Of a stretch of DNA of 64,000 nt, positions 1 through 64,000 are shown one piece after another (position 1 is the stretch's first letter; each line of letters starts with the position of its first letter). Source of the stretch: Clostridiales bacterium (GTDB taxonomy: Bacteria; Bacillota; Clostridia; Christensenellales; Aristaeellaceae); NCBI GenBank assembly GCA_017569285.1, contig CP069419.1, positions 1,364,001 through 1,428,000 of the forward strand, read 5' to 3'. Below the pieces are notes generated by a model, which worked only from the letters and a program-made list of their open reading frames with translations, did no database searches and was not told the DNA's origin. A program made the translations under genes and the position numbers.

Positions 1-768
1 TATGAGGATTCCACCATCTCCGTGCAGGTAACCTCTGCAAATACGGGTTCCTGCGCCTACTGGTACAGCGATGTGAAAATCCGGGATGCGTCCCAGCTCC
101 GTACAATGTCCGCCAGCCGCTCCGGCGCGTTTGACAGCGAAAACGCCGAGCTGCGGGCGGAAACCCTGTTTGACCGTTCCTCCGCGGTCGTCATGATCAG
201 CGGGGACTTCTGGGGAAGCGCCGAGAAGCGGGGCCTCGGGTACATCGTCCGCCAGGGAGTCCTGTTCAGGGACAGCCTGGATGACGGCGGCCGCTGGGAC
301 AGCCGGCTGATGGATGTCCTGGTGATTGACGAGGACGGGGATTTCCATATCCTGGACCGTCCGGTCAAAGGATCCATCGGCGGCACGGTGGGCGGAAAGC
401 GGATCCTGCAGGCGTTCTCCTTCGGGCCCGCCCTCGTGGAAAACGGCCAGGCGTTCACCGCCTTCGAAGGCGAGCAGAAGTGGATTGACATGTCCGCCAA
501 CGACCGGCGCCAGCGGATGTGCATCTGCCAGACTGGGCCGCTGAGCTACCGGATGGTTTGCTGCGCCGGTCCTTTCCGCGGCAATTCCGGAATGACGCTG
601 CGGGAGTTTGCCGACCTGGTCGCTTCCCTGGGTGTGGAAACCGCCTACAACCTGGACGGCGGCGATTCCACCTCCCTGTTCTTCTACAAGGGACGGATCA
701 ACAATTACGGCAGCACCTCCCAGCGAAAGCTGCGGGATATTATCTACTTCGCGTCAGCGGAACAGTAA
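1..768 (+). CDS. Phosphodiester glycosidase (NAGPA-type) family protein, 5'-truncated
   Basis: The frame is open to base 1, so the true start and any signal peptide or anchor lie outside the window; an internal GTG at 22 is probably not the start. The visible 255 residues fit the phosphodiester glycosidase / N-acetylglucosamine-1-phosphodiester alpha-N-acetylglucosaminidase fold, often annotated as an exopolysaccharide biosynthesis protein. The early YxD..I.V stretch and the late motif YNLDGGDSTSLFF (near 646-684) are family hallmarks; the NLDGG loop belongs to the active site. Family members act on extracellular glycan phosphodiesters; the substrate here is unknown. The stop lies 15 bases before the next start, so it is probably the upstream gene of an operon with the Lgt-like and metallo-hydrolase genes. 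Confidence 0.8.
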   Translation, partial: YEDSTISVQVTSANTGSCAYWYSDVKIRDASQLRTMSASRSGAFDSENAELRAETLFDRSSAVVMISGDFWGSAEKRGLGYIVRQGVLFRDSLDDGGRWDSRLMDVLVIDEDGDFHILDRPVKGSIGGTVGGKRILQAFSFGPALVENGQAFTAFEGEQKWIDMSANDRRQRMCICQTGPLSYRMVCCAGPFRGNSGMTLREFADLVASLGVETAYNLDGGDSTSLFFYKGRINNYGSTSQRKLRDIIYFASAEQ

Positions 769-783
769 CCGGGAGGAATCTTT

Positions 784-1815
784 GTGAATTCAGTCATCGG
801 TTATGGAATCACCATGGCGGCAGGCCTGCTCCTGTCCGCCGTTCTTTACGTTCTCCGGGCGCGCCGGAAAGGGCTTCCGCTGTCCCGGATCCTGGCGGGG
901 ATCCCGGCCGGAATCCTCCTGGCGTATCTCTGCGCCAAACTGGTTTTCCTGGCCTTTTTCCATGTATCGGTGGAGGACCGGGGGCTCGGGATGCTGGTAC
1001 GGCTGGTTCCCGGGGAATTCTCCTTTGTCAGCGGATGCGCCGGCTTCTGCCTCGGAATCGCCCTGCCCTTCATCCGGAACCGGAGCCGGATTTCCGAAGC
1101 GCTGGATGCCTGGGCTGTTCCCGGCTGCCTGATGGCCGCTTTCGCCCGGTTCGGGGAAATCTTCCTGGACCAGTCCGGCCTGGCGGAGCTGTACGATATG
1201 GGCCTTCCCGACATCGAAGAAGGGTCCCTGCTGGCCCGATTCCCCTTTGCGGTCGGGGATGACTTCGGCATGTGGTATTTCGCCGTCAGCACGCTGACCG
1301 CGATCCTTTTCCTGGTCATCGCGCTGTTTGCCCGGCTGCGGGAAAACCGCGTGCGCGGGATTCCGGAGGATGCCGGGATGACCTTTGCCTTTGCCGCGTA
1401 CCTGATGGGCTGCGTCCGGTTCTTCCTGGAACTGCCCCGGATTGAAAGCCTGATCTTCTATTTTGTCCATGTGGAGCAGGTGCTGGCCGCCCTCGTCATG
1501 CTCTTCCTGACCGTCCGGATCTGCCGCCGGCGGAAAGCGCAGACCGGAAGGTTCCCCCGCTGGCCGCTGGTTTCCTTCTCCCTCTGCATCGTCGTCAACG
1601 GCCTCACCCAGTTCCTGCGGGACAAGCCTTCCAAATTCGAGCCCCTGATGCCGGAAGGCGTATACTGGTGGATCTGTGACCGCCTGTCGCCTTTCTGCTA
1701 CTCCGTCTATCTGCTGACCACGCTGGTGCTGGTCGTCGGATACCTGGTACTGGACGGCCGGCTTTGTGCCGGATACCGGAAAAATAACCTGTCAGGCAGG
1801 GAGGAAACCGTATGA
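784..1815 (+). CDS. Lgt-like multi-pass membrane protein (divergent prolipoprotein diacylglyceryl transferase fold)
   Basis: A GTG start is chosen because GGGAGGA lies about 6 bases upstream. The 343-residue protein has about seven hydrophobic segments. Its order matches Lgt: two N-terminal helices, the FSFVSGCAGF segment where Lgt has its H-G-G loop, RFGEIFLDQSG where Lgt has R-x-G-N-F-x-N-G-E, and RFFLELPR where Lgt has RFxIExxR. The conserved His of the loop and the Asn residues of the signature are absent, and about 70 residues with further helices are added at the C-terminus. It may therefore be a paralogue with another role rather than the housekeeping Lgt. Its stop overlaps the start of the next gene, a lipoprotein, by ATGA. 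Fold relation moderately sure; activity unknown. Confidence 0.55.
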   Translation: MNSVIGYGITMAAGLLLSAVLYVLRARRKGLPLSRILAGIPAGILLAYLCAKLVFLAFFHVSVEDRGLGMLVRLVPGEFSFVSGCAGFCLGIALPFIRNRSRISEALDAWAVPGCLMAAFARFGEIFLDQSGLAELYDMGLPDIEEGSLLARFPFAVGDDFGMWYFAVSTLTAILFLVIALFARLRENRVRGIPEDAGMTFAFAAYLMGCVRFFLELPRIESLIFYFVHVEQVLAALVMLFLTVRICRRRKAQTGRFPRWPLVSFSLCIVVNGLTQFLRDKPSKFEPLMPEGVYWWICDRLSPFCYSVYLLTTLVLVVGYLVLDGRLCAGYRKNNLSGREETV

Positions 1816-2732
1816 AAATCCGTAAAGCCATTCTCCTTCTTCTGATCCTTGTGCTGGCTTCCGGCTGCCTTGGCACGTCCGGAACGGCTGAATCCGTACC
1901 GGATCCGGAACGGGAACTGCTGCGCCTGCACCAGATCAATATCGGCAGTGCCGACGCCTACCTGCTGACCGTCGGAGACCTGGTCATCCTCGTGGACTGC
2001 GGCACCAACATCACGGTGCCGATTTCCGACAATGCGGGCAATCCCCCGCTGTTCGGCTATCTCGAGGCGTCAGGAATCGACCATGTGGATGTTCATTTTG
2101 TCACCCATTGGCACAATGACCACTGCTATAATGTGGACCGGCTGTCCGCACTGTACGGGACAGAGGACACCATTGTCTACGGTCCGTCCGCGGAGATCCT
2201 GAAAGCCCTCAGCCCCCTTCCTTTTGGTACCTACCGGCAGCTGAAGGACGGGGACCATCTGACGGTCGGCCCGCTGGATATCCTGTGTGTCAGCCCGCCT
2301 TTCAAAGAGAACCTGTCCGGGCAGAGCAACTCCCAGTCCCTGAATTTTATCGTCACCTATTACGATATCCGGATCATGTTCACCGGGGACTTCATGGACT
2401 GGTCGCTCCTCCGCCGCTGGGGAGACACCCTGGCGGATGTCGATATCCTGTCCTTCCCGCATCACGGAATCAACAACCCGATTGCCGTAACGGAACAGGT
2501 ATATATGCTCGTCAATCCCCATCTGATCCTGGTGCCGGGCGGGGAACGCGGAATCGTCCGCAATTTTGCGCTGAACAAAGCTTACGCGCAGACCGATCCG
2601 GTGATTTACTGCACCAAGGACGGGAATATCCTCGTCAGCACCGACGGAACCGGCATCTGGACTGCCACGCAGGTGGAACCCGGAACCTTCCCGCTCGGGG
2701 AACCGCTTCCGCCCCGGAAAAACGTCCGGTAA
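1812..2732 (+). CDS. Lipoprotein with ComEC/Rec2-like metallo-beta-lactamase domain
   Basis: A 306-residue protein with a lipoprotein signal peptide: basic start, hydrophobic core and the lipobox LASGC, cysteine at residue 19. The mature part is a metallo-beta-lactamase fold of the ComEC C-terminal kind. Metal ligands are visible as THWHNDH (residues 96-102), then FTGDF and FPHHG further on. In this family the domain acts as a nuclease or phosphodiesterase; here it lacks the ComEC pore and would be anchored outside the membrane, so a role in extracellular nucleic-acid or phosphodiester breakdown is an inference. The ATGA overlap with the Lgt-like gene implies translational coupling, and a strong palindromic terminator follows at 2747. 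Confidence 0.75.
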   Translation: MKIRKAILLLLILVLASGCLGTSGTAESVPDPERELLRLHQINIGSADAYLLTVGDLVILVDCGTNITVPISDNAGNPPLFGYLEASGIDHVDVHFVTHWHNDHCYNVDRLSALYGTEDTIVYGPSAEILKALSPLPFGTYRQLKDGDHLTVGPLDILCVSPPFKENLSGQSNSQSLNFIVTYYDIRIMFTGDFMDWSLLRRWGDTLADVDILSFPHHGINNPIAVTEQVYMLVNPHLILVPGGERGIVRNFALNKAYAQTDPVIYCTKDGNILVSTDGTGIWTATQVEPGTFPLGEPLPPRKNVR

Positions 2733-2746
2733 TCCCTTTGCCGTCA

Positions 2747-2769
2747 ACGGCCGCATGCGGCCGTTTTTT
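2747..2769 (+). terminator. Rho-independent terminator after the lipoprotein gene
   Basis: Perfect palindrome ACGGCCGCATGCGGCCGT (2747-2764) followed by a T run to 2769. It closes the first operon. Confidence 0.85.
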
Positions 2770-2794
2770 CTTTTGCTTTCATACGGTTCCCCCG

Positions 2795-2824
2795 TTGCGG
2801 ACTGGACGGCAGATGTTGTAAAAT
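2795..2824 (+). promoter_or_regulatory. Sigma-A-type promoter for the LRR surface protein
   Basis: TTGCGG (2795-2800) and TAAAAT (2819-2824) are 18 bases apart, downstream of the terminator and about 57 bases before the ATG at 2881. The -10 is good and the -35 only fair. Confidence 0.5.
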
Positions 2825-2880
2825 ATGAAAAGATGCAAACAGACCGGATTTTTTCCATTTGTGGGAAAAAGGAGGATAAT

Positions 2881-5754
2881 ATGAGGAAATGGATTGCATG
2901 CCTGCTGGTAATCATGCTGGCGGCAGCCGCATTCGGTACAGTCCTGGCGGACCCGGAGAAGCCCGAATGGGAGTACAGTGCGAAAGACGCGAAAATCACA
3001 AAATACAACGGTCCCGGCGGGGATGTGGTGGTCCCGGCGGAAATCGACGGAAACCCGGTCTTTTTTATCGATGGCAGCACATTTCCTTCCAGCCGGGAGG
3101 ATATCACTTCCATCACGTTCTCGAACGGGATTGAAGGCTTCTACAATGTGCTGAATACCACATACTCCCTGGAACAGATTGTCCTGCCCGACACCCTGGA
3201 AGTAATCGGCAACGGCGCACTGGGATACTGCCCGAAGCTGAAGGAAATCACTTTCCCGGCCTCCCTGCGGTTTATCAATGCCCAGCTGCTGTTCTCCATG
3301 GACAGCATGGAAACGGTCACCTTCCTGGGCGAATGCCCGGTCATCAGTGATGCGAACTCCGTGCTGTCCGGTATACCGTCCGGAGCGGTAATCCGGGTGC
3401 CGGATGACCAGGTGGATGCGTACCGTGCTGCGCTGACGGCCGTCAGCCCCGAACAGATCCAGCCGTCCGGCCGGGCCGCCGAACCGTATCATTCCCCCGA
3501 TGTGGACTTTGCCTTCGATCCGGTTTCCGGCACGATTACCGGCTGCAATACCATGCGGGGCTGGATTGAGGTTCCGGCGGAAATGGACGGAGTACCCGTC
3601 CGGGCACTGGGAACGTCCAGTTTTTCCGGCTGTACAAACCTCCATGCAATCGTTCTTCCGGACAGTCTGGAGGAAATCGGGGAATACGCCTTCGGCTGGC
3701 TGAATCATCTGACCTGGACAGAGATCCCCGCTGCGGTCAGAATACTCGGCCCGAAGGCATTCCAGTACTATAAGGGATATTATCTGGACCTGCCGGAAGG
3801 ACTGACTGAAATTCCTGCCTCATGTTTCACCGCGTCCCGGCTGCAGTCCATCACGCTCCCCTCTTCGGTCCGTACTGTCGGAGAAAGAGCTTTTTATAAC
3901 GCCTCTCTCCGGGAGGCATACCTCCCCGCCGGTCTCGAAAGCATCGGAGACGAGGCTTTTGCAGGAACCTCCCTGGAATACCTGTATTTCGACGGAGTCT
4001 CCCTGCCAAAGCTCGGGGAAAATGTCTTTCCGGAAACGCAACTGGCCGATGTGGACCTGAACTGGCGCGCATCGAAACAGGCCATGCTGGACGCCCAGGC
4101 ATACTTCGATTCCCTGGGATTCTCCGCCCGCGTCTGGCGTGCCCAGAACCCGGAAGTGAATTACCATGAAAGCCAGCTCGGCGAATACCATGACGGCCTG
4201 TTCGCCGGCTATTCCGGTACCATGGCAGCCATCCGGCCGTACGACAGCTACGACAGCGTCGAAACCACCGGCGTAGCCGACGGTGCCCTGAAGGGGAACC
4301 AGGTCGTCACGTACTTCGCGGTCTGCTATAACGACCAGGTGACTTATATCGGGAAGGAAGCCTTTGCGGACAGCATCCTGGAAAAGGCCGACCTGTTCGA
4401 CTCCGTCACCGTCATCGGCGCGGAAGCATTCCGCAATTCCCGGCTGAAGGAGATCACCATCCCGGAAAGCGTCACGGAAATCGGGAGCCGCGCGTTTGCG
4501 GACTGCCCCGCGCTGGAAACCGTCACCGTGCTGTGCGATCCGGCGGTGATTCCGGCGGACGCGTTTGACGGCAGCGGCAGTATCCGGCGCGTCCGGACCG
4601 CGGATGATGACGGATCGGACAGCATTGCGCTCTGCAGCCGCCTGGGTCTGCAGATTGCGTCCCTGACGCCGACCCCCGCGCCCACCGCGACCCCGGAACC
4701 CACTCCGGAGCCCACTCCGGAGCCCACGCCGGAACCCACTCCGGAACCCACGCCGGAACCCACCCCGGCGCCGGCGGCTCCGTCGGAGGCTGCCTGGAAC
4801 CGGTACGGCGGCGACTGGTATGTGCTGGAGATGGTCAGTGACGGCGAGGTCATGCGGCCTTCGGACTTCGGCGCCGTTATGGTCCTGTCCCTGAACCGGG
4901 ACGGTACGGCCGCCATGACCGGTACCGGCAGTGATTCATTCGGGACCTGGACCGCGGATGATGCGGGCGTCTCCGTCATCATTGACGGCAGCCCCGTGCC
5001 CGGCACCGAAGCGGATGGCATTCTGACGATGGCGATGGGCGGGATGTCCATGACCCTGAACCGGGAGGCGCCCGCGGCGCCGTTCACCCCCGCTGAAGCG
5101 GTCCAGGCCGCGGATGTGTCCGCGTTTGCGGGCACCTGGAAGGCGGCCTGGCTGTGCGGAGACGGAATGGTGATGGCGGCGGATTCCGCGCAGGCCGTGG
5201 ATTCCTGGGGAATGTTCTTCGGCTCTGCGGACCAGACTGTGACTGTATCCGGCACACACGCGGTTTACTTCGGCCATGATGAGGACTTTGCGTTTGCGAA
5301 CGGCCGGCTGGAAAACCTGGCCGGACCGGTCGAAGGTCTGGAGGATACCGGTATCTTCGATAAAATCATTACCCTGCGGGCGGACGGCATGCTGTGCCTG
5401 CAGGTCATGGGCTTTGAGATCTACATGGTGCCGGACGGCAGCGCGCCGGCCGCCCCGGCTTCGGTTCCCGCCGAAGGCGGGATCGCGATGGACGTCCGGT
5501 ATACCGCTGTACAGTATACGGTTGCCGGCGTGTCCCGGGATGCATCCATGCTGGGAGCAGAATATGCGGTGGTTTTCCACAGTAATGCCACAGTGGATTT
5601 CACCATGGCCGGATTTACCGTTTCGCTTCCATGGAGCCAGGACGGAACGGACTGCGTCATTGACTTCTCCGGAAATGCCATACGCTGTAAACCAAACGGC
5701 GAAGGCCTGGAAATGGATTATCTCGGAACCATGCTGCTGCAGATGAATCCGTAA
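2881..5754 (+). CDS. Secreted BspA-like leucine-rich-repeat surface protein with PEPT spacer
   Basis: The start at 2881 is preferred over in-frame upstream codons because AAGGAGG lies 7 bases before it and a signal peptide follows (MRKWIACLLVIMLAAAAFG, cleavage after LAD or VLA). The 957-residue protein has two blocks of BspA/TpLRR-type repeats with the I(T)LP.SLx.IGxxAFxxC pattern, residues about 50-330 and 470-580. Next comes a Pro-Glu-Pro-Thr spacer near residues 603-632, then about 320 residues made of beta-rich units with WYVLEMVSDGEV- and GTWKAAWLCGDG-like openings that look like lipocalin-type repeats (inference). No LPXTG or SLH anchor is visible. Such proteins usually bind host or particle surfaces; the ligand here is unknown. 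Confidence 0.8.
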   Translation: MRKWIACLLVIMLAAAAFGTVLADPEKPEWEYSAKDAKITKYNGPGGDVVVPAEIDGNPVFFIDGSTFPSSREDITSITFSNGIEGFYNVLNTTYSLEQIVLPDTLEVIGNGALGYCPKLKEITFPASLRFINAQLLFSMDSMETVTFLGECPVISDANSVLSGIPSGAVIRVPDDQVDAYRAALTAVSPEQIQPSGRAAEPYHSPDVDFAFDPVSGTITGCNTMRGWIEVPAEMDGVPVRALGTSSFSGCTNLHAIVLPDSLEEIGEYAFGWLNHLTWTEIPAAVRILGPKAFQYYKGYYLDLPEGLTEIPASCFTASRLQSITLPSSVRTVGERAFYNASLREAYLPAGLESIGDEAFAGTSLEYLYFDGVSLPKLGENVFPETQLADVDLNWRASKQAMLDAQAYFDSLGFSARVWRAQNPEVNYHESQLGEYHDGLFAGYSGTMAAIRPYDSYDSVETTGVADGALKGNQVVTYFAVCYNDQVTYIGKEAFADSILEKADLFDSVTVIGAEAFRNSRLKEITIPESVTEIGSRAFADCPALETVTVLCDPAVIPADAFDGSGSIRRVRTADDDGSDSIALCSRLGLQIASLTPTPAPTATPEPTPEPTPEPTPEPTPEPTPEPTPAPAAPSEAAWNRYGGDWYVLEMVSDGEVMRPSDFGAVMVLSLNRDGTAAMTGTGSDSFGTWTADDAGVSVIIDGSPVPGTEADGILTMAMGGMSMTLNREAPAAPFTPAEAVQAADVSAFAGTWKAAWLCGDGMVMAADSAQAVDSWGMFFGSADQTVTVSGTHAVYFGHDEDFAFANGRLENLAGPVEGLEDTGIFDKIITLRADGMLCLQVMGFEIYMVPDGSAPAAPASVPAEGGIAMDVRYTAVQYTVAGVSRDASMLGAEYAVVFHSNATVDFTMAGFTVSLPWSQDGTDCVIDFSGNAIRCKPNGEGLEMDYLGTMLLQMNP
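4692..4767 (+). repeat. 12-bp tandem repeat encoding PEPT units
   Basis: About six copies of a CCGGAACCCACT-like unit, in frame, encode a Pro-Glu-Pro-Thr spacer between the LRR part and the C-terminal beta-rich part of the surface protein. Copy number may vary between strains. Confidence 0.85.
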
Positions 5755-5776
5755 GTCCCCGGCCCGCCGGGGAAGA

Positions 5777-5805
5777 TTGCCTTCCCCCGGGGTTTCGGAT
5801 ATAAT
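5777..5805 (+). promoter_or_regulatory. Promoter of the nfeD-floA operon
   Basis: TTGCCT (5777-5782) and a perfect TATAAT (5800-5805) with a 17-base spacer. The -35 lies inside the GC-rich hairpin that follows the LRR gene (about 5767-5790), so termination of the upstream gene and initiation of this operon overlap. The leader to the ATG at 5955 is about 140 bases. Confidence 0.65.
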
Positions 5806-5954
5806 GGAAAGGCAAATGAACCGGCCGGATGGATTCCGGAAAAATAACGCCCCTTATTTTTCCGTTCCGGCTGTGTATTCATACGGTTCGTTCAGGTAAA
5901 ATACAGACAACGGAAGAAATCCGGATTCATATCATACGGGAAAGGAGGGTTTAT

Positions 5955-6446
5955 ATGGATCCTGTAACCGGCAACCTGATTATGATCATCGGTTTTGTCA
6001 TTGGCAGCGTACTGATCCTGCTGGAAGCGTTCATGCCGGGCTTTGGTGTGGCGGGAATCGCCGGTATCATCCTGGAAATCGTTGCGATTGTGATGACCGC
6101 CTCCCTGTACGGAACAACATGGGCCGTGATTGCCACATTTGCGGTCCTGCTGCTGATCGGCCTGGCGATACTCCTGTCTTACCGGAGCGCGATGAAGGGG
6201 CGGCTGAGCAAAAGCCCGCTGATTCTGAAAAACGAAGAATCCGCCCAACCCGTTTCGGATACAGCCGCCATGGCCGCATGGATTTCCCGCGAGGGCACCG
6301 TTGCCACGCCGCTCCGGCCCGCCGGTTTCATTGAAATCGATGGCGAACGGCTGAATGCGGCCACCACCGGGGACTTCCTGGAAAGGGGAGCTTCCGTCCT
6401 GGTCACCGGCGTGGAAGGAGATCACCTGGTCGTCTGCCGGAAGTAA
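5955..6446 (+). CDS. NfeD-family membrane protein (short form)
   Basis: The ATG at 5955 has AAAGGAGGG 7 bases upstream; the frame is open further 5' without a ribosome site. The 163-residue product has three hydrophobic segments in residues 8-75, including EAFMPGFGVAGIAG, which is typical of NfeD, and a C-terminal OB-fold region (GTVATPLRPAGFIEIDGERLNA...) as in NfeD1b proteins. It lacks the N-terminal ClpP-like protease domain of long NfeD. NfeD proteins pair with SPFH/flotillin proteins, and floA follows 40 bases later, so the two probably form a membrane microdomain complex. Confidence 0.85.
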   Translation: MDPVTGNLIMIIGFVIGSVLILLEAFMPGFGVAGIAGIILEIVAIVMTASLYGTTWAVIATFAVLLLIGLAILLSYRSAMKGRLSKSPLILKNEESAQPVSDTAAMAAWISREGTVATPLRPAGFIEIDGERLNAATTGDFLERGASVLVTGVEGDHLVVCRK

Positions 6447-6486
6447 ACCGGCGGATATCCTGAATCACTGAAGGAGGAATTCAAGA

Positions 6487-7485
6487 ATGGATCCTGTTAT
6501 TATCGCGATTATCGTTGTGGTTGTCCTGGTTGTCCTGGCCATCTTCCTGCACTTTGTTCCCATGGGCCTGTGGATTTCCGCCCTGGCCAGCGGCGTGCAC
6601 GTATCCATCGGCTCCCTGGTCGGTATGCGGATCCGCCGCATCCAGCCCTCAAAGCTGATTTATCCCCTGATCAAGGCCAATAAAGCCGGCCTGAACCTGA
6701 CCGTCAGCCAACTGGAAACCCACTACCTGGCCGGCGGTAATGTGGACCGCGTCATCAACGCCCTGATCGCCGCCCAGCGCGCCAACATCTCGATGGCCTT
6801 TGAAAAGGCCTGCGCCATCGACCTGGCCGGCCGCGATGTGTTCCAGGCGGTCCAGATGAGCGTTACCCCCAAGGTCATTGAAACCCCTGTGGTTGCCGCC
6901 ATCGCGAAGGATGGTATTGAACTGCGGGCCAAGGCCCGGGTGACCGTGCGCACCAACATCGAACGCCTGGTCGGCGGTGCCGGGGAAGAAACCGTAATCG
7001 CCCGTGTCGGTGAAGGCATTGTTACCACCGTCGGTTCCGCCGAAACCCATAAGCAGGTGCTGGAGAACCCGGACCTGATCAGCCGTACCGTGCTGGACAA
7101 GGGCCTGGATGCCGGAACCGCCTACGAAATCCTGTCCATCGATATCGCGGACGTGGACGTCGGCCGGAACGTCGGTGCCCAGCTGCAGATGGACCAGGCG
7201 GAAGCCGACCGCCGCATTGCCCAGGCGAAGGCGGAAGAACGCCGCGCCATGGCCGTTGCCCGTGAGCAGGAAATGAAAGCTTCCGTCCAGGAAATGCGCG
7301 CCAAGGTGGTCGAAGCCGAAGCCGAAGTGCCGCGCGCCATGGCCACCGCCCTGCGGGACGGCAAGATGGGCGTGCTCGACTACTACCAGATGAAGAACAC
7401 CATTGCCGATACGGAAATGCGCGAGTCCATCGCCAAGGCAAGCACTCCGCAGCAGTCCGAGTCCGCGCCCCGCGCGAAGAAATAA
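6487..7485 (+). CDS. floA: Flotillin-like protein FloA
   Basis: The 332-residue product matches the FloA (YqfA/UPF0365) family in length and layout. An N-terminal hydrophobic hairpin (residues 3-45) anchors it. The SPFH core holds the motifs [26 protein letters not shown] and [15 protein letters not shown]-terminal Glu/Ala-rich coiled coil (about residues 225-290, [11 protein letters not shown]) drives oligomerisation. FloA scaffolds functional membrane microdomains in Firmicutes. The start has GGAGGAATTCAAG upstream. It is the middle gene of nfeD-floA-small membrane protein. Confidence 0.95.
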
Positions 7486-7517
7486 GATGCGGAAGAACGC
7501 GGAAAGGGGGATGCTGA

Positions 7518-7985
7518 ATGGATGAGTTCGGCCCGCTTCTGATTGTCATTCTCATCTGGGTGTTCGTCGGTCTTCCGGCTGCCATGGCCAAAAAGGTCAA
7601 AGAGCAGAAAACCGCGGAAAGGCTGTCCCGTGGTGCCCGGCCGAGGCCGGACATCCGGACCGGCGGCAAATCGGTTCCGGTTTCCGCTGAACCGGTAACG
7701 CAGCCCGAAGCCTTTTCGGAACCCACCCCGCGGCTGCAGCCGACCGTATATGTGACCCCGCGGGATGACTCCATCTACCAGGGCAGCCTGAATGCCGAAA
7801 CCGGAGAGGGGTTTGATCCCTGCCACGATGAAGACCTGGAACGCCTGAACGCGGTGGAAGCCGCCCCGGCCGTCCAGCCCGTTTCAGACGTGCCCGCCCT
7901 TCCCTTCGGATGGACCGGCAGCGACATCGTCCGCGGCGTAGTCATCAGCGAAATCCTGAAAAGAAAAACACCTGCCCGGCCGTAA
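7518..7985 (+). CDS. Membrane-anchored protein of unknown function in the floA operon
   Basis: A 155-residue protein that I do not recognise as a named family. One N-terminal transmembrane segment (residues 5-23, LLIVILIWVFVGLPAAM) is followed by a basic stretch, a proline-rich linker, and a short conserved-looking tail WTGSDIVRGVVISEILKRK. GGGGGATGCTGA lies before the ATG and the gene begins 32 bases after floA, so it is probably co-transcribed and membrane-associated on the cytoplasmic side. A strong terminator follows. A role linked to FloA is inferred only from position. Confidence 0.7.
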   Translation: MDEFGPLLIVILIWVFVGLPAAMAKKVKEQKTAERLSRGARPRPDIRTGGKSVPVSAEPVTQPEAFSEPTPRLQPTVYVTPRDDSIYQGSLNAETGEGFDPCHDEDLERLNAVEAAPAVQPVSDVPALPFGWTGSDIVRGVVISEILKRKTPARP

Positions 7986-7995
7986 GCCGGGTTCC

Positions 7996-8028
7996 GGGCC
8001 GGCCGTTATGGCCGGCCCTCCTTTTTTT
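7996..8028 (+). terminator. Terminator of the nfeD-floA operon
   Basis: GGGCCGGCC (7996-8004), loop GTTAT, GGCCGGCCC (8010-8018), then a seven-T run (8022-8028). Confidence 0.9.
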
Positions 8029-8029
8029 C

Positions 8030-8058
8030 TTTTCAAAGACCCGGCTGCATGATACAAT
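8030..8058 (+). promoter_or_regulatory. Promoter of the GH31 gene
   Basis: TTTTCA (8030-8035) and TACAAT (8053-8058) with 17 bases between them, abutting the preceding terminator and 36 bases before the start codon. Confidence 0.5.
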
Positions 8059-8093
8059 CAACTCGAAATCCACTCAGCAAGTGAGGAATGACC

Positions 8094-10154
8094 ATGATCC
8101 GCAGATACTCATTCGGTACTCCCCTTCCCACAGACGCCGTTGTGCATACGCTGCCGGCGGAAAAAGGGGATGTGCCTTACTTTACCACCCTCCGGGAGAA
8201 TGAACGCGTCTCCTTTACGCTGTCCCTGTCCCCGGAGGATATCCTGTTCGGCCTGGGCGAATCCGTCCGGGGCGTCAACAAGCGCGGCTTCCGTTTCCGT
8301 TCCTGGAACAGCGATATCCCCAGCCATACGGAAAACACGGAAAGCCTGTATGCTTCCCACAACTTCCTGGTTTTCTTCGGACCGTCCCGCCTGTTCGGGA
8401 TTTACCTGGACGATCCGGGCGCCGTCACCTGGGACCTGGGCTATACCCGGTCGGACACCGCCGTCATTACGTCGGAAAACGGAAACCTGGATTTCTACCT
8501 GATCGAGGAGGATTCCCTGTCCGGCCTGGTCCGGGCTTTCCGCGGCCTGACCGGGCAGAGCTACCTGCCGCCGCGCTGGGCATTCGGATATATCCAAAGC
8601 CGCTGGGGCTATGCCAGTGAGGAGGAAATCCGCACAGTGGTGGAAGAGCACCGCACCCGTCATATCCCGCTGGATGCCGTCTGTATGGATATCGACTACA
8701 TGGTGGGTTTCAAAAACTTCACCTGGAAACCGGATGCATTCCCGGACCTGAAGCGCTTCAGCACGGAGCTGAAGCAGGACCACCTGCGCCTTGTTCCGAT
8801 CATCGATGCCGGCATTCCCGCTGAAGAGGGATTTGCCCAGTACGAGGAAGGAAAGGCGGAAGGCGTTTTCTGCAAAAAGGAAGACGGTTCCGAATTCACC
8901 GCATCCGTATGGCCCGGCTGGTGCGTCTTCCCGGACTTCCTGCAGGAAAAGGCCCGCACCTGGTTCGGCGACCAGTACCGTCCCCTCCTGGACGCGGGAA
9001 TCGAAGGCTTCTGGAATGACATGAACGAGCCCGCGCTCTTCTTCACGGAAGAGGGCGTGTCGGAGGCCTTTGCCCGGGCGGAATCACTTCGCGGGACCCA
9101 TGTGGACTATGAATCCATGTGGCAGCTGAAGGGGTCCTTCAACGGCATCGGCAACAATATGAATGACTACCGGCGGTTTTACCACCGGATCGGGGATGCA
9201 GCTGTCCGCCATGACAGGGTGCACAACCTTTACGGCGCGCACATGACCCGTGCCTCCGCAGACGCTTTCCGCCGGTACGATCCGGACCGCCGTTTCCTGC
9301 TGTTCTCCCGCTCCTCGTTCATCGGCGCGCACCGGAACGGCGGCGTATGGCAGGGGGATAATTTCTCCTGGTGGAGCCACCTGAAAATGGCGCTGCAGAT
9401 GCTGCCCGGGCTGAACATGTGCGGCTTCCTGTACAGCGGCTGCGACCTGGGCGGTTTCGGCAGCAACGTCACGGAAGACCTGCTCACGCGTTTCCTGCAG
9501 CTGGGCGTATTCACACCGCTGATGCGGAACCATTCCGCCCTGCATACCCGGGAGCAGGAGATCTACCGTTTCTCCACCTGGGAGATGATGCGGGATGCGG
9601 TCACCGTGCGGTATGCGCTGCTGCCCTTCCTTTACAGCGAATTCATGAAGGCCGCGCTGACGGATGGAATGTACTTCCGCCCGCTCGCCTTTGATTATCC
9701 GGAAGACGCCCGCGCCGTCCGGGTGGAAGACCAGCTGATGCTGGGCGAGGGCTGCATGATTGCCCCGGTGCTGGAGCAGAACGCCGTCGGCCGGTATGTC
9801 TATCTTCCGGAGGATATGCTGATGATCCGCTTCCGTTCCGCGTCCGACTATGACCTGGTTCCGCTGGACAGGGGGGATCACCGGATCGACCTGAAACTGA
9901 ACGAATTCCCGCTGTTTGTGAAAAAGAACCGCCTGGTGGCGCTCTGTGCCGGCGGCGAATCCTCCGAAACGCTGGATGACCGGGCAATGACCGTCATCGG
10001 GCGGATCGACCGGGAAACCGTCTATGATTATTACCGGGATGACGGGATCAGCCCCCGGCCGGACCTGCAGCAGCACCTCGTCCGGATTTCAGTCCATCCT
10101 GAAACTGTATGTACATCCCCGGCCGGGGTTGCAATTTCAAAGCTTCTGATATAA
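8094..10154 (+). CDS. Glycoside hydrolase family 31 alpha-glucosidase-type enzyme
   Basis: Two ATGs lie 6 bases apart; 8094 is chosen because GAGGA touches the first ATG (8088) but is 6 bases from the second. The 686-residue protein has the GH31 N-terminal beta-sandwich, then the (beta/alpha)8 barrel. LPPRWAFGYIQSRWGY opens the barrel, DIDYM lines the active site, WNDMNEP holds the nucleophile Asp (near residue 307), and WQGDNFSWW the acid/base Asp (near residue 422). There is no signal peptide, so it probably acts in the cytoplasm on imported alpha-glucosides such as maltodextrin or isomaltose; the exact linkage cannot be read from the sequence. Its own promoter precedes it and the degV promoter overlaps its 3' end. 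Confidence 0.93.
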   Translation: MIRRYSFGTPLPTDAVVHTLPAEKGDVPYFTTLRENERVSFTLSLSPEDILFGLGESVRGVNKRGFRFRSWNSDIPSHTENTESLYASHNFLVFFGPSRLFGIYLDDPGAVTWDLGYTRSDTAVITSENGNLDFYLIEEDSLSGLVRAFRGLTGQSYLPPRWAFGYIQSRWGYASEEEIRTVVEEHRTRHIPLDAVCMDIDYMVGFKNFTWKPDAFPDLKRFSTELKQDHLRLVPIIDAGIPAEEGFAQYEEGKAEGVFCKKEDGSEFTASVWPGWCVFPDFLQEKARTWFGDQYRPLLDAGIEGFWNDMNEPALFFTEEGVSEAFARAESLRGTHVDYESMWQLKGSFNGIGNNMNDYRRFYHRIGDAAVRHDRVHNLYGAHMTRASADAFRRYDPDRRFLLFSRSSFIGAHRNGGVWQGDNFSWWSHLKMALQMLPGLNMCGFLYSGCDLGGFGSNVTEDLLTRFLQLGVFTPLMRNHSALHTREQEIYRFSTWEMMRDAVTVRYALLPFLYSEFMKAALTDGMYFRPLAFDYPEDARAVRVEDQLMLGEGCMIAPVLEQNAVGRYVYLPEDMLMIRFRSASDYDLVPLDRGDHRIDLKLNEFPLFVKKNRLVALCAGGESSETLDDRAMTVIGRIDRETVYDYYRDDGISPRPDLQQHLVRISVHPETVCTSPAGVAISKLLI

Positions 10155-10157
10155 AAT
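10129..10157 (+). promoter_or_regulatory. Promoter of degV, overlapping the GH31 3' end
   Basis: TTGCAA (10129-10134) and TAAAAT (10152-10157) with a 17-base spacer. The -10 includes the TAA stop of the GH31 gene; the degV start is 40 bases downstream. Confidence 0.6.
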
Positions 10158-10196
10158 AGACCCGTTGAATTTCAAGGATCTGAAGGAGGTTGTCCC

Positions 10197-11078
10197 GTGG
10201 CAGTGGATTACATTTTCATCACCGACAGCGACAGTGACCTGCCCTATCACCTGAAGGAGCAGTATGATATTCCGGTTATCTATATGCCCTATGCGCTCGA
10301 CGGCAAGGAATACTTCGATGATCTCGGCCAGACGCTGGATCACAAGAGCTATTACGACGCGATGCGTGCCGGTGCGAACCCGGTGACTTCCGCGCTGAAT
10401 GAAGCGTCTTACCTGGACTACTTCGAGCCCATCCTGCAGGAGGGGAAGGACATCCTGTTCGTCGCCTTCTCCAGCAAGCTCAGCTGCACGCTGCAGTCCG
10501 CGGCTGCCGCCCGGGAAAAGCTGCTGCAGAAGTATCCGGAACGGAAGATCACCATCGTGGATACGCTGCGGATCTCCGGTCCCATGACCCTGCTGGTGCT
10601 CAAGGCGCATGAAATGTACCGCGCCGGCAAACCCATGGATGAGATCGCTTCCTGGCTGGAGGCCAACAAGCTTCGTGCCCAGGCCTTCTTCATCGTGGAC
10701 GACCTGAAATACCTCAAGCGCGGCGGCCGCATTTCCGCCACCGCGGCAACGGTCGGTTCCATGCTGGACCTGAAGCCCATCATCGTGGAAGCGGCGGACG
10801 GTTCCCTCCAGGCCGGCGACAAGATCCGCGGCCGGAAAAAGGCGATCGCCCATATCGTGGACCAGACTGTGGCAGCGCAGCCCGATCCGGAAGAAAGCCC
10901 GATCATCGTGCTGAACGCCGATTCCCGTGATGACGCGGAGCGCACCAAGGCCCTGCTCGAGCAGAAGATCCCCGGTGCCAATGTCCTGATCGAAAACGTC
11001 GGCCCCGTGATCGGTGCGCACGCCGGTCCCGGAACCATCGCCATCTGCTTCATCGGCAAAGAGCCTGTGAAAGCCTGA
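10197..11078 (+). CDS. DegV family fatty-acid-binding protein
   Basis: A GTG start is supported by AAGGAGGT 6 bases upstream. The 293-residue product shows the DegV layout: an N-terminal TDSDSDLPYHL motif, a conserved TSALNEASY loop, FSSKLSCTLQSA in the fatty-acid pocket, and a second domain with LKRGGRISATAATVGSMLDLKPI and a terminal HAGPGTIAICFIG. DegV proteins bind fatty acids (FakB-type) and present them to a FakA kinase; no kinase gene is in the window, so whether this copy is a FakB is open. It is monocistronic between its own promoter and a strong terminator. Confidence 0.93.
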   Translation: MAVDYIFITDSDSDLPYHLKEQYDIPVIYMPYALDGKEYFDDLGQTLDHKSYYDAMRAGANPVTSALNEASYLDYFEPILQEGKDILFVAFSSKLSCTLQSAAAAREKLLQKYPERKITIVDTLRISGPMTLLVLKAHEMYRAGKPMDEIASWLEANKLRAQAFFIVDDLKYLKRGGRISATAATVGSMLDLKPIIVEAADGSLQAGDKIRGRKKAIAHIVDQTVAAQPDPEESPIIVLNADSRDDAERTKALLEQKIPGANVLIENVGPVIGAHAGPGTIAICFIGKEPVKA

Positions 11079-11089
11079 ACCGCATAAAG

Positions 11090-11126
11090 AATCCCGCCGG
11101 CCGCAAGGCCGGCGGGATTTTGTTTT
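11090..11126. terminator. Bidirectional terminator between degV and the minus-strand housekeeping run
   Basis: A perfect 13-bp stem, AATCCCGCCGGCC (11090-11102) with its complement (11107-11119), and a GCAA loop; TTTTGTTTTT follows on the plus strand. The minus-strand genes end at 11132, so it can serve both convergent units, although the T run favours degV. Confidence 0.85.
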
Positions 11127-11131
11127 TATCT

Positions 11132-12058
11132 TTACCGCAGGAATCCGTTGATGATCTGCTCCTCCGCCTCGGCTTCGGTCAGTCCCAGTGTCATCAGCTT
11201 GATCAGCTGTTCCCCGGCAATCTTTCCGATGGCCGCTTCGTGGAACAGGGAAGCGTCCACATGGTTGGCTTCCAGGCCCGGAACCGCCAGGATCCGTCCC
11301 TGGTCCATGATGATGGAGTCGCATTCGGTATGGCCGTTGCAGGCCGCGTTGCCGATAATCTTCGCGTCAAACTTCTGGTAGGAATGATCCCGGGCCACCG
11401 AGCGGCTGACGACGTCCGCGCTGGCGTTTTCCCCGTTCAGCGTCACCACATAGGTGCTCACGGCGTTCTGCTCCCCGTGGGTCATCAGGCGTTCCCGGAC
11501 CACCAGCTTCGCGCCGGCGGCCAGCTCCGCGGTCGTGGTCCGCACGGTATCGTCCACGCCCTTGATCTGGACCATTTCCATCTCCATATAGCTGTCTTCC
11601 GCCATATAGACCTCGGTCCCCGGATTCAGGATCCGCTTGCCGGCTCCGTCGCCGGATCCGTAATGCTTTTCCACATACCGGACCTTCGCGCCCTTTTCCA
11701 GGTAGAAGCGGTGGATACCGTCGTGCTGGGAATCCTGGTTTCCGCAGTTGTCGATGCCGCAGCCGGCGACAATCACCACGTCCGCGTCCGCGCCCACAAA
11801 GAAGTCGTTATACACAACCTCTTTCAGGCCGCTCTGCGTCATCACCACCGGGATATGGACGCTCTCGCGCTTTGTCCCGGGCTTGATCCGGATCTCCAGG
11901 CCGCTGACCTCCTGCTTGGAGGTGATCTCAATGTTCGCGGTGGACTGCCGTCCGGCGGACTGACTGTTGGAGCGGATATTGTAGGCGCCTTCCGGGATTT
12001 CGTGGAGGTCGGCGACCTCCAGGAGCAGGCGTTTCTGTATTTCATCCAGTTTCATCAT
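11132..12058 (-). CDS. SufB/SufD-family Fe-S cluster scaffold (short, SmsB-like)
   Basis: The start at 12058 (ATGATGAAACTG) has GGAGGAA 8 bases upstream and overlaps the sufC stop. The 308-residue protein has the SufBD core beta-helix and the conserved C-terminal helix region FHEAAIGKIAGEQLIKLMTLG ending in a GFLR tail. It is much shorter than SufB (about 470) or SufD (about 420). With sufC it forms a two-gene C-then-B unit, which is the arrangement of the minimal SMS (SmsCB) Fe-S assembly system. Cysteines in CGIDNCGNQDSQHDG are candidate cluster ligands. No desulfurase or SufU is adjacent. The SMS assignment is an inference from size and order. Confidence 0.85.
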   Translation of the reverse strand: MMKLDEIQKRLLLEVADLHEIPEGAYNIRSNSQSAGRQSTANIEITSKQEVSGLEIRIKPGTKRESVHIPVVMTQSGLKEVVYNDFFVGADADVVIVAGCGIDNCGNQDSQHDGIHRFYLEKGAKVRYVEKHYGSGDGAGKRILNPGTEVYMAEDSYMEMEMVQIKGVDDTVRTTTAELAAGAKLVVRERLMTHGEQNAVSTYVVTLNGENASADVVSRSVARDHSYQKFDAKIIGNAACNGHTECDSIIMDQGRILAVPGLEANHVDASLFHEAAIGKIAGEQLIKLMTLGLTEAEAEEQIINGFLR

Positions 12059-12813
12059 TGCGCGTTTCCTCCCGGGCATGCCGCGCGGATCTGCCCTTCA
12101 CACTCGGAAACCGCCGCCGCGCCGGCTGCCAGGCCGGGATAGATCTCCTCCCGGCTTCCCTTCCGGTCCACCACGCCGTCCCGGATCACGATGATCTCGT
12201 CCGCGATGTTCAGGATCCGCTCCTGGTGGGAAATGATCAGGATGGAACTGTCCGCAATGGTCTCCCGCATGCGCTGGAACACGTCGATCAGGTTCCGGAA
12301 GCTCCACAGGTCGATTCCGGCCTCCGGCTCATCGAACACGGACAGCTTCGCGTGCCGCGCGAGCACCGTCGCGATCTCAATGCGCTTCAGTTCGCCGCCG
12401 GAAAGGCTGGCGTTCACTTCCCGGTCCACATAGTCCCGGGCGCACAGCCCGACCGCGGACAGGTATTCGCACGCGTCCGCGATGGAGAGCTGTTTTCCGG
12501 CCGCGATCCGGATCAGGTCCAGCACCCGGATTCCCTTGAACCGCACCGGCTGCTGGAACGCGAAGCTGATGCCCATCCGGGCCCGCTCCGTCACGTTCTT
12601 CTCCGTGATATCCTCTCCGCCGAAAAAAATCCGTCCGCCGGTCGGCTTCTCAATGCCGGCAATCAGCTTTGCCAGCGTGGATTTTCCGCCGCCGTTCGGA
12701 CCGGTAATCACAATCAGTTTCCGCTCCGGAATCGTCAGGCTGACGTTCCGGATAATCTCCTTGCCTTGTCCTTCTGCTTCCACCTGGAAGGACAGCTCTT
12801 TCAGTTCCAGCAT
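12055..12813 (-). CDS. sufC: SufC-type ABC ATPase of Fe-S cluster assembly
   Basis: The start MLELKELSFQVEA at 12813 is chosen by family alignment; its nearest purine-rich site (AAAGGAAA) is rather far, about 14 bases. The 252-residue product has Walker A GPNGGGKST, a Q-loop in SFAFQQPVRFKG, signature LSGGELKR, Walker B LSVFDEPEAGIDL and switch His in ISHQER. The SGGExKR signature and the FAFQxP loop are typical of SufC rather than of transporter ATPases. It powers cluster assembly on the SufB/D-type partner encoded immediately downstream (4-bp overlap). Upstream is ppx with a 5-base gap, so the whole run is probably one transcript. Confidence 0.9.
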   Translation of the reverse strand: MLELKELSFQVEAEGQGKEIIRNVSLTIPERKLIVITGPNGGGKSTLAKLIAGIEKPTGGRIFFGGEDITEKNVTERARMGISFAFQQPVRFKGIRVLDLIRIAAGKQLSIADACEYLSAVGLCARDYVDREVNASLSGGELKRIEIATVLARHAKLSVFDEPEAGIDLWSFRNLIDVFQRMRETIADSSILIISHQERILNIADEIIVIRDGVVDRKGSREEIYPGLAAGAAAVSECEGQIRAACPGGNAQ

Positions 12814-12818
12814 GTCTG

Positions 12819-13739
12819 TTATCCGTTTTCCTTTCTTCCCTGCAGCTTCCGGCGCAGGTAACCGTCCATATTGCCCCGCTCGCTGATGATGATCTCCGGA
12901 ATCCCCAGATGGTTCATCACCGCCAGCAGGATGCAGATCCCGTGCACGACGATATCCGCGCGCCCCGGCTGCAGCCCGGGCAGTTTTTTCCGTTCCTCCA
13001 GCGTCATTTCCGCCAGTTCCCCGCCGATCTCCCGGATTTCCTTCCGGGCAATCCGCACGCCATGCATACTGGTGCGGTCGGTCCATGGAACCTTTTTGAC
13101 CATGGCCGCCAGCGTGGTAAATGTGCCGCCGGTGCCGACCCAGACGTCCGGGCAGCGGAAACCCTCGGTCTCCGCCATCTTTTCGCACAGGATTTCCGTG
13201 GCGGCCTTCTCGGCAATCGCCATATCGCTCCGGCTTTCCAGCTGGATCGACCGGTACAGCCGTACTGCGCCCATCTGGCAGGAGAACGCGCAGTCGATGT
13301 CTTCCCCGGTACCGGTCACGATTTCCGTGCTGCCGCCGCCGATATCAATCACGCCGCAGCGTCCCGGACCGGCGGCTTCCGAAGCGCCGAGGAAGCTCAG
13401 GCGGGCTTCCTCCTCGCCGGAGATGATCACCGGTTCCACACCGGTCTGCCGGGCGATCTCCCCGATGAAAACCGCGCCGTTTGCGGCGTCCCGCGCCGCG
13501 CTGGTGGCAAACACGTCCACCTCTTCCGCGCCCAGCCTCCGGGCTTCCGCCGCCAGGCGGCCGGCGGCCTCCGCCGTCCTCGTGATGCTCTCCGGGCTCA
13601 GGTTTCCGGCCCCGTCCAGCCCCGCAAAAAGCCGTGTCCCTTCCCGGCCCCGCCAGCAGCGCACAAACGTGTCTCCGGTGGTTTCCACCACCAGCGCCCG
13701 GACGGAATTGGAGCCGATACCGACAACGGCAGACCTCAT
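12819..13739 (-). CDS. Ppx/GppA family phosphatase
   Basis: The start at 13739 has TAAGGAGGT 4 bases upstream; the open frame further 5' lacks family sequence. The 306-residue product carries the actin-like ATPase-fold motifs of exopolyphosphatase/guanosine pentaphosphatase: GIGSNSVRALVVE at the N-terminus, ATSAARDAANG, IDIGGGSTEIV and a late GTGGTFTTLAA. It lacks the C-terminal HD-like region of long Ppx, as is common for short Ppx/GppA proteins in Clostridia. Likely substrates are polyphosphate or (p)ppGpp-type nucleotides; which one cannot be told here. It lies between a divisome gene and sufC. Confidence 0.9.
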   Translation of the reverse strand: MRSAVVGIGSNSVRALVVETTGDTFVRCWRGREGTRLFAGLDGAGNLSPESITRTAEAAGRLAAEARRLGAEEVDVFATSAARDAANGAVFIGEIARQTGVEPVIISGEEEARLSFLGASEAAGPGRCGVIDIGGGSTEIVTGTGEDIDCAFSCQMGAVRLYRSIQLESRSDMAIAEKAATEILCEKMAETEGFRCPDVWVGTGGTFTTLAAMVKKVPWTDRTSMHGVRIARKEIREIGGELAEMTLEERKKLPGLQPGRADIVVHGICILLAVMNHLGIPEIIISERGNMDGYLRRKLQGRKENG

Positions 13740-13749
13740 GGGGACCTCC

Positions 13750-14088
13750 TTACTGGGCCATTTCCTCCACCAGGATCCGGACCTCCGCCTCCGTGTATGC
13801 ATCCAGCGCCTGCGGGTTGGAATACTCAAAGCGGATGTCGTCCCGGTTGACATAGGAGTAATTCTGGATCGCGGTGTACACAATATAATCTTCCGTCCCG
13901 ACAATGTCCATCTGGCTGGTCAGGTAGTTGTTTTCCTCCTCCAGCTTTGCCAGGGCGCTGCGCAGTTCCGCCTCCCTCTCCGCTTTGCGGTGGAGGTCGT
14001 TCTGCATCAGGATATGCAGGGTGAAAAAGACGATCAGGATGGTGCCGATAATCACCAGGAATCCTTTGATATTCATGCTCCTGTTCAT
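13750..14088 (-). CDS. FtsB/DivIC-type septum formation initiator
   Basis: A 112-residue protein with a short cytoplasmic start, one transmembrane segment (residues 9-27, KGFLVIIGTILIVFFTLHI), then a coiled coil (RKAEREAELRSALAKLEEENNYL) and a C-terminal extracytoplasmic tail. This is the FtsB/DivIC plan; the family links FtsL and FtsQ/DivIB and activates septal wall synthesis. GGAGG is 7 bases before the ATG at 14088. The ppx start lies 10 bases after its stop. Identity rests on architecture and the EExNYL-type coiled coil. Confidence 0.8.
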   Translation of the reverse strand: MNRSMNIKGFLVIIGTILIVFFTLHILMQNDLHRKAEREAELRSALAKLEEENNYLTSQMDIVGTEDYIVYTAIQNYSYVNRDDIRFEYSNPQALDAYTEAEVRILVEEMAQ

Positions 14089-14176
14089 CCCGGTCCTCCT
14101 TTCTCCCCGCGGTTTTCCTTATCTGTAGAAATTCTCCGTTCATCCATCGGGTTCCTTCCGGAACGCCGTTTTTTCA

Positions 14177-17100
14177 TCAGAACATGCTGATCTGGTTGGT
14201 TTCAGACAAACCGTCCAGGGCGCCGTGGAGCCGAAGCAGGTCGATGATGGAGGAGCCGACCCGTCCGCGGGTCTGCAGGTCCTCAATGCTGATGAACGGC
14301 CGGTCCTTCCGCGCTTCCACAATCGGAACGGCCGCGCTCTCTCCCAGGCCCGGCAGGCTGATAAACGGACAGCGGATGTTGCCGTCCTCAATCAGGAACT
14401 TCCGCACGTCGCTCCGGTACAGGTCCACCGGCAGGAAGCGGATCCCGCGCATGTTCATCTCCAGCACCAGCTCCAGGCAGGTCATGATATCCTTGTCCCG
14501 GGCCGTCGGCTTGTCCATATTCCGGATCTCCGATATCCGCTGCCGCGCGGCGTCCGGGGACAGGATCATGGTCGACGCGTCAAAGCCGTCCCCGCGCACG
14601 GTGAAATACGCGCAGTAATAGGCCAGCGGATGATGCAGCTTGAACCAGGCCACGCGCAGGCTCATCGTCACATACGCCACCGCGTGCCCCTTCGGGAACA
14701 TGTACTTGATCTTTTTGCAGCTGTCCATGAACCATTCCGGCACATTCACCGCGTTCATGGCTTCTTCCATCTCCGGCTTCAGGCCTCTTCCCTTCCGGAC
14801 GCTTTCCATGGTGGTAAACGCCAGTTTCGGCTTGACCCCCTTGTCCATCAGGTAATTCATAATGTCGTCACGGCAGCAGACGCACTCGCTCAGCGTCGCG
14901 GTTCCGTTGGCAATGATCTCCTGGGCGTTCCCCAGCCACACGTCCGTACCGTGGCTCAGGCCGGATATCCGCAGCAGCTCTTCCATGGTATGCGGCCGGG
15001 TTTCCTCCAGCATGCCCCGCACGAAGCCTGTGCCGAATTCCGGCACGCCGTAGGTGCCGGTGTTGCACAGGATATCATCCGTTGTCACGCCCAGCGCTTC
15101 CGGGGAGGTAAACAGGCTGCGCACGCCCGGATCGTCCAGCGGCACGTCCCGGAAATTGACGCCTGTCAGCATTTCCAGCTCGTGCATCATGGTCGGGTCA
15201 TCATGGCCGAGGCAGTCCAGCTTCACCAGGATATCGTGCATGGAGTTGAAGTCGAAGTGCGTGGTGGTGAAGTCGCTTTCCAGGTCATCCGCCGGATGCT
15301 GCACCGCCGTGAAATCGTAGATCTCGTATTCCAGGGGCACAACCACCATGCCGCCCGGGTGCTGGCCGGTGGTCCGCTTGACGCCCGTGCACGTCAGGGC
15401 CAGGCGTTCCTTCTCGGCATTTCCCGCCTGGATATTGCGCTCCTCCAGGTATTTCAGCACATAGCCGTAGGCCGTTTTGTCCGCCAGGCCGCTGATGGTG
15501 CCCGCCCGGAACACATGGTCATGGCCAAACAGCTCTTCCACGTAATGGTGAGCCCGGTTCTGGTACTCGCCGGAGAAATTCAGGTCGATATCCGGCACCT
15601 TGTCTCCCTCGAAGCCGAGGAACACCTCAAACGGAATATCAAACCCGTCCTTGGTCAGCGGGGCGCCGCAGTCCGGGCAGTCCCGGTCCGGCAGGTCCAC
15701 TCCCACGTGGTACATGCTCTTGTCCACGTCGAAAAAGCCCTTCCGGCAGTGGACGCAGCGGTAATGCGGCGGCAGCGCGTTCACCTCGGTAATCCCGCAC
15801 ATGCGCGCCACCAGGCTCGATCCGACGCTGCCCCGGCTTCCGACCAGGTATCCATCCTCCAGGGAGCGGGAAACCAGCTTCTGGGCAATCGCGTACAGCG
15901 TGCAGTAGCCGTATCCCACAATGGATTTCAGTTCCTTTTTCAGCCGCGCCTCGACGATCTCCGGCAGCGGGCTGCCGTACAGCTCCTCCGCGGTATCCCA
16001 GGTCATTTCCTGGATCATGTCCTCCGCGAAATCCCAGTAGGGCTGGAAGGTATCCTCCCCCTTGGGATGCTTCGGAAACAGCTTGATTTCCTCCACCATC
16101 TCCGCGATCTTCCGCGGGTTGTCGATCACGACCTCCCGGGCTTTTTCCTCGCCGAGATAGGCAAACTCCTCCAGCATTTCCTCGGTGGTTTTGAAATAGA
16201 GGGGCGGCTGCAGGTCCGCGTCGCTGTATTTCAGGCCGGCCTGGATAATCGCCCGGCCGATGGAATCCTTCGGGTCCAGGAAATGCACGTCGCCGGTTGC
16301 CGCCACCGGCAGTCCCAGCTCCTCGCCCAGCTGCACGATCACCCGGTTCAGGTTCCGCAGCTCCTCCTCGGAGCTGACCTGTCCCTCCCGGAGCAGGAAC
16401 GCGTTGTTCCCGATCGGCTGGATCTCCAGGTAATCATAGAAGGACGCGATCTCCCTCAGGCGCTCATGGCTTTCCCCGGCCAGCACCGCCCGGAACAGCT
16501 CTCCCGCCTCGCAGGCGCTGCCGAGGATCAGGCCTTCCCGGTATTTCTGAATCAGTTCCCGCGGCATATGCGGGGTCCGCTTAAAGTATTCCAGGTGGCT
16601 GATCGACACCAGCCGGTTCAGGTTCACCAGGCCGGTCCGGTTTTTCGCCAGCAGGATAATATGCCAGCTTTCGCCGATGGCCCCGCCCCGCAGCGCCTCA
16701 TTCAGGTCCCGGTCGGTGACGGTGTCCGGATACTGTTCCCGGGTATCTTCAAACATCCGTTTCAGGCATCCGGCGGTCGCGGCCGCGTCATGCACGGCCC
16801 GGTGCGCGTTTTTCAGGCTGACACCCAGGTGTTTGCACAGCGCGCCCAGCCGGAATGATTTCAGCTGCGGATACAGCTTCCGCGCGTAGCTCAGCGTATC
16901 CAGCACCGGACCGTTCCACTCCAGGCCGATACGCCGCAGCTCCGCCCGCAGCAGGCTGATATCGAAGTTCGCGTTGTGCGCCGCCAGCGGCAGCCCGCCG
17001 ATGAACTCCATCAGCTGCGGCAGCGCTTCCTCCGCGGTGGGCTGGCCTTCCAGCTGCATATCGGTGATCCCGGTAATCTCCGTGATTTTCGGCGGCAGCG

Positions 17101-18628
17101 CCTCCCGCGGATCCACCAGCATTTCAAAGGAATCCGAAACCACGCCGTCCACCAGCTTCACCGCGCCAATTTCAATAATCCGCGCCTTGCCGGTATTCAG
17201 GCCCGTGCTCTCGAAGTCCAGCACGACGATCGGCCCGTCATAGGGGTCTCCCGCCGGATTGTCCACCACGGCCTTTTCATCGATCAGGTAGCCTTCACAG
17301 CCGGGAATCAGGCGGATTTTCCCCTTGGCGGCCCGGAAGGCCGCCGGGAAGGACTGCAGCACGCCGTGGTCGGTGATGGCCACCGCCGGATGGCCCCATT
17401 TCACCGCCCGGGCAATCAGGTCCTCCGCCTTCGTCAGCGCGTCCATCGTGGACATGTTCGTATGCATATGGAGCTCCACGCGCTTTTCCGGCGCGTTGTC
17501 CTGGCGCTCCTCCTTTTCCGTTTCCACCATGTCCCGCACGGTCATGGAAAGCTCGCGGGCATAGCTGTCATACTGGCAGTCGCCGCGCAGGCGGACGTGC
17601 ATGCCGACCTTGATCCGGTCGATTTTGTCCTGGACGGCCTGGCGTTCCTCATCCGTAATCGGGATTTCCTCCGCCTCATCCTTCCGGACAAAGCGGTTCC
17701 GGTAGCGCAGGAAAATCTTGCACAGGACGGAGCTGGTAAAGTCCGTCACCGCGAAGGAAACCAGGACGCGCTCGCCGCCCTTCAGCTCCTTCGTTTCCAG
17801 CTTGAAAACCTCGCCCTCGATCACGGTGATTCCGCTTTCGCTGGTCAGGCTCTTGATCTCCACAGGCTTTTCCGCGACGCTGCGGCCGATAATTGGCTTT
17901 CCGACCGTCTGCGCCTCGGAGTGTTCCTCTTCCTTTCCCGTACGCGGCTTCCGGGGCGCGCTCTTCCGCTCGCCCTTTGCCGCGGCGGACGGTTCCGCCC
18001 CGCCGGCGTCCCCGGTCCCGTAACGCTGTTCCATTTCCTCCCGCGTCACGGTGATCACCGCCTGCTGCTCCCGCTCCTCGCGGATTTTGCGCAGGCGCTC
18101 CTCGCGGTCCCCGGCCACGGTCATTTCCACCCGCACCCGGGCGTCAAAGATCTCCTGGATGGCCTGGGCCAGCCGCGGCCCCGCGTTCTTTTCGCTCATC
18201 ACCTGCAGGCTGAACTCATCCGGGAAAATCAGCGTCAGGATCGCTTCCTCCGCTTCCCCGATTGTTTCGTCCTCCCGCAGCTGGTTCTTCTCAATCTGCC
18301 AGTCGATCTGCCCGACCCATCCGCGGGCCGCCGGGTAATTCCGCCGCAGGAAATCATCCAGCACCTGGCGGTATTCCATGGGATCCTCCAGGAAGCGGGC
18401 GCGCAGGCCGGGGGAAATAATGCGCACCGCAAGCGGCCGGCCCGGGAACAGCTCCTTCAGCAGCTTTTCCATCTGCAGGAACTGCTTCTCCCCGGCCAGC
18501 ACGGTGCTTTCAAACGTGATATATGTTTTTCGCAAAGACCTGACATACGTGACCCGGGGGGCGGAAAGCTTTCCCGCCAGCTCCGGTATCTCCCGCGCGA
18601 TGCGCGCCATCAAATCCTCGTAGCTCAT
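14177..18628 (-). CDS. polC: DNA polymerase III PolC-type catalytic subunit
   Basis: The start at 18628 (MSYEDLM) is only moderately supported by AAGGATCA immediately upstream, but no other in-frame start gives family sequence. The 1483-residue protein has the PolC order: N-terminal region, OB-fold, a PHP domain beginning ELHMHTNMSTMDA (about residue 387) that is split by an inserted DEDDh 3'-5' exonuclease (DFESTGLNTG, AHNANFD, HRAVHDAAAT), then the catalytic palm with PDIDLNFSGEYQ, a zinc-binding CVHCRKG...CPDCG segment, and the terminal helix-hairpin region. It is the essential leading-strand replicase of low-GC Gram-positive relatives. It follows ispG by 37 bases in the frr operon. Confidence 0.97.
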   Translation of the reverse strand: MSYEDLMARIAREIPELAGKLSAPRVTYVRSLRKTYITFESTVLAGEKQFLQMEKLLKELFPGRPLAVRIISPGLRARFLEDPMEYRQVLDDFLRRNYPAARGWVGQIDWQIEKNQLREDETIGEAEEAILTLIFPDEFSLQVMSEKNAGPRLAQAIQEIFDARVRVEMTVAGDREERLRKIREEREQQAVITVTREEMEQRYGTGDAGGAEPSAAAKGERKSAPRKPRTGKEEEHSEAQTVGKPIIGRSVAEKPVEIKSLTSESGITVIEGEVFKLETKELKGGERVLVSFAVTDFTSSVLCKIFLRYRNRFVRKDEAEEIPITDEERQAVQDKIDRIKVGMHVRLRGDCQYDSYARELSMTVRDMVETEKEERQDNAPEKRVELHMHTNMSTMDALTKAEDLIARAVKWGHPAVAITDHGVLQSFPAAFRAAKGKIRLIPGCEGYLIDEKAVVDNPAGDPYDGPIVVLDFESTGLNTGKARIIEIGAVKLVDGVVSDSFEMLVDPREALPPKITEITGITDMQLEGQPTAEEALPQLMEFIGGLPLAAHNANFDISLLRAELRRIGLEWNGPVLDTLSYARKLYPQLKSFRLGALCKHLGVSLKNAHRAVHDAAATAGCLKRMFEDTREQYPDTVTDRDLNEALRGGAIGESWHIILLAKNRTGLVNLNRLVSISHLEYFKRTPHMPRELIQKYREGLILGSACEAGELFRAVLAGESHERLREIASFYDYLEIQPIGNNAFLLREGQVSSEEELRNLNRVIVQLGEELGLPVAATGDVHFLDPKDSIGRAIIQAGLKYSDADLQPPLYFKTTEEMLEEFAYLGEEKAREVVIDNPRKIAEMVEEIKLFPKHPKGEDTFQPYWDFAEDMIQEMTWDTAEELYGSPLPEIVEARLKKELKSIVGYGYCTLYAIAQKLVSRSLEDGYLVGSRGSVGSSLVARMCGITEVNALPPHYRCVHCRKGFFDVDKSMYHVGVDLPDRDCPDCGAPLTKDGFDIPFEVFLGFEGDKVPDIDLNFSGEYQNRAHHYVEELFGHDHVFRAGTISGLADKTAYGYVLKYLEERNIQAGNAEKERLALTCTGVKRTTGQHPGGMVVVPLEYEIYDFTAVQHPADDLESDFTTTHFDFNSMHDILVKLDCLGHDDPTMMHELEMLTGVNFRDVPLDDPGVRSLFTSPEALGVTTDDILCNTGTYGVPEFGTGFVRGMLEETRPHTMEELLRISGLSHGTDVWLGNAQEIIANGTATLSECVCCRDDIMNYLMDKGVKPKLAFTTMESVRKGRGLKPEMEEAMNAVNVPEWFMDSCKKIKYMFPKGHAVAYVTMSLRVAWFKLHHPLAYYCAYFTVRGDGFDASTMILSPDAARQRISEIRNMDKPTARDKDIMTCLELVLEMNMRGIRFLPVDLYRSDVRKFLIEDGNIRCPFISLPGLGESAAVPIVEARKDRPFISIEDLQTRGRVGSSIIDLLRLHGALDGLSETNQISMF

Positions 18629-18665
18629 TGATCCTTCATTCCATGTCCTGCCCCCGGGCGTCCGC

Positions 18666-19718
18666 TCAGTCCGCCGTCCGGCCGATCCTTCTCCGCACCT
18701 CGGCAATCAGCTGTTCCGCCAGGTCGCCTTCCACCTTCCGGGGCTCTTCCCCCTTGACGAACAGCACGCCGCCGCTCTTTCCGCCGGCAATCCCGACGTC
18801 CGCTTCCCGGCCCTCGCCCAGGCCGTTCACCACGCATCCCATGACCGCCACCTTCAGCGGAACGGTCACGTCCGCAAGCTCTTCTTCCACGCGTTTCCCG
18901 ATTTCCGCAACAGGGATACAGGTCCGCCCGCACGTGGGGCACGCAATCAGCTGGACGCCGCGCACGCGCAGGTCCAGCGCCCGCAGGATATCCCATGCGG
19001 CTTTTACTTCCGGTACCGGGTCCCCGCTCAGGCTGACGCGGATCGTATCCCCGATGCCGTCCGCCAGCAGCGCCCCGATGCCGATGGCGCTCTTCACGGT
19101 TCCCTGTCCCGGCAGGCCGGCTTCCGTCACACCGACGTGCAGCGGATACCCGCAGCGCTCATGCGCGAGGCGGTATGCGGCGATGGTCAGCTTTACGTCG
19201 CTGGATTTCATGCTCAGCACGATATCCTCAAACCCGACCTTTTCCAGGATCCGGGCATGCCCGAGCGCGCTTTCCACCAGGCACTCCGCCGTCGGTCCGC
19301 CGTACTTCGCCAGCAGTTCCTTTTCCACGGATCCGCTGTTCACGCCGATCCGGATCGGGATGTGGTGCGCCTTCGCGCAGTCCGCCACCATCCGTACGCG
19401 GTCTTCCCGGCCGATATTTCCCGGGTTGATCCGCAGCTTCGCAATTCCGTTCTCCGCGGAGCGGATCGCCAGCTGATAGTCAAAGTGGATATCCGCCACC
19501 AGCGGCACCGGGCTCCGGTCCGTCAGGGTTTTCACCGCTTCCGCGCAGGCCTCGTCATACACGCTGACCCGCACCAGGTCGCAGCCCGCGTCATGCAGCG
19601 CGCGGATCTGCGCCAGGGTGGCTTCCGTATCCCGGGTATCGGTATTGGTCATGCTCTGCACCAGTACCGGGTTCCCGCCGCCCAGCTTCAGCTTTCCGAT
19701 CTGTACTTCCCTGGTCAT
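18666..19718 (-). CDS. ispG: 4-hydroxy-3-methylbut-2-enyl diphosphate synthase (GcpE/IspG)
   Basis: The 350-residue product is the short, two-domain IspG. An N-terminal TIM barrel opens with VQIGKLKLGGGNPVLVQSMTNTDTRD. The C-terminal reductase-like domain carries the 4Fe-4S ligands CPTCGRTC and GCVVNGLGE. The enzyme converts MEcPP to HMBPP in the MEP isoprenoid pathway. The rest of the cluster contains dxr and the prenyl transferase uppS, so the run joins isoprenoid precursor supply with undecaprenyl synthesis. Its Fe-S cluster may depend on the sufC pair at the end of the same run. The upstream neighbour is rseP, with a 28-base gap. Confidence 0.97.
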   Translation of the reverse strand: MTREVQIGKLKLGGGNPVLVQSMTNTDTRDTEATLAQIRALHDAGCDLVRVSVYDEACAEAVKTLTDRSPVPLVADIHFDYQLAIRSAENGIAKLRINPGNIGREDRVRMVADCAKAHHIPIRIGVNSGSVEKELLAKYGGPTAECLVESALGHARILEKVGFEDIVLSMKSSDVKLTIAAYRLAHERCGYPLHVGVTEAGLPGQGTVKSAIGIGALLADGIGDTIRVSLSGDPVPEVKAAWDILRALDLRVRGVQLIACPTCGRTCIPVAEIGKRVEEELADVTVPLKVAVMGCVVNGLGEGREADVGIAGGKSGGVLFVKGEEPRKVEGDLAEQLIAEVRRRIGRTAD

Positions 19719-19746
19719 GCCGCTTTCCTCCCGTTCATCCGGTCAC

Positions 19747-20820
19747 TCACTGAAACAGCCTGGTTACATCCCGGAAGGTGATAAAAATCATAAACCCGAA
19801 CAGCAGCACCATCCCCGCCACATGGACGATGGCTTCCTTCTCCGGCGGTACCGCCTTTCCGCGGATCACCTCCACGATTCCGAATACCAGGCGGCTTCCG
19901 TCCAGTCCGGGAATCGGCAGCAGGTTCATAATCCCCAGGTTGATGGAAAGGAAAACCAGCAGGTCCACAAACGCCCGGAAACCGTCCTGCTGTACCCGGT
20001 CCGCCACCATGGTAATAATACCGATCGGGCCGGCCGTCTGGTCCAGCCCTTCCCCGGTGGTGACCAGCCTTTTCAGCGCGTCCACCAGCGCTCCCGAATA
20101 ATACGCGCATGTATCCCACGCAAGGCGGAAGCCCTCCGTAAAACCGACCGGCTGGATTTCCGCCCGGATATACTGCCCGATATAGACGCCGATCTGATAC
20201 TTCCCGGCTTCCTCATTCCACTCCGGGGTCAGGCTGAGTTCCAGGGTTTCCTCTCCCCGCTTCACGTTGGCCTGCAGGGGTTCGTCCCCCTCCTTCCAGC
20301 CTGAAATCGTATTCAGGAGGGTCTCGGCGGTGCCGTCCAGCATTTCCCTGCCGTTGATCGCGGTGATCACATCCCCGTCCTTCATTCCCGCGCGCTGTGC
20401 CGGACCGGACGCCATCACCTGGGAGATAAAGGGATCCACCTCTCCGGTCGGCACCACATTCCCGGCGCACCAGAAGAACACGGCCGCGACGCAGAACGCC
20501 AGCACGAAGTTCATCAGCGGGCCCATCAGGATCACGAACATCCGCTTCCAGACGTTCTGCTTCGCGAACGCCCGCGGGTCGTCCTTCGACTCGCCTTTGG
20601 TATCATCCTCGCCGTAGAAGGCGCAGAATCCGCCCAGCGGAACCGCGCGGACCGAGAAATCCGTCTCGTACTTTTTGCTTTTCCACTTCAGCAGCTTCGG
20701 GCCGAAGCCCACGGAAAATTCCGTCACATCAATCTTCATCAGGCGCGCTGCCATAAAATGCCCGAACTCGTGCACCACGATCAGGATCGCCAGCAACAGG
20801 ATCGCCACTATAATATACAC
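19747..20820 (-). CDS. rseP: RIP (site-2) zinc metalloprotease RseP
   Basis: The 357-residue protein shows the S2P plan: first membrane segment with HEFGH (residues 17-21), a GFGPKLL region, a second hydrophobic segment, a PDZ domain with VMASGPAQRAGMKDGDVITAINGR, and the late NLLPIPGLDGSR motif supplying the third zinc ligand. S2P proteases cleave transmembrane anti-sigma factors and remnant signal peptides. dxr ends 3 bases upstream and ispG starts 28 bases downstream, the usual Clostridia order. Confidence 0.95.
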   Translation of the reverse strand: MYIIVAILLLAILIVVHEFGHFMAARLMKIDVTEFSVGFGPKLLKWKSKKYETDFSVRAVPLGGFCAFYGEDDTKGESKDDPRAFAKQNVWKRMFVILMGPLMNFVLAFCVAAVFFWCAGNVVPTGEVDPFISQVMASGPAQRAGMKDGDVITAINGREMLDGTAETLLNTISGWKEGDEPLQANVKRGEETLELSLTPEWNEEAGKYQIGVYIGQYIRAEIQPVGFTEGFRLAWDTCAYYSGALVDALKRLVTTGEGLDQTAGPIGIITMVADRVQQDGFRAFVDLLVFLSINLGIMNLLPIPGLDGSRLVFGIVEVIRGKAVPPEKEAIVHVAGMVLLFGFMIFITFRDVTRLFQ

Positions 20821-20823
20821 GTC

Positions 20824-21963
20824 TTAACCCTTTCCGACGCACGCCCGCGCGCGTCTGTCCGCTTCCAGGATATCTTCAAGGCTGTCGGCCGGAAGTCCCG
20901 CCAGGCGTTCGAGGGCATTTTCCACCCGCCGGGCGATCTCCCCGAAGGGGATCTCCTCCCGCAGGAATGCCGCCACCGCCGCCTCATTGGCGCCGTTCAG
21001 CACCGTACACGCCGCGCCGCCGGCCCGCAGGGCTTCGCGCGCAAGCTCGGTCGCCGGGAACTTTTCGGTATCCGGTTCCTCAAAGGTCAGGCGGCTGATT
21101 GCCGCCAGGTCCGGCGCCTGCACGCCGGTTTCCACCCGTTCCGGGTAGGTCATCGCGTATCCGATCGGGACGCGCATATCCGGCATCCCCAGCTGGGCCA
21201 GCACCGCGCCGTCCCGGAATACGACGGCGGAATGAACAATGCTTTCCGGATGGATCACCACCTGGATCCGGTCCTCCGGCATATCGAACAGCCAGCGGGC
21301 TTCGATAATTTCCAGGCCCTTGTTGAACATGCTGGCGGAGTCCACCGTGATCTTCGCGCCCATGCTCCAGTTGGGGTGTTTCAGCGCTTCCCGGGGAGTC
21401 GCCCGTTCAATCCGTTCCCGGTCCCAGGTCCGGAACGGGCCGCCCGATGCCGTCAGCAGGATCTTTTCCGCGGGGTTGCCTCCGGCTGCCTGCAGGCACT
21501 GGAAAATCGCGCTGTGTTCACTGTCCACCGGCAGGATGGGTTTCCCCATCCTCTTTGCCAAGTCCATCACCAGGTGTCCGCCGGTCACCAGGGCTTCCTT
21601 GTTGGCCAGCAGCACCTGCCTTCCGGCCTCCAGCGCGTCCAGCACGCTCTTCAGCCCGGCAATCCCGACAATGCTCACCAGCACCTGGTCCGCCGGGACC
21701 TCCGCCGCCGCGGCTTTCAGCGCTTCCGCGCCGCTCATCCAGCGGCAGAACCGCAGGTCCTCCGGTATCTCGTTCAGCGGAATATCATCTTCCGCCAGTC
21801 CGGCCATTTCCGGCCGGAATTCACGGACCTGTTCAAACAGCTTTTCCCGGCTGCTTCTTGCGGTCAGCGCCGCCACCTGGAACCGGTCCGGATGGCGCCG
21901 GCAGATATCCAGCGCCTGGGTTCCGATGGAACCCGTGGACCCCAGTATCGCAATCCTTGTCAT
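20824..21963 (-). CDS. dxr: 1-deoxy-D-xylulose 5-phosphate reductoisomerase
   Basis: The 379-residue product begins with the NADPH-binding motif ILGSTGSIGTQAL. It carries LLANKEALVTGG, the metal-binding VDSEHSAIFQCL, the flexible LTASGGPFR loop and NWSMGAKITVDSASM, all hallmarks of Dxr. It catalyses the committed step of the MEP pathway. A short gap (13 bases) separates it from cdsA and the rseP start follows 3 bases after its stop, so the genes are tightly coupled. Confidence 0.97.
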   Translation of the reverse strand: MTRIAILGSTGSIGTQALDICRRHPDRFQVAALTARSSREKLFEQVREFRPEMAGLAEDDIPLNEIPEDLRFCRWMSGAEALKAAAAEVPADQVLVSIVGIAGLKSVLDALEAGRQVLLANKEALVTGGHLVMDLAKRMGKPILPVDSEHSAIFQCLQAAGGNPAEKILLTASGGPFRTWDRERIERATPREALKHPNWSMGAKITVDSASMFNKGLEIIEARWLFDMPEDRIQVVIHPESIVHSAVVFRDGAVLAQLGMPDMRVPIGYAMTYPERVETGVQAPDLAAISRLTFEEPDTEKFPATELAREALRAGGAACTVLNGANEAAVAAFLREEIPFGEIARRVENALERLAGLPADSLEDILEADRRARACVGKG

Positions 21964-21976
21964 ACCGGATCACTCC

Positions 21977-22828
21977 TTACGGAATAAACAGCAGATAGCA
22001 GTACATCAGCACCGCCATAAACAGAACGCTGTCCAGCCGGTCCAGCATGCCGCCGTGGCCGGGGAACAGGTTGGAAAAGTCTTTGATTCCGCTGTGCCGC
22101 TTGACCAGGCTGGCAAACAGGTCTCCGATCTGCCCGACTGCGCCGCCGGTAATGCCCAGCAGCAGGTAATGCCACCAGACCGGCAGCTTTGCCAGGGTCG
22201 GCTCGTTGCAGCACACCAGGCTCAGCCCGTATACCGCCATGGCCGCCAGGACGCTGCCCGCCAGTCCGCCGATGCTTCCCGCGATGGTCTTTTTCGGGCT
22301 CACGGCTTCGCACAGCTTCGGGCCGCCGATCGCGCTCCCGGCAAGCAGGGCAAAAATGTCACCTACCAGGGGCACAGCGAAGGTCAGGCACAGCAGCACC
22401 ACTTCCACCGCCTTCTGGTCCGGCAGCAGGCTGATCGCCACAAGGCTCAGTCCCGGCAGCGCCACCGTCAGCAGCGGCAGCGCGCTCATGCTCAGGTCGG
22501 TCAGCTCCGGCTCTTTCCGGAACAGGATTACCGTCACCATGATCAGCAGTGCCAGCGCCAGCAGCGGGACGATCGCTTTCACGCCGAAGAAATAGGTCAG
22601 CGGGATCGATGTGACCAGGGAAATCCAGGTCGGCCAGGTCACCACCCGGTGTCCCGCGGTCACCAGCGCATGGTATTCCTCCCACACTGCAAAGCAGACG
22701 CAGATCAGTGTCGCCAGCGCCATGCACCAGTTCGGCAGCCACAGCATTACTGCCAGGAAAATTACCAGCAGCAGTCCGGTTATAAATCTCTGTTTCATGG
22801 TCCCTTGTTTTTCAGGCGTTTCCTCCAT
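21977..22828 (-). CDS. cdsA: Phosphatidate cytidylyltransferase
   Basis: A multi-pass membrane protein of 283 residues with about seven hydrophobic segments and the CdsA signature near its C-terminus: SPKKTIAGSIGG, then QIGDLFASLVKRHSGIKDFSNLFPGHGGMLDRLDS split over the membrane. It makes CDP-diacylglycerol for phospholipid synthesis. The start at 22828 is uncertain; an internal ATG at 22798 (MKQRFITG) is an alternative, and neither has a strong ribosome site. It sits between uppS and dxr, the classic order. Confidence 0.95.
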   Translation of the reverse strand: MEETPEKQGTMKQRFITGLLLVIFLAVMLWLPNWCMALATLICVCFAVWEEYHALVTAGHRVVTWPTWISLVTSIPLTYFFGVKAIVPLLALALLIMVTVILFRKEPELTDLSMSALPLLTVALPGLSLVAISLLPDQKAVEVVLLCLTFAVPLVGDIFALLAGSAIGGPKLCEAVSPKKTIAGSIGGLAGSVLAAMAVYGLSLVCCNEPTLAKLPVWWHYLLLGITGGAVGQIGDLFASLVKRHSGIKDFSNLFPGHGGMLDRLDSVLFMAVLMYCYLLFIP

Positions 22829-22845
22829 CTTCAGAACCGGCAGTT

Positions 22846-23616
22846 TCAGCTGCCGATCCTCCGCCCGAATCTCCTCTCCCTGTGCGCGTATGCATCCAGC
22901 GCCAGATCATAATCGTGCACCGTGAAATCCGGCCACAGAATTTCCGGGAATACAAATTCCGCGTAAGCGTTCTGGTACAGCAGGAAATTGCTCAGCCGCT
23001 GTTCCCCGCTCGTGCGGATCAGCAGGTCCACGTCCGGCTGTCCCCGGGTATACAGGTGGTCCGAAATGGTTTCCTCCGTGATCGCGTCCACCGGCAGGGC
23101 TCCGTTCACCGCCAGCGTGGCAATCTCCCGGGCCGCCTTCACCAGCTCGGCCCGTCCGCCGTAATTCACGGCAATGTTCAGCCGGAGGCCGGTATTCTTC
23201 TCCGTCCGCTTTTCCGCTTCCTTCAGCGTTTCCCGCTGCTTCTCCGGCAGCCCGCTCTTGTCCCCGAGAATCAGGATCCGGACGTTCTTCGCGTCCAGCT
23301 CATCGATTTCCGAGGCAAAGAAATCCAGGATCAGCTGCATCAGGGCAGCCACCTCTTCCTCGGACCGCTTCCAGTTTTCCGTGGAGAAGGCATACAGGCT
23401 CAGCGCCTTGATCCCCAGGTCATCCGTGTGCCGGATGATCTCCCGCAGCGTTTCGGTTCCCTGGCGGTGCCCTTTGGAAACGCTCAGCTTATGCTTCCGC
23501 GCCCACCGGCCGTTCCCGTCCATAATGATCGCCACGTGCTCCGGCAGCTTGTCAAACTCATCGGAGGTGCGGGGCGTTTTTTTCAGCGCCAGTTTCAAAG
23601 CCGTGTTGATTTTCAT
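22846..23616 (-). CDS. uppS: Isoprenyl transferase (undecaprenyl diphosphate synthase)
   Basis: The 256-residue product has the cis-prenyltransferase motifs: HVAIIMDGNGRWA, GHRQGTETLREI, LYAFSTENWKRS, then LIRTSGEQRLSNFLLYQ and YAEFVFPEILWPDF. It builds the C55 lipid carrier for peptidoglycan and other wall polymers from MEP-derived units. A hairpin (23640-23663) separates it from frr, and cdsA starts 17 bases after its stop. Confidence 0.97.
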   Translation of the reverse strand: MKINTALKLALKKTPRTSDEFDKLPEHVAIIMDGNGRWARKHKLSVSKGHRQGTETLREIIRHTDDLGIKALSLYAFSTENWKRSEEEVAALMQLILDFFASEIDELDAKNVRILILGDKSGLPEKQRETLKEAEKRTEKNTGLRLNIAVNYGGRAELVKAAREIATLAVNGALPVDAITEETISDHLYTRGQPDVDLLIRTSGEQRLSNFLLYQNAYAEFVFPEILWPDFTVHDYDLALDAYAHRERRFGRRIGS

Positions 23617-23639
23617 GCTGCGCCGCTCCTATGACTGCG

Positions 23640-23663
23640 GAAACCCGCCTCCCGGCGGGTTTC
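23640..23663 (-). other. Hairpin in the frr-uppS intergenic region
   Basis: A perfect 10-bp stem, GAAACCCGCC with its complement, and a 4-base loop lie between the frr stop and the uppS start. There is no T run on the transcribed strand, so it looks more like an attenuating or RNA-stabilising hairpin than a full terminator. Confidence 0.5.
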
Positions 23664-23686
23664 GGCTTCGTCCGGAAAGTCTGTTG

Positions 23687-24244
23687 TCAGACCTCCATGA
23701 TTTCCTTTTCTTTCTTGGCGAAGATATCGTCCACTTCCTTGATGGCCTTGTCCGTCATCTTCTGGATCTCTTCCTCGGCGTCCTTCTGGTCGTCCTCGGT
23801 GATCTCGCTGTTCTTCTTCAGCTTCTTGATCTGGTCCACCGCGTCCCTGCGGATGTTGCGGATGGCCACCTTGGTCTCCTCCGCGCCCTTGGAAGCCACC
23901 TTGGTCAGGTCCCTGCGGCGTTCCTCGTTCAGTTCCGGGAACACCAGGCGGATAATCTTTCCATCATTGGAAGGATTCAGGCCCAGGTCGCTCTTCTGGA
24001 TGGCCTTTTCCACCTGGGGAATCATCTTGGCTTCCCAGGGGGCAATCACCAGCAGGCGGGGTTCCGGGGAAGAAATATTCCCGATCTGGTTGATCGGTGT
24101 CTGTGTCCCGTAATAATCCACCATAATCCGGTCCAGCAGCTTCGGATTGGCCCGGCCGGCCCGCAGGCCCATCATATCCCGCTCATACGCCGCGCAGGAT
24201 TTCTGCATCTTTTCTTCAGCGGTCATCATGATATCGTCGATCAT
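23687..24244 (-). CDS. frr: Ribosome recycling factor
   Basis: The 185-residue product has the full-length RRF sequence: a three-helix bundle with LRAGRANPKLLDRIMVDYYG, TPINQIGNISSPEPRLL, IRLVFPELNEERRRDL and a C-terminal helix DDQKDAEEEIQKMTDKAI. It splits post-termination ribosomes together with EF-G. AGGAGGG lies 8 bases before the start. It is the first gene of the minus-strand housekeeping run; pyrH and tsf, its usual upstream partners, are not here, and a promoter lies directly upstream. Confidence 0.98.
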   Translation of the reverse strand: MIDDIMMTAEEKMQKSCAAYERDMMGLRAGRANPKLLDRIMVDYYGTQTPINQIGNISSPEPRLLVIAPWEAKMIPQVEKAIQKSDLGLNPSNDGKIIRLVFPELNEERRRDLTKVASKGAEETKVAIRNIRRDAVDQIKKLKKNSEITEDDQKDAEEEIQKMTDKAIKEVDDIFAKKEKEIMEV

Positions 24245-24571
24245 CTGAAATGCCCTCCTCTGTTTGGTTATGTCATGCGGAAACCCCGCTTTGATCCGTA
24301 CCGGATTATTATACCGGTTTTCTGCTTCCTTGACAAGTAAGGAAGTTGGTGGAACAGGCGATATGGATCCTGCCCGGGGGTGCTTCCCCGTGCCGGACCG
24401 GTCCCTGTCGTGCCGGCATCTTCCCCGCGGGGGAAAAAAGCGTTCCGCAGGCTTTTTTCATCCGGCGGAATATGGTATGATCTTGGGAAAGGCGGCGGAA
24501 CCGCCGCCGCTGGATCAGCCTGGTTCCCGCAGTACTGCGGCGCACCGGGATCCGGAAGGAGGACGGACCAT
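24245..24571. other. Divergent intergenic region between frr and the GNAT gene
   Basis: 327 bases without a gene. The frr promoter occupies the left part. On the plus side the sequence before the acetyltransferase holds a weak TATGAT (24476-24481) and a run of inverted repeats: a GC-rich stem GGCGGCGG/CCGCCGCC (24491-24508) and a perfect 14-base palindrome CCGCAGTACTGCGG (24527-24540). The latter is enclosed by GGATC/GATCC arms (24512-24516 and 24548-24552). These could fold as a structured leader or serve as an operator; I cannot assign them to a known riboswitch. Confidence 0.5.
24308..24336 (-). promoter_or_regulatory. Near-consensus promoter of the frr housekeeping run
   Basis: On the minus strand TTGTCA (complement of 24331-24336) and a perfect TATAAT (complement of 24308-24313) are 17 bases apart. 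The expected start is near 24301, giving a leader of about 57 bases to frr. Confidence 0.8.
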
Positions 24572-24976
24572 ATGAAAATGATCAACCTGCAGGAAGAACA
24601 GATTGAGGATATTGAGGAGCGGCTGGAAAGCTTTGACGAAGCGCATATCACCTATTCCATGGACGGATGCATCCAGATCGGCATGGAAGACGGCGGGAAG
24701 CTGATTGCCGGACTGGACGCGTGTATCACGACCTTCAAAATCCTGTATGTATCCACCGTGTTTGTGGATCCGGAATACCGGCGGAAAGGCATCGGAACAC
24801 AGCTGATCCGCGAAATGGAAAAGCGGGCCGCTGCCATGGGTGTCAACACCATCCGGCTGGACACCTTTGACTGGCAGGGAAAGGATTTCTATGAGGCGCT
24901 GGAATACCGGTGCGTCGGCAGTTACGACAATGCGGAGGACGGCTATTCCGAATACTTCTTCATGAAGCGGATCTGA
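24572..24976 (+). CDS. GNAT-family N-acetyltransferase
   Basis: The start at 24572 has AAGGAGGA 8 bases upstream, while the frame is open further 5' through non-coding sequence. The 134-residue protein is a single GNAT domain: STVFVDPEYRRKGIGTQLIREME provides the acetyl-CoA pyrophosphate loop (R-x-x-G-x-G/A), and FYEALEYRCVGSY the beta6 region typical of GNATs. The substrate is unknown. The oligoendopeptidase gene begins 48 bases after its stop, so the two may be co-transcribed. Confidence 0.88.
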   Translation: MKMINLQEEQIEDIEERLESFDEAHITYSMDGCIQIGMEDGGKLIAGLDACITTFKILYVSTVFVDPEYRRKGIGTQLIREMEKRAAAMGVNTIRLDTFDWQGKDFYEALEYRCVGSYDNAEDGYSEYFFMKRI

Positions 24977-25024
24977 TCCGCAGGATTTCCAAAAATGACC
25001 GCACAGCGCAAAGGAGAAAACACG

Positions 25025-26728
25025 ATGAAATTTTCTGAAATGCCCTATACCCGCCCGGATCCCGAAGCAGTCAAGGCAGAGCTTCAGCAGCTGACCGAAC
25101 GCCTCCGGAACGCGGACAGTTATGAAACGGCCCGGGCCGTCTTCCTGGAAAAGGAGGAAAAGGGAAAAGCCGTCGAAACCATGGGGTCCCTGGCGTATAT
25201 CCGCCACTCCATCGATACGCGGGATGAGTTTTACGACGGCGAGATCGAGTTCTGGGATGAGATCGGTCCGGAAATCGAGGAATTCGAACAGGAATGGCTC
25301 AGTGCCCTGCTTGAATCCCCCTTCCGTGCGGATTTTGAAAGGGAGTACGGCAGCCTGCTGTTCCTGAATGCGGAGATTGACCGGAAATCTTTTTCGCCCG
25401 AAATCGTTGAAGACATGCAGAAGGAAAACGAGCTTGTCACCGAATACGGCAAGCTGATCGCCTCCGCCCAGGTTCCGTTCGAGGGCGGCGTCTATACGCT
25501 GTCCCAGCTGGAACCTTTCCAGACGGATCCGGATGACGCGCGCCGCCTTGCCGCGTGGAAAGCCAAAGGGCAGTGGTTCAGGGATCACCAGGAGCGCCTG
25601 GACGCGCTGTATGACGAGCTGGTCGTCCTCCGGGACCGCATGGGCCGCAAGCTCGGCTATGGAGGCTATACCCAGCTCGGGTATTACCGCATGGCGCGCA
25701 ACTGCTGGACCCGTGAAGACATTGAAAAGTTCCGCACCGCCGTGCAGAAATACCTCGTGCCGGTGGCGGACTCCGTCATGCGCGAACAGGCAAAGCGCCT
25801 GGGCAAATCCTATCCGCTGTCATTTGCGGATGCCGCCCTGAGCTTCCGCAGCGGCAACCCGCGGCCGGTCGGAACGCCTGATGATATCCTGGCCCAGGGC
25901 CAGAAGTTCTATGATTCGCTTTCACCCGAGACAAGCGAATTCTTCCGCACCATGCGGGAAGACGGGCTGATGGATGTCCTTTCCACCGAAGGCAAGGAAG
26001 GCGGCGGATACTGCACCTCCCTCCCGCTGTATAAGGTGCCCTTCATCTTCGCGAACTTCAACGGAACGCAGGGCGACGTCGAGGTCGTAACCCATGAGGC
26101 AGGCCATGCCTTTGCCTACTGGATGAACCGCAGCCGGATCCCGACGGAATATACGGACCCGAGTGCCGAGGCCTGCGAGGTCCATTCGATGAGCATGGAA
26201 TTCTTCGGCTGGAAGAATGCGGAAGGATTCTTCGGCCCGGATGCGCGGAAATTCATGTACAGCCACCTGGCTGCCGCGGTGACCTTCATCCCGTACGGCA
26301 CGATGGTGGACCACTTCCAGCATATCGTCTATGAAAAGCCGGATATGAAGCCGGCGGAACGCCATGCGGAGTGGAAGCACCTCCTCGGCATTTACATGCC
26401 GTGGATGAAGCTGGACGGGGAAATCCCGTTCTTCGCGGACGGGGAAGGCTGGCAGCGCCAGTCCCACATCTACGAAGTGCCATTCTATTATATTGATTAC
26501 TGCCTGGCCCAGACAGTTTCGCTGGAGTTCTGGGCCATGATTCAGAAGGATCCCGAGGACGCGTGGAAGCACTACATGGCCTATACCGTCCAGGGCGGCA
26601 GCCATACATTTACAGACCTGCTCAAAAACGCGGACCTCATCACCCCGTTCGATGAAGCCTGCCTGAAAGGCGTCTGTGAAACCGCCACCCGGTGGCTGGA
26701 TAATTTCGATCTGGCGGGAATTGAGTAA
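25025..26728 (+). CDS. M3-family oligoendopeptidase (PepF-like)
   Basis: The start MKFSEMPYTRP at 25025 has AAAGGAGA 8 bases upstream. The 567-residue protein fits the oligoendopeptidase F type of M3 peptidases (thimet-oligopeptidase fold): helical N-terminal part, the zinc motif HEAGH in VVTHEAGHAFAYW (near residue 357), the downstream Glu ligand in EACEVHSMSMEF, and a late PFYYIDYCLAQTVSLEFW segment that lines the substrate cleft. No signal peptide, so it hydrolyses short peptides in the cytoplasm. It converges on the first oligopeptide importer operon, which suggests that it processes imported peptides. Confidence 0.93.
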   Translation: MKFSEMPYTRPDPEAVKAELQQLTERLRNADSYETARAVFLEKEEKGKAVETMGSLAYIRHSIDTRDEFYDGEIEFWDEIGPEIEEFEQEWLSALLESPFRADFEREYGSLLFLNAEIDRKSFSPEIVEDMQKENELVTEYGKLIASAQVPFEGGVYTLSQLEPFQTDPDDARRLAAWKAKGQWFRDHQERLDALYDELVVLRDRMGRKLGYGGYTQLGYYRMARNCWTREDIEKFRTAVQKYLVPVADSVMREQAKRLGKSYPLSFADAALSFRSGNPRPVGTPDDILAQGQKFYDSLSPETSEFFRTMREDGLMDVLSTEGKEGGGYCTSLPLYKVPFIFANFNGTQGDVEVVTHEAGHAFAYWMNRSRIPTEYTDPSAEACEVHSMSMEFFGWKNAEGFFGPDARKFMYSHLAAAVTFIPYGTMVDHFQHIVYEKPDMKPAERHAEWKHLLGIYMPWMKLDGEIPFFADGEGWQRQSHIYEVPFYYIDYCLAQTVSLEFWAMIQKDPEDAWKHYMAYTVQGGSHTFTDLLKNADLITPFDEACLKGVCETATRWLDNFDLAGIE

Positions 26729-26734
26729 ATAAGG

Positions 26735-26780
26735 CAAAACTGCCGGCGGGCTTAAAGCCCGCCGGCAGTTTTGTTTTTTT
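26735..26780. terminator. Bidirectional terminator between the oligoendopeptidase and opp1 operons
   Basis: A perfect 17-bp stem (26735-26751 with 26757-26773), a TTAAA loop and seven T on the plus side. The A-rich arm start (CAAAAC) gives a short T run on the minus side as well. Confidence 0.9.
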
Positions 26781-26804
26781 CGTCGTTTTTTCCGGTTTCC
26801 CGGC

Positions 26805-27224
26805 TCATGCGCCGCCGATGGATGAATAATACAACCACAGCAGCAGGCCGGATACCAGCAGGTAGAATATTCCGACAACCAGCAGCTCGAACAGCGCCGG
26901 CTGCCTTTTTTCCGCCCGGTACGTTTTATAATCATAGAAGGACATGATGTCCTTCTTCCGCCCGAACGGGATGAACATCCGGACCGCTGCGGAAAAACCG
27001 TATGAAAAGATATCAAACAGCCCGGTCGTGGAAATCCAGGTCAGCGCTCCGACGCTGCCGACCAGGACCGCGGCCACAAAGCAGCCGTCGCTCCAGTAAC
27101 GCAGCGTCAGCGCCGTCCCGATGCCCGGTTTCAGTCCCCTCGCCGCGGCGGCACCCCAGGCGATCAGCGCACCGACGACAGCCGTAATCCCGATCCGGAT
27201 CAGGCTTTTTTTCCGGGGATCCAT
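26805..27224 (-). CDS. DUF3899-like small membrane protein
   Basis: The 139-residue product has four hydrophobic segments: two at residues 9-26 and 41-62, one near GLFDIFSYGFSAAVRMF, and one at the C-terminus. The motif GLFDIFSYGF followed by a cytoplasmic DYKTYRAEKR stretch fits the DUF3899 family of unknown function. The start at 27224 sits 1 base after the oppF1 stop, without a strong ribosome site, so translation may be coupled; an ATG at 27239 overlapping oppF1 is an alternative. It is the last gene of the opp1 operon, before the shared terminator. Confidence 0.65.
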   Translation of the reverse strand: MDPRKKSLIRIGITAVVGALIAWGAAAARGLKPGIGTALTLRYWSDGCFVAAVLVGSVGALTWISTTGLFDIFSYGFSAAVRMFIPFGRKKDIMSFYDYKTYRAEKRQPALFELLVVGIFYLLVSGLLLWLYYSSIGGA

Positions 27225-27225
27225 A

Positions 27226-28422
27226 TCACTGCTTCTCATTTTCAGAAGACTGCAGGCCGAGCTGCTGCCGGTACTGTTCGAATTCTTCCCGGCTGCACCG
27301 CACAAAATGCCCGGGGGCGACTTCCCGCATTTCCGGCTGCTCGCTTCCGTAGTTATGGGCTGCCAGCGGGTCATACTTCAGCCGCTTCCGCTTCTTTTCC
27401 ATCAGCGGATCCGGAAGGGGAATCGCGCTCAGCAGGGACTGAGTATACGGATGCAGCGGGTGGGCGAACAGCTCATCGGATGTGGCCAGTTCCACCATGT
27501 GCCCGTAATACATGACGCCGATCCGGTCCGAGAAATATTTGACCACCGACAAGTCGTGCGCAATAAACAGGAATGTCAGGCCGAATTCATGGCGCAGCTC
27601 ATTGAGCAGGTTGATCACCTGGGCCTGGATGGACACGTCCAGTGCGGATACCGGTTCATCGGCAATGATCAGTTCCGGTTCCATCACCACGGCCCGCGCC
27701 ACGCCGATCCGCTGGCGCTGGCCGCCTGAAAACTCGTGGGGATACCGGTTGGCATGCTCCCGCACCAGGCCGACCTTTTCCAGGATGTCATACACTTTCT
27801 TTTCAAGGACCTCCCGGTCCTTTTCCCCGCGGATCACCAGGCCTTCCGCAATGGTATCCATGACCGTCATCCGGGGGTCCAGCGAAGCGATGGGATCCTG
27901 GAAGATCATCTGGATCTGCGTGATGTAGCGCTGCTTTTTCGCGATGCGAAGCGCCTCGTCATACTCCTGCCGGATCCGTTTTTCTTCTTCACCCTGCGCG
28001 TTTTCCAGCAGGGGAGCATATTTTTCCCGGACCTCTTTGACCAGCTCGTCCTTGTAAAGCTTGTCGCACTGCTCATGGTCCCGGCGTGCGGAGCGGATTT
28101 CTTCCCGCAGTTTTGTAATCTCCGCTTCCAGTTCACTGCGGCGTTCCGGGGATGCTTCCCTGCATTCCTTCCGGGCTTCCCGGATCCGGTCTTTATAGGA
28201 CTTGGTCCCGGCAGCAATCCGCTTTCCCTTGAAATAGATGCTTCCGGACGTAATGTCATACAGCTTGATGATCGAGCGGCCGGTCGTCGTCTTGCCGCAG
28301 CCGGATTCACCGACCAGGCCGAAAACCTCGCCTTTCTGGATCTCAAAGCTGACGTCGTCCACCGCTTTGTTGGGTCCGAAGTACTGGCACAGGTGTTCCA
28401 CCCTCAGCAACGGTTCACTCAT
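27226..28422 (-). CDS. oppF: OppF-type ABC ATPase with a charged insertion before the Q-loop (system 1)
   Basis: The 398-residue product is an oligopeptide/dipeptide importer ATPase. Walker [10 protein letters not shown] is at residues 38-46, Q-loop IFQDP at 173-177, signature FSGGQRQR, Walker B LIIADEP and switch IAHDLS follow, with the oligopeptide-transporter C-terminal extension. Between the first beta-sheet and the Q-loop about 95 residues (70-165) rich in Glu, Arg and Lys replace a normally short loop, and look like a helical or coiled-coil hairpin. All catalytic motifs are intact, so it is probably active. It overlaps oppD1 by 8 bases. Confidence 0.93.
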
Positions 28423-30565
28423 TTCCGCTCACCTCCGCTGCCCGTGCTTTCATCTTCCGGATACGCTCCGTCACCGCCGCGGGAGGATCCACCTTCGGTG
28501 CGTCCGGATGCAGCAGCCATGTTGCTGCCCAGTGGGTTTCTGAAATGGGGAATACCGGCGGTTCCTGTTCAAAGTCGATTTCCATCGCATACCGGTTCCG
28601 TTCCGCGAAAGCGTCTCCCTTCGGCGGATAGATCATGTTCGGAGGCGTTCCGGGAATCGCTTCCAGCTTCTCCTTGGTGTCCAGGTCCGGCATGGAGGAA
28701 AGCAGGGCCCATGTATAGGGATGGGCCGGAGCATAGAAAATTTCCTCCGAAGTCCCGTATTCCACGATTTTGCCCGCGTACATCACGGCAATCCGGTCGG
28801 CCATGTTGGCCACCACGCCCAGGTCGTGCGTGATGAAGATGATGGACAGGTTCCGTTTTTCCTTCAGGCTGTTGATCAGCTCCAGGATCTGGGCCTGGAT
28901 CGTCACGTCCAGTGCGGTGGTCGGCTCGTCGCAGATCAGGATGTCCGGATCCGCCGCAAGGGCGATCGCAATCACGATGCGCTGCCGCATGCCGCCGGAG
29001 AATTCAAAAGGATACTGGCGGTAACGGACCCGCGGCTCGGAGATTCCGACTTCCTCCATCAGCTTCAGTGCTTTGTTCCGGGCAGTCCATTTGTCCATCC
29101 GGGCAGCCATGCCGGCCGCTTTCTCTTCCAGGTCCCGGATCACCTGTTCCGTCTTCCGGGTTTTGTCTTCCGCCCCTTCCTCCGCGATCCGTTCCTCATA
29201 ATGGTCTTTCAGGCCGGAGATCAGGCGTTCCATGTTGGAGGAAACCGTATCCATATCGATGACGGTCGGGGCCGGAACGGTCCACGTCTTGCCCTTTGCC
29301 GCGCGTTTTTCCGCCCGGGCCTTTTCCCGCAGGTACTTCTTTTCCTTGCGCCCGTTGCTGCGAAGTCCTTCCCGCCACCGGGATGTCAGGTACTTCATAT
29401 TGCCGGTAAACGTGCATGCCATACTGTCCTTGACCAGGTCCATGGGGTCAATCGATTCATCGACGGCCTTGCAGACCGGGCCCAGCTCCGGAATCAGCGC
29501 GTCCGGCCCGCCGGATGCCAGCGTTTCCATTCCGTGCTCCAGCATTTCCAGCGCCTTCCGCCGGCGTTCCGTATATTCCGCGTCCGAGCGCCGGATTCCG
29601 GTTTCCGCGCAGGCCCTGAATTCCTTCAGGAATCCGTCTTCCAGCGATTCGCTGTGTCCGGCTTCCTTCCAGGTTTTCTCCAGGTAGTCCGGTTTTTCCC
29701 GCTTCAGCGCGCCTTTCAGGCATTCCTGAATGGCCTGTATGGATGCGGCTGTATCCGAGAAGTCACCCGTTTTCTGGCGGGCGCGCAGGCCGCGGGTCAG
29801 CGCGTCCACATGCTCACGGATCTGTTTGTATTCTTCTTCCGGCATGACATCCGGATGGACGGAGCGGCGGGTAAACTCCTTCACCTTTTTGGCATCGGAC
29901 AGATCCTTCCAGGCTTTTTTCCCGATCAGGTAAAGGATATTTTCACATTCGGTTTCCGCTTCTTCAGCGCAGCTGCGGGCCGCCTGGTACGCCTGTTCCT
30001 TCCGGACGCTCGCTTTCTCCAGTTCCTTCAGTTCCCGGATCTGCCGGCTGATCTCCGCGCTCTTTTCCGGAGCAGCTGCTTCCATCCGTTTGGACAGCTG
30101 GTCCATTCGTGCGGTAAATTCCCTGCGGGAAGACTTCCTCCGTGCCCTGCTCTTGAGCAGCATGGCTTCCGTCAGCTGTTTTCCGATCCGCATGATCGGG
30201 TTCAGGCTGGAAAGGGGGTCCTGGAAGATCATGGCGATCTTGTCGCCGCGCAGGTGGTAGAAATCATCCTCGCCGATCTTCAGCAGGTCCATGCCGTTAT
30301 ACAGGATTTCTCCCTCTTCGGTAATGGCGTTGCCGGCCTGGATGCCCAGGATGGCTTTGCTGGTAACCGATTTGCCCGAACCGCTCTCGCCGACGATAGC
30401 CAGCGTTTCTCCCTTCATCAGGTCAAAATTGATTCCGCGGACCGCCTGCACCTTGCCTGCGGAGGTACGGAAAGAAATCCGCAGATTATGGACCTGCAGC
30501 TTCTTCTCCGCCTGCGGCTTCTGTTCCGTCCGGGGCGGCATAACGTTCATATTGTTCTCTGACAT
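28415..30565 (-). CDS. oppD: OppD-type ABC ATPase with a ~355-residue insertion between Q-loop and signature (system 1)
   Basis: At 716 residues it is twice the usual OppD length (about 330-350). Walker A GESGSGKS lies at 59-66 and Q-loop IFQDP at 113-117. The ATPase sequence breaks off near residue 140 and resumes at about 497 ([11 protein letters not shown]), with signature FSGGMRQR at 522, Walker B ILICDEP at 542 and the OppD C-terminal region ([12 protein letters not shown]...PGTPPNM). The inserted part is highly charged, with long Glu/Lys/Arg helices and no recognised domain. It sits in the helical subdomain that contacts the permease. One continuous frame with good motifs on both sides argues against a frameshift or an intein. 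It shares one base with oppC1. Confidence 0.92.
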
Positions 30566-32097
30566 TAATCAGCACCTCGCAGCGATGGATTGAAAGCGTC
30601 CCGTAGTCCGTTGCCGAACAGGTTGAAAGAGATTTCCAGCAGCGATATGAACAATGCCGGGAAGAAGATGATATAGGGGTCGGTTGCCAGGTAATCCTTG
30701 CCGTTTGCCAGCATTGTACCGACCGAAGTCATCGTGGAGGACTCCAGGTTGACGATGTTCAGGTACGTCAGGGAGCTCTCTGTAAAGATGACCCCTGGAA
30801 TCACCAGGATGGATCCGGTAATGATTGTTCCCAGGGAATTCGGGAAGATGTGCCGGAACATCAGGCGGCTGTCCCGGGCGCCCAGTGTGCGTGCGGCCAG
30901 GACGTACTCCTGTCCCTTGAAGCGGTAGAACTGCATCCGGACCCGGGATGCCATCCCGATCCAGCCGGTCAGTACAAACGCAAACAGCAGCGCACCGATC
31001 ACGCCGACCTTCTTTGCCAGGTGCAGCTGGAACAGGACGGTGACGACGATGAAAGGGATTTCCGCCAGGATATCGGAAATCCGTTCCATCACCAGGTCCG
31101 TTGTGCCGCCGTAATAGCCTTCGATCGCACCGTAGATGGTTCCGATAAAGAGGTTGATTGCCGACACGCAGATCGCCAGCAGGAAGGAAAAGCGTGCACC
31201 GGCGGCAAGCCTTGTAAAGATATCCTGTCCCCGGGCGTTCGTCCCGAAAACAAAACCCGGTTCAAATCCGTAACGGTACTGGAAATAGGTATACTTGTTG
31301 ATCCGGGTGACATAGCTCTTGGCCGTACTGGTTCCTGCGACCCGGGCATAGGCCATCGGGTGTTCGGGATCGTTGTCCGCGGCAATCCGCAGGCTGTGGT
31401 AGGCTGTATCCTCCGGGGTGGTGGTCCGGTAGATGCTCTTGAGGTTTCCCTCCTTGTCCAGCTTGGGCTGGCCCTTCTTGTCCACTTCGTACCAGATATT
31501 GGCATCGGTCTGCTTGGCGTCCTTGATGGCAGGATAAATCACCTGGATCCCGTGCTCATCCTGCCATTTCTGGATATCTTCAAACTGATCCCCGGTCAGG
31601 GTCAGGTACAGCATGCCCATGGATGTATAGTTGTCGACCCGGAGATCGTAGAATGTGGATTTTCCGCTGGCCGTCGGGTCCTTGTAATCGGCGCGGTAGG
31701 TTGCCCGGATTGTTTCCAGGCCGGTTTCCTCCGCGATCGCCTTATAGTAATGGTATTTCCCGCTGTTTACCGTCACGTCGCTGCATCCGTCGATGCCCAG
31801 GAACGGAATCTTCGGGGGCAGCTTTGTGTAATTCAGGTACATGGTATCCGTCAGGGCCCGCGAATAGGGCGTTTCGCAGAAGATCGGGATCAGGATGGCA
31901 TACAGCACCAGAAGAAGGATAATCCAGGCAGCCGCCACGGATCCCTTGTTCTTCCGGAACCGGTTCATGGCGTCCCGGAAATAGCCCACCGGTTTGGTTT
32001 CCAGTTTTTTGTCATGTGTCCTGCCTTCCATGGGTACAAAACGGAATTTATCCTTCGGTACCTCGAAGGCGGCGGTATTCATCATCTTCTCACTCAT
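30565..32097 (-). CDS. oppC: OppC-type permease with a ~200-residue extracellular insertion (system 1)
   Basis: At 510 residues it is far longer than usual OppC (about 300). A cytoplasmic start is followed by TM1 (about 52-73). Then about 200 extra residues (80-280, TMYLNYTKLPPKIPFLGIDG to FQYRYGFEPG) precede the canonical FGTNARGQDIFTRLAAGARFS junction and the remaining five helices. The EAA-type loop is visible in LAARTLGARDSRLMFRHIFPN. The extra part must lie outside the cell and contains no recognised domain. The start overlaps the oppB1 stop by ATGA. Confidence 0.92.
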   Translation of the reverse strand: MSEKMMNTAAFEVPKDKFRFVPMEGRTHDKKLETKPVGYFRDAMNRFRKNKGSVAAAWIILLLVLYAILIPIFCETPYSRALTDTMYLNYTKLPPKIPFLGIDGCSDVTVNSGKYHYYKAIAEETGLETIRATYRADYKDPTASGKSTFYDLRVDNYTSMGMLYLTLTGDQFEDIQKWQDEHGIQVIYPAIKDAKQTDANIWYEVDKKGQPKLDKEGNLKSIYRTTTPEDTAYHSLRIAADNDPEHPMAYARVAGTSTAKSYVTRINKYTYFQYRYGFEPGFVFGTNARGQDIFTRLAAGARFSFLLAICVSAINLFIGTIYGAIEGYYGGTTDLVMERISDILAEIPFIVVTVLFQLHLAKKVGVIGALLFAFVLTGWIGMASRVRMQFYRFKGQEYVLAARTLGARDSRLMFRHIFPNSLGTIITGSILVIPGVIFTESSLTYLNIVNLESSTMTSVGTMLANGKDYLATDPYIIFFPALFISLLEISFNLFGNGLRDAFNPSLRGAD

Positions 32098-33056
32098 ACT
32101 TTTCTGCTCCCCATTCTGATCCTCGGGTCAATGAACCCGTAGCTGATATCCACAATAATACCGGACACAAGCCCGATAAGCGTATAGAACGCGGAAAGCA
32201 GCAGGAAGAAGTTATAGTCAGGCGTCGCGGATGAAACGGAAGCGACATACAGCGGGCCGACGCCCGGAATCCCGAAAATCTGCTCAATGATCAGTGATCC
32301 GCCCATAATGCCGATGAACTCACCCAGGATCATCGGGAAAATCGGAACCATGGCGTTCCGAAGGGCATGGCGCACGGTTGTCTGCGCCCGTGTCAGGCCT
32401 TTCGTCCGGGCCAGCAGCAGGTAATCGCTGGTCAGGACTTCTGTCAGTTCCGCACGGGTATACCGGGTCAGCTGTGCCACGGTTCCGAACCCGAGCGACA
32501 TCACCGCCGGAACGATACTGACAAATGTGGACCATGACAAATAATCATATCCGGGATTCATCTGGAAGGGGAACCACTTCAGCTTAAAGCACAGGAAATA
32601 CTGCACCAGGAATGCGTATACATAGCTGGGCGTGGATACGAAAATCACAACCAGCGTTGAAATCAGCTGATCCTGCCATTTGTTTTTCTTCAGCGCCGCA
32701 TAAATGCCCAGCAGCAGGCCCAGCGGCACGGATATCAGCATGGTATAGGCGTTCACAATGACCGTGGCGGGCATCTTTTCGATAAATTTTCCCCAGACGT
32801 CCTGTCCCAGGTACAAAACCTCACTGACGCCCCAGTCCTGTCCGATCAGCGACCTCCGGAGAAAAATCACATACTGCTCCAGCAGCGGCTTGTTGTACCC
32901 CAGTGCTTCGCGCCGCATCTCGATCAGCTGCATATCCTTGCCGAACTGCTTGGCCGGTTTGTTGGGCAGCAGCTTGACCAGGATAAAGCACATGGAGATG
33001 ATGATCAGGAAAGTAAACAGCATCAGCACAATTCTTTTGAGAACATATTTTCCCAC
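32094..33056 (-). CDS. oppB: OppB-type permease, normal length (system 1)
   Basis: The 320-residue protein has six membrane segments and the usual OppB start MGKYVLKRIVLMLFTF, the LGYNKPLLEQY region, and the EAA loop LARTKGLTRAQTTVRHALRNAM. The terminal IDPRIRMG stretch is also canonical. It pairs with the enlarged OppC1. The gene follows oppA1 after a 249-base region with three hairpins and starts the membrane part of the operon. Confidence 0.95.
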   Translation of the reverse strand: MGKYVLKRIVLMLFTFLIIISMCFILVKLLPNKPAKQFGKDMQLIEMRREALGYNKPLLEQYVIFLRRSLIGQDWGVSEVLYLGQDVWGKFIEKMPATVIVNAYTMLISVPLGLLLGIYAALKKNKWQDQLISTLVVIFVSTPSYVYAFLVQYFLCFKLKWFPFQMNPGYDYLSWSTFVSIVPAVMSLGFGTVAQLTRYTRAELTEVLTSDYLLLARTKGLTRAQTTVRHALRNAMVPIFPMILGEFIGIMGGSLIIEQIFGIPGVGPLYVASVSSATPDYNFFLLLSAFYTLIGLVSGIIVDISYGFIDPRIRMGSRKV

Positions 33057-33114
33057 GCTTCAAACCCCTTTTTCCTTGCGGTTCATTTCTTTTCCTGCCG
33101 TGCAGGGATGGTCC

Positions 33115-33284
33115 CATGAACAGTGAAGCATACAACGTTCACCGCGTTGCATGCTTCGCTGTTCATGCAGGGATTGTTTCACAAAACGGAAATACCATCT
33201 CCGGCAGCCGGAAACCCGGTTGCCGGAGATGGCCCTGTTCTGGTATCCAGAACCGGCGGAGGGCTTTTCAGCCCTGCCGCCTTT
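33115..33284 (-). other. Three strong hairpins between oppA1 and oppB1
   Basis: In transcript order: an imperfect GGCGGCAGGGC/GCCCTCCGCC stem just after the oppA1 stop (about 33253-33284); a 17-bp stem (33195-33211 with 33216-33232); and a 23-bp stem with two mismatches (33115-33137 with 33145-33167). No long T runs follow them. They probably act as partial terminators or 3'-end stabilisers that raise oppA1 mRNA over the permease mRNA. Nothing else is visible in the 249-base gap. Confidence 0.65.
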
Positions 33285-33305
33285 CATTCTTCCGTCCCGT
33301 GAATC

Positions 33306-35678
33306 TTACTTGTAGTTCAGGGTGCCGCCCTGTTCAGCAACAAACGCGTCCCAGGCAGCATCGTCATAGTTGTAGGTCATGTACTTGACGCCGCCGCGGC
33401 TCAGCGGGAACACTTCATCCTCGAGGTAGTATTCGATCTTCATGCCCTTCAGCTTGGCGGAAGCATCGCCCATCAGCGGGATGAAGTCATAGTTCTGCAG
33501 GATGATGTTTTCGAGCTCGCCCAGGACCAGGATCCGGGTTTCCGCATTCGCGGTCACATCCAGTTCCACGTCTTCGCCCGCAGCGTTCTTGGCCGTGATC
33601 ACATTGTTGGTGATGCTCAGGTACCAGGTCCAGACATCCGTTGTGTACGCTTCGCCGTCGATCGTCACCGTCATCTGGGTTTCGGCGGGTTTCCAGGCGG
33701 GGTCATACTGATAGTTGGAGGAAACATAGGCTTCGATCAGGCCGAAGGGATCGAAGGTGCTGCCGGTCCAGCCGACGCCGAAGAGCATATCCACCTGGTT
33801 GTTGCGCAGCGCATCGGCGAAGCCGTTGCCTAGGGTGGAGTCACGGTCAAACTTCAGCTTGCCTTCCAGCTTGGTGCCCTTGACTGCTTCGGTGTAATTG
33901 TTGACGATGAAGTCATAGCCGCTGTTGTAGAAAGCGGAAGTCGCGTTGGGCGTACCGACCATGATCAGGACGGTATCCGCATCGGTCATCAGGCCGGCTT
34001 CAATCGCCTGATCATAGGCCTTGTCGAAATACTCGCGGGCCATCTCCAGGTTGTAGCCGGTGATGGAATCGATCGCGTCGTCCACGGTCGCATACAGCTT
34101 GCCTTCGCCGATTTCGTCCGCCAGACCCCAGAAGTCAACGACAACCTGCTTGGCGGTATCCGTGGTGCGGTAGAACAGGCCTTCTTCAGGATCCGCAACA
34201 ATCTGGCTGCCGTAGAGGGCGAACGCCGGGAAGCTTGTCGGATCAGCCGCCAGCACGAACTCGGAACGGTTCATGGCCAGGGACATGGCGATACGGAAAT
34301 CCTTGATCGTCAGGATCGTCTTGTTGATGTTCGCTCCGGCAGCTTCCTGCGCGGTCTTCAGCGCTGCCAGATCGGGGTTGAACGCCATCGCGAATACGGA
34401 GTCGCCCTCATCATAATAGGTGTAGTCGGAGGACGCGTATTCCTTGATGTAGTCCTTGTTCAGGCCGTTGACGTCCAGCTTGCCGTTCAGGAACATTTCC
34501 ATCCGGGTGGCGGGTTCCTGTACATAGGAAACATTGATCACGTCGGTCTGGTACAGCCCTTCAAATTCCGGCAGGCTGTATCCGAACCAGTTCTCATTGC
34601 GGACCAGGTTGTATTCCTTGTCGCTCTGGAAGGAACCCAGCTTGTAGGGACCCCAGGACATCGTGGTTTCCTGCGAAGTGCCGTAGCTGTTGGTGTACAC
34701 GCCGTCTTTTTCGCTCGCGCACTCATTGTACTTCGCTTCGTTGACCAGCCAGTTCGGGATACCGTAGTAGAGGTAGAAGCCTTCCAGGGGCTTGGCCAGG
34801 ATCAGCACCAGTTCCTTGTCGCTGAGGGCCTTGACGCCGACCTTTTCAAACGGGAATCCGTCTTCATAGGCCTGGAAGTTCAGGAAAAGCTCATCCTCGG
34901 TCCACTCAACCAGCTGTTCGGGGCTGGCCCATGTCGCATAGGCCGCGCCTTCACCGGTGGTGTAGAATTCATACAGTTCGCCGACGGTCAGGGGCGTTTC
35001 GACTACTTCGTTATCTGCCGCGCCGGTCCAGGCTTTCGCTTCGAAATCGTATGTGTCGCCGAAAGAATTGGCCCAGTTGATCCAGCCCTTTTCATCCTTG
35101 AAGGCATCGATCAGTTCTTCGGTGGTCGCGAATCCCTTGCTCGCCTTCACCTTGCCGTAGGAAGTGGGCTCGGTCAGGCCCTGCTTCAGGTAGGCTTCGG
35201 CATTCGCCACAACCAGGTTGCCGGAATACAGGCCGTCCGCGCGGTGGTTCTGCGCTTTCGGATCCAGCAGGTACTGGGCGGAGGTCACGAAATCCGGAGC
35301 CGTGATGGGGGTGCCGTCTTCCCAGGCAAGGCCGTCCCGCAGGATGAATTTCCACGCGCGGGCGGTATCGCCTTCCGCGATTCCCCATTCCTCACCGACA
35401 TAGTCGGCGGAAACGTCGGTCGGGAAATCTTCGACAGCCAGGGGCTTCAGCACATAGCCGTCTTTGTCTTCGTTGAAATCAAATTCATAGAAAGCGGAGT
35501 ACAGCCAGTCGGTAATGTTGCTGTCAGTGGCCGTCTGCTGCTGGAAAGGGCTCCAGTTCGTCGGGAATTCCGCCGCAGCCGTACGGTACGTATAGGTCGG
35601 CGCGGTTTCTTCCGCAAACGCGGCGGTCAGGCTGGCCATCATGCAGAGAGCCAGTACCAGGGATAAAAGTTTCCTCAT
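33306..35678 (-). CDS. oppA: Oligopeptide-type ABC solute-binding protein (system 1)
   Basis: The start at 35678 has AGGAGGGG about 8 bases upstream. The 790-residue protein has a signal peptide (MRKLLSLVLALCMMASLTAAFA, likely cleaved after AFA) and no canonical lipobox. The fold is SBP family 5 in normal order: N-terminal EFPTNWSPFQQQTATDSN, WKFILRDGLAWEDGTPITAPDFV, later SYVQEPATRMEMFLNGKLDV and DFRIAMSLAMNRSEF, and the C-terminal LFGVGWTGSTFDP region. It is longer than typical OppA (540-600). It presumably feeds peptides to OppBC1, although other ligands of this family cannot be excluded. The first gene of opp1. Confidence 0.92.
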   Translation of the reverse strand: MRKLLSLVLALCMMASLTAAFAEETAPTYTYRTAAAEFPTNWSPFQQQTATDSNITDWLYSAFYEFDFNEDKDGYVLKPLAVEDFPTDVSADYVGEEWGIAEGDTARAWKFILRDGLAWEDGTPITAPDFVTSAQYLLDPKAQNHRADGLYSGNLVVANAEAYLKQGLTEPTSYGKVKASKGFATTEELIDAFKDEKGWINWANSFGDTYDFEAKAWTGAADNEVVETPLTVGELYEFYTTGEGAAYATWASPEQLVEWTEDELFLNFQAYEDGFPFEKVGVKALSDKELVLILAKPLEGFYLYYGIPNWLVNEAKYNECASEKDGVYTNSYGTSQETTMSWGPYKLGSFQSDKEYNLVRNENWFGYSLPEFEGLYQTDVINVSYVQEPATRMEMFLNGKLDVNGLNKDYIKEYASSDYTYYDEGDSVFAMAFNPDLAALKTAQEAAGANINKTILTIKDFRIAMSLAMNRSEFVLAADPTSFPAFALYGSQIVADPEEGLFYRTTDTAKQVVVDFWGLADEIGEGKLYATVDDAIDSITGYNLEMAREYFDKAYDQAIEAGLMTDADTVLIMVGTPNATSAFYNSGYDFIVNNYTEAVKGTKLEGKLKFDRDSTLGNGFADALRNNQVDMLFGVGWTGSTFDPFGLIEAYVSSNYQYDPAWKPAETQMTVTIDGEAYTTDVWTWYLSITNNVITAKNAAGEDVELDVTANAETRILVLGELENIILQNYDFIPLMGDASAKLKGMKIEYYLEDEVFPLSRGGVKYMTYNYDDAAWDAFVAEQGGTLNYK

Positions 35679-35704
35679 TAAGTGTCCCCTCCTGTTGTTG
35701 TTTA

Positions 35705-35729
35705 TTTTTCTGGGCATCCGCCCGAAAAA
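35705..35729 (-). other. 5'-leader hairpin of oppA1
   Basis: TTTTTC-GGGC / GCCC-GAAAAA with a 4-base loop and one bulged base, 27 bases before the ATG. A hairpin of the same size lies in the same place before oppA2. Confidence 0.55.
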
Positions 35730-35806
35730 ACGAAATCAGAACAAGCCGGATTCGATTGCCCGGATGGTAGCTTTTGCTGATCTGTCCATAAAAGAAGTAC
35801 GGTTTG

Positions 35807-35835
35807 ATCATAACATACTCCGGGGGGATATGCAA
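35807..35835 (-). promoter_or_regulatory. Promoter of the opp1 operon
   Basis: On the minus strand TTGCAT (complement of 35830-35835) and TATGAT (complement of 35807-35812) with a 17-base spacer. It lies in the 194-base gap after the ApbE-like gene; the leader to oppA1 is about 120 bases. No clear terminator for the preceding operon was seen in this gap. Confidence 0.65.
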
Positions 35836-35872
35836 TTCTTTTTGCCTGTCTGCCGGTGCAAAAACGATGCCT

Positions 35873-37009
35873 TCACCTGGAAGGCACCGCTTCCTGCAGG
35901 CTGTCCGCTCCGGTCCACACGCACTGGATATCATCCGGTGTCTCAACCGTTCCGGGATCCTCCGCGCAGTTCAGCCGGATCATCTCCCAGGCCAGGTCAA
36001 CCGCCCGGGCCGGTCCGGCCATCACCGCCTGATCCACCCGGTCCCGGAATCCGCCGGTCCGCGCGTCAAACCAGTAATGGCGCTTCAGCCCGTTCACCGT
36101 ATAGGCGCCGTATCCGTCGCTCCGCAGTTCCCCGGCCGCAAACCGGATGGAGGCCGCTGGTCCGGCGGCGCTCAGCGTGGCCGCCGCTTCCCCGTCCTTC
36201 ATCACGGAAACAATCAGCGTTTCCTTTGCGCGGGCCGTCAGTGCCAGGCCGCTCTTTGAAAACAGCACAAAATCCGGATAGCCGGCCGCTTTCATATCTT
36301 CCGCAACCAGGTCCATCAGGTAGGCGTCCCGCAGCAGGTTCAGGTCCAGGATGGGGGCGGAAATTTCCAGTTCCTCCGCCAGGCGCCGGTATTCTTCCGG
36401 TATCGTCAGGCAGGCCGTCGTTCCGCCTTCCCCTTCGCTGAGCGTGAGCCGGATTCCGTTCTCCGGCCGGACCGCCCCGGCGATCCGGGCAATCCGCTCC
36501 GCTTCCTCCGGCGAATTGGCCGGGTCCGCGTTCTGCGGTTCATCCAGGTAAAGCAGCCGCTCCCACTCATCATACAGTGCGCCGGCAAAGGCGGAGTATC
36601 CCTCATCCGCGCCGGTCTTTTCCAGCGCGTCGCGCAGTACGCCGGCCAGCCGGTCCGGGATCCGGATTTCCTCCCCCGGATGCCGGTTCAGGGCCGCAAT
36701 ATTCTCCGTTTCCTCATACACAGCGGTGCTGTCCAGCTGGATAAAATTCCGGTACAGGCTGTCGGAATAGATCCGCTGGACGGTGTTCGACAGCGTCCGG
36801 ATATCCGCGGCGTTCCCTTCCGCCCAGTAAATCATGGAGATACCGGTCCGGTACAGCACGTCCGCGTGCGTATTCTCATAAACAATCGTCTGGTATCCGC
36901 TCTCCCGGTGTCCCAGCTTGATGGCCCAGGTCGTAAAGGACCCGACTGCGATCAGGACCGCCAGGATGAACAGAACCAGCCGGATACGGTTTTTCCTGTC
37001 ACGAAGCAT
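35873..37009 (-). CDS. Membrane-anchored, degenerate ApbE-like protein
   Basis: The 378-residue product starts with one transmembrane segment (residues 10-30) and an extracytoplasmic domain. Several stretches resemble ApbE/FAD:protein FMN transferases: ENIAALNRHPGEEIRIPDRLAGVLRDALE, YSAFAGALYDEWERLL, and LDLNLLRDAYLMDLVAEDMKAAGYPDFVLFSKSGLALTA. The last sits where ApbE has the DLGGIAKGYxxD motif and a GG loop. The catalytic-looking residues are not kept, so flavin transfer is doubtful. GAGGG lies 7 bases before the ATG and the oppF2 stop is 3 bases upstream: it is the last gene of the opp2 operon. The family link is moderate; the function is unknown. Confidence 0.5.
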   Translation of the reverse strand: MLRDRKNRIRLVLFILAVLIAVGSFTTWAIKLGHRESGYQTIVYENTHADVLYRTGISMIYWAEGNAADIRTLSNTVQRIYSDSLYRNFIQLDSTAVYEETENIAALNRHPGEEIRIPDRLAGVLRDALEKTGADEGYSAFAGALYDEWERLLYLDEPQNADPANSPEEAERIARIAGAVRPENGIRLTLSEGEGGTTACLTIPEEYRRLAEELEISAPILDLNLLRDAYLMDLVAEDMKAAGYPDFVLFSKSGLALTARAKETLIVSVMKDGEAAATLSAAGPAASIRFAAGELRSDGYGAYTVNGLKRHYWFDARTGGFRDRVDQAVMAGPARAVDLAWEMIRLNCAEDPGTVETPDDIQCVWTGADSLQEAVPSR

Positions 37010-37012
37010 GCA

Positions 37013-37957
37013 TTATCCCTCGCCGAAGCGCTTTTTCTTCGCTGCGTCGATTTCCTCCTGGGTACCGTACAGCCAGTGGCCGTTGCCCAGGTCCTGCAGG
37101 GACGGATGATCGTTCTCACCGTATTCCTTCGGCTCGTAGACGAAAAGCTTCTTCTTCTTTTCCAGGATCGGGTCCGGGATCGGAATCGCGCTCATCAGGG
37201 AGCGGGTATACGGATGCAGCGGATACTGGAACAGCTCCTCCGTCTCGGCCACTTCCATAATCCGGCCCTTGTAGATGACCACAATGCGGTCGGAGATAAA
37301 CCGGACGATCGACAGGTCGTGCGCAATGAACAGATAGGTCAGCCCGCGCTCCTGCTGGAATTTCTTCAGCAGGTTCAGCACCTGGGCCCGGATGGAAACG
37401 TCCAGTGCGGAGATCGGCTCGTCCGCCACAATCAGCTCCGGTTCCATGACGATGGACCGGGCCAGGCCGACGCGCTGCCGCTGTCCGCCGGAAAACTCAT
37501 GAGGATACCGCGTCAGGTGTTCCGGCAGGAGGCCGACGTCGTTGATGGCCTTCTCCACCTTTTCCATCCGCTCCCGGTCGCTGTTGAACAGGTGGAAATT
37601 GTACAGGCCCTCCGAAATGATATATTCAATGGTCGCCCGCTCATTCAGGGACGCTGCGGGATCCTGGAATACCATCTGGATCTTCCGGATGACTTCCCGG
37701 TCCTTGGAACGGGGCAGCTTGCCGGAGATCTTCTCTCCCTTGAAGTAGATTGCACCGTTTGTGCATGGATTGATCCGCACGATGGCCCGGCCGATGGTGG
37801 TCTTTCCGCTGCCGGACTCGCCGACCAGGGACAGGGTCTCTCCCTTGTAGATATCAAAGCTGACATCAGACACGGCCTTGAAGCTGTTCTTCCCCTGCTT
37901 GAAGACTACGTCCAGGTTCTGGACGGAAAGCAGGACTTCCTTGTTCTGATTGTCCAT
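37013..37957 (-). CDS. oppF: OppF-type ABC ATPase, normal length (system 2)
   Basis: The 314-residue product has all ATPase motifs at regular spacing: Walker [11 protein letters not shown]-loop VFQDPAASL, signature FSGGQRQR, Walker B LIVADEP, switch IAHDLS, then [12 protein letters not shown] and the oligopeptide-importer tail. It is the only one of the four Opp ATPases here without an insertion and is therefore the natural internal reference. It starts 3 bases after the oppD2 stop. Confidence 0.95.
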
Positions 37958-37960
37958 GCC

Positions 37961-39772
37961 TTACTCTCCTTCCTCTTCGAAATCGCCGTAGATCTTCACC
38001 ATTTTTTCATGCAGGTTCTGGATATTCTTCGGCGCTTCCGTCTTCGGGGCCCGGGGATCCAGCAGCCAGGTCTTCGCGAAGTGGGTTTCGCTGACCTGGA
38101 ACATCGGCGGCTCTTCCTTCAGGTCGATGGCCATCGCGTAGTTGTTCCGCGGGGCAAAGGCATCACCGACAATCTTGTTGTACAGGGAAGGCGGCGTACC
38201 GGGGATGGAGAACAGCTCCGTGCCCCGCTCCGTCAGCTGCGGCAGGGAGGACAGCAGGGCCCAGGTGTAGGGATGCTTCGGATCGTAGAAGATATCCTCC
38301 ACGGTGCCCAGCTCCACAATCTGCCCGGCATACAGCACCGCCACGCGTTCCGCCACATTGGCCACAACACCCAGGTCGTGGGTGATATAAACTGTCGTAA
38401 ATCCGAGATCCTGCTGCAGGTCCTTGATCAGGCGGATGATCTGGGCCTGGATCGTCACGTCCAGCGCGGTCGTCGGTTCATCGCAGATCAGGATCTTCGG
38501 CTGGCAGCTCAGCGCGATCGCGATAACAATCCGCTGGCGCATACCGCCGGAATACTGGAATGGATAATCGTCAAAGCGTTTCTCCGGCTCCGGGATTCCC
38601 ACCTTCGCCATGATATCCAGCGTCCGCTGCTTTGCTTCCGCCTTGGAGCACTTCTGGTGCTTCAGGATCACCTGCATGATCTGCTTGCCGATCGGGATAA
38701 CCGGGTTCAGGCTGGTCATGGGATCCTGGAACACCGTCGCAATCCGGCGGCCGCGGATCTTCTGCCAGTCATCGGTATACTTCACGTTGGCGCAGTCGAT
38801 CACCGCATAGCCTTCCAGCTGGTTCTCCGACTCGTTCACTTCAGTGAATTCCACATACAGCACGCAGGTCTGGAACAGCTTCCGGCGCACGTCGCTGTCC
38901 AGCAGGTTTTCCCCCTGGATCATCGCCTTGCGGAGAACCCGGTTCAGTTTCATCGTGTATTTGATCCGGTCCTTGAAGGGATACCGGCCGGTGGAAAGCA
39001 GCACGTCATATGCCAGCTTCCGGTTGCGGGCGATCGTCGCGTCTGACAGCCCTTCCGGATTGCTTTCCTTATCCTTCGTTTTGATCTTTTGCTTGCGCAG
39101 CTCCTTCAGCCGGGCAATCTCCGTCCGGTCTGCCGCCTGGCGGGCCGCATCCGCCTTATAGGCTTCCGTGCGTTCCTTGATCAGGGATTCCTTTTCCGCG
39201 TTCAGCGCATTTTCCCGCGCCGTCAGGTCCCGGATCTTCTTTTCCAGTTCCTGGATTTCCTTCTGGTCATTCGCGCTGTGCTTGTCCAGGGTCAGCAGGT
39301 AGTTGTTGCTTTCCACGATGTCGTCGTGAATATCCTTGGCCCGGGTACGGAATGATTCTTCCTCTTCCTCGGTCAGAGTTTTCACATGGGCAATGTCCGC
39401 CTTTTTCTGCCGGAGCGCCCGGTATTCCCCGGCGCCGCGTTCCAGCACTGAATATTTGTTGTACTTGTTGGTCAGCCGTTCCAGCAGGCGCAGGTTGGCC
39501 GGCGTCAGCTTGACGTTGGTATGGGAAAGGTCGTCATCCGAGAAGATGACGCTGCCTTCGCTGATGAAACCGTTGGATTCCAGCATGCCGGCAAATGTCT
39601 TTGTCAGGACGGATTTGCCCGATCCGCTCTCACCGACGATCGCGATGGATTCATGTTCATAGATATCCAGGCTGACGTTCCGGATTGCGGTCAGGATCCG
39701 GCCGCGTACATTGAATTTGACGCTGACGTTTTTCAGGGAAAGGAGGACTTTCCTGTTTTCATTCTCGCTCAT
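37961..39772 (-). CDS. oppD: OppD-type ABC ATPase with a ~250-residue insertion before the Q-loop (system 2)
   Basis: The 603-residue product has Walker A GESGSGKS at 47-54, Q-loop VFQDP at 347-351, signature YSGGMRQR at 407, Walker B ILICDEP near 426 and the OppD C-terminal part. About 250 extra residues (82-333) are placed between the first beta-sheet and the Q-loop. They contain a long charged coiled-coil-like stretch (NDQKEIQELEKKIRDLTARE and following) and a second half (TGRYPFKDRIKYTMKLNRVL) ending in a short beta-like piece. This is the other side of the Q-loop from the OppD1 insertion. All catalytic motifs remain. A 12-base gap separates it from oppC2. Confidence 0.92.
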   Translation of the reverse strand: MSENENRKVLLSLKNVSVKFNVRGRILTAIRNVSLDIYEHESIAIVGESGSGKSVLTKTFAGMLESNGFISEGSVIFSDDDLSHTNVKLTPANLRLLERLTNKYNKYSVLERGAGEYRALRQKKADIAHVKTLTEEEEESFRTRAKDIHDDIVESNNYLLTLDKHSANDQKEIQELEKKIRDLTARENALNAEKESLIKERTEAYKADAARQAADRTEIARLKELRKQKIKTKDKESNPEGLSDATIARNRKLAYDVLLSTGRYPFKDRIKYTMKLNRVLRKAMIQGENLLDSDVRRKLFQTCVLYVEFTEVNESENQLEGYAVIDCANVKYTDDWQKIRGRRIATVFQDPMTSLNPVIPIGKQIMQVILKHQKCSKAEAKQRTLDIMAKVGIPEPEKRFDDYPFQYSGGMRQRIVIAIALSCQPKILICDEPTTALDVTIQAQIIRLIKDLQQDLGFTTVYITHDLGVVANVAERVAVLYAGQIVELGTVEDIFYDPKHPYTWALLSSLPQLTERGTELFSIPGTPPSLYNKIVGDAFAPRNNYAMAIDLKEEPPMFQVSETHFAKTWLLDPRAPKTEAPKNIQNLHEKMVKIYGDFEEEGE

Positions 39773-39784
39773 GATCCGCCCTCC

Positions 39785-40747
39785 TTACATATGCGTCCTG
39801 GGATCCGAGGCATCCGCCAGGTTCTGGCCCAGAACGTACAGAATTACGGTGATGGCTGAAGCGATGGCAACCGGCGGCCAGAATTCCCACGGATAGACCA
39901 GGAAGGCGCTCTGCGCCTGCTGGATCATCCGGCCGAGGGAGGGAATTTCAGCGCTCAGTCCGACGCCGATAAAGCTCAGGAACACTTCCGAGGAGATATA
40001 GCTCGGCAGTTCCGTCGCCAGCACCGTCACGATCACGGAAGTCAGGAAAGGCAGGATATTCTTGCTGATCATCCGGGGAATCGGCGTGCCCAGGCAGCGG
40101 GACGCCAGCGAATACTCCCGGTCGCGGATGATCATCACCTGGGTCCGGAAGAAGTACGCGATTCCCAGCCAGCCGGTGATCGTCATGGCAAACACGAAGC
40201 TCCAGAAGCCCGAGCCGATGACGTATACCAGCACAGCAATCATCAGGATGTACGGCACGTTGGCGATGATGTTGTAGATCACCAGCATCACCTGGTCAAA
40301 CCGCTTGCTGTATCCCCATACGGCGCCGAGGATAATGCCGATCGTCATGTTGATCGCCGCGCAGATGATGGCCAGCAGCAGGCTGGTCTGGGCCGATGCC
40401 CAGATTCCGTAGAAGATGCTGTTGCCCATGGGGCCCGTACCCAGGATCCACTTGAAGGAGAATCCGTCGTATTTGGCCATTGCCGCGGCGGGAGACAGGT
40501 TGAATGAAGTGGCATCCCGGAGATTTTCATACGCGTCGTAGGGGGCAATCGCCGGAATCACAAACGCGCACAGGAAAATCAGGATGAATAGGATAATCAT
40601 CAGCAGGTTGGTTTTCTTGCGGAAAAATACGCGGAATACGGATGCCCAGTAGGAATACCGGGGTGCCGTGATTTTTTCGGACTGGATCGTGTCCTTGTCG
40701 ATAAACCGGAACAATCCGTCCTGGTTCCGGGTCGTCTGCTCAGACAT
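39785..40747 (-). CDS. oppC: OppC-type permease, normal length (system 2)
   Basis: The 320-residue protein has a cytoplasmic N-terminus, TM1 at about residues 47-68, a short loop to ILGTGPMGNSIFYGIWASAQTS (the position of the family's GTDxxGRD motif, changed here to GTGPMGNS), and the EAA loop LASRCLGTPIPRMISKNILP. It has no large insertion, unlike OppC1. The start overlaps the oppB2 stop by one base. It pairs with the enlarged OppB2. Confidence 0.95.
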   Translation of the reverse strand: MSEQTTRNQDGLFRFIDKDTIQSEKITAPRYSYWASVFRVFFRKKTNLLMIILFILIFLCAFVIPAIAPYDAYENLRDATSFNLSPAAAMAKYDGFSFKWILGTGPMGNSIFYGIWASAQTSLLLAIICAAINMTIGIILGAVWGYSKRFDQVMLVIYNIIANVPYILMIAVLVYVIGSGFWSFVFAMTITGWLGIAYFFRTQVMIIRDREYSLASRCLGTPIPRMISKNILPFLTSVIVTVLATELPSYISSEVFLSFIGVGLSAEIPSLGRMIQQAQSAFLVYPWEFWPPVAIASAITVILYVLGQNLADASDPRTHM

Positions 40748-42330
40748 CAGCGGCCACCTCCTTTGCTGGATGAGAGGGAGATCCGCGGGTCATACTTGGC
40801 CAGCAGCAGGTCGCCCAGGATCAGGGATATGATCGACAGCGTGGTATAGAACACGGTACAGGCCACGATGATGCCGTTGTCATACCCGTTGATGGCGTTG
40901 GTCAGCAGGCCGCCCACGCCGGGTACGGAATAGACGCGCTCGGTAATGATCGCGCCGATCAGGCAGCCCAGGATGTTGCCGGGGATGCCGTGGACCAGGT
41001 AGATCATCGCGTTGGGGCTGATGTGCTTCCGGTAAATTTCCTTCTCGCTCATGCCTTCCGCCCGGGCGAATTTGACGTAGTCGCTGTTCATCTGGTCAAT
41101 CATATATCGCCGCATCCACTTCATCAGGTTGCCGATGGACGGCAGCGCCAGCGAAAGGGTCGGCAGGATGTAGGCCAGGATCTTGGCCTCCGCGTTGGCA
41201 AACTTGTATGGCAGCCCGAACAGGGTGGTACCGATGGCGGCAAACAGGAAAATACGGGCCAGGCCGGGCACCGCGATGGAGAAGATGATGTAGCCGTTGC
41301 CGATCTTGTCCCCCAGTCCGTCCTTGTGCCGGGCCATGGCAATGCCCAGCGGCAGGCCGAACAGGTAGGCGATTGCGGTTGCGATCAGGCCGATCACAAA
41401 GGAGTTCTCCAGCATGGACAGTCCGTCAATCCGGTAGCTGTAGGTCGTGTACTGGTCCGGGAATTGCTTCATCTCCGTTTTGGTTCTGGGAGAACTGTTG
41501 TAAGTCAGCGTATGGAAATCAATCGCTGAACTGATATATTCATCCGTGCCCAGCTTGGCCGGATACTGGGTCTGCACCTTCACCTGGTCCCCGGTCGGCC
41601 GGTTGATGACGTCGGTGATTTCCTGTCCCCTGAACTTGGTAAAGGAAGTGCCCAGGTTCAGGTGGATCCAGTTCTGGTGGATAAACGGGAAACGCCCGTC
41701 AAAGTACAGCTGGTATTTGTGCGTGGTGCCGCTGCCCACCACCGCAAACAGACCGCTGTACGGGTCATGCTCGGCCCGGACATAGCGCTCCGTCAGCGCG
41801 GGATCCTGCACGTCGTTCACGGTTTCCACCGTAATCAGGTGCGTCAGGTAATTCCACAGGCGGGTAAATACGCTCCGTTCCACCACGGCGACCAGGTATC
41901 CGTCGCCGCCCTTCTTGGCTTTTCCGGAAGGGGAACGCTGGGGTTCGAGATACCGGATTTTGTATCCTTCTTTCTCGAACATCTCAATAAACTCCTGGAC
42001 GTCAGAATTGTCCAGGTAGGTATTTTCATTCTGAATGGCTTCCTTGGCTGCCTTGAACTCATCGCTCTTGGTATACTCCGCGCCGTACTGGCCCTCATAT
42101 TTGGACCGCAGGAAGCTGGTGAAATCCGAATACTCCAGGTATCCGAATTTCTGATACTGGGCATACTCATAGATGGTCCGGTCGTTCAGGCTCTTCTTGT
42201 TCCAGACGTCATCCATCTGGAATATGGCGCCCCTTGGAATCAGGTTATAGACCAGGAGCATAACGGTCGCGATTACGACCAGCAGCGAAAACAGGGAGAA
42301 CAGAATCCGCCGCAGCATGTATCTTCTCAT
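40747..42330 (-). CDS. oppB: OppB-type permease with a ~200-residue extracellular insertion (system 2)
   Basis: The start at 42330 (MRRYMLRRILFSLFSLL) fits OppB; a GTG at 42342 is an alternative and neither has a strong ribosome site. At 527 residues it is about 200 longer than usual. After TM1 (8-30) come about 280 extracytoplasmic residues before TM2 (about 309), containing an alpha-rich part (KYEGQYGAEYTKSDEFKAAK) and the family's LGTSF..G.xxxDVI element near 226-242. The EAA loop is FARAEGMSEKEIYRKHISPNAM. Here OppB, not OppC, carries the large outer domain. Confidence 0.92.
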   Translation of the reverse strand: MRRYMLRRILFSLFSLLVVIATVMLLVYNLIPRGAIFQMDDVWNKKSLNDRTIYEYAQYQKFGYLEYSDFTSFLRSKYEGQYGAEYTKSDEFKAAKEAIQNENTYLDNSDVQEFIEMFEKEGYKIRYLEPQRSPSGKAKKGGDGYLVAVVERSVFTRLWNYLTHLITVETVNDVQDPALTERYVRAEHDPYSGLFAVVGSGTTHKYQLYFDGRFPFIHQNWIHLNLGTSFTKFRGQEITDVINRPTGDQVKVQTQYPAKLGTDEYISSAIDFHTLTYNSSPRTKTEMKQFPDQYTTYSYRIDGLSMLENSFVIGLIATAIAYLFGLPLGIAMARHKDGLGDKIGNGYIIFSIAVPGLARIFLFAAIGTTLFGLPYKFANAEAKILAYILPTLSLALPSIGNLMKWMRRYMIDQMNSDYVKFARAEGMSEKEIYRKHISPNAMIYLVHGIPGNILGCLIGAIITERVYSVPGVGGLLTNAINGYDNGIIVACTVFYTTLSIISLILGDLLLAKYDPRISLSSSKGGGR

Positions 42331-42380
42331 GAATACACCCACTTACCCAAAAAATAAAATGAGGAAATAATACGCAAATG

Positions 42381-42443
42381 ATCCCGCGCCGGCGGGATTA
42401 TGCCTGGAATCAATAGGGGAAGCGGCGAAGACGCCGCTTCCCC
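42381..42443 (-). other. Two strong hairpins between oppA2 and oppB2
   Basis: In transcript order: a perfect 12-bp stem (GGGGAAGCGGCG with its complement, 42416-42443) and a 7-bp stem ATCCCGC/GCGGGAT (42381-42398). No T run follows. This mirrors the hairpins after oppA1 and after the maltodextrin binding-protein gene, and fits partial termination or mRNA stabilisation. Confidence 0.65.
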
Positions 42444-42471
42444 CCGTTTTACAGAATACCCTGTATGGGGA

Positions 42472-44526
42472 TTAATAGTCCACACCGATAACCTTCAGCA
42501 TGTAGCCATTCACGCCGAACGTATCCAGATAGGTGGAAGGATCGCCGTAGTCGGGGCCCCAGCCGGATCCGTAGAAGAAGTCGAAGTTGCCGGCTTCACC
42601 GGACGCCGCGCGGTATCCGCAGGCGTAGAAGTCCGCGGAAGTGGTGGTCTCAACCAGGTTCACAACCACGTTCTCGGCACCGAGGGTTTCCTCGATGGTC
42701 TGCTTGGAGACCTGCGCCTGAGCGGTGTTGCCTTCGGAAGCGGAATAGTACACGATGTCGATGGTGATCGGCCAGGTCACGCTGTCGCCCAGTTCTTCCT
42801 TGGCCTTGGCCAGGTAGTCCTTGGCGAGGTCCGCGTTGTACCAGCCGTCGATGGCGTCCGCAACCTTGATTTCGCCGCCCATCTGATCCAGATAGTACTG
42901 AACCATCTCGCCGTAGAAGGTGCCGGCCGCAAATTCATGGCCGTCCGCATCCGTCGTGGCGTTCTCCAGGGAGACGAACTCGGGGTGGGTATACATGTTC
43001 CGGATGTTGGCCAGCTTCAGGTCTTCACCGCGGCTGGTGGCATTCACGGTCGCGCGGTCCCACGCATGGGCCAGGGCTTTCCGGAAGCTCTTGTTCATCA
43101 GGGCATTGTGCGTGTCAATCTTCTGCTGCTCGGTCTTGGGAGAAGCAGCCGCGCCGCTCTCCAGGGCGAAGGTGCCGCGGTTGACGTTCATGCCGCCGAA
43201 GTAGGTGGTGGAGGTGGTGTCGGAAACGTAGGCATACTTGTCGAAGTTGCCGTCGTCCTTGGCCATCTTCAGGGTGCCGCTCGCCTCGGTCAGGCCGCTG
43301 CCGGCGTACACACCGCTCACAACGTCATCGTAGAACGCCTTCATGTTCTCACCGTTGTCGTAGATCCAGGTGATGCTGTTGATCGTCACCTCGTCCGCAC
43401 GGTAGTAGTTCGGGTTCTTCTCAACAACGATTTCGGAATCGGGATTCAGCTTCTTGAGGAGGAACGGGCCGCTGTAGACCTGGGAGGCCACGTCGGTGTT
43501 CTTGCCGAAGGTGTAGGCTTCGGTATCGGCGAAAGCAGCCTGATATTCCTCAGCGCCATAGACGCCGCCGTGGCTCAGGTACCAGTCTTCGCAGATCGGC
43601 AGGAAGCAGCTGTAGGTCAGCATGGTCATGAAGTAGGGGATGTCTCCCTCCAGCGTGATCACCAGGGTCTGGTCATCAACAGCTTCATAACCGACTTCGT
43701 CGAAGGAACCGCCCGCCAGGTATTCGGCAGCGCCCTTCACAACGCCTTCAACCAGCCACTCGAGGCCGGCCTTGGCGTCCAGCATGTGATGGAACCCGGC
43801 AACGAAGTCGCCCGCGGTCACGTCGGCGTATTCTTCGCCTTCGGAGGTGAACCACTTGGCGCCTTCCCGGATGTGGAATGTGTAAACGGAACCGTCATCG
43901 CTGACTTCCCAGGACTCCGCCATGGCGGGGCACAGCTGGTTCAGGTTGTTGTACTGCACCAGGCCGTCCACGCAGTTCACGGTGATTTCGGTATCGCTCT
44001 GGGAGGAGGTGTTCAGCCAGTCCAGGGTAACCGGAGCGGTGGCGAAGGTCAGCTTGTAATCGCTCTGGAGGGTATGGCCCTTGCCGGTCAGGTAAGCGGC
44101 AGGATCATAGGTTCCTTCGCCGGCAACGGCTTTGCTCCACTCGGCAAGCAGGTCAGCCCGCTCGTCGGGGGTCAGGAACTCATCGGAGATGACCAGGCCG
44201 AACAGGCGGTCATCGTCATTGCCCCACTGGACGTAGGGAACGGTACGGGGAGCGATGCGGCTGATGGTGTAGGCACCACCCTGGGTGGTATTCGGAACCA
44301 TCACGGCGCTGTCGAGCAGCGCGGCTTCCGCCTGCGCATACAGGACGAACCGTTCATCGTTGGTCGGAGCGGCTTTGGCGGCCTTCATCAGCTCGTCATA
44401 GTCACCCAGCAGTTCGAGATAGATCTCTTCATCTTCGGCGCGTTCGTAAGCCACATCTTCTGCGGAAACGGAGGCGACACCCAGAATCATGCAGAGAGCC
44501 ATCAACAGGGCAATCAGTTTCTTCAT
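42472..44526 (-). CDS. oppA: AmiA/PrgZ-type peptide-binding protein in circularly permuted order (system 2)
   Basis: The start at 44526 has AAGGAGA about 9 bases upstream, then a signal peptide (MKKLIALLMALCMILGVASVSA) without a canonical lipobox. The 684-residue protein holds all of a peptide-binding SBP family 5 member, but the order is changed. Residues about 43-132 correspond to the family's C-terminal tail (YDELMKAAKAAPTNDERF, then AEAALLDSAVMVPNTTQGGA and LTPDERADLLAEWSK). From about 157 comes the normal N-terminal lobe (TLDWLNTSSQSDTEITVNCVDGL, PAMAESWEVSDDGSVYTFHI). The protein ends with GWGPDYGDPSTYLDTF and a short strand, exactly where the tail should follow. It presumably serves OppBCDF2. 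Confidence 0.88.
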   Translation of the reverse strand: MKKLIALLMALCMILGVASVSAEDVAYERAEDEEIYLELLGDYDELMKAAKAAPTNDERFVLYAQAEAALLDSAVMVPNTTQGGAYTISRIAPRTVPYVQWGNDDDRLFGLVISDEFLTPDERADLLAEWSKAVAGEGTYDPAAYLTGKGHTLQSDYKLTFATAPVTLDWLNTSSQSDTEITVNCVDGLVQYNNLNQLCPAMAESWEVSDDGSVYTFHIREGAKWFTSEGEEYADVTAGDFVAGFHHMLDAKAGLEWLVEGVVKGAAEYLAGGSFDEVGYEAVDDQTLVITLEGDIPYFMTMLTYSCFLPICEDWYLSHGGVYGAEEYQAAFADTEAYTFGKNTDVASQVYSGPFLLKKLNPDSEIVVEKNPNYYRADEVTINSITWIYDNGENMKAFYDDVVSGVYAGSGLTEASGTLKMAKDDGNFDKYAYVSDTTSTTYFGGMNVNRGTFALESGAAASPKTEQQKIDTHNALMNKSFRKALAHAWDRATVNATSRGEDLKLANIRNMYTHPEFVSLENATTDADGHEFAAGTFYGEMVQYYLDQMGGEIKVADAIDGWYNADLAKDYLAKAKEELGDSVTWPITIDIVYYSASEGNTAQAQVSKQTIEETLGAENVVVNLVETTTSADFYACGYRAASGEAGNFDFFYGSGWGPDYGDPSTYLDTFGVNGYMLKVIGVDY

Positions 44527-44550
44527 GGTAGATATCTCCTTTTTTTTATT

Positions 44551-44577
44551 TATTATCGGGATAGCCCCCGAATAATA
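44551..44577 (-). other. 5'-leader hairpin of oppA2
   Basis: TATTAT-CGGG / CCCG-ATAATA with a 6-base loop and one bulged base, 24 bases before the ATG, matching the size and place of the oppA1 leader hairpin. Confidence 0.5.
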
Positions 44578-44651
44578 CAAAGCAGGAAATACGGAATGCA
44601 AATACACATTTCACAATGGCAACATATACAACCTTTGTTTATGTGCGAGAT

Positions 44652-44680
44652 AGAATAACATATTTACAGGCAAAAAGCAA
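44652..44680 (-). promoter_or_regulatory. Promoter of the opp2 operon
   Basis: On the minus strand TTGCTT (complement of 44675-44680) and TATTCT (complement of 44652-44657) with a 17-base spacer. The leader to oppA2 is about 120 bases. Confidence 0.55.
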
Positions 44681-44718
44681 CGACCTGAGCTGTCCGTTTT
44701 GAATCAGACAACATGTAA

Positions 44719-44825
44719 ATACAATAAAAATACAATCCTGTTTTCGGCCTTCTATGACCCTCAATCCCTTTATTTTCAACGGCTTCGGGTTTTTCGGATT
44801 GTATTTTCTGTGTACTGTATACAAT
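44719..44825. promoter_or_regulatory. AT-rich upstream region of oppA2 with repeated ATACAAT motifs
   Basis: The 304-base gap 44527-44830 is clearly more AT-rich than its surroundings. Upstream of the opp2 promoter it has ATACAAT at 44719-44725, 44730-44736 and 44819-44825 and the inverse ATTGTAT at 44798-44804. The first two are 11 bases apart, one helical turn. They may bind a regulator of opp2; the factor is unknown. No gene was seen in the gap, and no clear terminator for the epimerase gene. Confidence 0.4.
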
Positions 44826-44830
44826 GTTGC

Positions 44831-45673
44831 TCAGATCCGGATACCCGTTTCGGCAGCCTTTCCGGCGACATAATCATAGGCTTTCCGGTACGCTTCTTCG
44901 GTCTGCATGTGCTCCAGCAGCACCGGCGCTTCCGGCGCCAGGTAGCGGTCCAGGATCCGCAGGATTTCCCCGTAGTGCAGCGTTCCCTCCCCGGGAGAAC
45001 ATTCCTCCAGCAGGGCGGTCAGGTTCGTCGGGTGCATCCGGGTGTCCTTGATATGCGTACTCCGGATATACGGCCCCAGCTTCCGGAAGCATTCCTCGAT
45101 GAACGCTTCCGGCGCGAGATACCTTCTCGGGCAGTTGATCATGTTCACAAAGTCCATATGGGCGCCGAACTGCGGCCGGTCCACGTCCCGGATCAGCTGC
45201 AGGTATTCATCCGGACCGTCCGGCACCATCCAGGGCATGGGTTCAATGCAGTAAAACGCCCGGGACGGATTCATCTCATCCAGGATCTCCCGGATCTGGC
45301 TGATAATCCGGTCATACGTTTCCGGCAGGAAATTGCTCCGGTCCGCTGCGTCCCAGCCGGCTGCGCTCTCAGTTCCGACGATATTCACGCAGCACGGAAT
45401 CCCCAGCCGGTCGGCCAGCGCCAGCTGGCCTTTGGCATAGGCCATCGCCTCCGCTGCGGCCGCCGGATCCGGATCCATCGTATTTTTCCATACGCCGATT
45501 TCCGCGATCCGCACGTCATGCCTTGCCGCCGCTTCCATATAGGCCGTGATTTCCTTTTCCGGTGTCCGGCAGCTGAAGGGGGCCGTCACCGCCCGGAACC
45601 GGGACCGCACCAGCAGCTCCTCCCATTCCGGAACAGAGGAATATTGTCCGGTAACCGTTCCGCCCAGCCGCAT
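44831..45673 (-). CDS. Sugar phosphate isomerase/epimerase (TIM barrel) family protein
   Basis: The start MRLGGTV at 45673 has GGAGG 7 bases upstream and overlaps the amylase stop as TGATG. The 280-residue product is an AP-endonuclease-2-type TIM barrel. Candidate metal ligands are the Glu in CIEPMPW, the Asp in GAHMDFVNM, the His in STHIKD and the Glu in LLEHMQT. Such enzymes epimerise or isomerise ketoses and their derivatives. No signal peptide, so it is cytoplasmic. It is the last gene of the maltodextrin operon; the substrate is not readable from the sequence. Confidence 0.82.
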   Translation of the reverse strand: MRLGGTVTGQYSSVPEWEELLVRSRFRAVTAPFSCRTPEKEITAYMEAAARHDVRIAEIGVWKNTMDPDPAAAAEAMAYAKGQLALADRLGIPCCVNIVGTESAAGWDAADRSNFLPETYDRIISQIREILDEMNPSRAFYCIEPMPWMVPDGPDEYLQLIRDVDRPQFGAHMDFVNMINCPRRYLAPEAFIEECFRKLGPYIRSTHIKDTRMHPTNLTALLEECSPGEGTLHYGEILRILDRYLAPEAPVLLEHMQTEEAYRKAYDYVAGKAAETGIRI

Positions 45674-47277
45674 CACTCCGCCTCCGTTCTCAGCACCGCG
45701 CTGGTCAGCGGTCCCAGGGTCAGCACGGTCCCGTCCAGGGACGCGCCGCCGTCCAGCGGATCCGCGGAAATCCATGCGGCTGTCTTCCGGAATTCCACAC
45801 CGGCATCCGCCAGGTCCAGCTTCTGGATCCGCTCCGTGGTGTTATGGAACACACCCACGGTGGATCCGTTCCATTCGCACAGGAATCCGCCCGCCTTTGT
45901 ATCGCTGAAGCTCAGCGCGGTATAGGTTCCCCGGGCAATCTCCGGATTGGCCTTCCGGATCGCCGTCAGTTTCCGGTAATGGTTCAGCAGGCTGTTCTTC
46001 ATTCCGTCCAGGTCCTGCACGGAATAGGTCGTCTGGCTCGTATAGGTGCTGCCGGGCGGGTCCTTCACCGTGTCCCCGTCCCCCCACAGCATGGCCAGGC
46101 GCCGGTTGGCGTCCGTATTGGCGCCGCCCCGGGAACCCCGCAGGCCGATTTCTTCCCCGTAGTAGATGAAGGGAGATCCGGGAGACAGGAGATACAGGCT
46201 CGCAGCCACCGCCGCCCGTCCGGATGCCATCGTCAGGTAGCCCGCCGCGCGGTCCGTATCATGGTTGGCAATAAAATCAATCTTCATCGCTTCCGGGTTG
46301 ATCCCGTGCAGCGTATCCAGGTACTTCTGCATTGCCGCGGTCAGCCGGTTCACATCCCCGGCCTTGGCCGTCTCGGCAATCAGGCCTTCCGCCTGGCTGG
46401 TGGCAAAGTGGAAGCAGTTGACCGCCGGGGCATACCGGTTCGTGATGCCTTCCCCGTCCCAGACCTCCGCCACGGTGTATACATCCGGATTGATCTTCTT
46501 CAGTTCCCCGATATACCAGGTCCAGAACGCCAGGTTCTTGTCATGCTCGTTCAGGTACAGGTATTTCGCCGCGTCAAAGCGGAACCCGTCCACGCCCAGG
46601 TCCAGGTAGAATTTCGCGATGTTCAGCACTTCCTGCCGGACAGCCTCGGAATCAAAGTTCAGTTCCGGCATCGTGCTGGAGAAATTGTCCTCCACCCGGA
46701 TGCGGCCCGACAGTTCTTCCATAAAGCTCCGGCCGGCCGGCGCCTTCTCATCCGGTCCGATGCAGGTGTAAAAATCATAGCACGGTCCGGCCGGGTTGTT
46801 CATCGCGCGGGAATTCAGGAAACGCCGGTACCAGATATGCTGGCTGCTGGTGTGGTTCAGGGCCAGGTCCAGGATGACCTTCACATTCCGCCCGTGGCAG
46901 GTTTCCACCAGCTCCCGCAGGTCATCCATCGTCCCGAAAGCCGGATCAACGGTGTAATAATCCATCACGTCATACTTGTGGTAGGACGGGGATTTGAAGA
47001 TCGGCGTCAGCCAGATCCCCTCCACTCCCAGGCTTTTCCCGGATGCCGGATCCCCGTCGTTCAGGTAATCCATCCGGTTGATGATTCCCCGCAGATCCCC
47101 TTTCCCGTCTCCGTTGGAATCGGAGAAGGAGCCCACAAAGATCTCATAGAATACCCGGTTGTTATCCATAACATCCCATCCATCGGAAAATGTCAGTCCT
47201 TCCGCCGTGGCGGCTCCCGTCAGCAGCGTGAGTGCCAGGATCAGGACTGCCGCGGTCATCGCGGTCCGCTTTTTCAT
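45673..47277 (-). CDS. Secreted GH13 alpha-amylase
   Basis: The start at 47277 has GGGGGA about 7 bases upstream and a signal peptide (MKKRTAMTAAVLILALTLLTGAATA). The 534-residue protein has the GH13 barrel: VFYEIFVGSFSDSNGDGKGD with a calcium-type loop, GIWLTPIFKSPSYHKYDVMDY, DLALNHTSSQH, the nucleophile Asp in GFRFDAAKYL, the acid/base Glu in VAEVWD, FIANHDTDR, and a C-terminal beta domain. No binding module or anchor is seen. It probably hydrolyses starch outside the cell to dextrins taken up by the importer encoded just upstream. Confidence 0.93.
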   Translation of the reverse strand: MKKRTAMTAAVLILALTLLTGAATAEGLTFSDGWDVMDNNRVFYEIFVGSFSDSNGDGKGDLRGIINRMDYLNDGDPASGKSLGVEGIWLTPIFKSPSYHKYDVMDYYTVDPAFGTMDDLRELVETCHGRNVKVILDLALNHTSSQHIWYRRFLNSRAMNNPAGPCYDFYTCIGPDEKAPAGRSFMEELSGRIRVEDNFSSTMPELNFDSEAVRQEVLNIAKFYLDLGVDGFRFDAAKYLYLNEHDKNLAFWTWYIGELKKINPDVYTVAEVWDGEGITNRYAPAVNCFHFATSQAEGLIAETAKAGDVNRLTAAMQKYLDTLHGINPEAMKIDFIANHDTDRAAGYLTMASGRAAVAASLYLLSPGSPFIYYGEEIGLRGSRGGANTDANRRLAMLWGDGDTVKDPPGSTYTSQTTYSVQDLDGMKNSLLNHYRKLTAIRKANPEIARGTYTALSFSDTKAGGFLCEWNGSTVGVFHNTTERIQKLDLADAGVEFRKTAAWISADPLDGGASLDGTVLTLGPLTSAVLRTEAE

Positions 47278-47295
47278 GCTGATTCCCCCTGCCGG

Positions 47296-47323
47296 AAAAG
47301 GCGGGCTGCACCCGCAGCCCGCC
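47296..47323 (-). terminator. Terminator-like hairpin between the MalK-type gene and the amylase gene
   Basis: A perfect 10-bp stem (GGCGGGCTGC with its complement, 47300-47323) followed on the minus strand by TTTTCC. It overlaps the amylase leader and may reduce amylase expression relative to the importer. Confidence 0.6.
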
Positions 47324-47338
47324 CTCCCTGTTGATTTG

Positions 47339-48466
<1,128 letters not shown>

Positions 48467-48506
48467 TTTTTTCTCTCCTTTCTTTCAGGTCAGGATGCAG
48501 GGCATC

Positions 48507-49376
48507 TTAACCTTTTACCGCACCGCCGGTAACGCCTTCAACATAGTACTTCTGCAGGAACAGGAACAGGATGGTAACCGGAAGGGCTACCAGCACGCCG
48601 CCTGCGCAGAACATCGTATAGTTGTTGGCGATCGAGTCCCGGTTCAGCCAGTCATACAGGCCGACCGCCACGTTCTTGCCCGCGGACGTACCGAAGGATA
48701 TGTACCGGGCAAATACGTAGTCGCCCCAGGGGCCCATGAACGCGGTCAGGATCGTATAGATGACGATGGGCTTGGAGAGCGGAAGGATGATTTTGTAAAG
48801 AATCTGGGCACGGGTCGCGCCGTCCACGCGGGCCGCCTCATCCAGCGAGGTGGGAATCGTGTCAAAGAAGCCTTTGGACACGTAGTATCCCATACCGGAG
48901 GATGCCACATAAACCAGGATCAGGCCGGGCGTCGCGTTCGCCTGGGTCAGCCCCAGGTCCTTCAGCACCCGGTACAGGATGATCATGGAAAGCATTCCGG
49001 GGAACATGCCCAGGATCAGCATGAACCGCATCAGGGGTTTCCGCATTTTGAAGCGGAACCGGGACAGCGTATAGCTCATGCACAGCACGATCACCGTCTG
49101 GATCAGGGCGGTGATCAGCGCCGCGATGAAGGTGTTGGTATACCACCGCGTAAAGTCCGTTGAGAACAGCCGCGTATAGTTGTCAAAACCCCACACCTTC
49201 GGCAGCACGTAGCCGACCTGGCCGGTGCTCTCCACACGGAAGGATTGCAGCACGATGCAGACAAACGGGATCAGCCAGATGATGCTGATCGCAATCAGCA
49301 GAATATGGATGGCGGTGTTGGAAATCGCACGGGAGGTCCGCAGTCCCATGTGACGTTTTGCCGTTGCTTCACTCAT
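48507..49376 (-). CDS. MalG-type sugar ABC permease
   Basis: The 289-residue protein has six membrane segments, the MalG start with a long TM1 (IHILLIAISIIWLIPFVCIVLQSF), and the EAA loop SLDEAARVDGATRAQILYKIILPLSKP. The ending GVTGGAVKG is typical of MalG. The start overlaps the stop of the MalF-type gene by one base, so the two permeases are translationally coupled. Confidence 0.94.
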   Translation of the reverse strand: MSEATAKRHMGLRTSRAISNTAIHILLIAISIIWLIPFVCIVLQSFRVESTGQVGYVLPKVWGFDNYTRLFSTDFTRWYTNTFIAALITALIQTVIVLCMSYTLSRFRFKMRKPLMRFMLILGMFPGMLSMIILYRVLKDLGLTQANATPGLILVYVASSGMGYYVSKGFFDTIPTSLDEAARVDGATRAQILYKIILPLSKPIVIYTILTAFMGPWGDYVFARYISFGTSAGKNVAVGLYDWLNRDSIANNYTMFCAGGVLVALPVTILFLFLQKYYVEGVTGGAVKG

Positions 49377-50914
49377 CAGCGGAAATCCTCCTCATTCTTG
49401 ATGCTGGGCATCAGATTATAGACCACCAGGGAGATCACCGCGATGACCACGAACACCAGAATACCGATTACGGACGCAAGGTAATACTGGGACTCGGCGC
49501 CGGTGGTGATCTTGAACAGCCAGGTAATCAGCAGGTCCGTGTAGCCGACCGTGCCTGCCGCGGAGGACGCGGCCGGATTCGTCGGCGCACCGCCCGTCAG
49601 CAGGTAAATCACGTTGAAGTTGTTGATGTTGCCGGTAAAGCTGGTCAGCAGGTACGGCCCGGTTACAAACAGCATATACGGCAGCGTAATCTTCCGGTAC
49701 TGCTGCCATCCGCTGGCGCCGTCAATCCGGGCGGATTCGTACAGGTCCGCGGGGATGTTCATCAGGATACCGGTCGTGATCAGCATCAGGTACGGGATAC
49801 CGATCCAGATATTGATCAGGATAACGGTGATCCGCGCCCAGGTGGCGTCCTCCCAGAAGGGAAGCGCGGTCTGGATCCACCCCATATCCATCAGGAACCC
49901 GTTCACAATGCCGTTCTTGGCGAACATCTTGCTGACGTACAGCAGGGAGATGAACTGCGGAATCGCGATCGTCATGACCAGGATCGTCCGCCAGCCCTTC
50001 TTGAACTTAATCCCCTTCTTGTTGATGGCCATGGCCACAAACATGCCCAGGAAATAGTTGGTGAAGGTCGCGAAGAATGCCCAGATCAGCGTCCACAGGA
50101 GCACTTCGCCGAAAGTCGCCGCGTAGGACTGCGTGCCTCCGGCGCCGCCTTCCCAGGAGAGCAGGGTATTGAAGTTGTCCAGGCCCACCCAGGTGAACAG
50201 GCTGTTGGTATAGCCGTTGTGCGTGCCGTCATAGTTGGTGAACGCCACCAGGATCATAAACAGGATCGGCAGCACGGTGAAGATCAGGATGCCGGTCAGC
50301 GGCAGGGCCAGCAGCGTCTTGTGGAACTGGTCGTCCACGATGCTGCGCAGGTCATCCTTCCCGCTCTTCAGCTTTTTGCCGGATTTCAGGATCTGTTCGG
50401 CGATCTTGTTCTGCCGGACATTCACCCGCCAGGTGTAGATGAACGCGATGATGAAGAAGATCGTCAGCACGCCGTACAGCAGGATCTGGAAGGAATTGTC
50501 ATGGTACTTGGTGGTGTAGGTATCCAGGACAAAGTTATATTCCTCCGTGGGGCCCTGCTTGCCCAGGGAAGGCAGCATGCTCAGCCAGTATGCGCCCGAA
50601 TTGACCATGAAGAAGATGAACACCGCTTCAAACAGCAGGAACAGCAGTCCCCGCAGGACCTGCCCGCGGGCGATGTTGCCGAATCCCATAATGAAATAGG
50701 AGATCTTGGTCTTCCAGTCTCCGTGGGCAAAGGTTGAGGCGATATCGGCGCATTCGCGGCCGATCCCCTGTCCGCCCTTCTTCAGCAGGTCCCAGAGCTT
50801 CAGGAACACATTGCCGACCGCGCGGGGAATGCCGGTGAAAAACCGGCCCAGTTTGTACAGAAGCTTGCCCCCCTTGGACAGCCTCAGGTACTCGAGGTCA
50901 CTGTATTGCTTCAT
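49376..50914 (-). CDS. MalF-type sugar ABC permease with a long N-terminal part
   Basis: The start at 50914 (MKQYSDLEYLRLSK) is preferred; AAAGGAG lies about 12 bases upstream, and an upstream ATG at 50953 falls in the intergenic hairpin. The 512-residue product has eight membrane segments: an N-terminal part with two extra helices (about 95-125 and 155-175), as in MalF of Firmicutes maltodextrin importers, then the core with YESARIDGASGWQQYRKITLPY as EAA loop. Substrate class maltodextrin is inferred from this architecture and the operon. Confidence 0.93.
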   Translation of the reverse strand: MKQYSDLEYLRLSKGGKLLYKLGRFFTGIPRAVGNVFLKLWDLLKKGGQGIGRECADIASTFAHGDWKTKISYFIMGFGNIARGQVLRGLLFLLFEAVFIFFMVNSGAYWLSMLPSLGKQGPTEEYNFVLDTYTTKYHDNSFQILLYGVLTIFFIIAFIYTWRVNVRQNKIAEQILKSGKKLKSGKDDLRSIVDDQFHKTLLALPLTGILIFTVLPILFMILVAFTNYDGTHNGYTNSLFTWVGLDNFNTLLSWEGGAGGTQSYAATFGEVLLWTLIWAFFATFTNYFLGMFVAMAINKKGIKFKKGWRTILVMTIAIPQFISLLYVSKMFAKNGIVNGFLMDMGWIQTALPFWEDATWARITVILINIWIGIPYLMLITTGILMNIPADLYESARIDGASGWQQYRKITLPYMLFVTGPYLLTSFTGNINNFNVIYLLTGGAPTNPAASSAAGTVGYTDLLITWLFKITTGAESQYYLASVIGILVFVVIAVISLVVYNLMPSIKNEEDFR

Positions 50915-50941
50915 CCCCGATTTCAGCTCCTTTTGCAAAAT

Positions 50942-50971
50942 GGCCGGAACCAAACTGGGTTGGTTCCGGCC
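50942..50971 (-). other. Perfect hairpin between the binding-protein and MalF-type genes
   Basis: A 12-bp perfect stem, GGCCGGAACCAA with its complement, and a 6-base loop, followed on the minus strand by ATTTTG. It probably acts as a partial terminator that keeps permease expression below that of the binding protein. Confidence 0.7.
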
Positions 50972-51031
50972 GCCTTTTATCTCAGAATCCGAACGTGCCG
51001 ATGCGTTGCCGGATTCCCGTTATTGGATTGA

Positions 51032-52555
51032 TCAGTTCTGCGCGATGGTGATGGCAGCGCCGTCCCAGGTCACGGTGTAGGTGCCGGGGGCCAGGAAGAC
51101 GATGTTGTTGTCGCCGATGTCCTCGCCCAGATCCTGGATCAGTTCCTTGCCTTCGGTAACCTGCAGGAAGCCCTTGTCGCTGTCCCACTTGCCGGGGTTC
51201 ACGATACGGCCGCCCATGTAGTCACTCTGAGGAACTTCCAGCGTCACAGCGCCGTCCTTCAGGTAGTAGGTGTCGGTATCATCCGCATTGTTCCAGCCGT
51301 TCCAGGCGCCCACGAAGAGCAGCGCGTTGTTGTCCAGCGTGAACAGGGAAGCGATCTTGTTGTAGTAGTTGTCCAGGGCGGCCTGCAGGCCCGCTTCATC
51401 TTCGGCTTCCTTCACGTCGTCGGAGATGACCTTGGCGATATCCCACCAGGAACCGTGGATCTGGCCCTGCGGCACAGAATAGGGAGCCTGCTTGAGCAGG
51501 GCAGCCAGGCCGGGGTTGGCCTGCACGGCTTCGTCCGCCTGCGCCTTCACATTGGAGGGACCCCAGGCCAGCGCGTTGAACCGCTCCATCTGGCAGTCAA
51601 AGTTGGTCAGGTACAGGGCCAGCTGCGCGACAGCGGCGCCCTTCACGGCATCCACCTGCGGCTTCACGCCCATCAGTTTGCAGCCGTTGAAGGAACCCAG
51701 GTGATATTCCTGGCCGTCCACTTCGAAGGAAGGCAGGTCGGTCACACCCATGTTGTCGCCCAGGATGCCCTTGATTTCTTCGAAGCTCCAGGTGCCGGTC
51801 ACGACGATCGCGGCGTTGGAGGCGAATTCAGAGCCCTGGCTGGAGCTCAGGTGGAAGGGAGAATCCACCAGCTTCTTCATTCCCTTGACGGCGATCAGGC
51901 CCGCCGGGGAGTTGAAGGTGTCGTTGACGGAAATGAAGTTGCCGTCATTGTCGGTGGTCCACTCACTCTTGCAGCCGGTGGCGAAGAAGAAGGACGCGTT
52001 GTACCAGGCAGAGGACTGCATTTCAAACGCGAAGTACTTCTGGGCCGCTTCGCAGTCCGCGATCAGCTTCTCGAGGGAGTCCACATCCTCTTCCGGGATG
52101 ATGCTCTTGTCGTAGTACATGAAGTAGCCGTTGTCGGAAGTCAGCGGATACGCGTACAGCTGGTCACCGGAGGTGGCGGCAGCAACGGTACCGGCATCGT
52201 TCTCGGCCGTCACGGTCTCGGAAGCCCGGGCGCCCAGCTTGGCCAGCGCTCCGGCCTGCACCAGACGGGCGAACTGGTCCTGCGCGAAGCAGAAGATGTC
52301 GCCGCCGGCTTCAACGTCCGTAATCATCTGGGTGGCGGAATCCGCTTCGGAAACCGCTTCCACGGTGGCGTTGAAGGTAATGCCCAGTTCATTGGTCTTG
52401 TTGAAGTTTTCGATCTGCTGTTTGGTCAGTTCAACCGCCTTCTCGGCCACCCATACGGTGATGTCGTAGGTGCCGGCGATTTCGCTGGCCATGGCAGTCG
52501 CGCAGACGGACAGCGCCAGAGCAAGGGCCAGAACGATGGCAAACAACTTTTTCAT
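51032..52555 (-). CDS. MalE-type maltodextrin-binding protein with C-terminal starch-binding-like module
   Basis: The start at 52555 has AAAGGAAG about 9 bases upstream. The signal peptide (MKKLFAIVLALALALSVCATAMA) lacks a canonical lipobox. Residues about 25-408 form an SBP family 1 fold (TYDITVWVAEKAVELTKQQIENF, YPLTSDNGYFMYYDKS, AIVVTGTWSFEEIK). About 99 residues beyond the usual end (409-507) start with LLFVGAWNGWN, continue with TYYLKDGAVTLEVPQ, and end with GDNNIVFLAPGTYTVTW: a beta-sandwich pattern like SusE/X25-type starch-binding modules. The extra module is an inference from pattern. It is the first gene of the maltodextrin operon. Confidence 0.9.
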   Translation of the reverse strand: MKKLFAIVLALALALSVCATAMASEIAGTYDITVWVAEKAVELTKQQIENFNKTNELGITFNATVEAVSEADSATQMITDVEAGGDIFCFAQDQFARLVQAGALAKLGARASETVTAENDAGTVAAATSGDQLYAYPLTSDNGYFMYYDKSIIPEEDVDSLEKLIADCEAAQKYFAFEMQSSAWYNASFFFATGCKSEWTTDNDGNFISVNDTFNSPAGLIAVKGMKKLVDSPFHLSSSQGSEFASNAAIVVTGTWSFEEIKGILGDNMGVTDLPSFEVDGQEYHLGSFNGCKLMGVKPQVDAVKGAAVAQLALYLTNFDCQMERFNALAWGPSNVKAQADEAVQANPGLAALLKQAPYSVPQGQIHGSWWDIAKVISDDVKEAEDEAGLQAALDNYYNKIASLFTLDNNALLFVGAWNGWNNADDTDTYYLKDGAVTLEVPQSDYMGGRIVNPGKWDSDKGFLQVTEGKELIQDLGEDIGDNNIVFLAPGTYTVTWDGAAITIAQN

Positions 52556-52590
52556 TTGAAAATACTTCCTTTCATATGATGTTTTTTTGT

Positions 52591-52638
52591 CGGAATCAAA
52601 ACCGAAACAGGATTGCTCCTGTTGTTCGGTTTATTCCG
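52591..52638 (-). other. 5'-terminal leader hairpin of the maltodextrin operon
   Basis: A long interrupted stem, CGGAAT...AACCGAA...ACAGGA with the complements TCCTGT...TTCGGTT...ATTCCG, and a GCAA tetraloop in the transcript. The hairpin begins about 9 bases after the predicted transcription start, as is typical for 5' mRNA-stabilising structures. Confidence 0.65.
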
Positions 52639-52653
52639 TTCAAATTCATAGAT

Positions 52654-52682
52654 ATTGTAGTACCGATCACACGGTTTGTCAA
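52654..52682 (-). promoter_or_regulatory. Consensus promoter of the maltodextrin operon
   Basis: On the minus strand a perfect TTGACA (complement of 52677-52682) and TACAAT (complement of 52654-52659) with a 17-base spacer. The strongest sigma-A-type promoter in the window together with that of frr. Confidence 0.85.
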
Positions 52683-52718
52683 CAATATTTTTGGGACAAA
52701 GTCCTTTTATTTACTGAA

Positions 52719-52734
52719 TTGGTATCGTTTCCAA
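52719..52734 (-). promoter_or_regulatory. cre-type / LacI-family operator upstream of the maltodextrin promoter
   Basis: TTGGAAACGATACCAA on the minus strand matches every position of the cre consensus WTGNAAACGNWNNCAW. It is centred about 78 bases upstream of the expected transcription start, outside the promoter core, so activation by CcpA or binding of a local LacI-family regulator is possible. No regulator gene is in the window. Confidence 0.7.
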
Positions 52735-52755
52735 TATATTGTGGCAAAACACCAT

Positions 52756-54717
52756 TTACTGCACAGAATTCAGCATGGCATCGTCTATTTTTCCCCATGC
52801 GCCGTTTCCGCTTCCCGAACATTTTACGTAAACGCCGACCGTCACCTCATCCCCCGCGGAATGGGCAAACGCCGGGGTGGATTTTGTATCCCACTGCGCG
52901 TATCCGGTAATCGCCATCGGTTCGGACCGGGCGATGATTTCCCCGTTCACCTTCACATAGGCATAGATATCCGTATCCCCGCAGTCGCCGCCCATAATGG
53001 ACGCCGAGAAGCGGAAATTCCCCTCCGGCAGGCTGTCCACCGCCTGTTCCAGCGTAAACTCCACGCTGTCCCGCGCGGCGCTCCAGAAATGCATATGCTT
53101 CGTTCCCGTCAGGGAATCGTTCTTTTTGTCCTCAATATACAGCTCATCCGCCTTCTTCAGGTCGGTGATCACCCATGCGGAACCGCCTTCCTCAAAGCTG
53201 TAATCCGCCAGGTAATTGTATTCGATCATGGAAACATAGCACCGGGCCGGCATGCCACCCGCCTCGCCCGCAATCTCATACCGGGCCGGGCCGGATTCAT
53301 GCATGGTCCGGTCCTGTTCGGCCGTCAGGTTCCAGGTCACCGGAACCGGCTGGCGGCTGTTGTCTGTCATCACGGCATTGACGGTTTCAGGCAGCTCCAG
53401 CGGCATCGCCAGGTCGCACACCACCGAAGGCTCCTCCAGCGCGTCCGCCCGGAGCTCCGCCGCATTGCCGTCCCGCATCAGCCGGAACACCTTCAGGGAT
53501 TCCAGCGGGCGGCCTTCCGCGTCAAAGAACGCCTGGTTGTCCACAGCGCTTCCGCCGTAGTATTTCCCCGCGTCACCGGGATCGTATGCCGCAGCATAGC
53601 TGGAAGCCCAGCCGGAACCGTACTTCTCCCACTTTTCGTGGTTTTCCTCCCAGCTGTCCGTCCCGACGGCAATCCACGCGCCTTCCCAGTAGCAGACCCC
53701 GATCCCGTCCTTCATGCCGTTGACCACGGTATCCGTAATGTTCCGCACGGAATTGGCCTGTCCCTGCACCGTGAACGGGTAATCCTTCGTGATCCCGCCG
53801 CCGTCGCCCACCGTGTTGCCGAAGAAATCCGTATCCTCCCCGGTATACGCGTAGGACGTCTCCATCACCATGACCTTTTTGCCGTATGTTTCCCCGATTT
53901 CCGTCATGATGGCGGACAGGTTCTCCAGCGTGCCGTGCCAGTAGGGATAATAGGACGTGGCAAACACGTCGTAATGGATCAGCCCGTTTTTCTCGTAGTA
54001 ATCCAGTTTTTTGGCGTACGTGCGGTAGCTGTCCGGATTCTCGGGATTGGCAAAGTGCACCGCGATCAGCGCGTCCGGATAGATCTCCCGGACGGCCCGG
54101 GCGCCGGCGTCCATGATATACGCGATATTCATCCAGGTTTTTTCCCCGGCCAGCGCGCCGTTGGTTTCGTTGCCGACCTGGACCATGCCCACGTCCGCGC
54201 CGGCCTCCTTCAGCTGCGCCATGCAGTCCCGGGTGAACGCAAACGCCGCTTCCCGCTTTTCCTCAATTTCCATGCCCTTCCAGGCGCGCGGAACCATCTG
54301 CTTTCCGGGATCCGCCCAGAAGTCGGAATAGTGGAAATCCACCAGCAGCTTCTGCCCCGCCGCAGCCGCGCGTTTTCCGATCTCCGCCGCCGTGCGGATA
54401 TCGCAGTTGCCGCCGCCGAATCCGCGGCCCTGGCTGTCAAAGGGATCGTTCCACACCCGCACCCGGATATAGTTGATGCCGTTGTCCGCCAGCACCCGGA
54501 AAAGATCCGCCGGCTGCCCGTCAAACCCATAATAGGCAACCCCGCTGGCTTCCTCGGCAAGCACGCTGGAAACGTCCATGCCGAAAATAAAATCATCCGG
54601 CAGGTTTTCCACCTTCTTCACATACAGCGGACTGTCTTCCTCCGCGCCGGCTGCCATGGGGAGCGCCAGCAGCAGGGAAAGCAGCAGGAACATGGAAAAC
54701 AGGGCTTTTCCGGTCAT
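52756..54717 (-). CDS. Secreted GH53 endo-beta-1,4-galactanase with C-terminal modules
   Basis: The start at 54717 has GAGGAGGAA about 6 bases upstream. The 653-residue protein has a signal peptide (MTGKALFSMFLLLSLLLALPMAAGA) and a GH53 barrel. GH53 hallmarks are FIFGMDVSSV, RVWNDPFDSQG, DFHYSDFWADPGKQ, the acid/base Glu in VGNETNG and the nucleophile Glu in VMETSYAY. A Big_4-like segment (PVPVTWNLTAEQD) follows the barrel, then about 140 residues resembling a CBM61-type galactan-binding module (YNYLADYSFEEGGSAW...). It should cleave pectic arabinogalactan outside the cell. No promoter is seen between it and the upstream membrane-protein gene (26-base gap). Confidence 0.92.
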   Translation of the reverse strand: MTGKALFSMFLLLSLLLALPMAAGAEEDSPLYVKKVENLPDDFIFGMDVSSVLAEEASGVAYYGFDGQPADLFRVLADNGINYIRVRVWNDPFDSQGRGFGGGNCDIRTAAEIGKRAAAAGQKLLVDFHYSDFWADPGKQMVPRAWKGMEIEEKREAAFAFTRDCMAQLKEAGADVGMVQVGNETNGALAGEKTWMNIAYIMDAGARAVREIYPDALIAVHFANPENPDSYRTYAKKLDYYEKNGLIHYDVFATSYYPYWHGTLENLSAIMTEIGETYGKKVMVMETSYAYTGEDTDFFGNTVGDGGGITKDYPFTVQGQANSVRNITDTVVNGMKDGIGVCYWEGAWIAVGTDSWEENHEKWEKYGSGWASSYAAAYDPGDAGKYYGGSAVDNQAFFDAEGRPLESLKVFRLMRDGNAAELRADALEEPSVVCDLAMPLELPETVNAVMTDNSRQPVPVTWNLTAEQDRTMHESGPARYEIAGEAGGMPARCYVSMIEYNYLADYSFEEGGSAWVITDLKKADELYIEDKKNDSLTGTKHMHFWSAARDSVEFTLEQAVDSLPEGNFRFSASIMGGDCGDTDIYAYVKVNGEIIARSEPMAITGYAQWDTKSTPAFAHSAGDEVTVGVYVKCSGSGNGAWGKIDDAMLNSVQ

Positions 54718-54743
54718 GGAAGATTCCTCCTCGTCTTCAGTTG

Positions 54744-55775
54744 TCAGTGGATTTCAAGCAGTTTTTCCGCCACATCCGCGGCCTGGTTGTCCGCCGCGCC
54801 TTCATTCCCGGCTGTATGCAGCGACGCCCGGCCGTAATACAGGTCATATGCCTCATCGGGCTGGTACCCGAAATAACCGGATGCAATCCCGGCGGATCCG
54901 TCCGGCCGGTACGCCGGGATTCCGCCGGGAACCAGCCATTCGCTGTATTCCGCGGCATGGGAAGCCGGGACAATATACAGGTCCGCGTTCCGGATCGCCT
55001 CGCTGCCGAACATGGCATAATCGAACGGGTGGACCTTCACCATGCGCACCGGCGCGGTCAGCGCATCCTCCAGCCGGGCGGCCAGTTCCGCTCCGTCCGA
55101 AACCGCGCAGTCCGCATAAATCACAATTTTATACGCCGGATCCGTATCGGTAATCCGGTTGAACACAAATCCGCCGAAAACCACCGCAATCATCGCCCAG
55201 AGCACAAACGCCGGGAACAGGGAAACCACCCGGCGGAACAGCCCGCGGCCCGGCCGCGGCGCAGTCTTCCCCGCCGTTCCGGATCCGCTCCCTCCGTCCA
55301 TGGCCTCCGCGCCGGTGATGTAGCGGCTGACGGTCTGTACCCGGATCCGGGTTCCCTCCGCCGGCATACGGCCGGCCAGGGTTTCGTCCAGGTGCAGACG
55401 GCGGGATTCCTCCCCGTTCCGCAGGATCACCGGCAGTACCCGGACGCTCCCGGGAATCTGGACCGGTCCGCCCGCATACCGGAATTCGCCCTCCGCGGTT
55501 TCCGTCTCTCCGTCCAGCAGCATCCGGGTATGCTTCACCGCTGCGCGGTCCGGCCGGATCCGCAGGCAGTACAGCAGAATACAGATGATTCCGGCCGGGA
55601 TCATCGAAGCGAGCATCACGATGAACATGATCCGGGCATTGGCGGTCCGGGTCAGCAGGCACATGGCGGCAAACGCCAGCAGCATGGCCGCGGCAAACAG
55701 CCGGAACACCAGCGTGCTCCGGCGGGAGCGGGCCTTCTGCTCCGCCAGCAGGGTCGGACTGATGAATGTTTCCAT
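54744..55775 (-). CDS. Unknown membrane protein with two-part extracytoplasmic/cytoplasmic layout
   Basis: I do not recognise this 343-residue protein. It has two close N-terminal membrane segments (about 25-43 and 48-68), a soluble stretch of about 115 residues with a beta-rich look (EGEFRYAGGPVQIPGSVRVLPVIL), a third membrane segment (about 190-208, FPAFVLWAMIAVVFGGFVF), and a C-terminal globular domain. That domain includes KIVIYADCAVSDGAELAARL and NADLYIVPASHAAEYSEWL, an alpha/beta pattern that recalls periplasmic-binding-type folds. It lies 5 bases after cvpA, so it is in the same operon as wall-synthesis genes. Confidence 0.7.
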   Translation of the reverse strand: METFISPTLLAEQKARSRRSTLVFRLFAAAMLLAFAAMCLLTRTANARIMFIVMLASMIPAGIICILLYCLRIRPDRAAVKHTRMLLDGETETAEGEFRYAGGPVQIPGSVRVLPVILRNGEESRRLHLDETLAGRMPAEGTRIRVQTVSRYITGAEAMDGGSGSGTAGKTAPRPGRGLFRRVVSLFPAFVLWAMIAVVFGGFVFNRITDTDPAYKIVIYADCAVSDGAELAARLEDALTAPVRMVKVHPFDYAMFGSEAIRNADLYIVPASHAAEYSEWLVPGGIPAYRPDGSAGIASGYFGYQPDEAYDLYYGRASLHTAGNEGAADNQAADVAEKLLEIH

Positions 55776-55780
55776 AGGTG

Positions 55781-56479
55781 CTACAGCCGTCCGTTCATGA
55801 TGGAAAGAATCAGGTTGGTACTGTTGAACATCGGGGCCAGCGTGCTCTCGCTGATCAGCCTGTTCACTTCCTCCAGCGGCACCATCGCCTGGATCAGCGG
55901 CAGCAGCGCGAAGGCAACAAAGCAGAGCAGCGCGCCGCGCAGCAGCCCGAAGGCGCCGCCGGCCACGGAATTCAACTGTTTGAGGACCGGGAATTTGAAA
56001 ATGGCCTTCAGCAGGTTGATGATGATATGGAACAGGAGCATCAGCACGATAAAGCAGACCACAAAGCAGATCACGTTCATGGCCGCGCCGACGATCGTCT
56101 GCCGCACATATTCACCGACGTTCTGCCCGGCATTGAACACCTGGTTCTCCAGGTTGGTTTTCAGCAGGGTGTCCAGCGGGGCCGGCAGGCCGACCTTGCC
56201 CAGGATATCGGAAATCGAGCCGGAGGAAAGCCCGGCCACGGACTGCCCGGCTGTGGTGGTATCCAGGCGCGTCCGCGCGTCCAGGTACGTTTCCAGCGTG
56301 GAAGCCAGGCCGGTGTGCTGCTGCAGGTATTCGACCAGTTTCGGCGTCAGCCAGTAGCTTGCGCCCAGGGATACCAGAGAGCCGCCCATGCTGGCTACCG
56401 AAGCGATAAATCCCCGGTACAGGCCGATCAGGACGCTCACCCCGACAATACCCGCGATAATCCAGTCCACTAAGTTCAT
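55781..56479 (-). CDS. CvpA family membrane protein
   Basis: The 232-residue product starts MNLVDWIIAGIVGVSVLIGLYRGF, the typical CvpA opening, and has four hydrophobic segments with a long extracytoplasmic loop of about 70 residues between the second and third. GAGGAG lies 7 bases before the ATG. CvpA proteins are linked to colicin V production, envelope homeostasis and bile/antibiotic tolerance in Gram-negatives; their role in Firmicutes is less clear. It sits between an L,D-transpeptidase and an unknown membrane protein. Confidence 0.85.
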   Translation of the reverse strand: MNLVDWIIAGIVGVSVLIGLYRGFIASVASMGGSLVSLGASYWLTPKLVEYLQQHTGLASTLETYLDARTRLDTTTAGQSVAGLSSGSISDILGKVGLPAPLDTLLKTNLENQVFNAGQNVGEYVRQTIVGAAMNVICFVVCFIVLMLLFHIIINLLKAIFKFPVLKQLNSVAGGAFGLLRGALLCFVAFALLPLIQAMVPLEEVNRLISESTLAPMFNSTNLILSIMNGRL

Positions 56480-56492
56480 CTTGTTTCTCCTC

Positions 56493-58217
56493 TTACCTGA
56501 TCTTTCGCGGACAGTCCTTCCGCGCCTCCGTCATGCCCGGGTCATGATCTCCGCCCGGTGCATACAGGGCATTGATCTCCTCCAGTTCGCTCCGTTTCAG
56601 TGCCGGTGCACATGCCGGGCAGGCTTTCAGCTTCGTCCCTTTCTCCCCGCACAGCTCCGCGTAGGTAACCGTTTCGGGCCTCCGTGTCCCCAGCTCCCCG
56701 CAGGATGAAGCGGAATGGTACAGGTTGTTTTTCCGGAGGTTGGTATACAGGACCGTATCGTCCGCGGGAACCGGCAGCTGTCTTCCCTGCCAGTCTTCCC
56801 AGATCAGGATTTTCGTATTGGCTTTATAGTGGTTCCATATCCACTGCATGTTGACGCCTTCCGGGCTGGCTTTCCGCTGCACCCGGATACAGCCGTGGCT
56901 GGCCTTGGTGCCCAGCTTCGGCTCCGTGCTGGAATAGTCCACATACCGCTTTGAATAAGGTACCTCATGGATCATGTCGCCGGCATTGAACCGGATTGCC
57001 ATCGGGCAGTACAGGTTGTCCGATTCAAATCCGCCGACCCGGCTCACCAGCAGGTACTCGCCGGAGCGGGTTTCATTGTACGGCTGCTTTGCGTTCAGCA
57101 GCCCGGTGGAAACCAACAGCGTGGAGTACAGCTCCCCGTTCAGGAAGACATACATCTGCTGGGAAAGCTTGTCCACCACCAACCCCATTTCCTGGTTCGG
57201 GACCACTTCCCGCAGGAACCTGGTCGGGACATATCCCTGGATCAGCGCGTTCCAGTTCAGGATTGCCGAATTGTGGAAGGAGGAGGAATAGCATTCAATC
57301 AGCGACCATTCCGCGCCGCGTTCCAGCACATGAACCCCCTGGGAAACCAGGGTCACCATGCCGATGCCTTCGCTGTCTTCCGACGGTTCCCTGCGTACGA
57401 TCACCTGGCGCCGCTGGTCCGTGCTTTTCCCGTCATCCACCACCGTCACCGGTGCAGTCAGCGCCTGCCATACGGCCGTCTCATCCCCGATATCCATGGG
57501 GACGGTCCATGCGTTCAGCCGGACATCCTGCCCTGCGTAGGGGCTGGTATAAACCGGGGAAAACTCCGTCTCCGGGGGGACCACTTCCAGCGGCATTTCA
57601 GCCGGTGCGGATGCGGTGCCGTCATCCCGCTCCAGGGTCATGACCGCCCGGTAGCTCCCGCACGGGACTGCCGCCTCAAATACCGCCGTTCCGTCCCATG
57701 CCGCGGCCGGAAACCGGAATGCGGCTTTCACCCCGCCGCCGTTTTCCAGCGTAAGCAGCACCTCGCCCGCTTCCGTTGCGCACCAGGCAGCAGTCACCTG
57801 CTTTCCGGGAATCACCCGCGCCTCGGAAAGCGACGCTGAAATCAGGCAGGGAACCATCCTTCCGACCGTCACGGGGGTCTCCGCTGTCCGGCCGTTCATT
57901 TCCACAACCAGGCGCCACTGCCCCTCCGGGACCGCAATTCCGTCATAGGTGCCGTTCCAGTACATGGCGTTATATCCCGCGGAAACCGGCCGGTTCTCCG
58001 CCACAGCGGCGATCCGCTCCCCGTCCGCGTCCAGGATTCCGATGCGGCAGGTCCCGTCCTCCGGAACCGTCACCGTAATCACCGAGGCGCTTCCGGGCAG
58101 CACTTCACCGCCGGAAATGCCGATCTGCATTTCCGGCTGCTCCGCCCGCGCCGCGCCGAAGCCCGGTACCGCAAGCAGTACCGTTGTCAGCAGCGTCAGG
58201 ATCCGCCCCCGCTTCAT
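56493..58217 (-). CDS. Secreted L,D-transpeptidase (YkuD) with Cys-rich C-terminal domain
   Basis: The 574-residue protein has a signal peptide (MKRGRILTLLTTVLLAVPGFGAARA), two beta-rich FlgD-like or Ig-like stretches (about 30-125 and 130-225), an SH3-like region (about 255-345) and a YkuD domain starting MGLVVDKLSQQMYVF. The catalytic motif is HGCIRV in KASHGCIRVQ. After it comes an unusual tail of about 100 residues with YHSASSCGEL and KLKACPACAP, a pattern like small zinc-binding YHxxxC...CxxC domains. The enzyme makes 3-3 crosslinks or attaches proteins to peptidoglycan. AGAGGAAG precedes the start. Confidence 0.9.
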   Translation of the reverse strand: MKRGRILTLLTTVLLAVPGFGAARAEQPEMQIGISGGEVLPGSASVITVTVPEDGTCRIGILDADGERIAAVAENRPVSAGYNAMYWNGTYDGIAVPEGQWRLVVEMNGRTAETPVTVGRMVPCLISASLSEARVIPGKQVTAAWCATEAGEVLLTLENGGGVKAAFRFPAAAWDGTAVFEAAVPCGSYRAVMTLERDDGTASAPAEMPLEVVPPETEFSPVYTSPYAGQDVRLNAWTVPMDIGDETAVWQALTAPVTVVDDGKSTDQRRQVIVRREPSEDSEGIGMVTLVSQGVHVLERGAEWSLIECYSSSFHNSAILNWNALIQGYVPTRFLREVVPNQEMGLVVDKLSQQMYVFLNGELYSTLLVSTGLLNAKQPYNETRSGEYLLVSRVGGFESDNLYCPMAIRFNAGDMIHEVPYSKRYVDYSSTEPKLGTKASHGCIRVQRKASPEGVNMQWIWNHYKANTKILIWEDWQGRQLPVPADDTVLYTNLRKNNLYHSASSCGELGTRRPETVTYAELCGEKGTKLKACPACAPALKRSELEEINALYAPGGDHDPGMTEARKDCPRKIR

Positions 58218-58247
58218 CGGTAATCTTCCTCTCCGCCGTCGTTCCGA

Positions 58248-59075
58248 TCAGTACAGTTCCTTCAGCATCCGGATTTCCCGTTCATAGCCGTCCAGTTCAT
58301 TCGGTGTTTCCAGGTTGAACGGCAGTTCCCGCAGTGCCGGATGGCGCATCAGCCGCAGGATGGCTTCCGTTCCGATAAAGCCTTCCCCGATCTTTTCATG
58401 GCGGTCTTTCCGGGCGCCCAGCGGATTCTTGCTGTCATTGACGTGCACCGCCCGCAGCCGGTCCAGCCCGATCACCCGGTCAAACTCCGCCAGCACCTCA
58501 TCCGGATGGTTCACGATATCGTATCCGGCATCATGCACATGGCAGGTATCCAGGCATACCCCCATCTTTTCCTTCAGCGTCACCCGGTCCAGGATCTCCC
58601 GCAGCTCCTCAAACCGGCCGCCGACCTCGCTGCCTTTTCCCGCCATGGTCTCCAGCAGCACCGTTGTGGTCTGCTCCGGCCGCAGGAGGCCGTTGAGCAT
58701 ATCGGCAATCATGGTGATTCCCGCCTCCGTCCCCTGCCCCACGTGGGAGCCGGGATGGAAGTTGTACAGGTTGCCGGGAGTGGCTTCCATGCGCTGCAGG
58801 TCATCCGCCATGGTCCGGGCCGCAAAGTCCCGGATCGCCGGATCCGCGGAACATCCGTTCAGGGTATAGGGCGCATGGGCCAGGATCACTTCAATCCCAT
58901 GTTCCGCCGCGAACTGCCGGAAGGCAGCCGTATCCGCCTCATCCAGCGGTTTCGCGCTCCCGCCCCGGGGATTCCGGGTAAAGAACTGGAATGTGTTTCC
59001 GCCGATGGAAATGATTTCCTTTCCCATATGGAGGTATCCGCGGGATGCGGACAGGTGGCATCCGATTTTCAGCAT
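58248..59075 (-). CDS. nfo: Deoxyribonuclease IV (AP endonuclease, Nfo)
   Basis: The 275-residue product is a full endonuclease IV: start [94 protein letters not shown] and terminal ETPN, which supply the tri-zinc ligands. It repairs abasic sites in DNA. AAGGAG is 7 bases before the ATG. It lies 16 bases after the PBP gene in a mixed wall/repair operon. Confidence 0.97.
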
Positions 59076-59091
59076 TTTCCGGCTCCTTCCG

Positions 59092-61974
59092 TCAATAGTC
59101 CCCGGCCAGCGCGCGGGCCAGTGATGTCATCGCTGCGGTGATTTCCGCCTGGGTGGCCGTGCCGCCGTCAATCAGGCTCTGCAGGTATGTGGCCGCGCTG
59201 ACAATCGCACGGTACCGTTCACCCGAGGGATCCAGCGTGGCCAGCACATTCTGCGCACTGGCAATCACCTGGCGGGCGTCGCTGATCACCCGGTCCGGCA
59301 CCGTGCCTCCGCCGTACTGCGTTCCCTGGGGCGCCGCCGTGGTATGCAGCGTACAGGTCTGGGCACCCACCACCGAACCGGTTCCCAGGTACTGTTCCAG
59401 TTCCGGCTGGTATTTCGTTCCGATCAGGCCAGCCAGCACATGGCCCTGCGGGATCGAAACCACGCCCCGCTGTTCCACGCGCGTGCAGTACGGTCCAGCC
59501 GGCATATTGCTGTCCAGGCATACGTTCTGTACGGTATGCATCTGGCAGTACTGCGTCGGCTGGGTGCCGTTCCGCCAGTAATCCGTCACGGTACCGTAGC
59601 CCATGGCGTCATACCGGCAGGCATCCGTGGCCAGCTGGCCGCTGACCGCGCAGGTCTCCACCCGGATCAGGTCGTAATCCTGGTAGCTTCCGTCCAGGAT
59701 ATCCCGGTTGTCCAGCCCCGCATGGATCTTGCTCATATAGGCCTGCCACAGGGGCGCCGCAGCGCCGGAGCCGGTGGACTTGGAGGACAGCGCCTTATAG
59801 TTGTCATGTCCCACCCACAGGGCGCTTGCGTAATACCCGGTGATTCCGGAGAAGAATACGCCCTTCTGGTCGGAGTTGGTACCGGTCTTGCCGCCGACCG
59901 TCTGCCCCTTGATCTTTGCGGAGGTGCCGGTTCCGGAGGACACAACGCTCTTGAGCATGTCCACAATCATCCAGGATGTGCTGGGGGAGAATACCCGCCG
60001 GCGGTCCTGGTGCTGGTGTCCGTCCCATACCGTATCCCCGTTGGCATCGGAGATCCCCAGGACGGAAATCGGCTTCTGGTAAACGCCGCCGCTGGCAAGG
60101 ACACCGAAGGCCACCGTCATCTGCAGGGGGGTGATTCCGGAGGAGCCCAGGCTCAGGCCGAAGGGGGTCGCGTCAATATGGCCGTCATCCACACCCATCC
60201 GGTGCAGGAAGTCCACGCTCCGATCCACGCCGACCATGTTCATCAGCGTCTGGGCCGCAGCCGTATTATGCGATTTTGCCATGGCGGTCCGCAGGGTTTC
60301 CGGCCCGGCATATCCGCCTCCGCCGTAGTTGGTCGGCCAGCTGTCGTTTCCCTTCGCGTCCTTCCATCCGGCAATCGGGATCGGCATGTTGTAAACCACG
60401 GAGGCCGGGCTGGCGCCCAGCTCCAGCGCGGGTGCGTATACGGCGATCGGCTTGATGGAGGAACCGACCGGCATCTTCATGTCCGTGGCACGGTTCAGCG
60501 TCTTCCTGGCCGTCACTTCCGTCCGGCTTCCCACAATCGCCATCAGTTCGCCCATGCGGTAATCCAGCACCACGCAGGCCGCCTGCGGCTCGACAATTTC
60601 CGTATAGGTGCCATCGGAGTTCCGGCTGCGGAAAACCTTGTCGGAAGGATCCCGGAGCGACGGGTACTTGGTCCAGTTCTGCAGGGTTTCCTCGACGGTC
60701 TTCTGGATCTCCGGGTCAATCGCCAGCTGGATTTTATAGCCGCCGGTCCGCAGCTTGTTTTCCATCGCGGCGCGGTTCGCGGCGGTATCCGGAAGGCCGT
60801 TCACCTCCAGCAGGATCTGGACCGTTTCCTTGACCGCGTATTCGATATAGTGCGGATAATCATAGATTCCCTTCGAATCGGAACCCGGTTCGGCCTGCAG
60901 TACGCCCGCCGTTGCGGGATTCTTGGCGGCTTCGTATTCTTCCCGGGTGATGAACTGGTTTTCATACATGCACCGAAGCACATAATCCGTCCGGTTGTTC
61001 GTCACCGCGGCAAAATCCGTTTCCCCGTCGCTGCGGGTATAGAAATTCCGCCGGGGGTTGTAATAGTACGGGTTGTTGGTCACGCCCGCCAGCATCGCGC
61101 ACTCGCGCAGGGTCAGCTCCTCCAGCTCCTTGCCGAAGAAGCCCTTGGCCGCGACCTTGATGCCGTAGTAGCTTTCCCCCAGGTAGATGGTATTCAGATA
61201 GGTCTCCAGGATTTCATCCTTGGAATATTTGGTTTCCAGCTGCAGGGCCAGGTACGCTTCCTGGATCTTCCGCTTGTAGCTCTGCTCAGATGAAAGCAGC
61301 GTGTTCTTGATCAGCTGCTGGGTGATCGTGGATCCGCCCTGGGTGCCGGATGTGGTCAGGTTGGCGATAAATGCGCCGGCGATCCGCTTGACGTCCACCC
61401 CGTTATGGGAATAGAACCGCGCGTCCTCCACCGCAATAAACGCGTTGCGCAGGCGCTTCGGTACGGCGTTCAGCGGGACCACCTCGCGGTTTTCGGCGCC
61501 GCGGTAGGTGGTCAGGAATCCCTTGTTCCGGTCATAGAACGATGAGTTCTGGTCCTGGCTGTTCAGGGTGACCAGGTCCAGTTCCGGCGCCGTGTCCACA
61601 TATCCCTTGGCAATGCCTACCAGCGCGCCGATGCCGGCAAATCCCGCAAGCAGCACAATAATCAGCATCACCCGGACCGTATGGACCAGGACGCTGACGA
61701 TAAAGTTCGGCTTCCGCGTTTCAGGCCGGAAAATGCTGCGGGGATACTCCGCGGGGGATTCATCCTCCGGTTCCCCGCCGTTCTCTGCCGCTGCATATTC
61801 CGCGTAATCCGTATATTCAGTTTCCGGATCATCCGGATATTCCTCCGGATACTCTTCTCCGGAACCGTTGCCGCTGAACAGGTCATCCGCTGTTTCGTAT
61901 TCCGCAAATTCCCCGTTCTCCTCCGGCAGGTCAAATCCGTCGTCCGGCTGGTTCCGTCTCCGTCTTGCTGACAT
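59092..61974 (-). CDS. Bifunctional penicillin-binding protein, class A (PBP1A)
   Basis: The start at 61974 has GGAGG 6 bases upstream. The 960-residue product has a long acidic cytoplasmic N-terminus (Glu/Asp/Tyr-rich, about 25-75), one transmembrane segment (about 93-120), a GT51 transglycosylase domain ([38 protein letters not shown]), and a transpeptidase domain with SSIKP, SHN and KTGT motifs. A long tail with several cysteines and a final helical stretch ([15 protein letters not shown]) follows. It polymerises and crosslinks peptidoglycan. The gene heads the operon running toward nfo, L,D-transpeptidase and cvpA. Confidence 0.95.
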
Positions 61975-62037
61975 ATCTGTCCTCCCGCTTTCGCGATGCC
62001 CGGCATCCTCCGTGAAGGCTGTATACCGGGACATTGT

Positions 62038-62067
62038 ATTATACCATCATTCCGCAGGCTGTGGCAA
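62038..62067 (-). promoter_or_regulatory. Promoter of the PBP1A operon
   Basis: On the minus strand TTGCCA (complement of 62062-62067) and a perfect TATAAT (complement of 62038-62043) with an 18-base spacer; the start codon lies about 64 bases downstream of the -10. It is divergent from the clpB promoter. Confidence 0.7.
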
Positions 62068-62125
62068 GGATGCCGCCTCCCATACCGATTCAACGGAACC
62101 GGCCGGTTTTTTCTTCCTTTTCCGC

Positions 62126-62153
62126 TTGACAAATCCCCGGAATGGTGTAAAAT
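62126..62153 (+). promoter_or_regulatory. Promoter of clpB
   Basis: A perfect TTGACA (62126-62131) and TAAAAT (62148-62153), 16 bases apart; the start site is expected near 62160. Confidence 0.75.
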
Positions 62154-62162
62154 GATATCGAA

Positions 62163-62179
62163 GGTCAAAGATAGTCAAT
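62163..62179 (+). promoter_or_regulatory. CtsR-like operator at the clpB transcription start
   Basis: GGTCAAAGATAGTCAAT matches the CtsR heptad repeat RGTCAAANANRGTCAAA except for the last base. It begins about 9 bases after the -10, where binding would block transcription, as for clp genes in Firmicutes. Confidence 0.8.
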
Positions 62180-62204
62180 ATGACCTTCAAAGGGGGAACC
62201 GCTT

Positions 62205-64000
62205 ATGATGAATATGAATCAGTTTACGCAGAAAACCCTGACCGCCCTGCAGCGGTCCCAGGCGCTTGCGGTGGAATACGGGCATCCGGAGGTCCAGCCG
62301 GAGCACATGATGCTGGCGCTGACGGAGGACGGAAATGACCTGATTCCCCAGCTGCTCGGCAAGTGCGGCGCCTCCGTTGAGGCGCTCCGCAGCTCGTTGG
62401 AGGAGACCCTCAGCCGGATGCCGCACGCGTCCGGTGCCGGGTCTTCCAATGTATACCTCGCCAAGGATACCGAAAAAGCGCTCCTGGAGGCGGAGCGCAC
62501 CGCGGAGCAGATGAAGGATGAATACCTGTCCGTGGAGCATGTATGGCTCGGCCTGTGCGCCAGGCCTTCCGCAGGGGCCGGCCGTGCGCTGCAGGCGGCC
62601 GGCTACAGCGGGGATGCCTTCCTGAAGGCGCTCAGCCAGGTCCGCGGCGCCGCCCGGGTCACTTCGGACAGCCCGGAGGAAACCTATGACGCGCTGAAAA
62701 AATACGGATCGGACCTGGTCGAGATGGCCCGGAAGCAGAAACTGGACCCGGTCATCGGCCGTGACAGCGAAATCCGGAACGTCATCAGGATCCTTTCCCG
62801 GAAAACAAAGAACAACCCCGTGCTGATCGGTGAGCCGGGCGTCGGCAAAACCGCCATCGCGGAAGGCCTGGCCCTCCGGATCGTCCGCGGGGATGTGCCG
62901 GACAGCCTGAAGGACAAAACCATTTTCTCCCTGGATATGGGCAGCCTGATCGCCGGTGCCAAATTCCGCGGTGAATTTGAGGAACGGCTCAAGGCCGTCC
63001 TGGCGGAAATCAAAAAGAGCGACGGCCGCATCATCCTCTTCATCGATGAACTGCATACCATCGTCGGTGCCGGAAAGGCAGACGGCGCAATGGATGCCGG
63101 CAACCTGCTCAAGCCGATGCTTGCCCGCGGCGAGCTGCACTGTATCGGTGCGACCACGCTGAATGAATACCGGAAATATATTGAAAAAGATGCCGCGCTG
63201 GAGCGCCGTTTCCAGCCGGTCATGGTTGAGGAGCCCACCGTGGAGGATACCATTGCCATCCTCCGGGGGCTGAAGGAGCGCTATGAGGTCTTCCACGGCG
63301 TCAAGATCCAGGACGCCGCCCTGATTGCGGCCGCCACCCTTTCCAACCGGTATATTACGGACCGTTTCCTGCCCGACAAGGCAATCGACCTGGTGGACGA
63401 AGCCTGTGCCATGATCCGCACGGAAATCGATTCGCTGCCGGCCGAACTGGACGATATCCGCCGCCATATCATGCAGCTGGAGATCGAAGAGGCCGCCCTG
63501 AAGAAGGAGGAGGATGCCCTGTCCCGGGCGCATCTGGAGGAAGTGCAGAAGGAACTGGCGGATCAGCGCGACCAGTTCAACTCCATGAAGGCCCGCTGGG
63601 AGGGCGAGAAGGAAGCCATCGCGAAGGTCACCGGCCTGCGGGAGGAAATCGAGCGCGTCAACGCGCAGATCGAGCAGGCGGAGCGTTCCTATGACCTGAA
63701 CCGGGCCGCCGAACTGAAATACGGGGAACTGCCGAAGCTGAAGCAGGAACTGGAAAAGGAGGAGGCCGTCGCCGAGGAAAGCCGCGGGGAAAACAGCCTG
63801 CTCCGGGACAAGGTGACCGAGGAGGAAATCGCCCGGATCATCTGCCGCTGGACCGGTATCCCCGTCGCCCGCCTGATGGAGGGCGAACGGGAGAAGCTGC
63901 TCCACCTGGAAGATACGCTTCACCGGCGCGTAATCGGGCAGGATGAAGCGGTCCGGAAAGTATCCGAAGCTATCCTGCGCAGCCGTGCCGGCATCCAGGA
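62205..64000 (+). CDS. clpB: ATP-dependent chaperone ClpB, 3'-truncated by the window
   Basis: Two adjacent ATGs at 62205 and 62208 follow AAAGGGGG by about 7 bases; 62205 is given. The 598 visible residues run to the right edge without a stop. They show the Clp N-domain ([23 protein letters not shown]), the first AAA module with Walker [23 protein letters not shown] and Walker [15 protein letters not shown], then the coiled-coil M-domain from about residue 405 ([20 protein letters not shown] and following), and the start of the second AAA module ([10 protein letters not shown]). The M-domain identifies ClpB rather than ClpC. The CtsR-like box fits heat-shock control. Confidence 0.96.

Follow-up and report, generated by a model that had tools for sequence, protein, structure and literature searches.

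Two kinds of described ABC-importer binding proteins are closest to the gene presented here. For the pneumococcal Ami/Ali proteins, the part of the published account available to us reports that W500 and D503 in the GWGPDY strand of AliB contact the N-terminus of the bound peptide, and it places domain III of AliD at residues 297–582, with the chain offset inferred by us (PMC11192437). The other is TpMglB-2 (Tp0684) from Treponema pallidum, which, according to the accessible portion of its description, is a naturally circularly permuted ABC binding protein designated ‘Type Ic / Cluster Bc’, has kept its ligand binding and has relatives among spirochaetes and Gram-positive bacteria of the gut (PMC4990184). 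In the full-text literature no natural circular permutation was found in the OppA/AmiA family, although subscription papers and preprints are mostly not covered there and the absence is unproven.

The gene lies in a window of 64,000 nucleotides, which is the whole stretch of DNA analysed (contig CP069419.1 of a Clostridiales bacterium, positions 1,364,001 to 1,428,000). It occupies an uninterrupted minus-strand ORF at 42472–44526 with an AGGAG ahead of the ATG, 684 codons (42475–44526) and a stop codon at 42472–42474. On computational evidence, without any experiment, we have very little doubt that it codes for a circularly permuted substrate-binding protein (SBP) of an Ami/Opp-type oligopeptide ABC importer, and that at least five further lineages of SBP family 5 (SBP5) are permuted likewise. 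The chain starts with a signal peptide at residues about 1–23 (44458–44526), recognised by eye, with a signal-peptidase-I-like site (SVSA/ED) and without a lipobox. It is followed by the moved C-terminal tail at residues about 29–135 (residues 36–135 at 44122–44421), which was delimited by alignment, a tail profile and the structural model and consists, in this order, of a helix, the AEAALLDSAVMVP helix-strand and a final helix 120–134, the equivalent of Ami helix α-19 according to its alignment with the final helix of AmiA and AliC and now internal. A new linker leading from the old C-terminus to the old N-terminus, residues 136–156 (44059–44121), is supported by the alignment of relatives, among which it is recognisable, and by the model, in which it is confident. 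The normal body, residues 157–682 (42481–44058), found by Pfam, phmmer and Foldseek, comprises domains I–II and most of domain III, and includes the GWGPDYGDPSTYLDTF motif at residues 655–670 (42517–42564, alignment of 67 sequences), directly behind which stands the new C-terminus GVNGYMLKVIGVDY (42475–42516). Antisense to the gene there is a long open frame (42400–44658, plus strand), probably a by-product of codon bias.

An earlier note on this DNA had read the protein as AmiA-type with its tail placed behind the signal peptide, and phmmer alignments to PDB sequences bear this out. Residues 157–670 align with AmiA (8a42) 16–497 (292 bits) and residues 40–135 with AmiA 524–623 (20.7 bits, i-E 0.001); residues 152–681 and 42–133 correspond to AliB 4–500 and 517–609 (tail 20.5 bits), and residues 157–682 and 29–133 to AliC (8qlh) 14–506 and 508–616 (tail 29.2 bits, i-E 2.7e-6), the latter protein being covered in inverted order with no gap at the cut. 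The tail matches are modest (20–29 bits), and AliD and PrgZ gave a single passing stretch each. A generic SBP5 profile matches the protein over 35–458 and 470–525, again inverted. A profile of the moved tail, for which 67 permuted relatives were used, finds its counterpart behind the body in 24 SBP5 ORFs of normal order, with E-values reaching 1.4e-13, and shows no tail match in 18 further SBP5 ORFs. Residues 43–132, which the note had equated with the SBP5 C-terminal tail, do align to it, so the reading as a truncated SBP carrying a foreign N-terminal domain was rejected. A frame-shifted normal tail downstream was rejected as well, since the gap of 129 bp between the stop codon and the OppB ORF leaves no room for one. 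Nor do other residues form a normal tail at the C-terminus, where the chain stops right behind GWGPDYGDPSTYLDTF and the short strand, just as had been described. The circular permutation is thus confirmed as an observed arrangement. Its description as a cut and rejoining of the ends, not a truncation, is supported by both blocks being present in inverted order and by the order being kept in 90 ORFs, though a tail coming from the same gene has not been shown for this lineage.

The SBP_bac_5 family (PF00496, cluster C) is the sole Pfam match above its cut-off, at residues 200–672 with 157.3 bits against a cut-off of 32.4, and a scan of the front 148 aa gave no match above a cut-off; as Pfam sees the body only, such proteins pass for normal binding proteins whose front part has no explanation. 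With respect to SBP family 5, the protein has the profile match and lacks the usual order of signal peptide, body and tail, since the tail precedes the body; with respect to the Ami/Ali type, it has the tryptophan and aspartate of GWGPDY and helix α-19, and lacks a lipobox by pattern. These two residues of the GWGPDY strand, W656 and D659, align with AliB W500 and D503 and are invariant in all 67 permuted sequences, from which we infer that peptide binding has likely been retained, an inference drawn from the motif and the operon in the absence of binding data.

The AlphaFold model, based on the 67 permuted sequences, has a mean pLDDT of 92.2 and a pTM of 0.88, the ten-residue blocks of tail and linker range from 83 to 98, and only residues 1–21 are poor (pLDDT below 50 except residue 5). 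Its best PDB match in Foldseek is AmiA 8a42 with an rmsd of 2.5 Å and TM values of 0.68/0.74 (0.74 by target) over 539 columns, which presumably represent the body, as the aligned range was not displayed. The two-lobed, three-domain fold fits, in the predicted model only, and the protein most likely folds into the ordinary two-lobed flytrap; the tail itself has not been superposed on AmiA.

Permuted SBP5 proteins of the subfamily of the window protein are hereafter called type A, and the others are assigned to types B, C and D. Used as a query in its own genome, the window protein finds only itself and one distant 19-bit match. Full-length permuted copies are present in 12 of 61 whole genomes, which comprise its own and others of its genus and order: its own, G015 (98% identity), five at 68–78% and five at 43–44%; in G030, also among the 61, the copy is divided between two contigs. 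G023 and G036, each listed with one contig, carry a full-length permuted copy. Across the class, full-length type A occurs in 5 of 391 genomes, the window genome included. The note had proposed looking for the same order in relatives, and the tail does precede the body in 78 of 80 loci from named genomes (the best 80 of 117), the other two being contig-edge fragments with the body only. These best 80 loci are labelled Clostridia (60), Spirochaetales (10), Erysipelotrichaceae (5) and other Bacillota (5). After removal of identical sequences, 90 distinct type-A ORFs remain, some of them cut by contig ends, and the order is kept among them down to about 40% identity. The permuted arrangement is common to dozens of gut bacteria. 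Both tail and body are under purifying selection (dN/dS 0.07–0.33 in six pairwise comparisons), with the tail dN clearly above that of the body in only one of the six (L039, 0.308 vs 0.190); the linker is looser, with dN up to 0.50 and above the body dN in three of the six. In a tail tree of weak support, two of the proteins from the ten Spirochaetales-labelled type-A loci are placed with clostridial proteins, perhaps through horizontal transfer or misbinning.

The gene is followed on the same strand by genes coding for an OppB-like permease of 531 aa with a large insertion (40747–42342), an OppC-like permease (39785–40747) and an OppD-like ATPase of 603 aa with an inserted segment (37961–39772), all three assigned from the ORF list and profile matches, and, by profile match, an OppF-like ATPase (37016–37957). 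The same gene run is closed by a second, diverged SBP5 gene, an 809-aa open frame at 33309–35735 (minus strand) with normal order by profile, before which there is a 379-aa open frame (35876–37012, minus strand) without a Pfam match at E 0.01. A long plus-strand open frame at 36680–39046, antisense to OppD/OppF, is probably another by-product of codon bias. Where the downstream flank measures 4.5 kb or more, as in 58 type-A loci, the next genes are OppB-OppC-OppD in 56 loci, OppC-OppD in one and none of these in one. Twelve normal-order AmiA-like loci were examined for the OppB insertion: all six from the sister clade (L014–L017, L019 and L117) precede an OppB aligning through the insertion, four others (L118, L121, L122, L126) stand before an OppB without it, and for two (L119, L127) the short flank contains no match to OppB. 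As the sister loci precede an OppB with the same insertion, the permutation most likely took place within an ami-type operon, with the permease architecture kept.

To examine the recurrence of such permutations, a profile was made from 46 SBP5 ORFs of normal order and used to scan the ORFs in 201 loci. It recovered 212 SBP5 ORFs, duplicates between loci counted, of which 106 have an inverted domain order; two type-A contig-edge fragments (L080 and L107) are counted as normal in a further order assignment and in the rank correlations given below. In profile coordinates the cut lies at about 458/470 in type A, 466/470 in type B and 298/301 in type D; in type C the blocks overlap at 381/362–374 in L130, L136 and L141, and L183 is cut at 375/382. 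The type B proteins (L027, L029, L031, L172–L177 and L225) are OppA/DppE-like and come from the genus and order of the window; they are cut nearly at the site of the window gene, yet form a separate lineage. Full-length or nearly full-length copies were found in 6 of 61 relatives, plus G513. One of them, L027, covers DppE 24–444 and 452–506 (tail 25.9 bits), and its tail match to OppA is not significant (9.5 bits only). The type C protein L136 corresponds to OppA (8are) 17–364 and 367–507, and C1 is present in 3 of 291 genomes. For type D, L135 corresponds to 6npo 32–297 and 300–541. The D1 proteins (L135, 589–2298, and L202–L221) make up a conserved subfamily whose cut lies where domain III begins. 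Full-length copies are present in at least 20 of the 71 genomes of its family, six of which have neighbouring copies; the order was confirmed for 20 loci from as many genomes, and L202 is identical to L135. D2 occurs in two of two genomes, with the permuted order shown for L223. Three orders are met in genus g12 of the five-genome family f12: normal (L226), type B (L225) and type C (L183). The last of these (1378–3156, minus strand) is a permuted SBP5 cut elsewhere than the window gene, its residues 222–587 aligning with L179 34–396 (63% identity) and residues 35–215 with L179 409–590 (65%). As it also groups with the normal-order L178–L181, it represents a recent circular permutation known from a single genome.

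A careful tree was built from 264 N-lobe columns not divided by any cut. Type A forms one clade of seven rows (support 100/98) and type B one clade of four (100/99), while types C and D each appear twice, giving six order changes in all. The approximately unbiased (AU) tests reject the unions A+B (p 6e-5), C1+L183 (p 1e-4) and D1+L169 (p 1e-5), as well as B+L183 (p 4e-4) once L178–L181 are included, which L183 joins at 100/100; without these four, lost by dereplication, the last union gives p 0.21. A single origin for all the permuted proteins was rejected (p 5e-54). The AU tests cover five unions only, and the groups were named after the first FastTree had been seen, which the test does not allow for. 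L002, L201 and L028 were left out as long branches, and a quick tree including them has seven changes instead of six; edge fragments of L216 and L219 (two) were omitted as well. The tree does not separate gain of an order from its loss, and the normal order is inferred to be ancestral from its wide spread, solved structures included. Judging from these sequences, there appear to be five further permuted SBP5 lineages, six in all, with about three cut sites and of independent origin. The type-A event is old and single for its subfamily.

On the model of the window protein, type D is cut in the loop after strand 441–446, type C at the end of helix 565–582 and the loop before strand 587, and type A where the protein itself begins and ends, beyond the GWGPDY helix; the type B cut could not be mapped on it. 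The limits of domain III in OppA we take to be 271–486. By the AliD and OppA limits every cut lies within domain III (lobe 2); that of type D is at the border, just a few residues past it. The note had placed the new N-terminus in the domain that normally ends the protein; this needs correcting, as the new N-terminus is in domain III, in lobe 2, and the moved tail itself returns to domain I and to the helix on lobe 1. The recurrence of the sites is inferred to reflect the tolerance of domain III loops.

Several readings of the origin and role of the permutation have to be weighed. The named relatives being mostly metagenome-assembled, and L183 known from one genome, a chimeric contig or a frameshift could have produced an apparent permutation, but for type A this is already refuted by the retention of the order in distinct, diverged ORFs, one-contig genomes among them, by a signal-peptide-like start in 89 of the 90 and by dN/dS values well under 1 for tail and body in every pair, so that an artefact is practically ruled out. 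What is commonly expected for a real permutation is gene duplication, fusion of neighbouring SBP5 copies, such as those seen in D1, and trimming. By this inferred route the former C- and N-termini, which both lie in domain I, would have been joined by the linker of about 20 residues and new ends opened in domain III, just behind the GWGPDY strand that binds the peptide N-terminus, and the permuted flytrap would hand peptides to the OppBC permease encoded downstream, uptake being inferred. No intermediate was seen among 99 tail-bearing ORFs, two of which had a second tail match, both with E above 40. The tail could also have come from a neighbouring SBP5 paralogue and been set in front while the protein's own tail was lost. 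The type-A tail profile does score up to 47 bits outside the sister clade of the body, vs 23–35 within it; the best normal matches of the tail are L124, L119 and L139 (34–37 bits) and the best complete normal matches of the body L014 and L015 (232–238 bits), and the correlation between tail and body score ranks is no more than moderate (rho 0.54 for L001, 0.49 for L114). These differing best matches and the rho of 0.54 leave a paralogue origin of the type-A tail open. Nevertheless, the tail tree does not reject type A together with the sister clade (AU p 0.265), and it is a member of this clade, L015, whose tail is on average the most identical to type A (0.34); for ten proteins belonging to the remaining permuted lineages the correlation of the ranks is 0.81–0.93, even if the very best matches differ in L135 and L220, and in L183 both parts are 63–65% identical to one normal protein. 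Such a chimera is unlikely, with duplication, fusion and trimming remaining the inferred route.

Whether the permutation is also an adaptation that takes the membrane anchor or free end off lobe 1, places it on lobe 2 and alters docking to the permease is doubtful. In its favour, domain III makes up about 42–46% of the protein, and six uniform, independent cuts would all fall there with a probability of 0.42–0.46 to the sixth power, i.e. below 0.01, an inference relying partly on the OppA limits given above. A lipobox pattern is present in many of the permuted proteins (56 of 90 in type A, 6 of 8 in B, 4 of 4 in C and 21 of 25 in D), the counts being rough, as this simple pattern misses some (e.g. 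a type-B signal ending in CAC) and gives some false matches. The TpMglB-2 authors, in the part of their paper at hand, suggest that tethering might explain the permutation of their protein (PMC4990184). On the other hand, the searches preferentially pick up proteins whose N-lobe is intact and would under-detect cuts in domains I and II, type D is barely within that domain, and tolerance of surface loops accounts for the sites equally well. The lipobox pattern is absent from the window protein and from each of the 13 type-A ORFs in its genus, despite LspA and Lgt being present in the window genome. The expectation of the note that the tethering end had been moved relative to the cleft thus fails for this protein, which has no lipid tether to move. 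PF01790 (prolipoprotein diacylglyceryl transferase) has six matches over the cut-off in the genome, one of them in the window (793–1512, plus strand). It is no more than a tentative suggestion that SBP5 is a permutation hot-spot, with at least six events at about three domain III sites and an end relocated to lobe 2 and selected through docking or release. Tolerance of the loops remains the inferred explanation of the sites.

The significance of these proteins lies in a large and well-studied family having at least six cases with recurrent cuts, natural permutations being hard to catch in the act. L183 and L179 are still about 64% identical. With cases such as these it can be tested directly by which route a circular permutation arises and what selective value it has, and the findings bear on the anchoring and docking of SBPs.

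An identity with Type Ic SBPs of the TpMglB-2 kind was rejected, as the Pfam and PDB matches are all to SBP5. The likeness to TpMglB-2, as far as its partly available description goes, is that of a natural permutation in an ABC-importer binding protein with a similar spread; TpMglB-2 differs in being an unrelated sugar-binding protein of type I/cluster B with N-lobe strands at its C-terminus, whereas SBP5 has at least six permuted lineages (PMC4990184). With the pneumococcal AmiA, AliB, AliC and AliD (8a42, 8qlj, 8qlh, 8qlc), described in the accessible part of PMC11192437, the window protein has the family in common, at a Foldseek identity of 31–37%. The two systems share the GWGPDY motif, helix α-19 and an operon encoding an AmiC-like permease that has extracellular domains, the large insertion described for AmiC being found likewise in the window OppB; unlike the pneumococcal proteins, the window protein has its tail first and its ends in domain III, and has no lipobox. 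A further comparison is offered by AmiA-type proteins with normal order from the genus of the window protein (L014–L017 and L019), which belong to the sister clade and occupy the same operon slot before an insertion-bearing OppB, but carry the tail at the C-terminus and are 35–36% identical to the window protein over the body.
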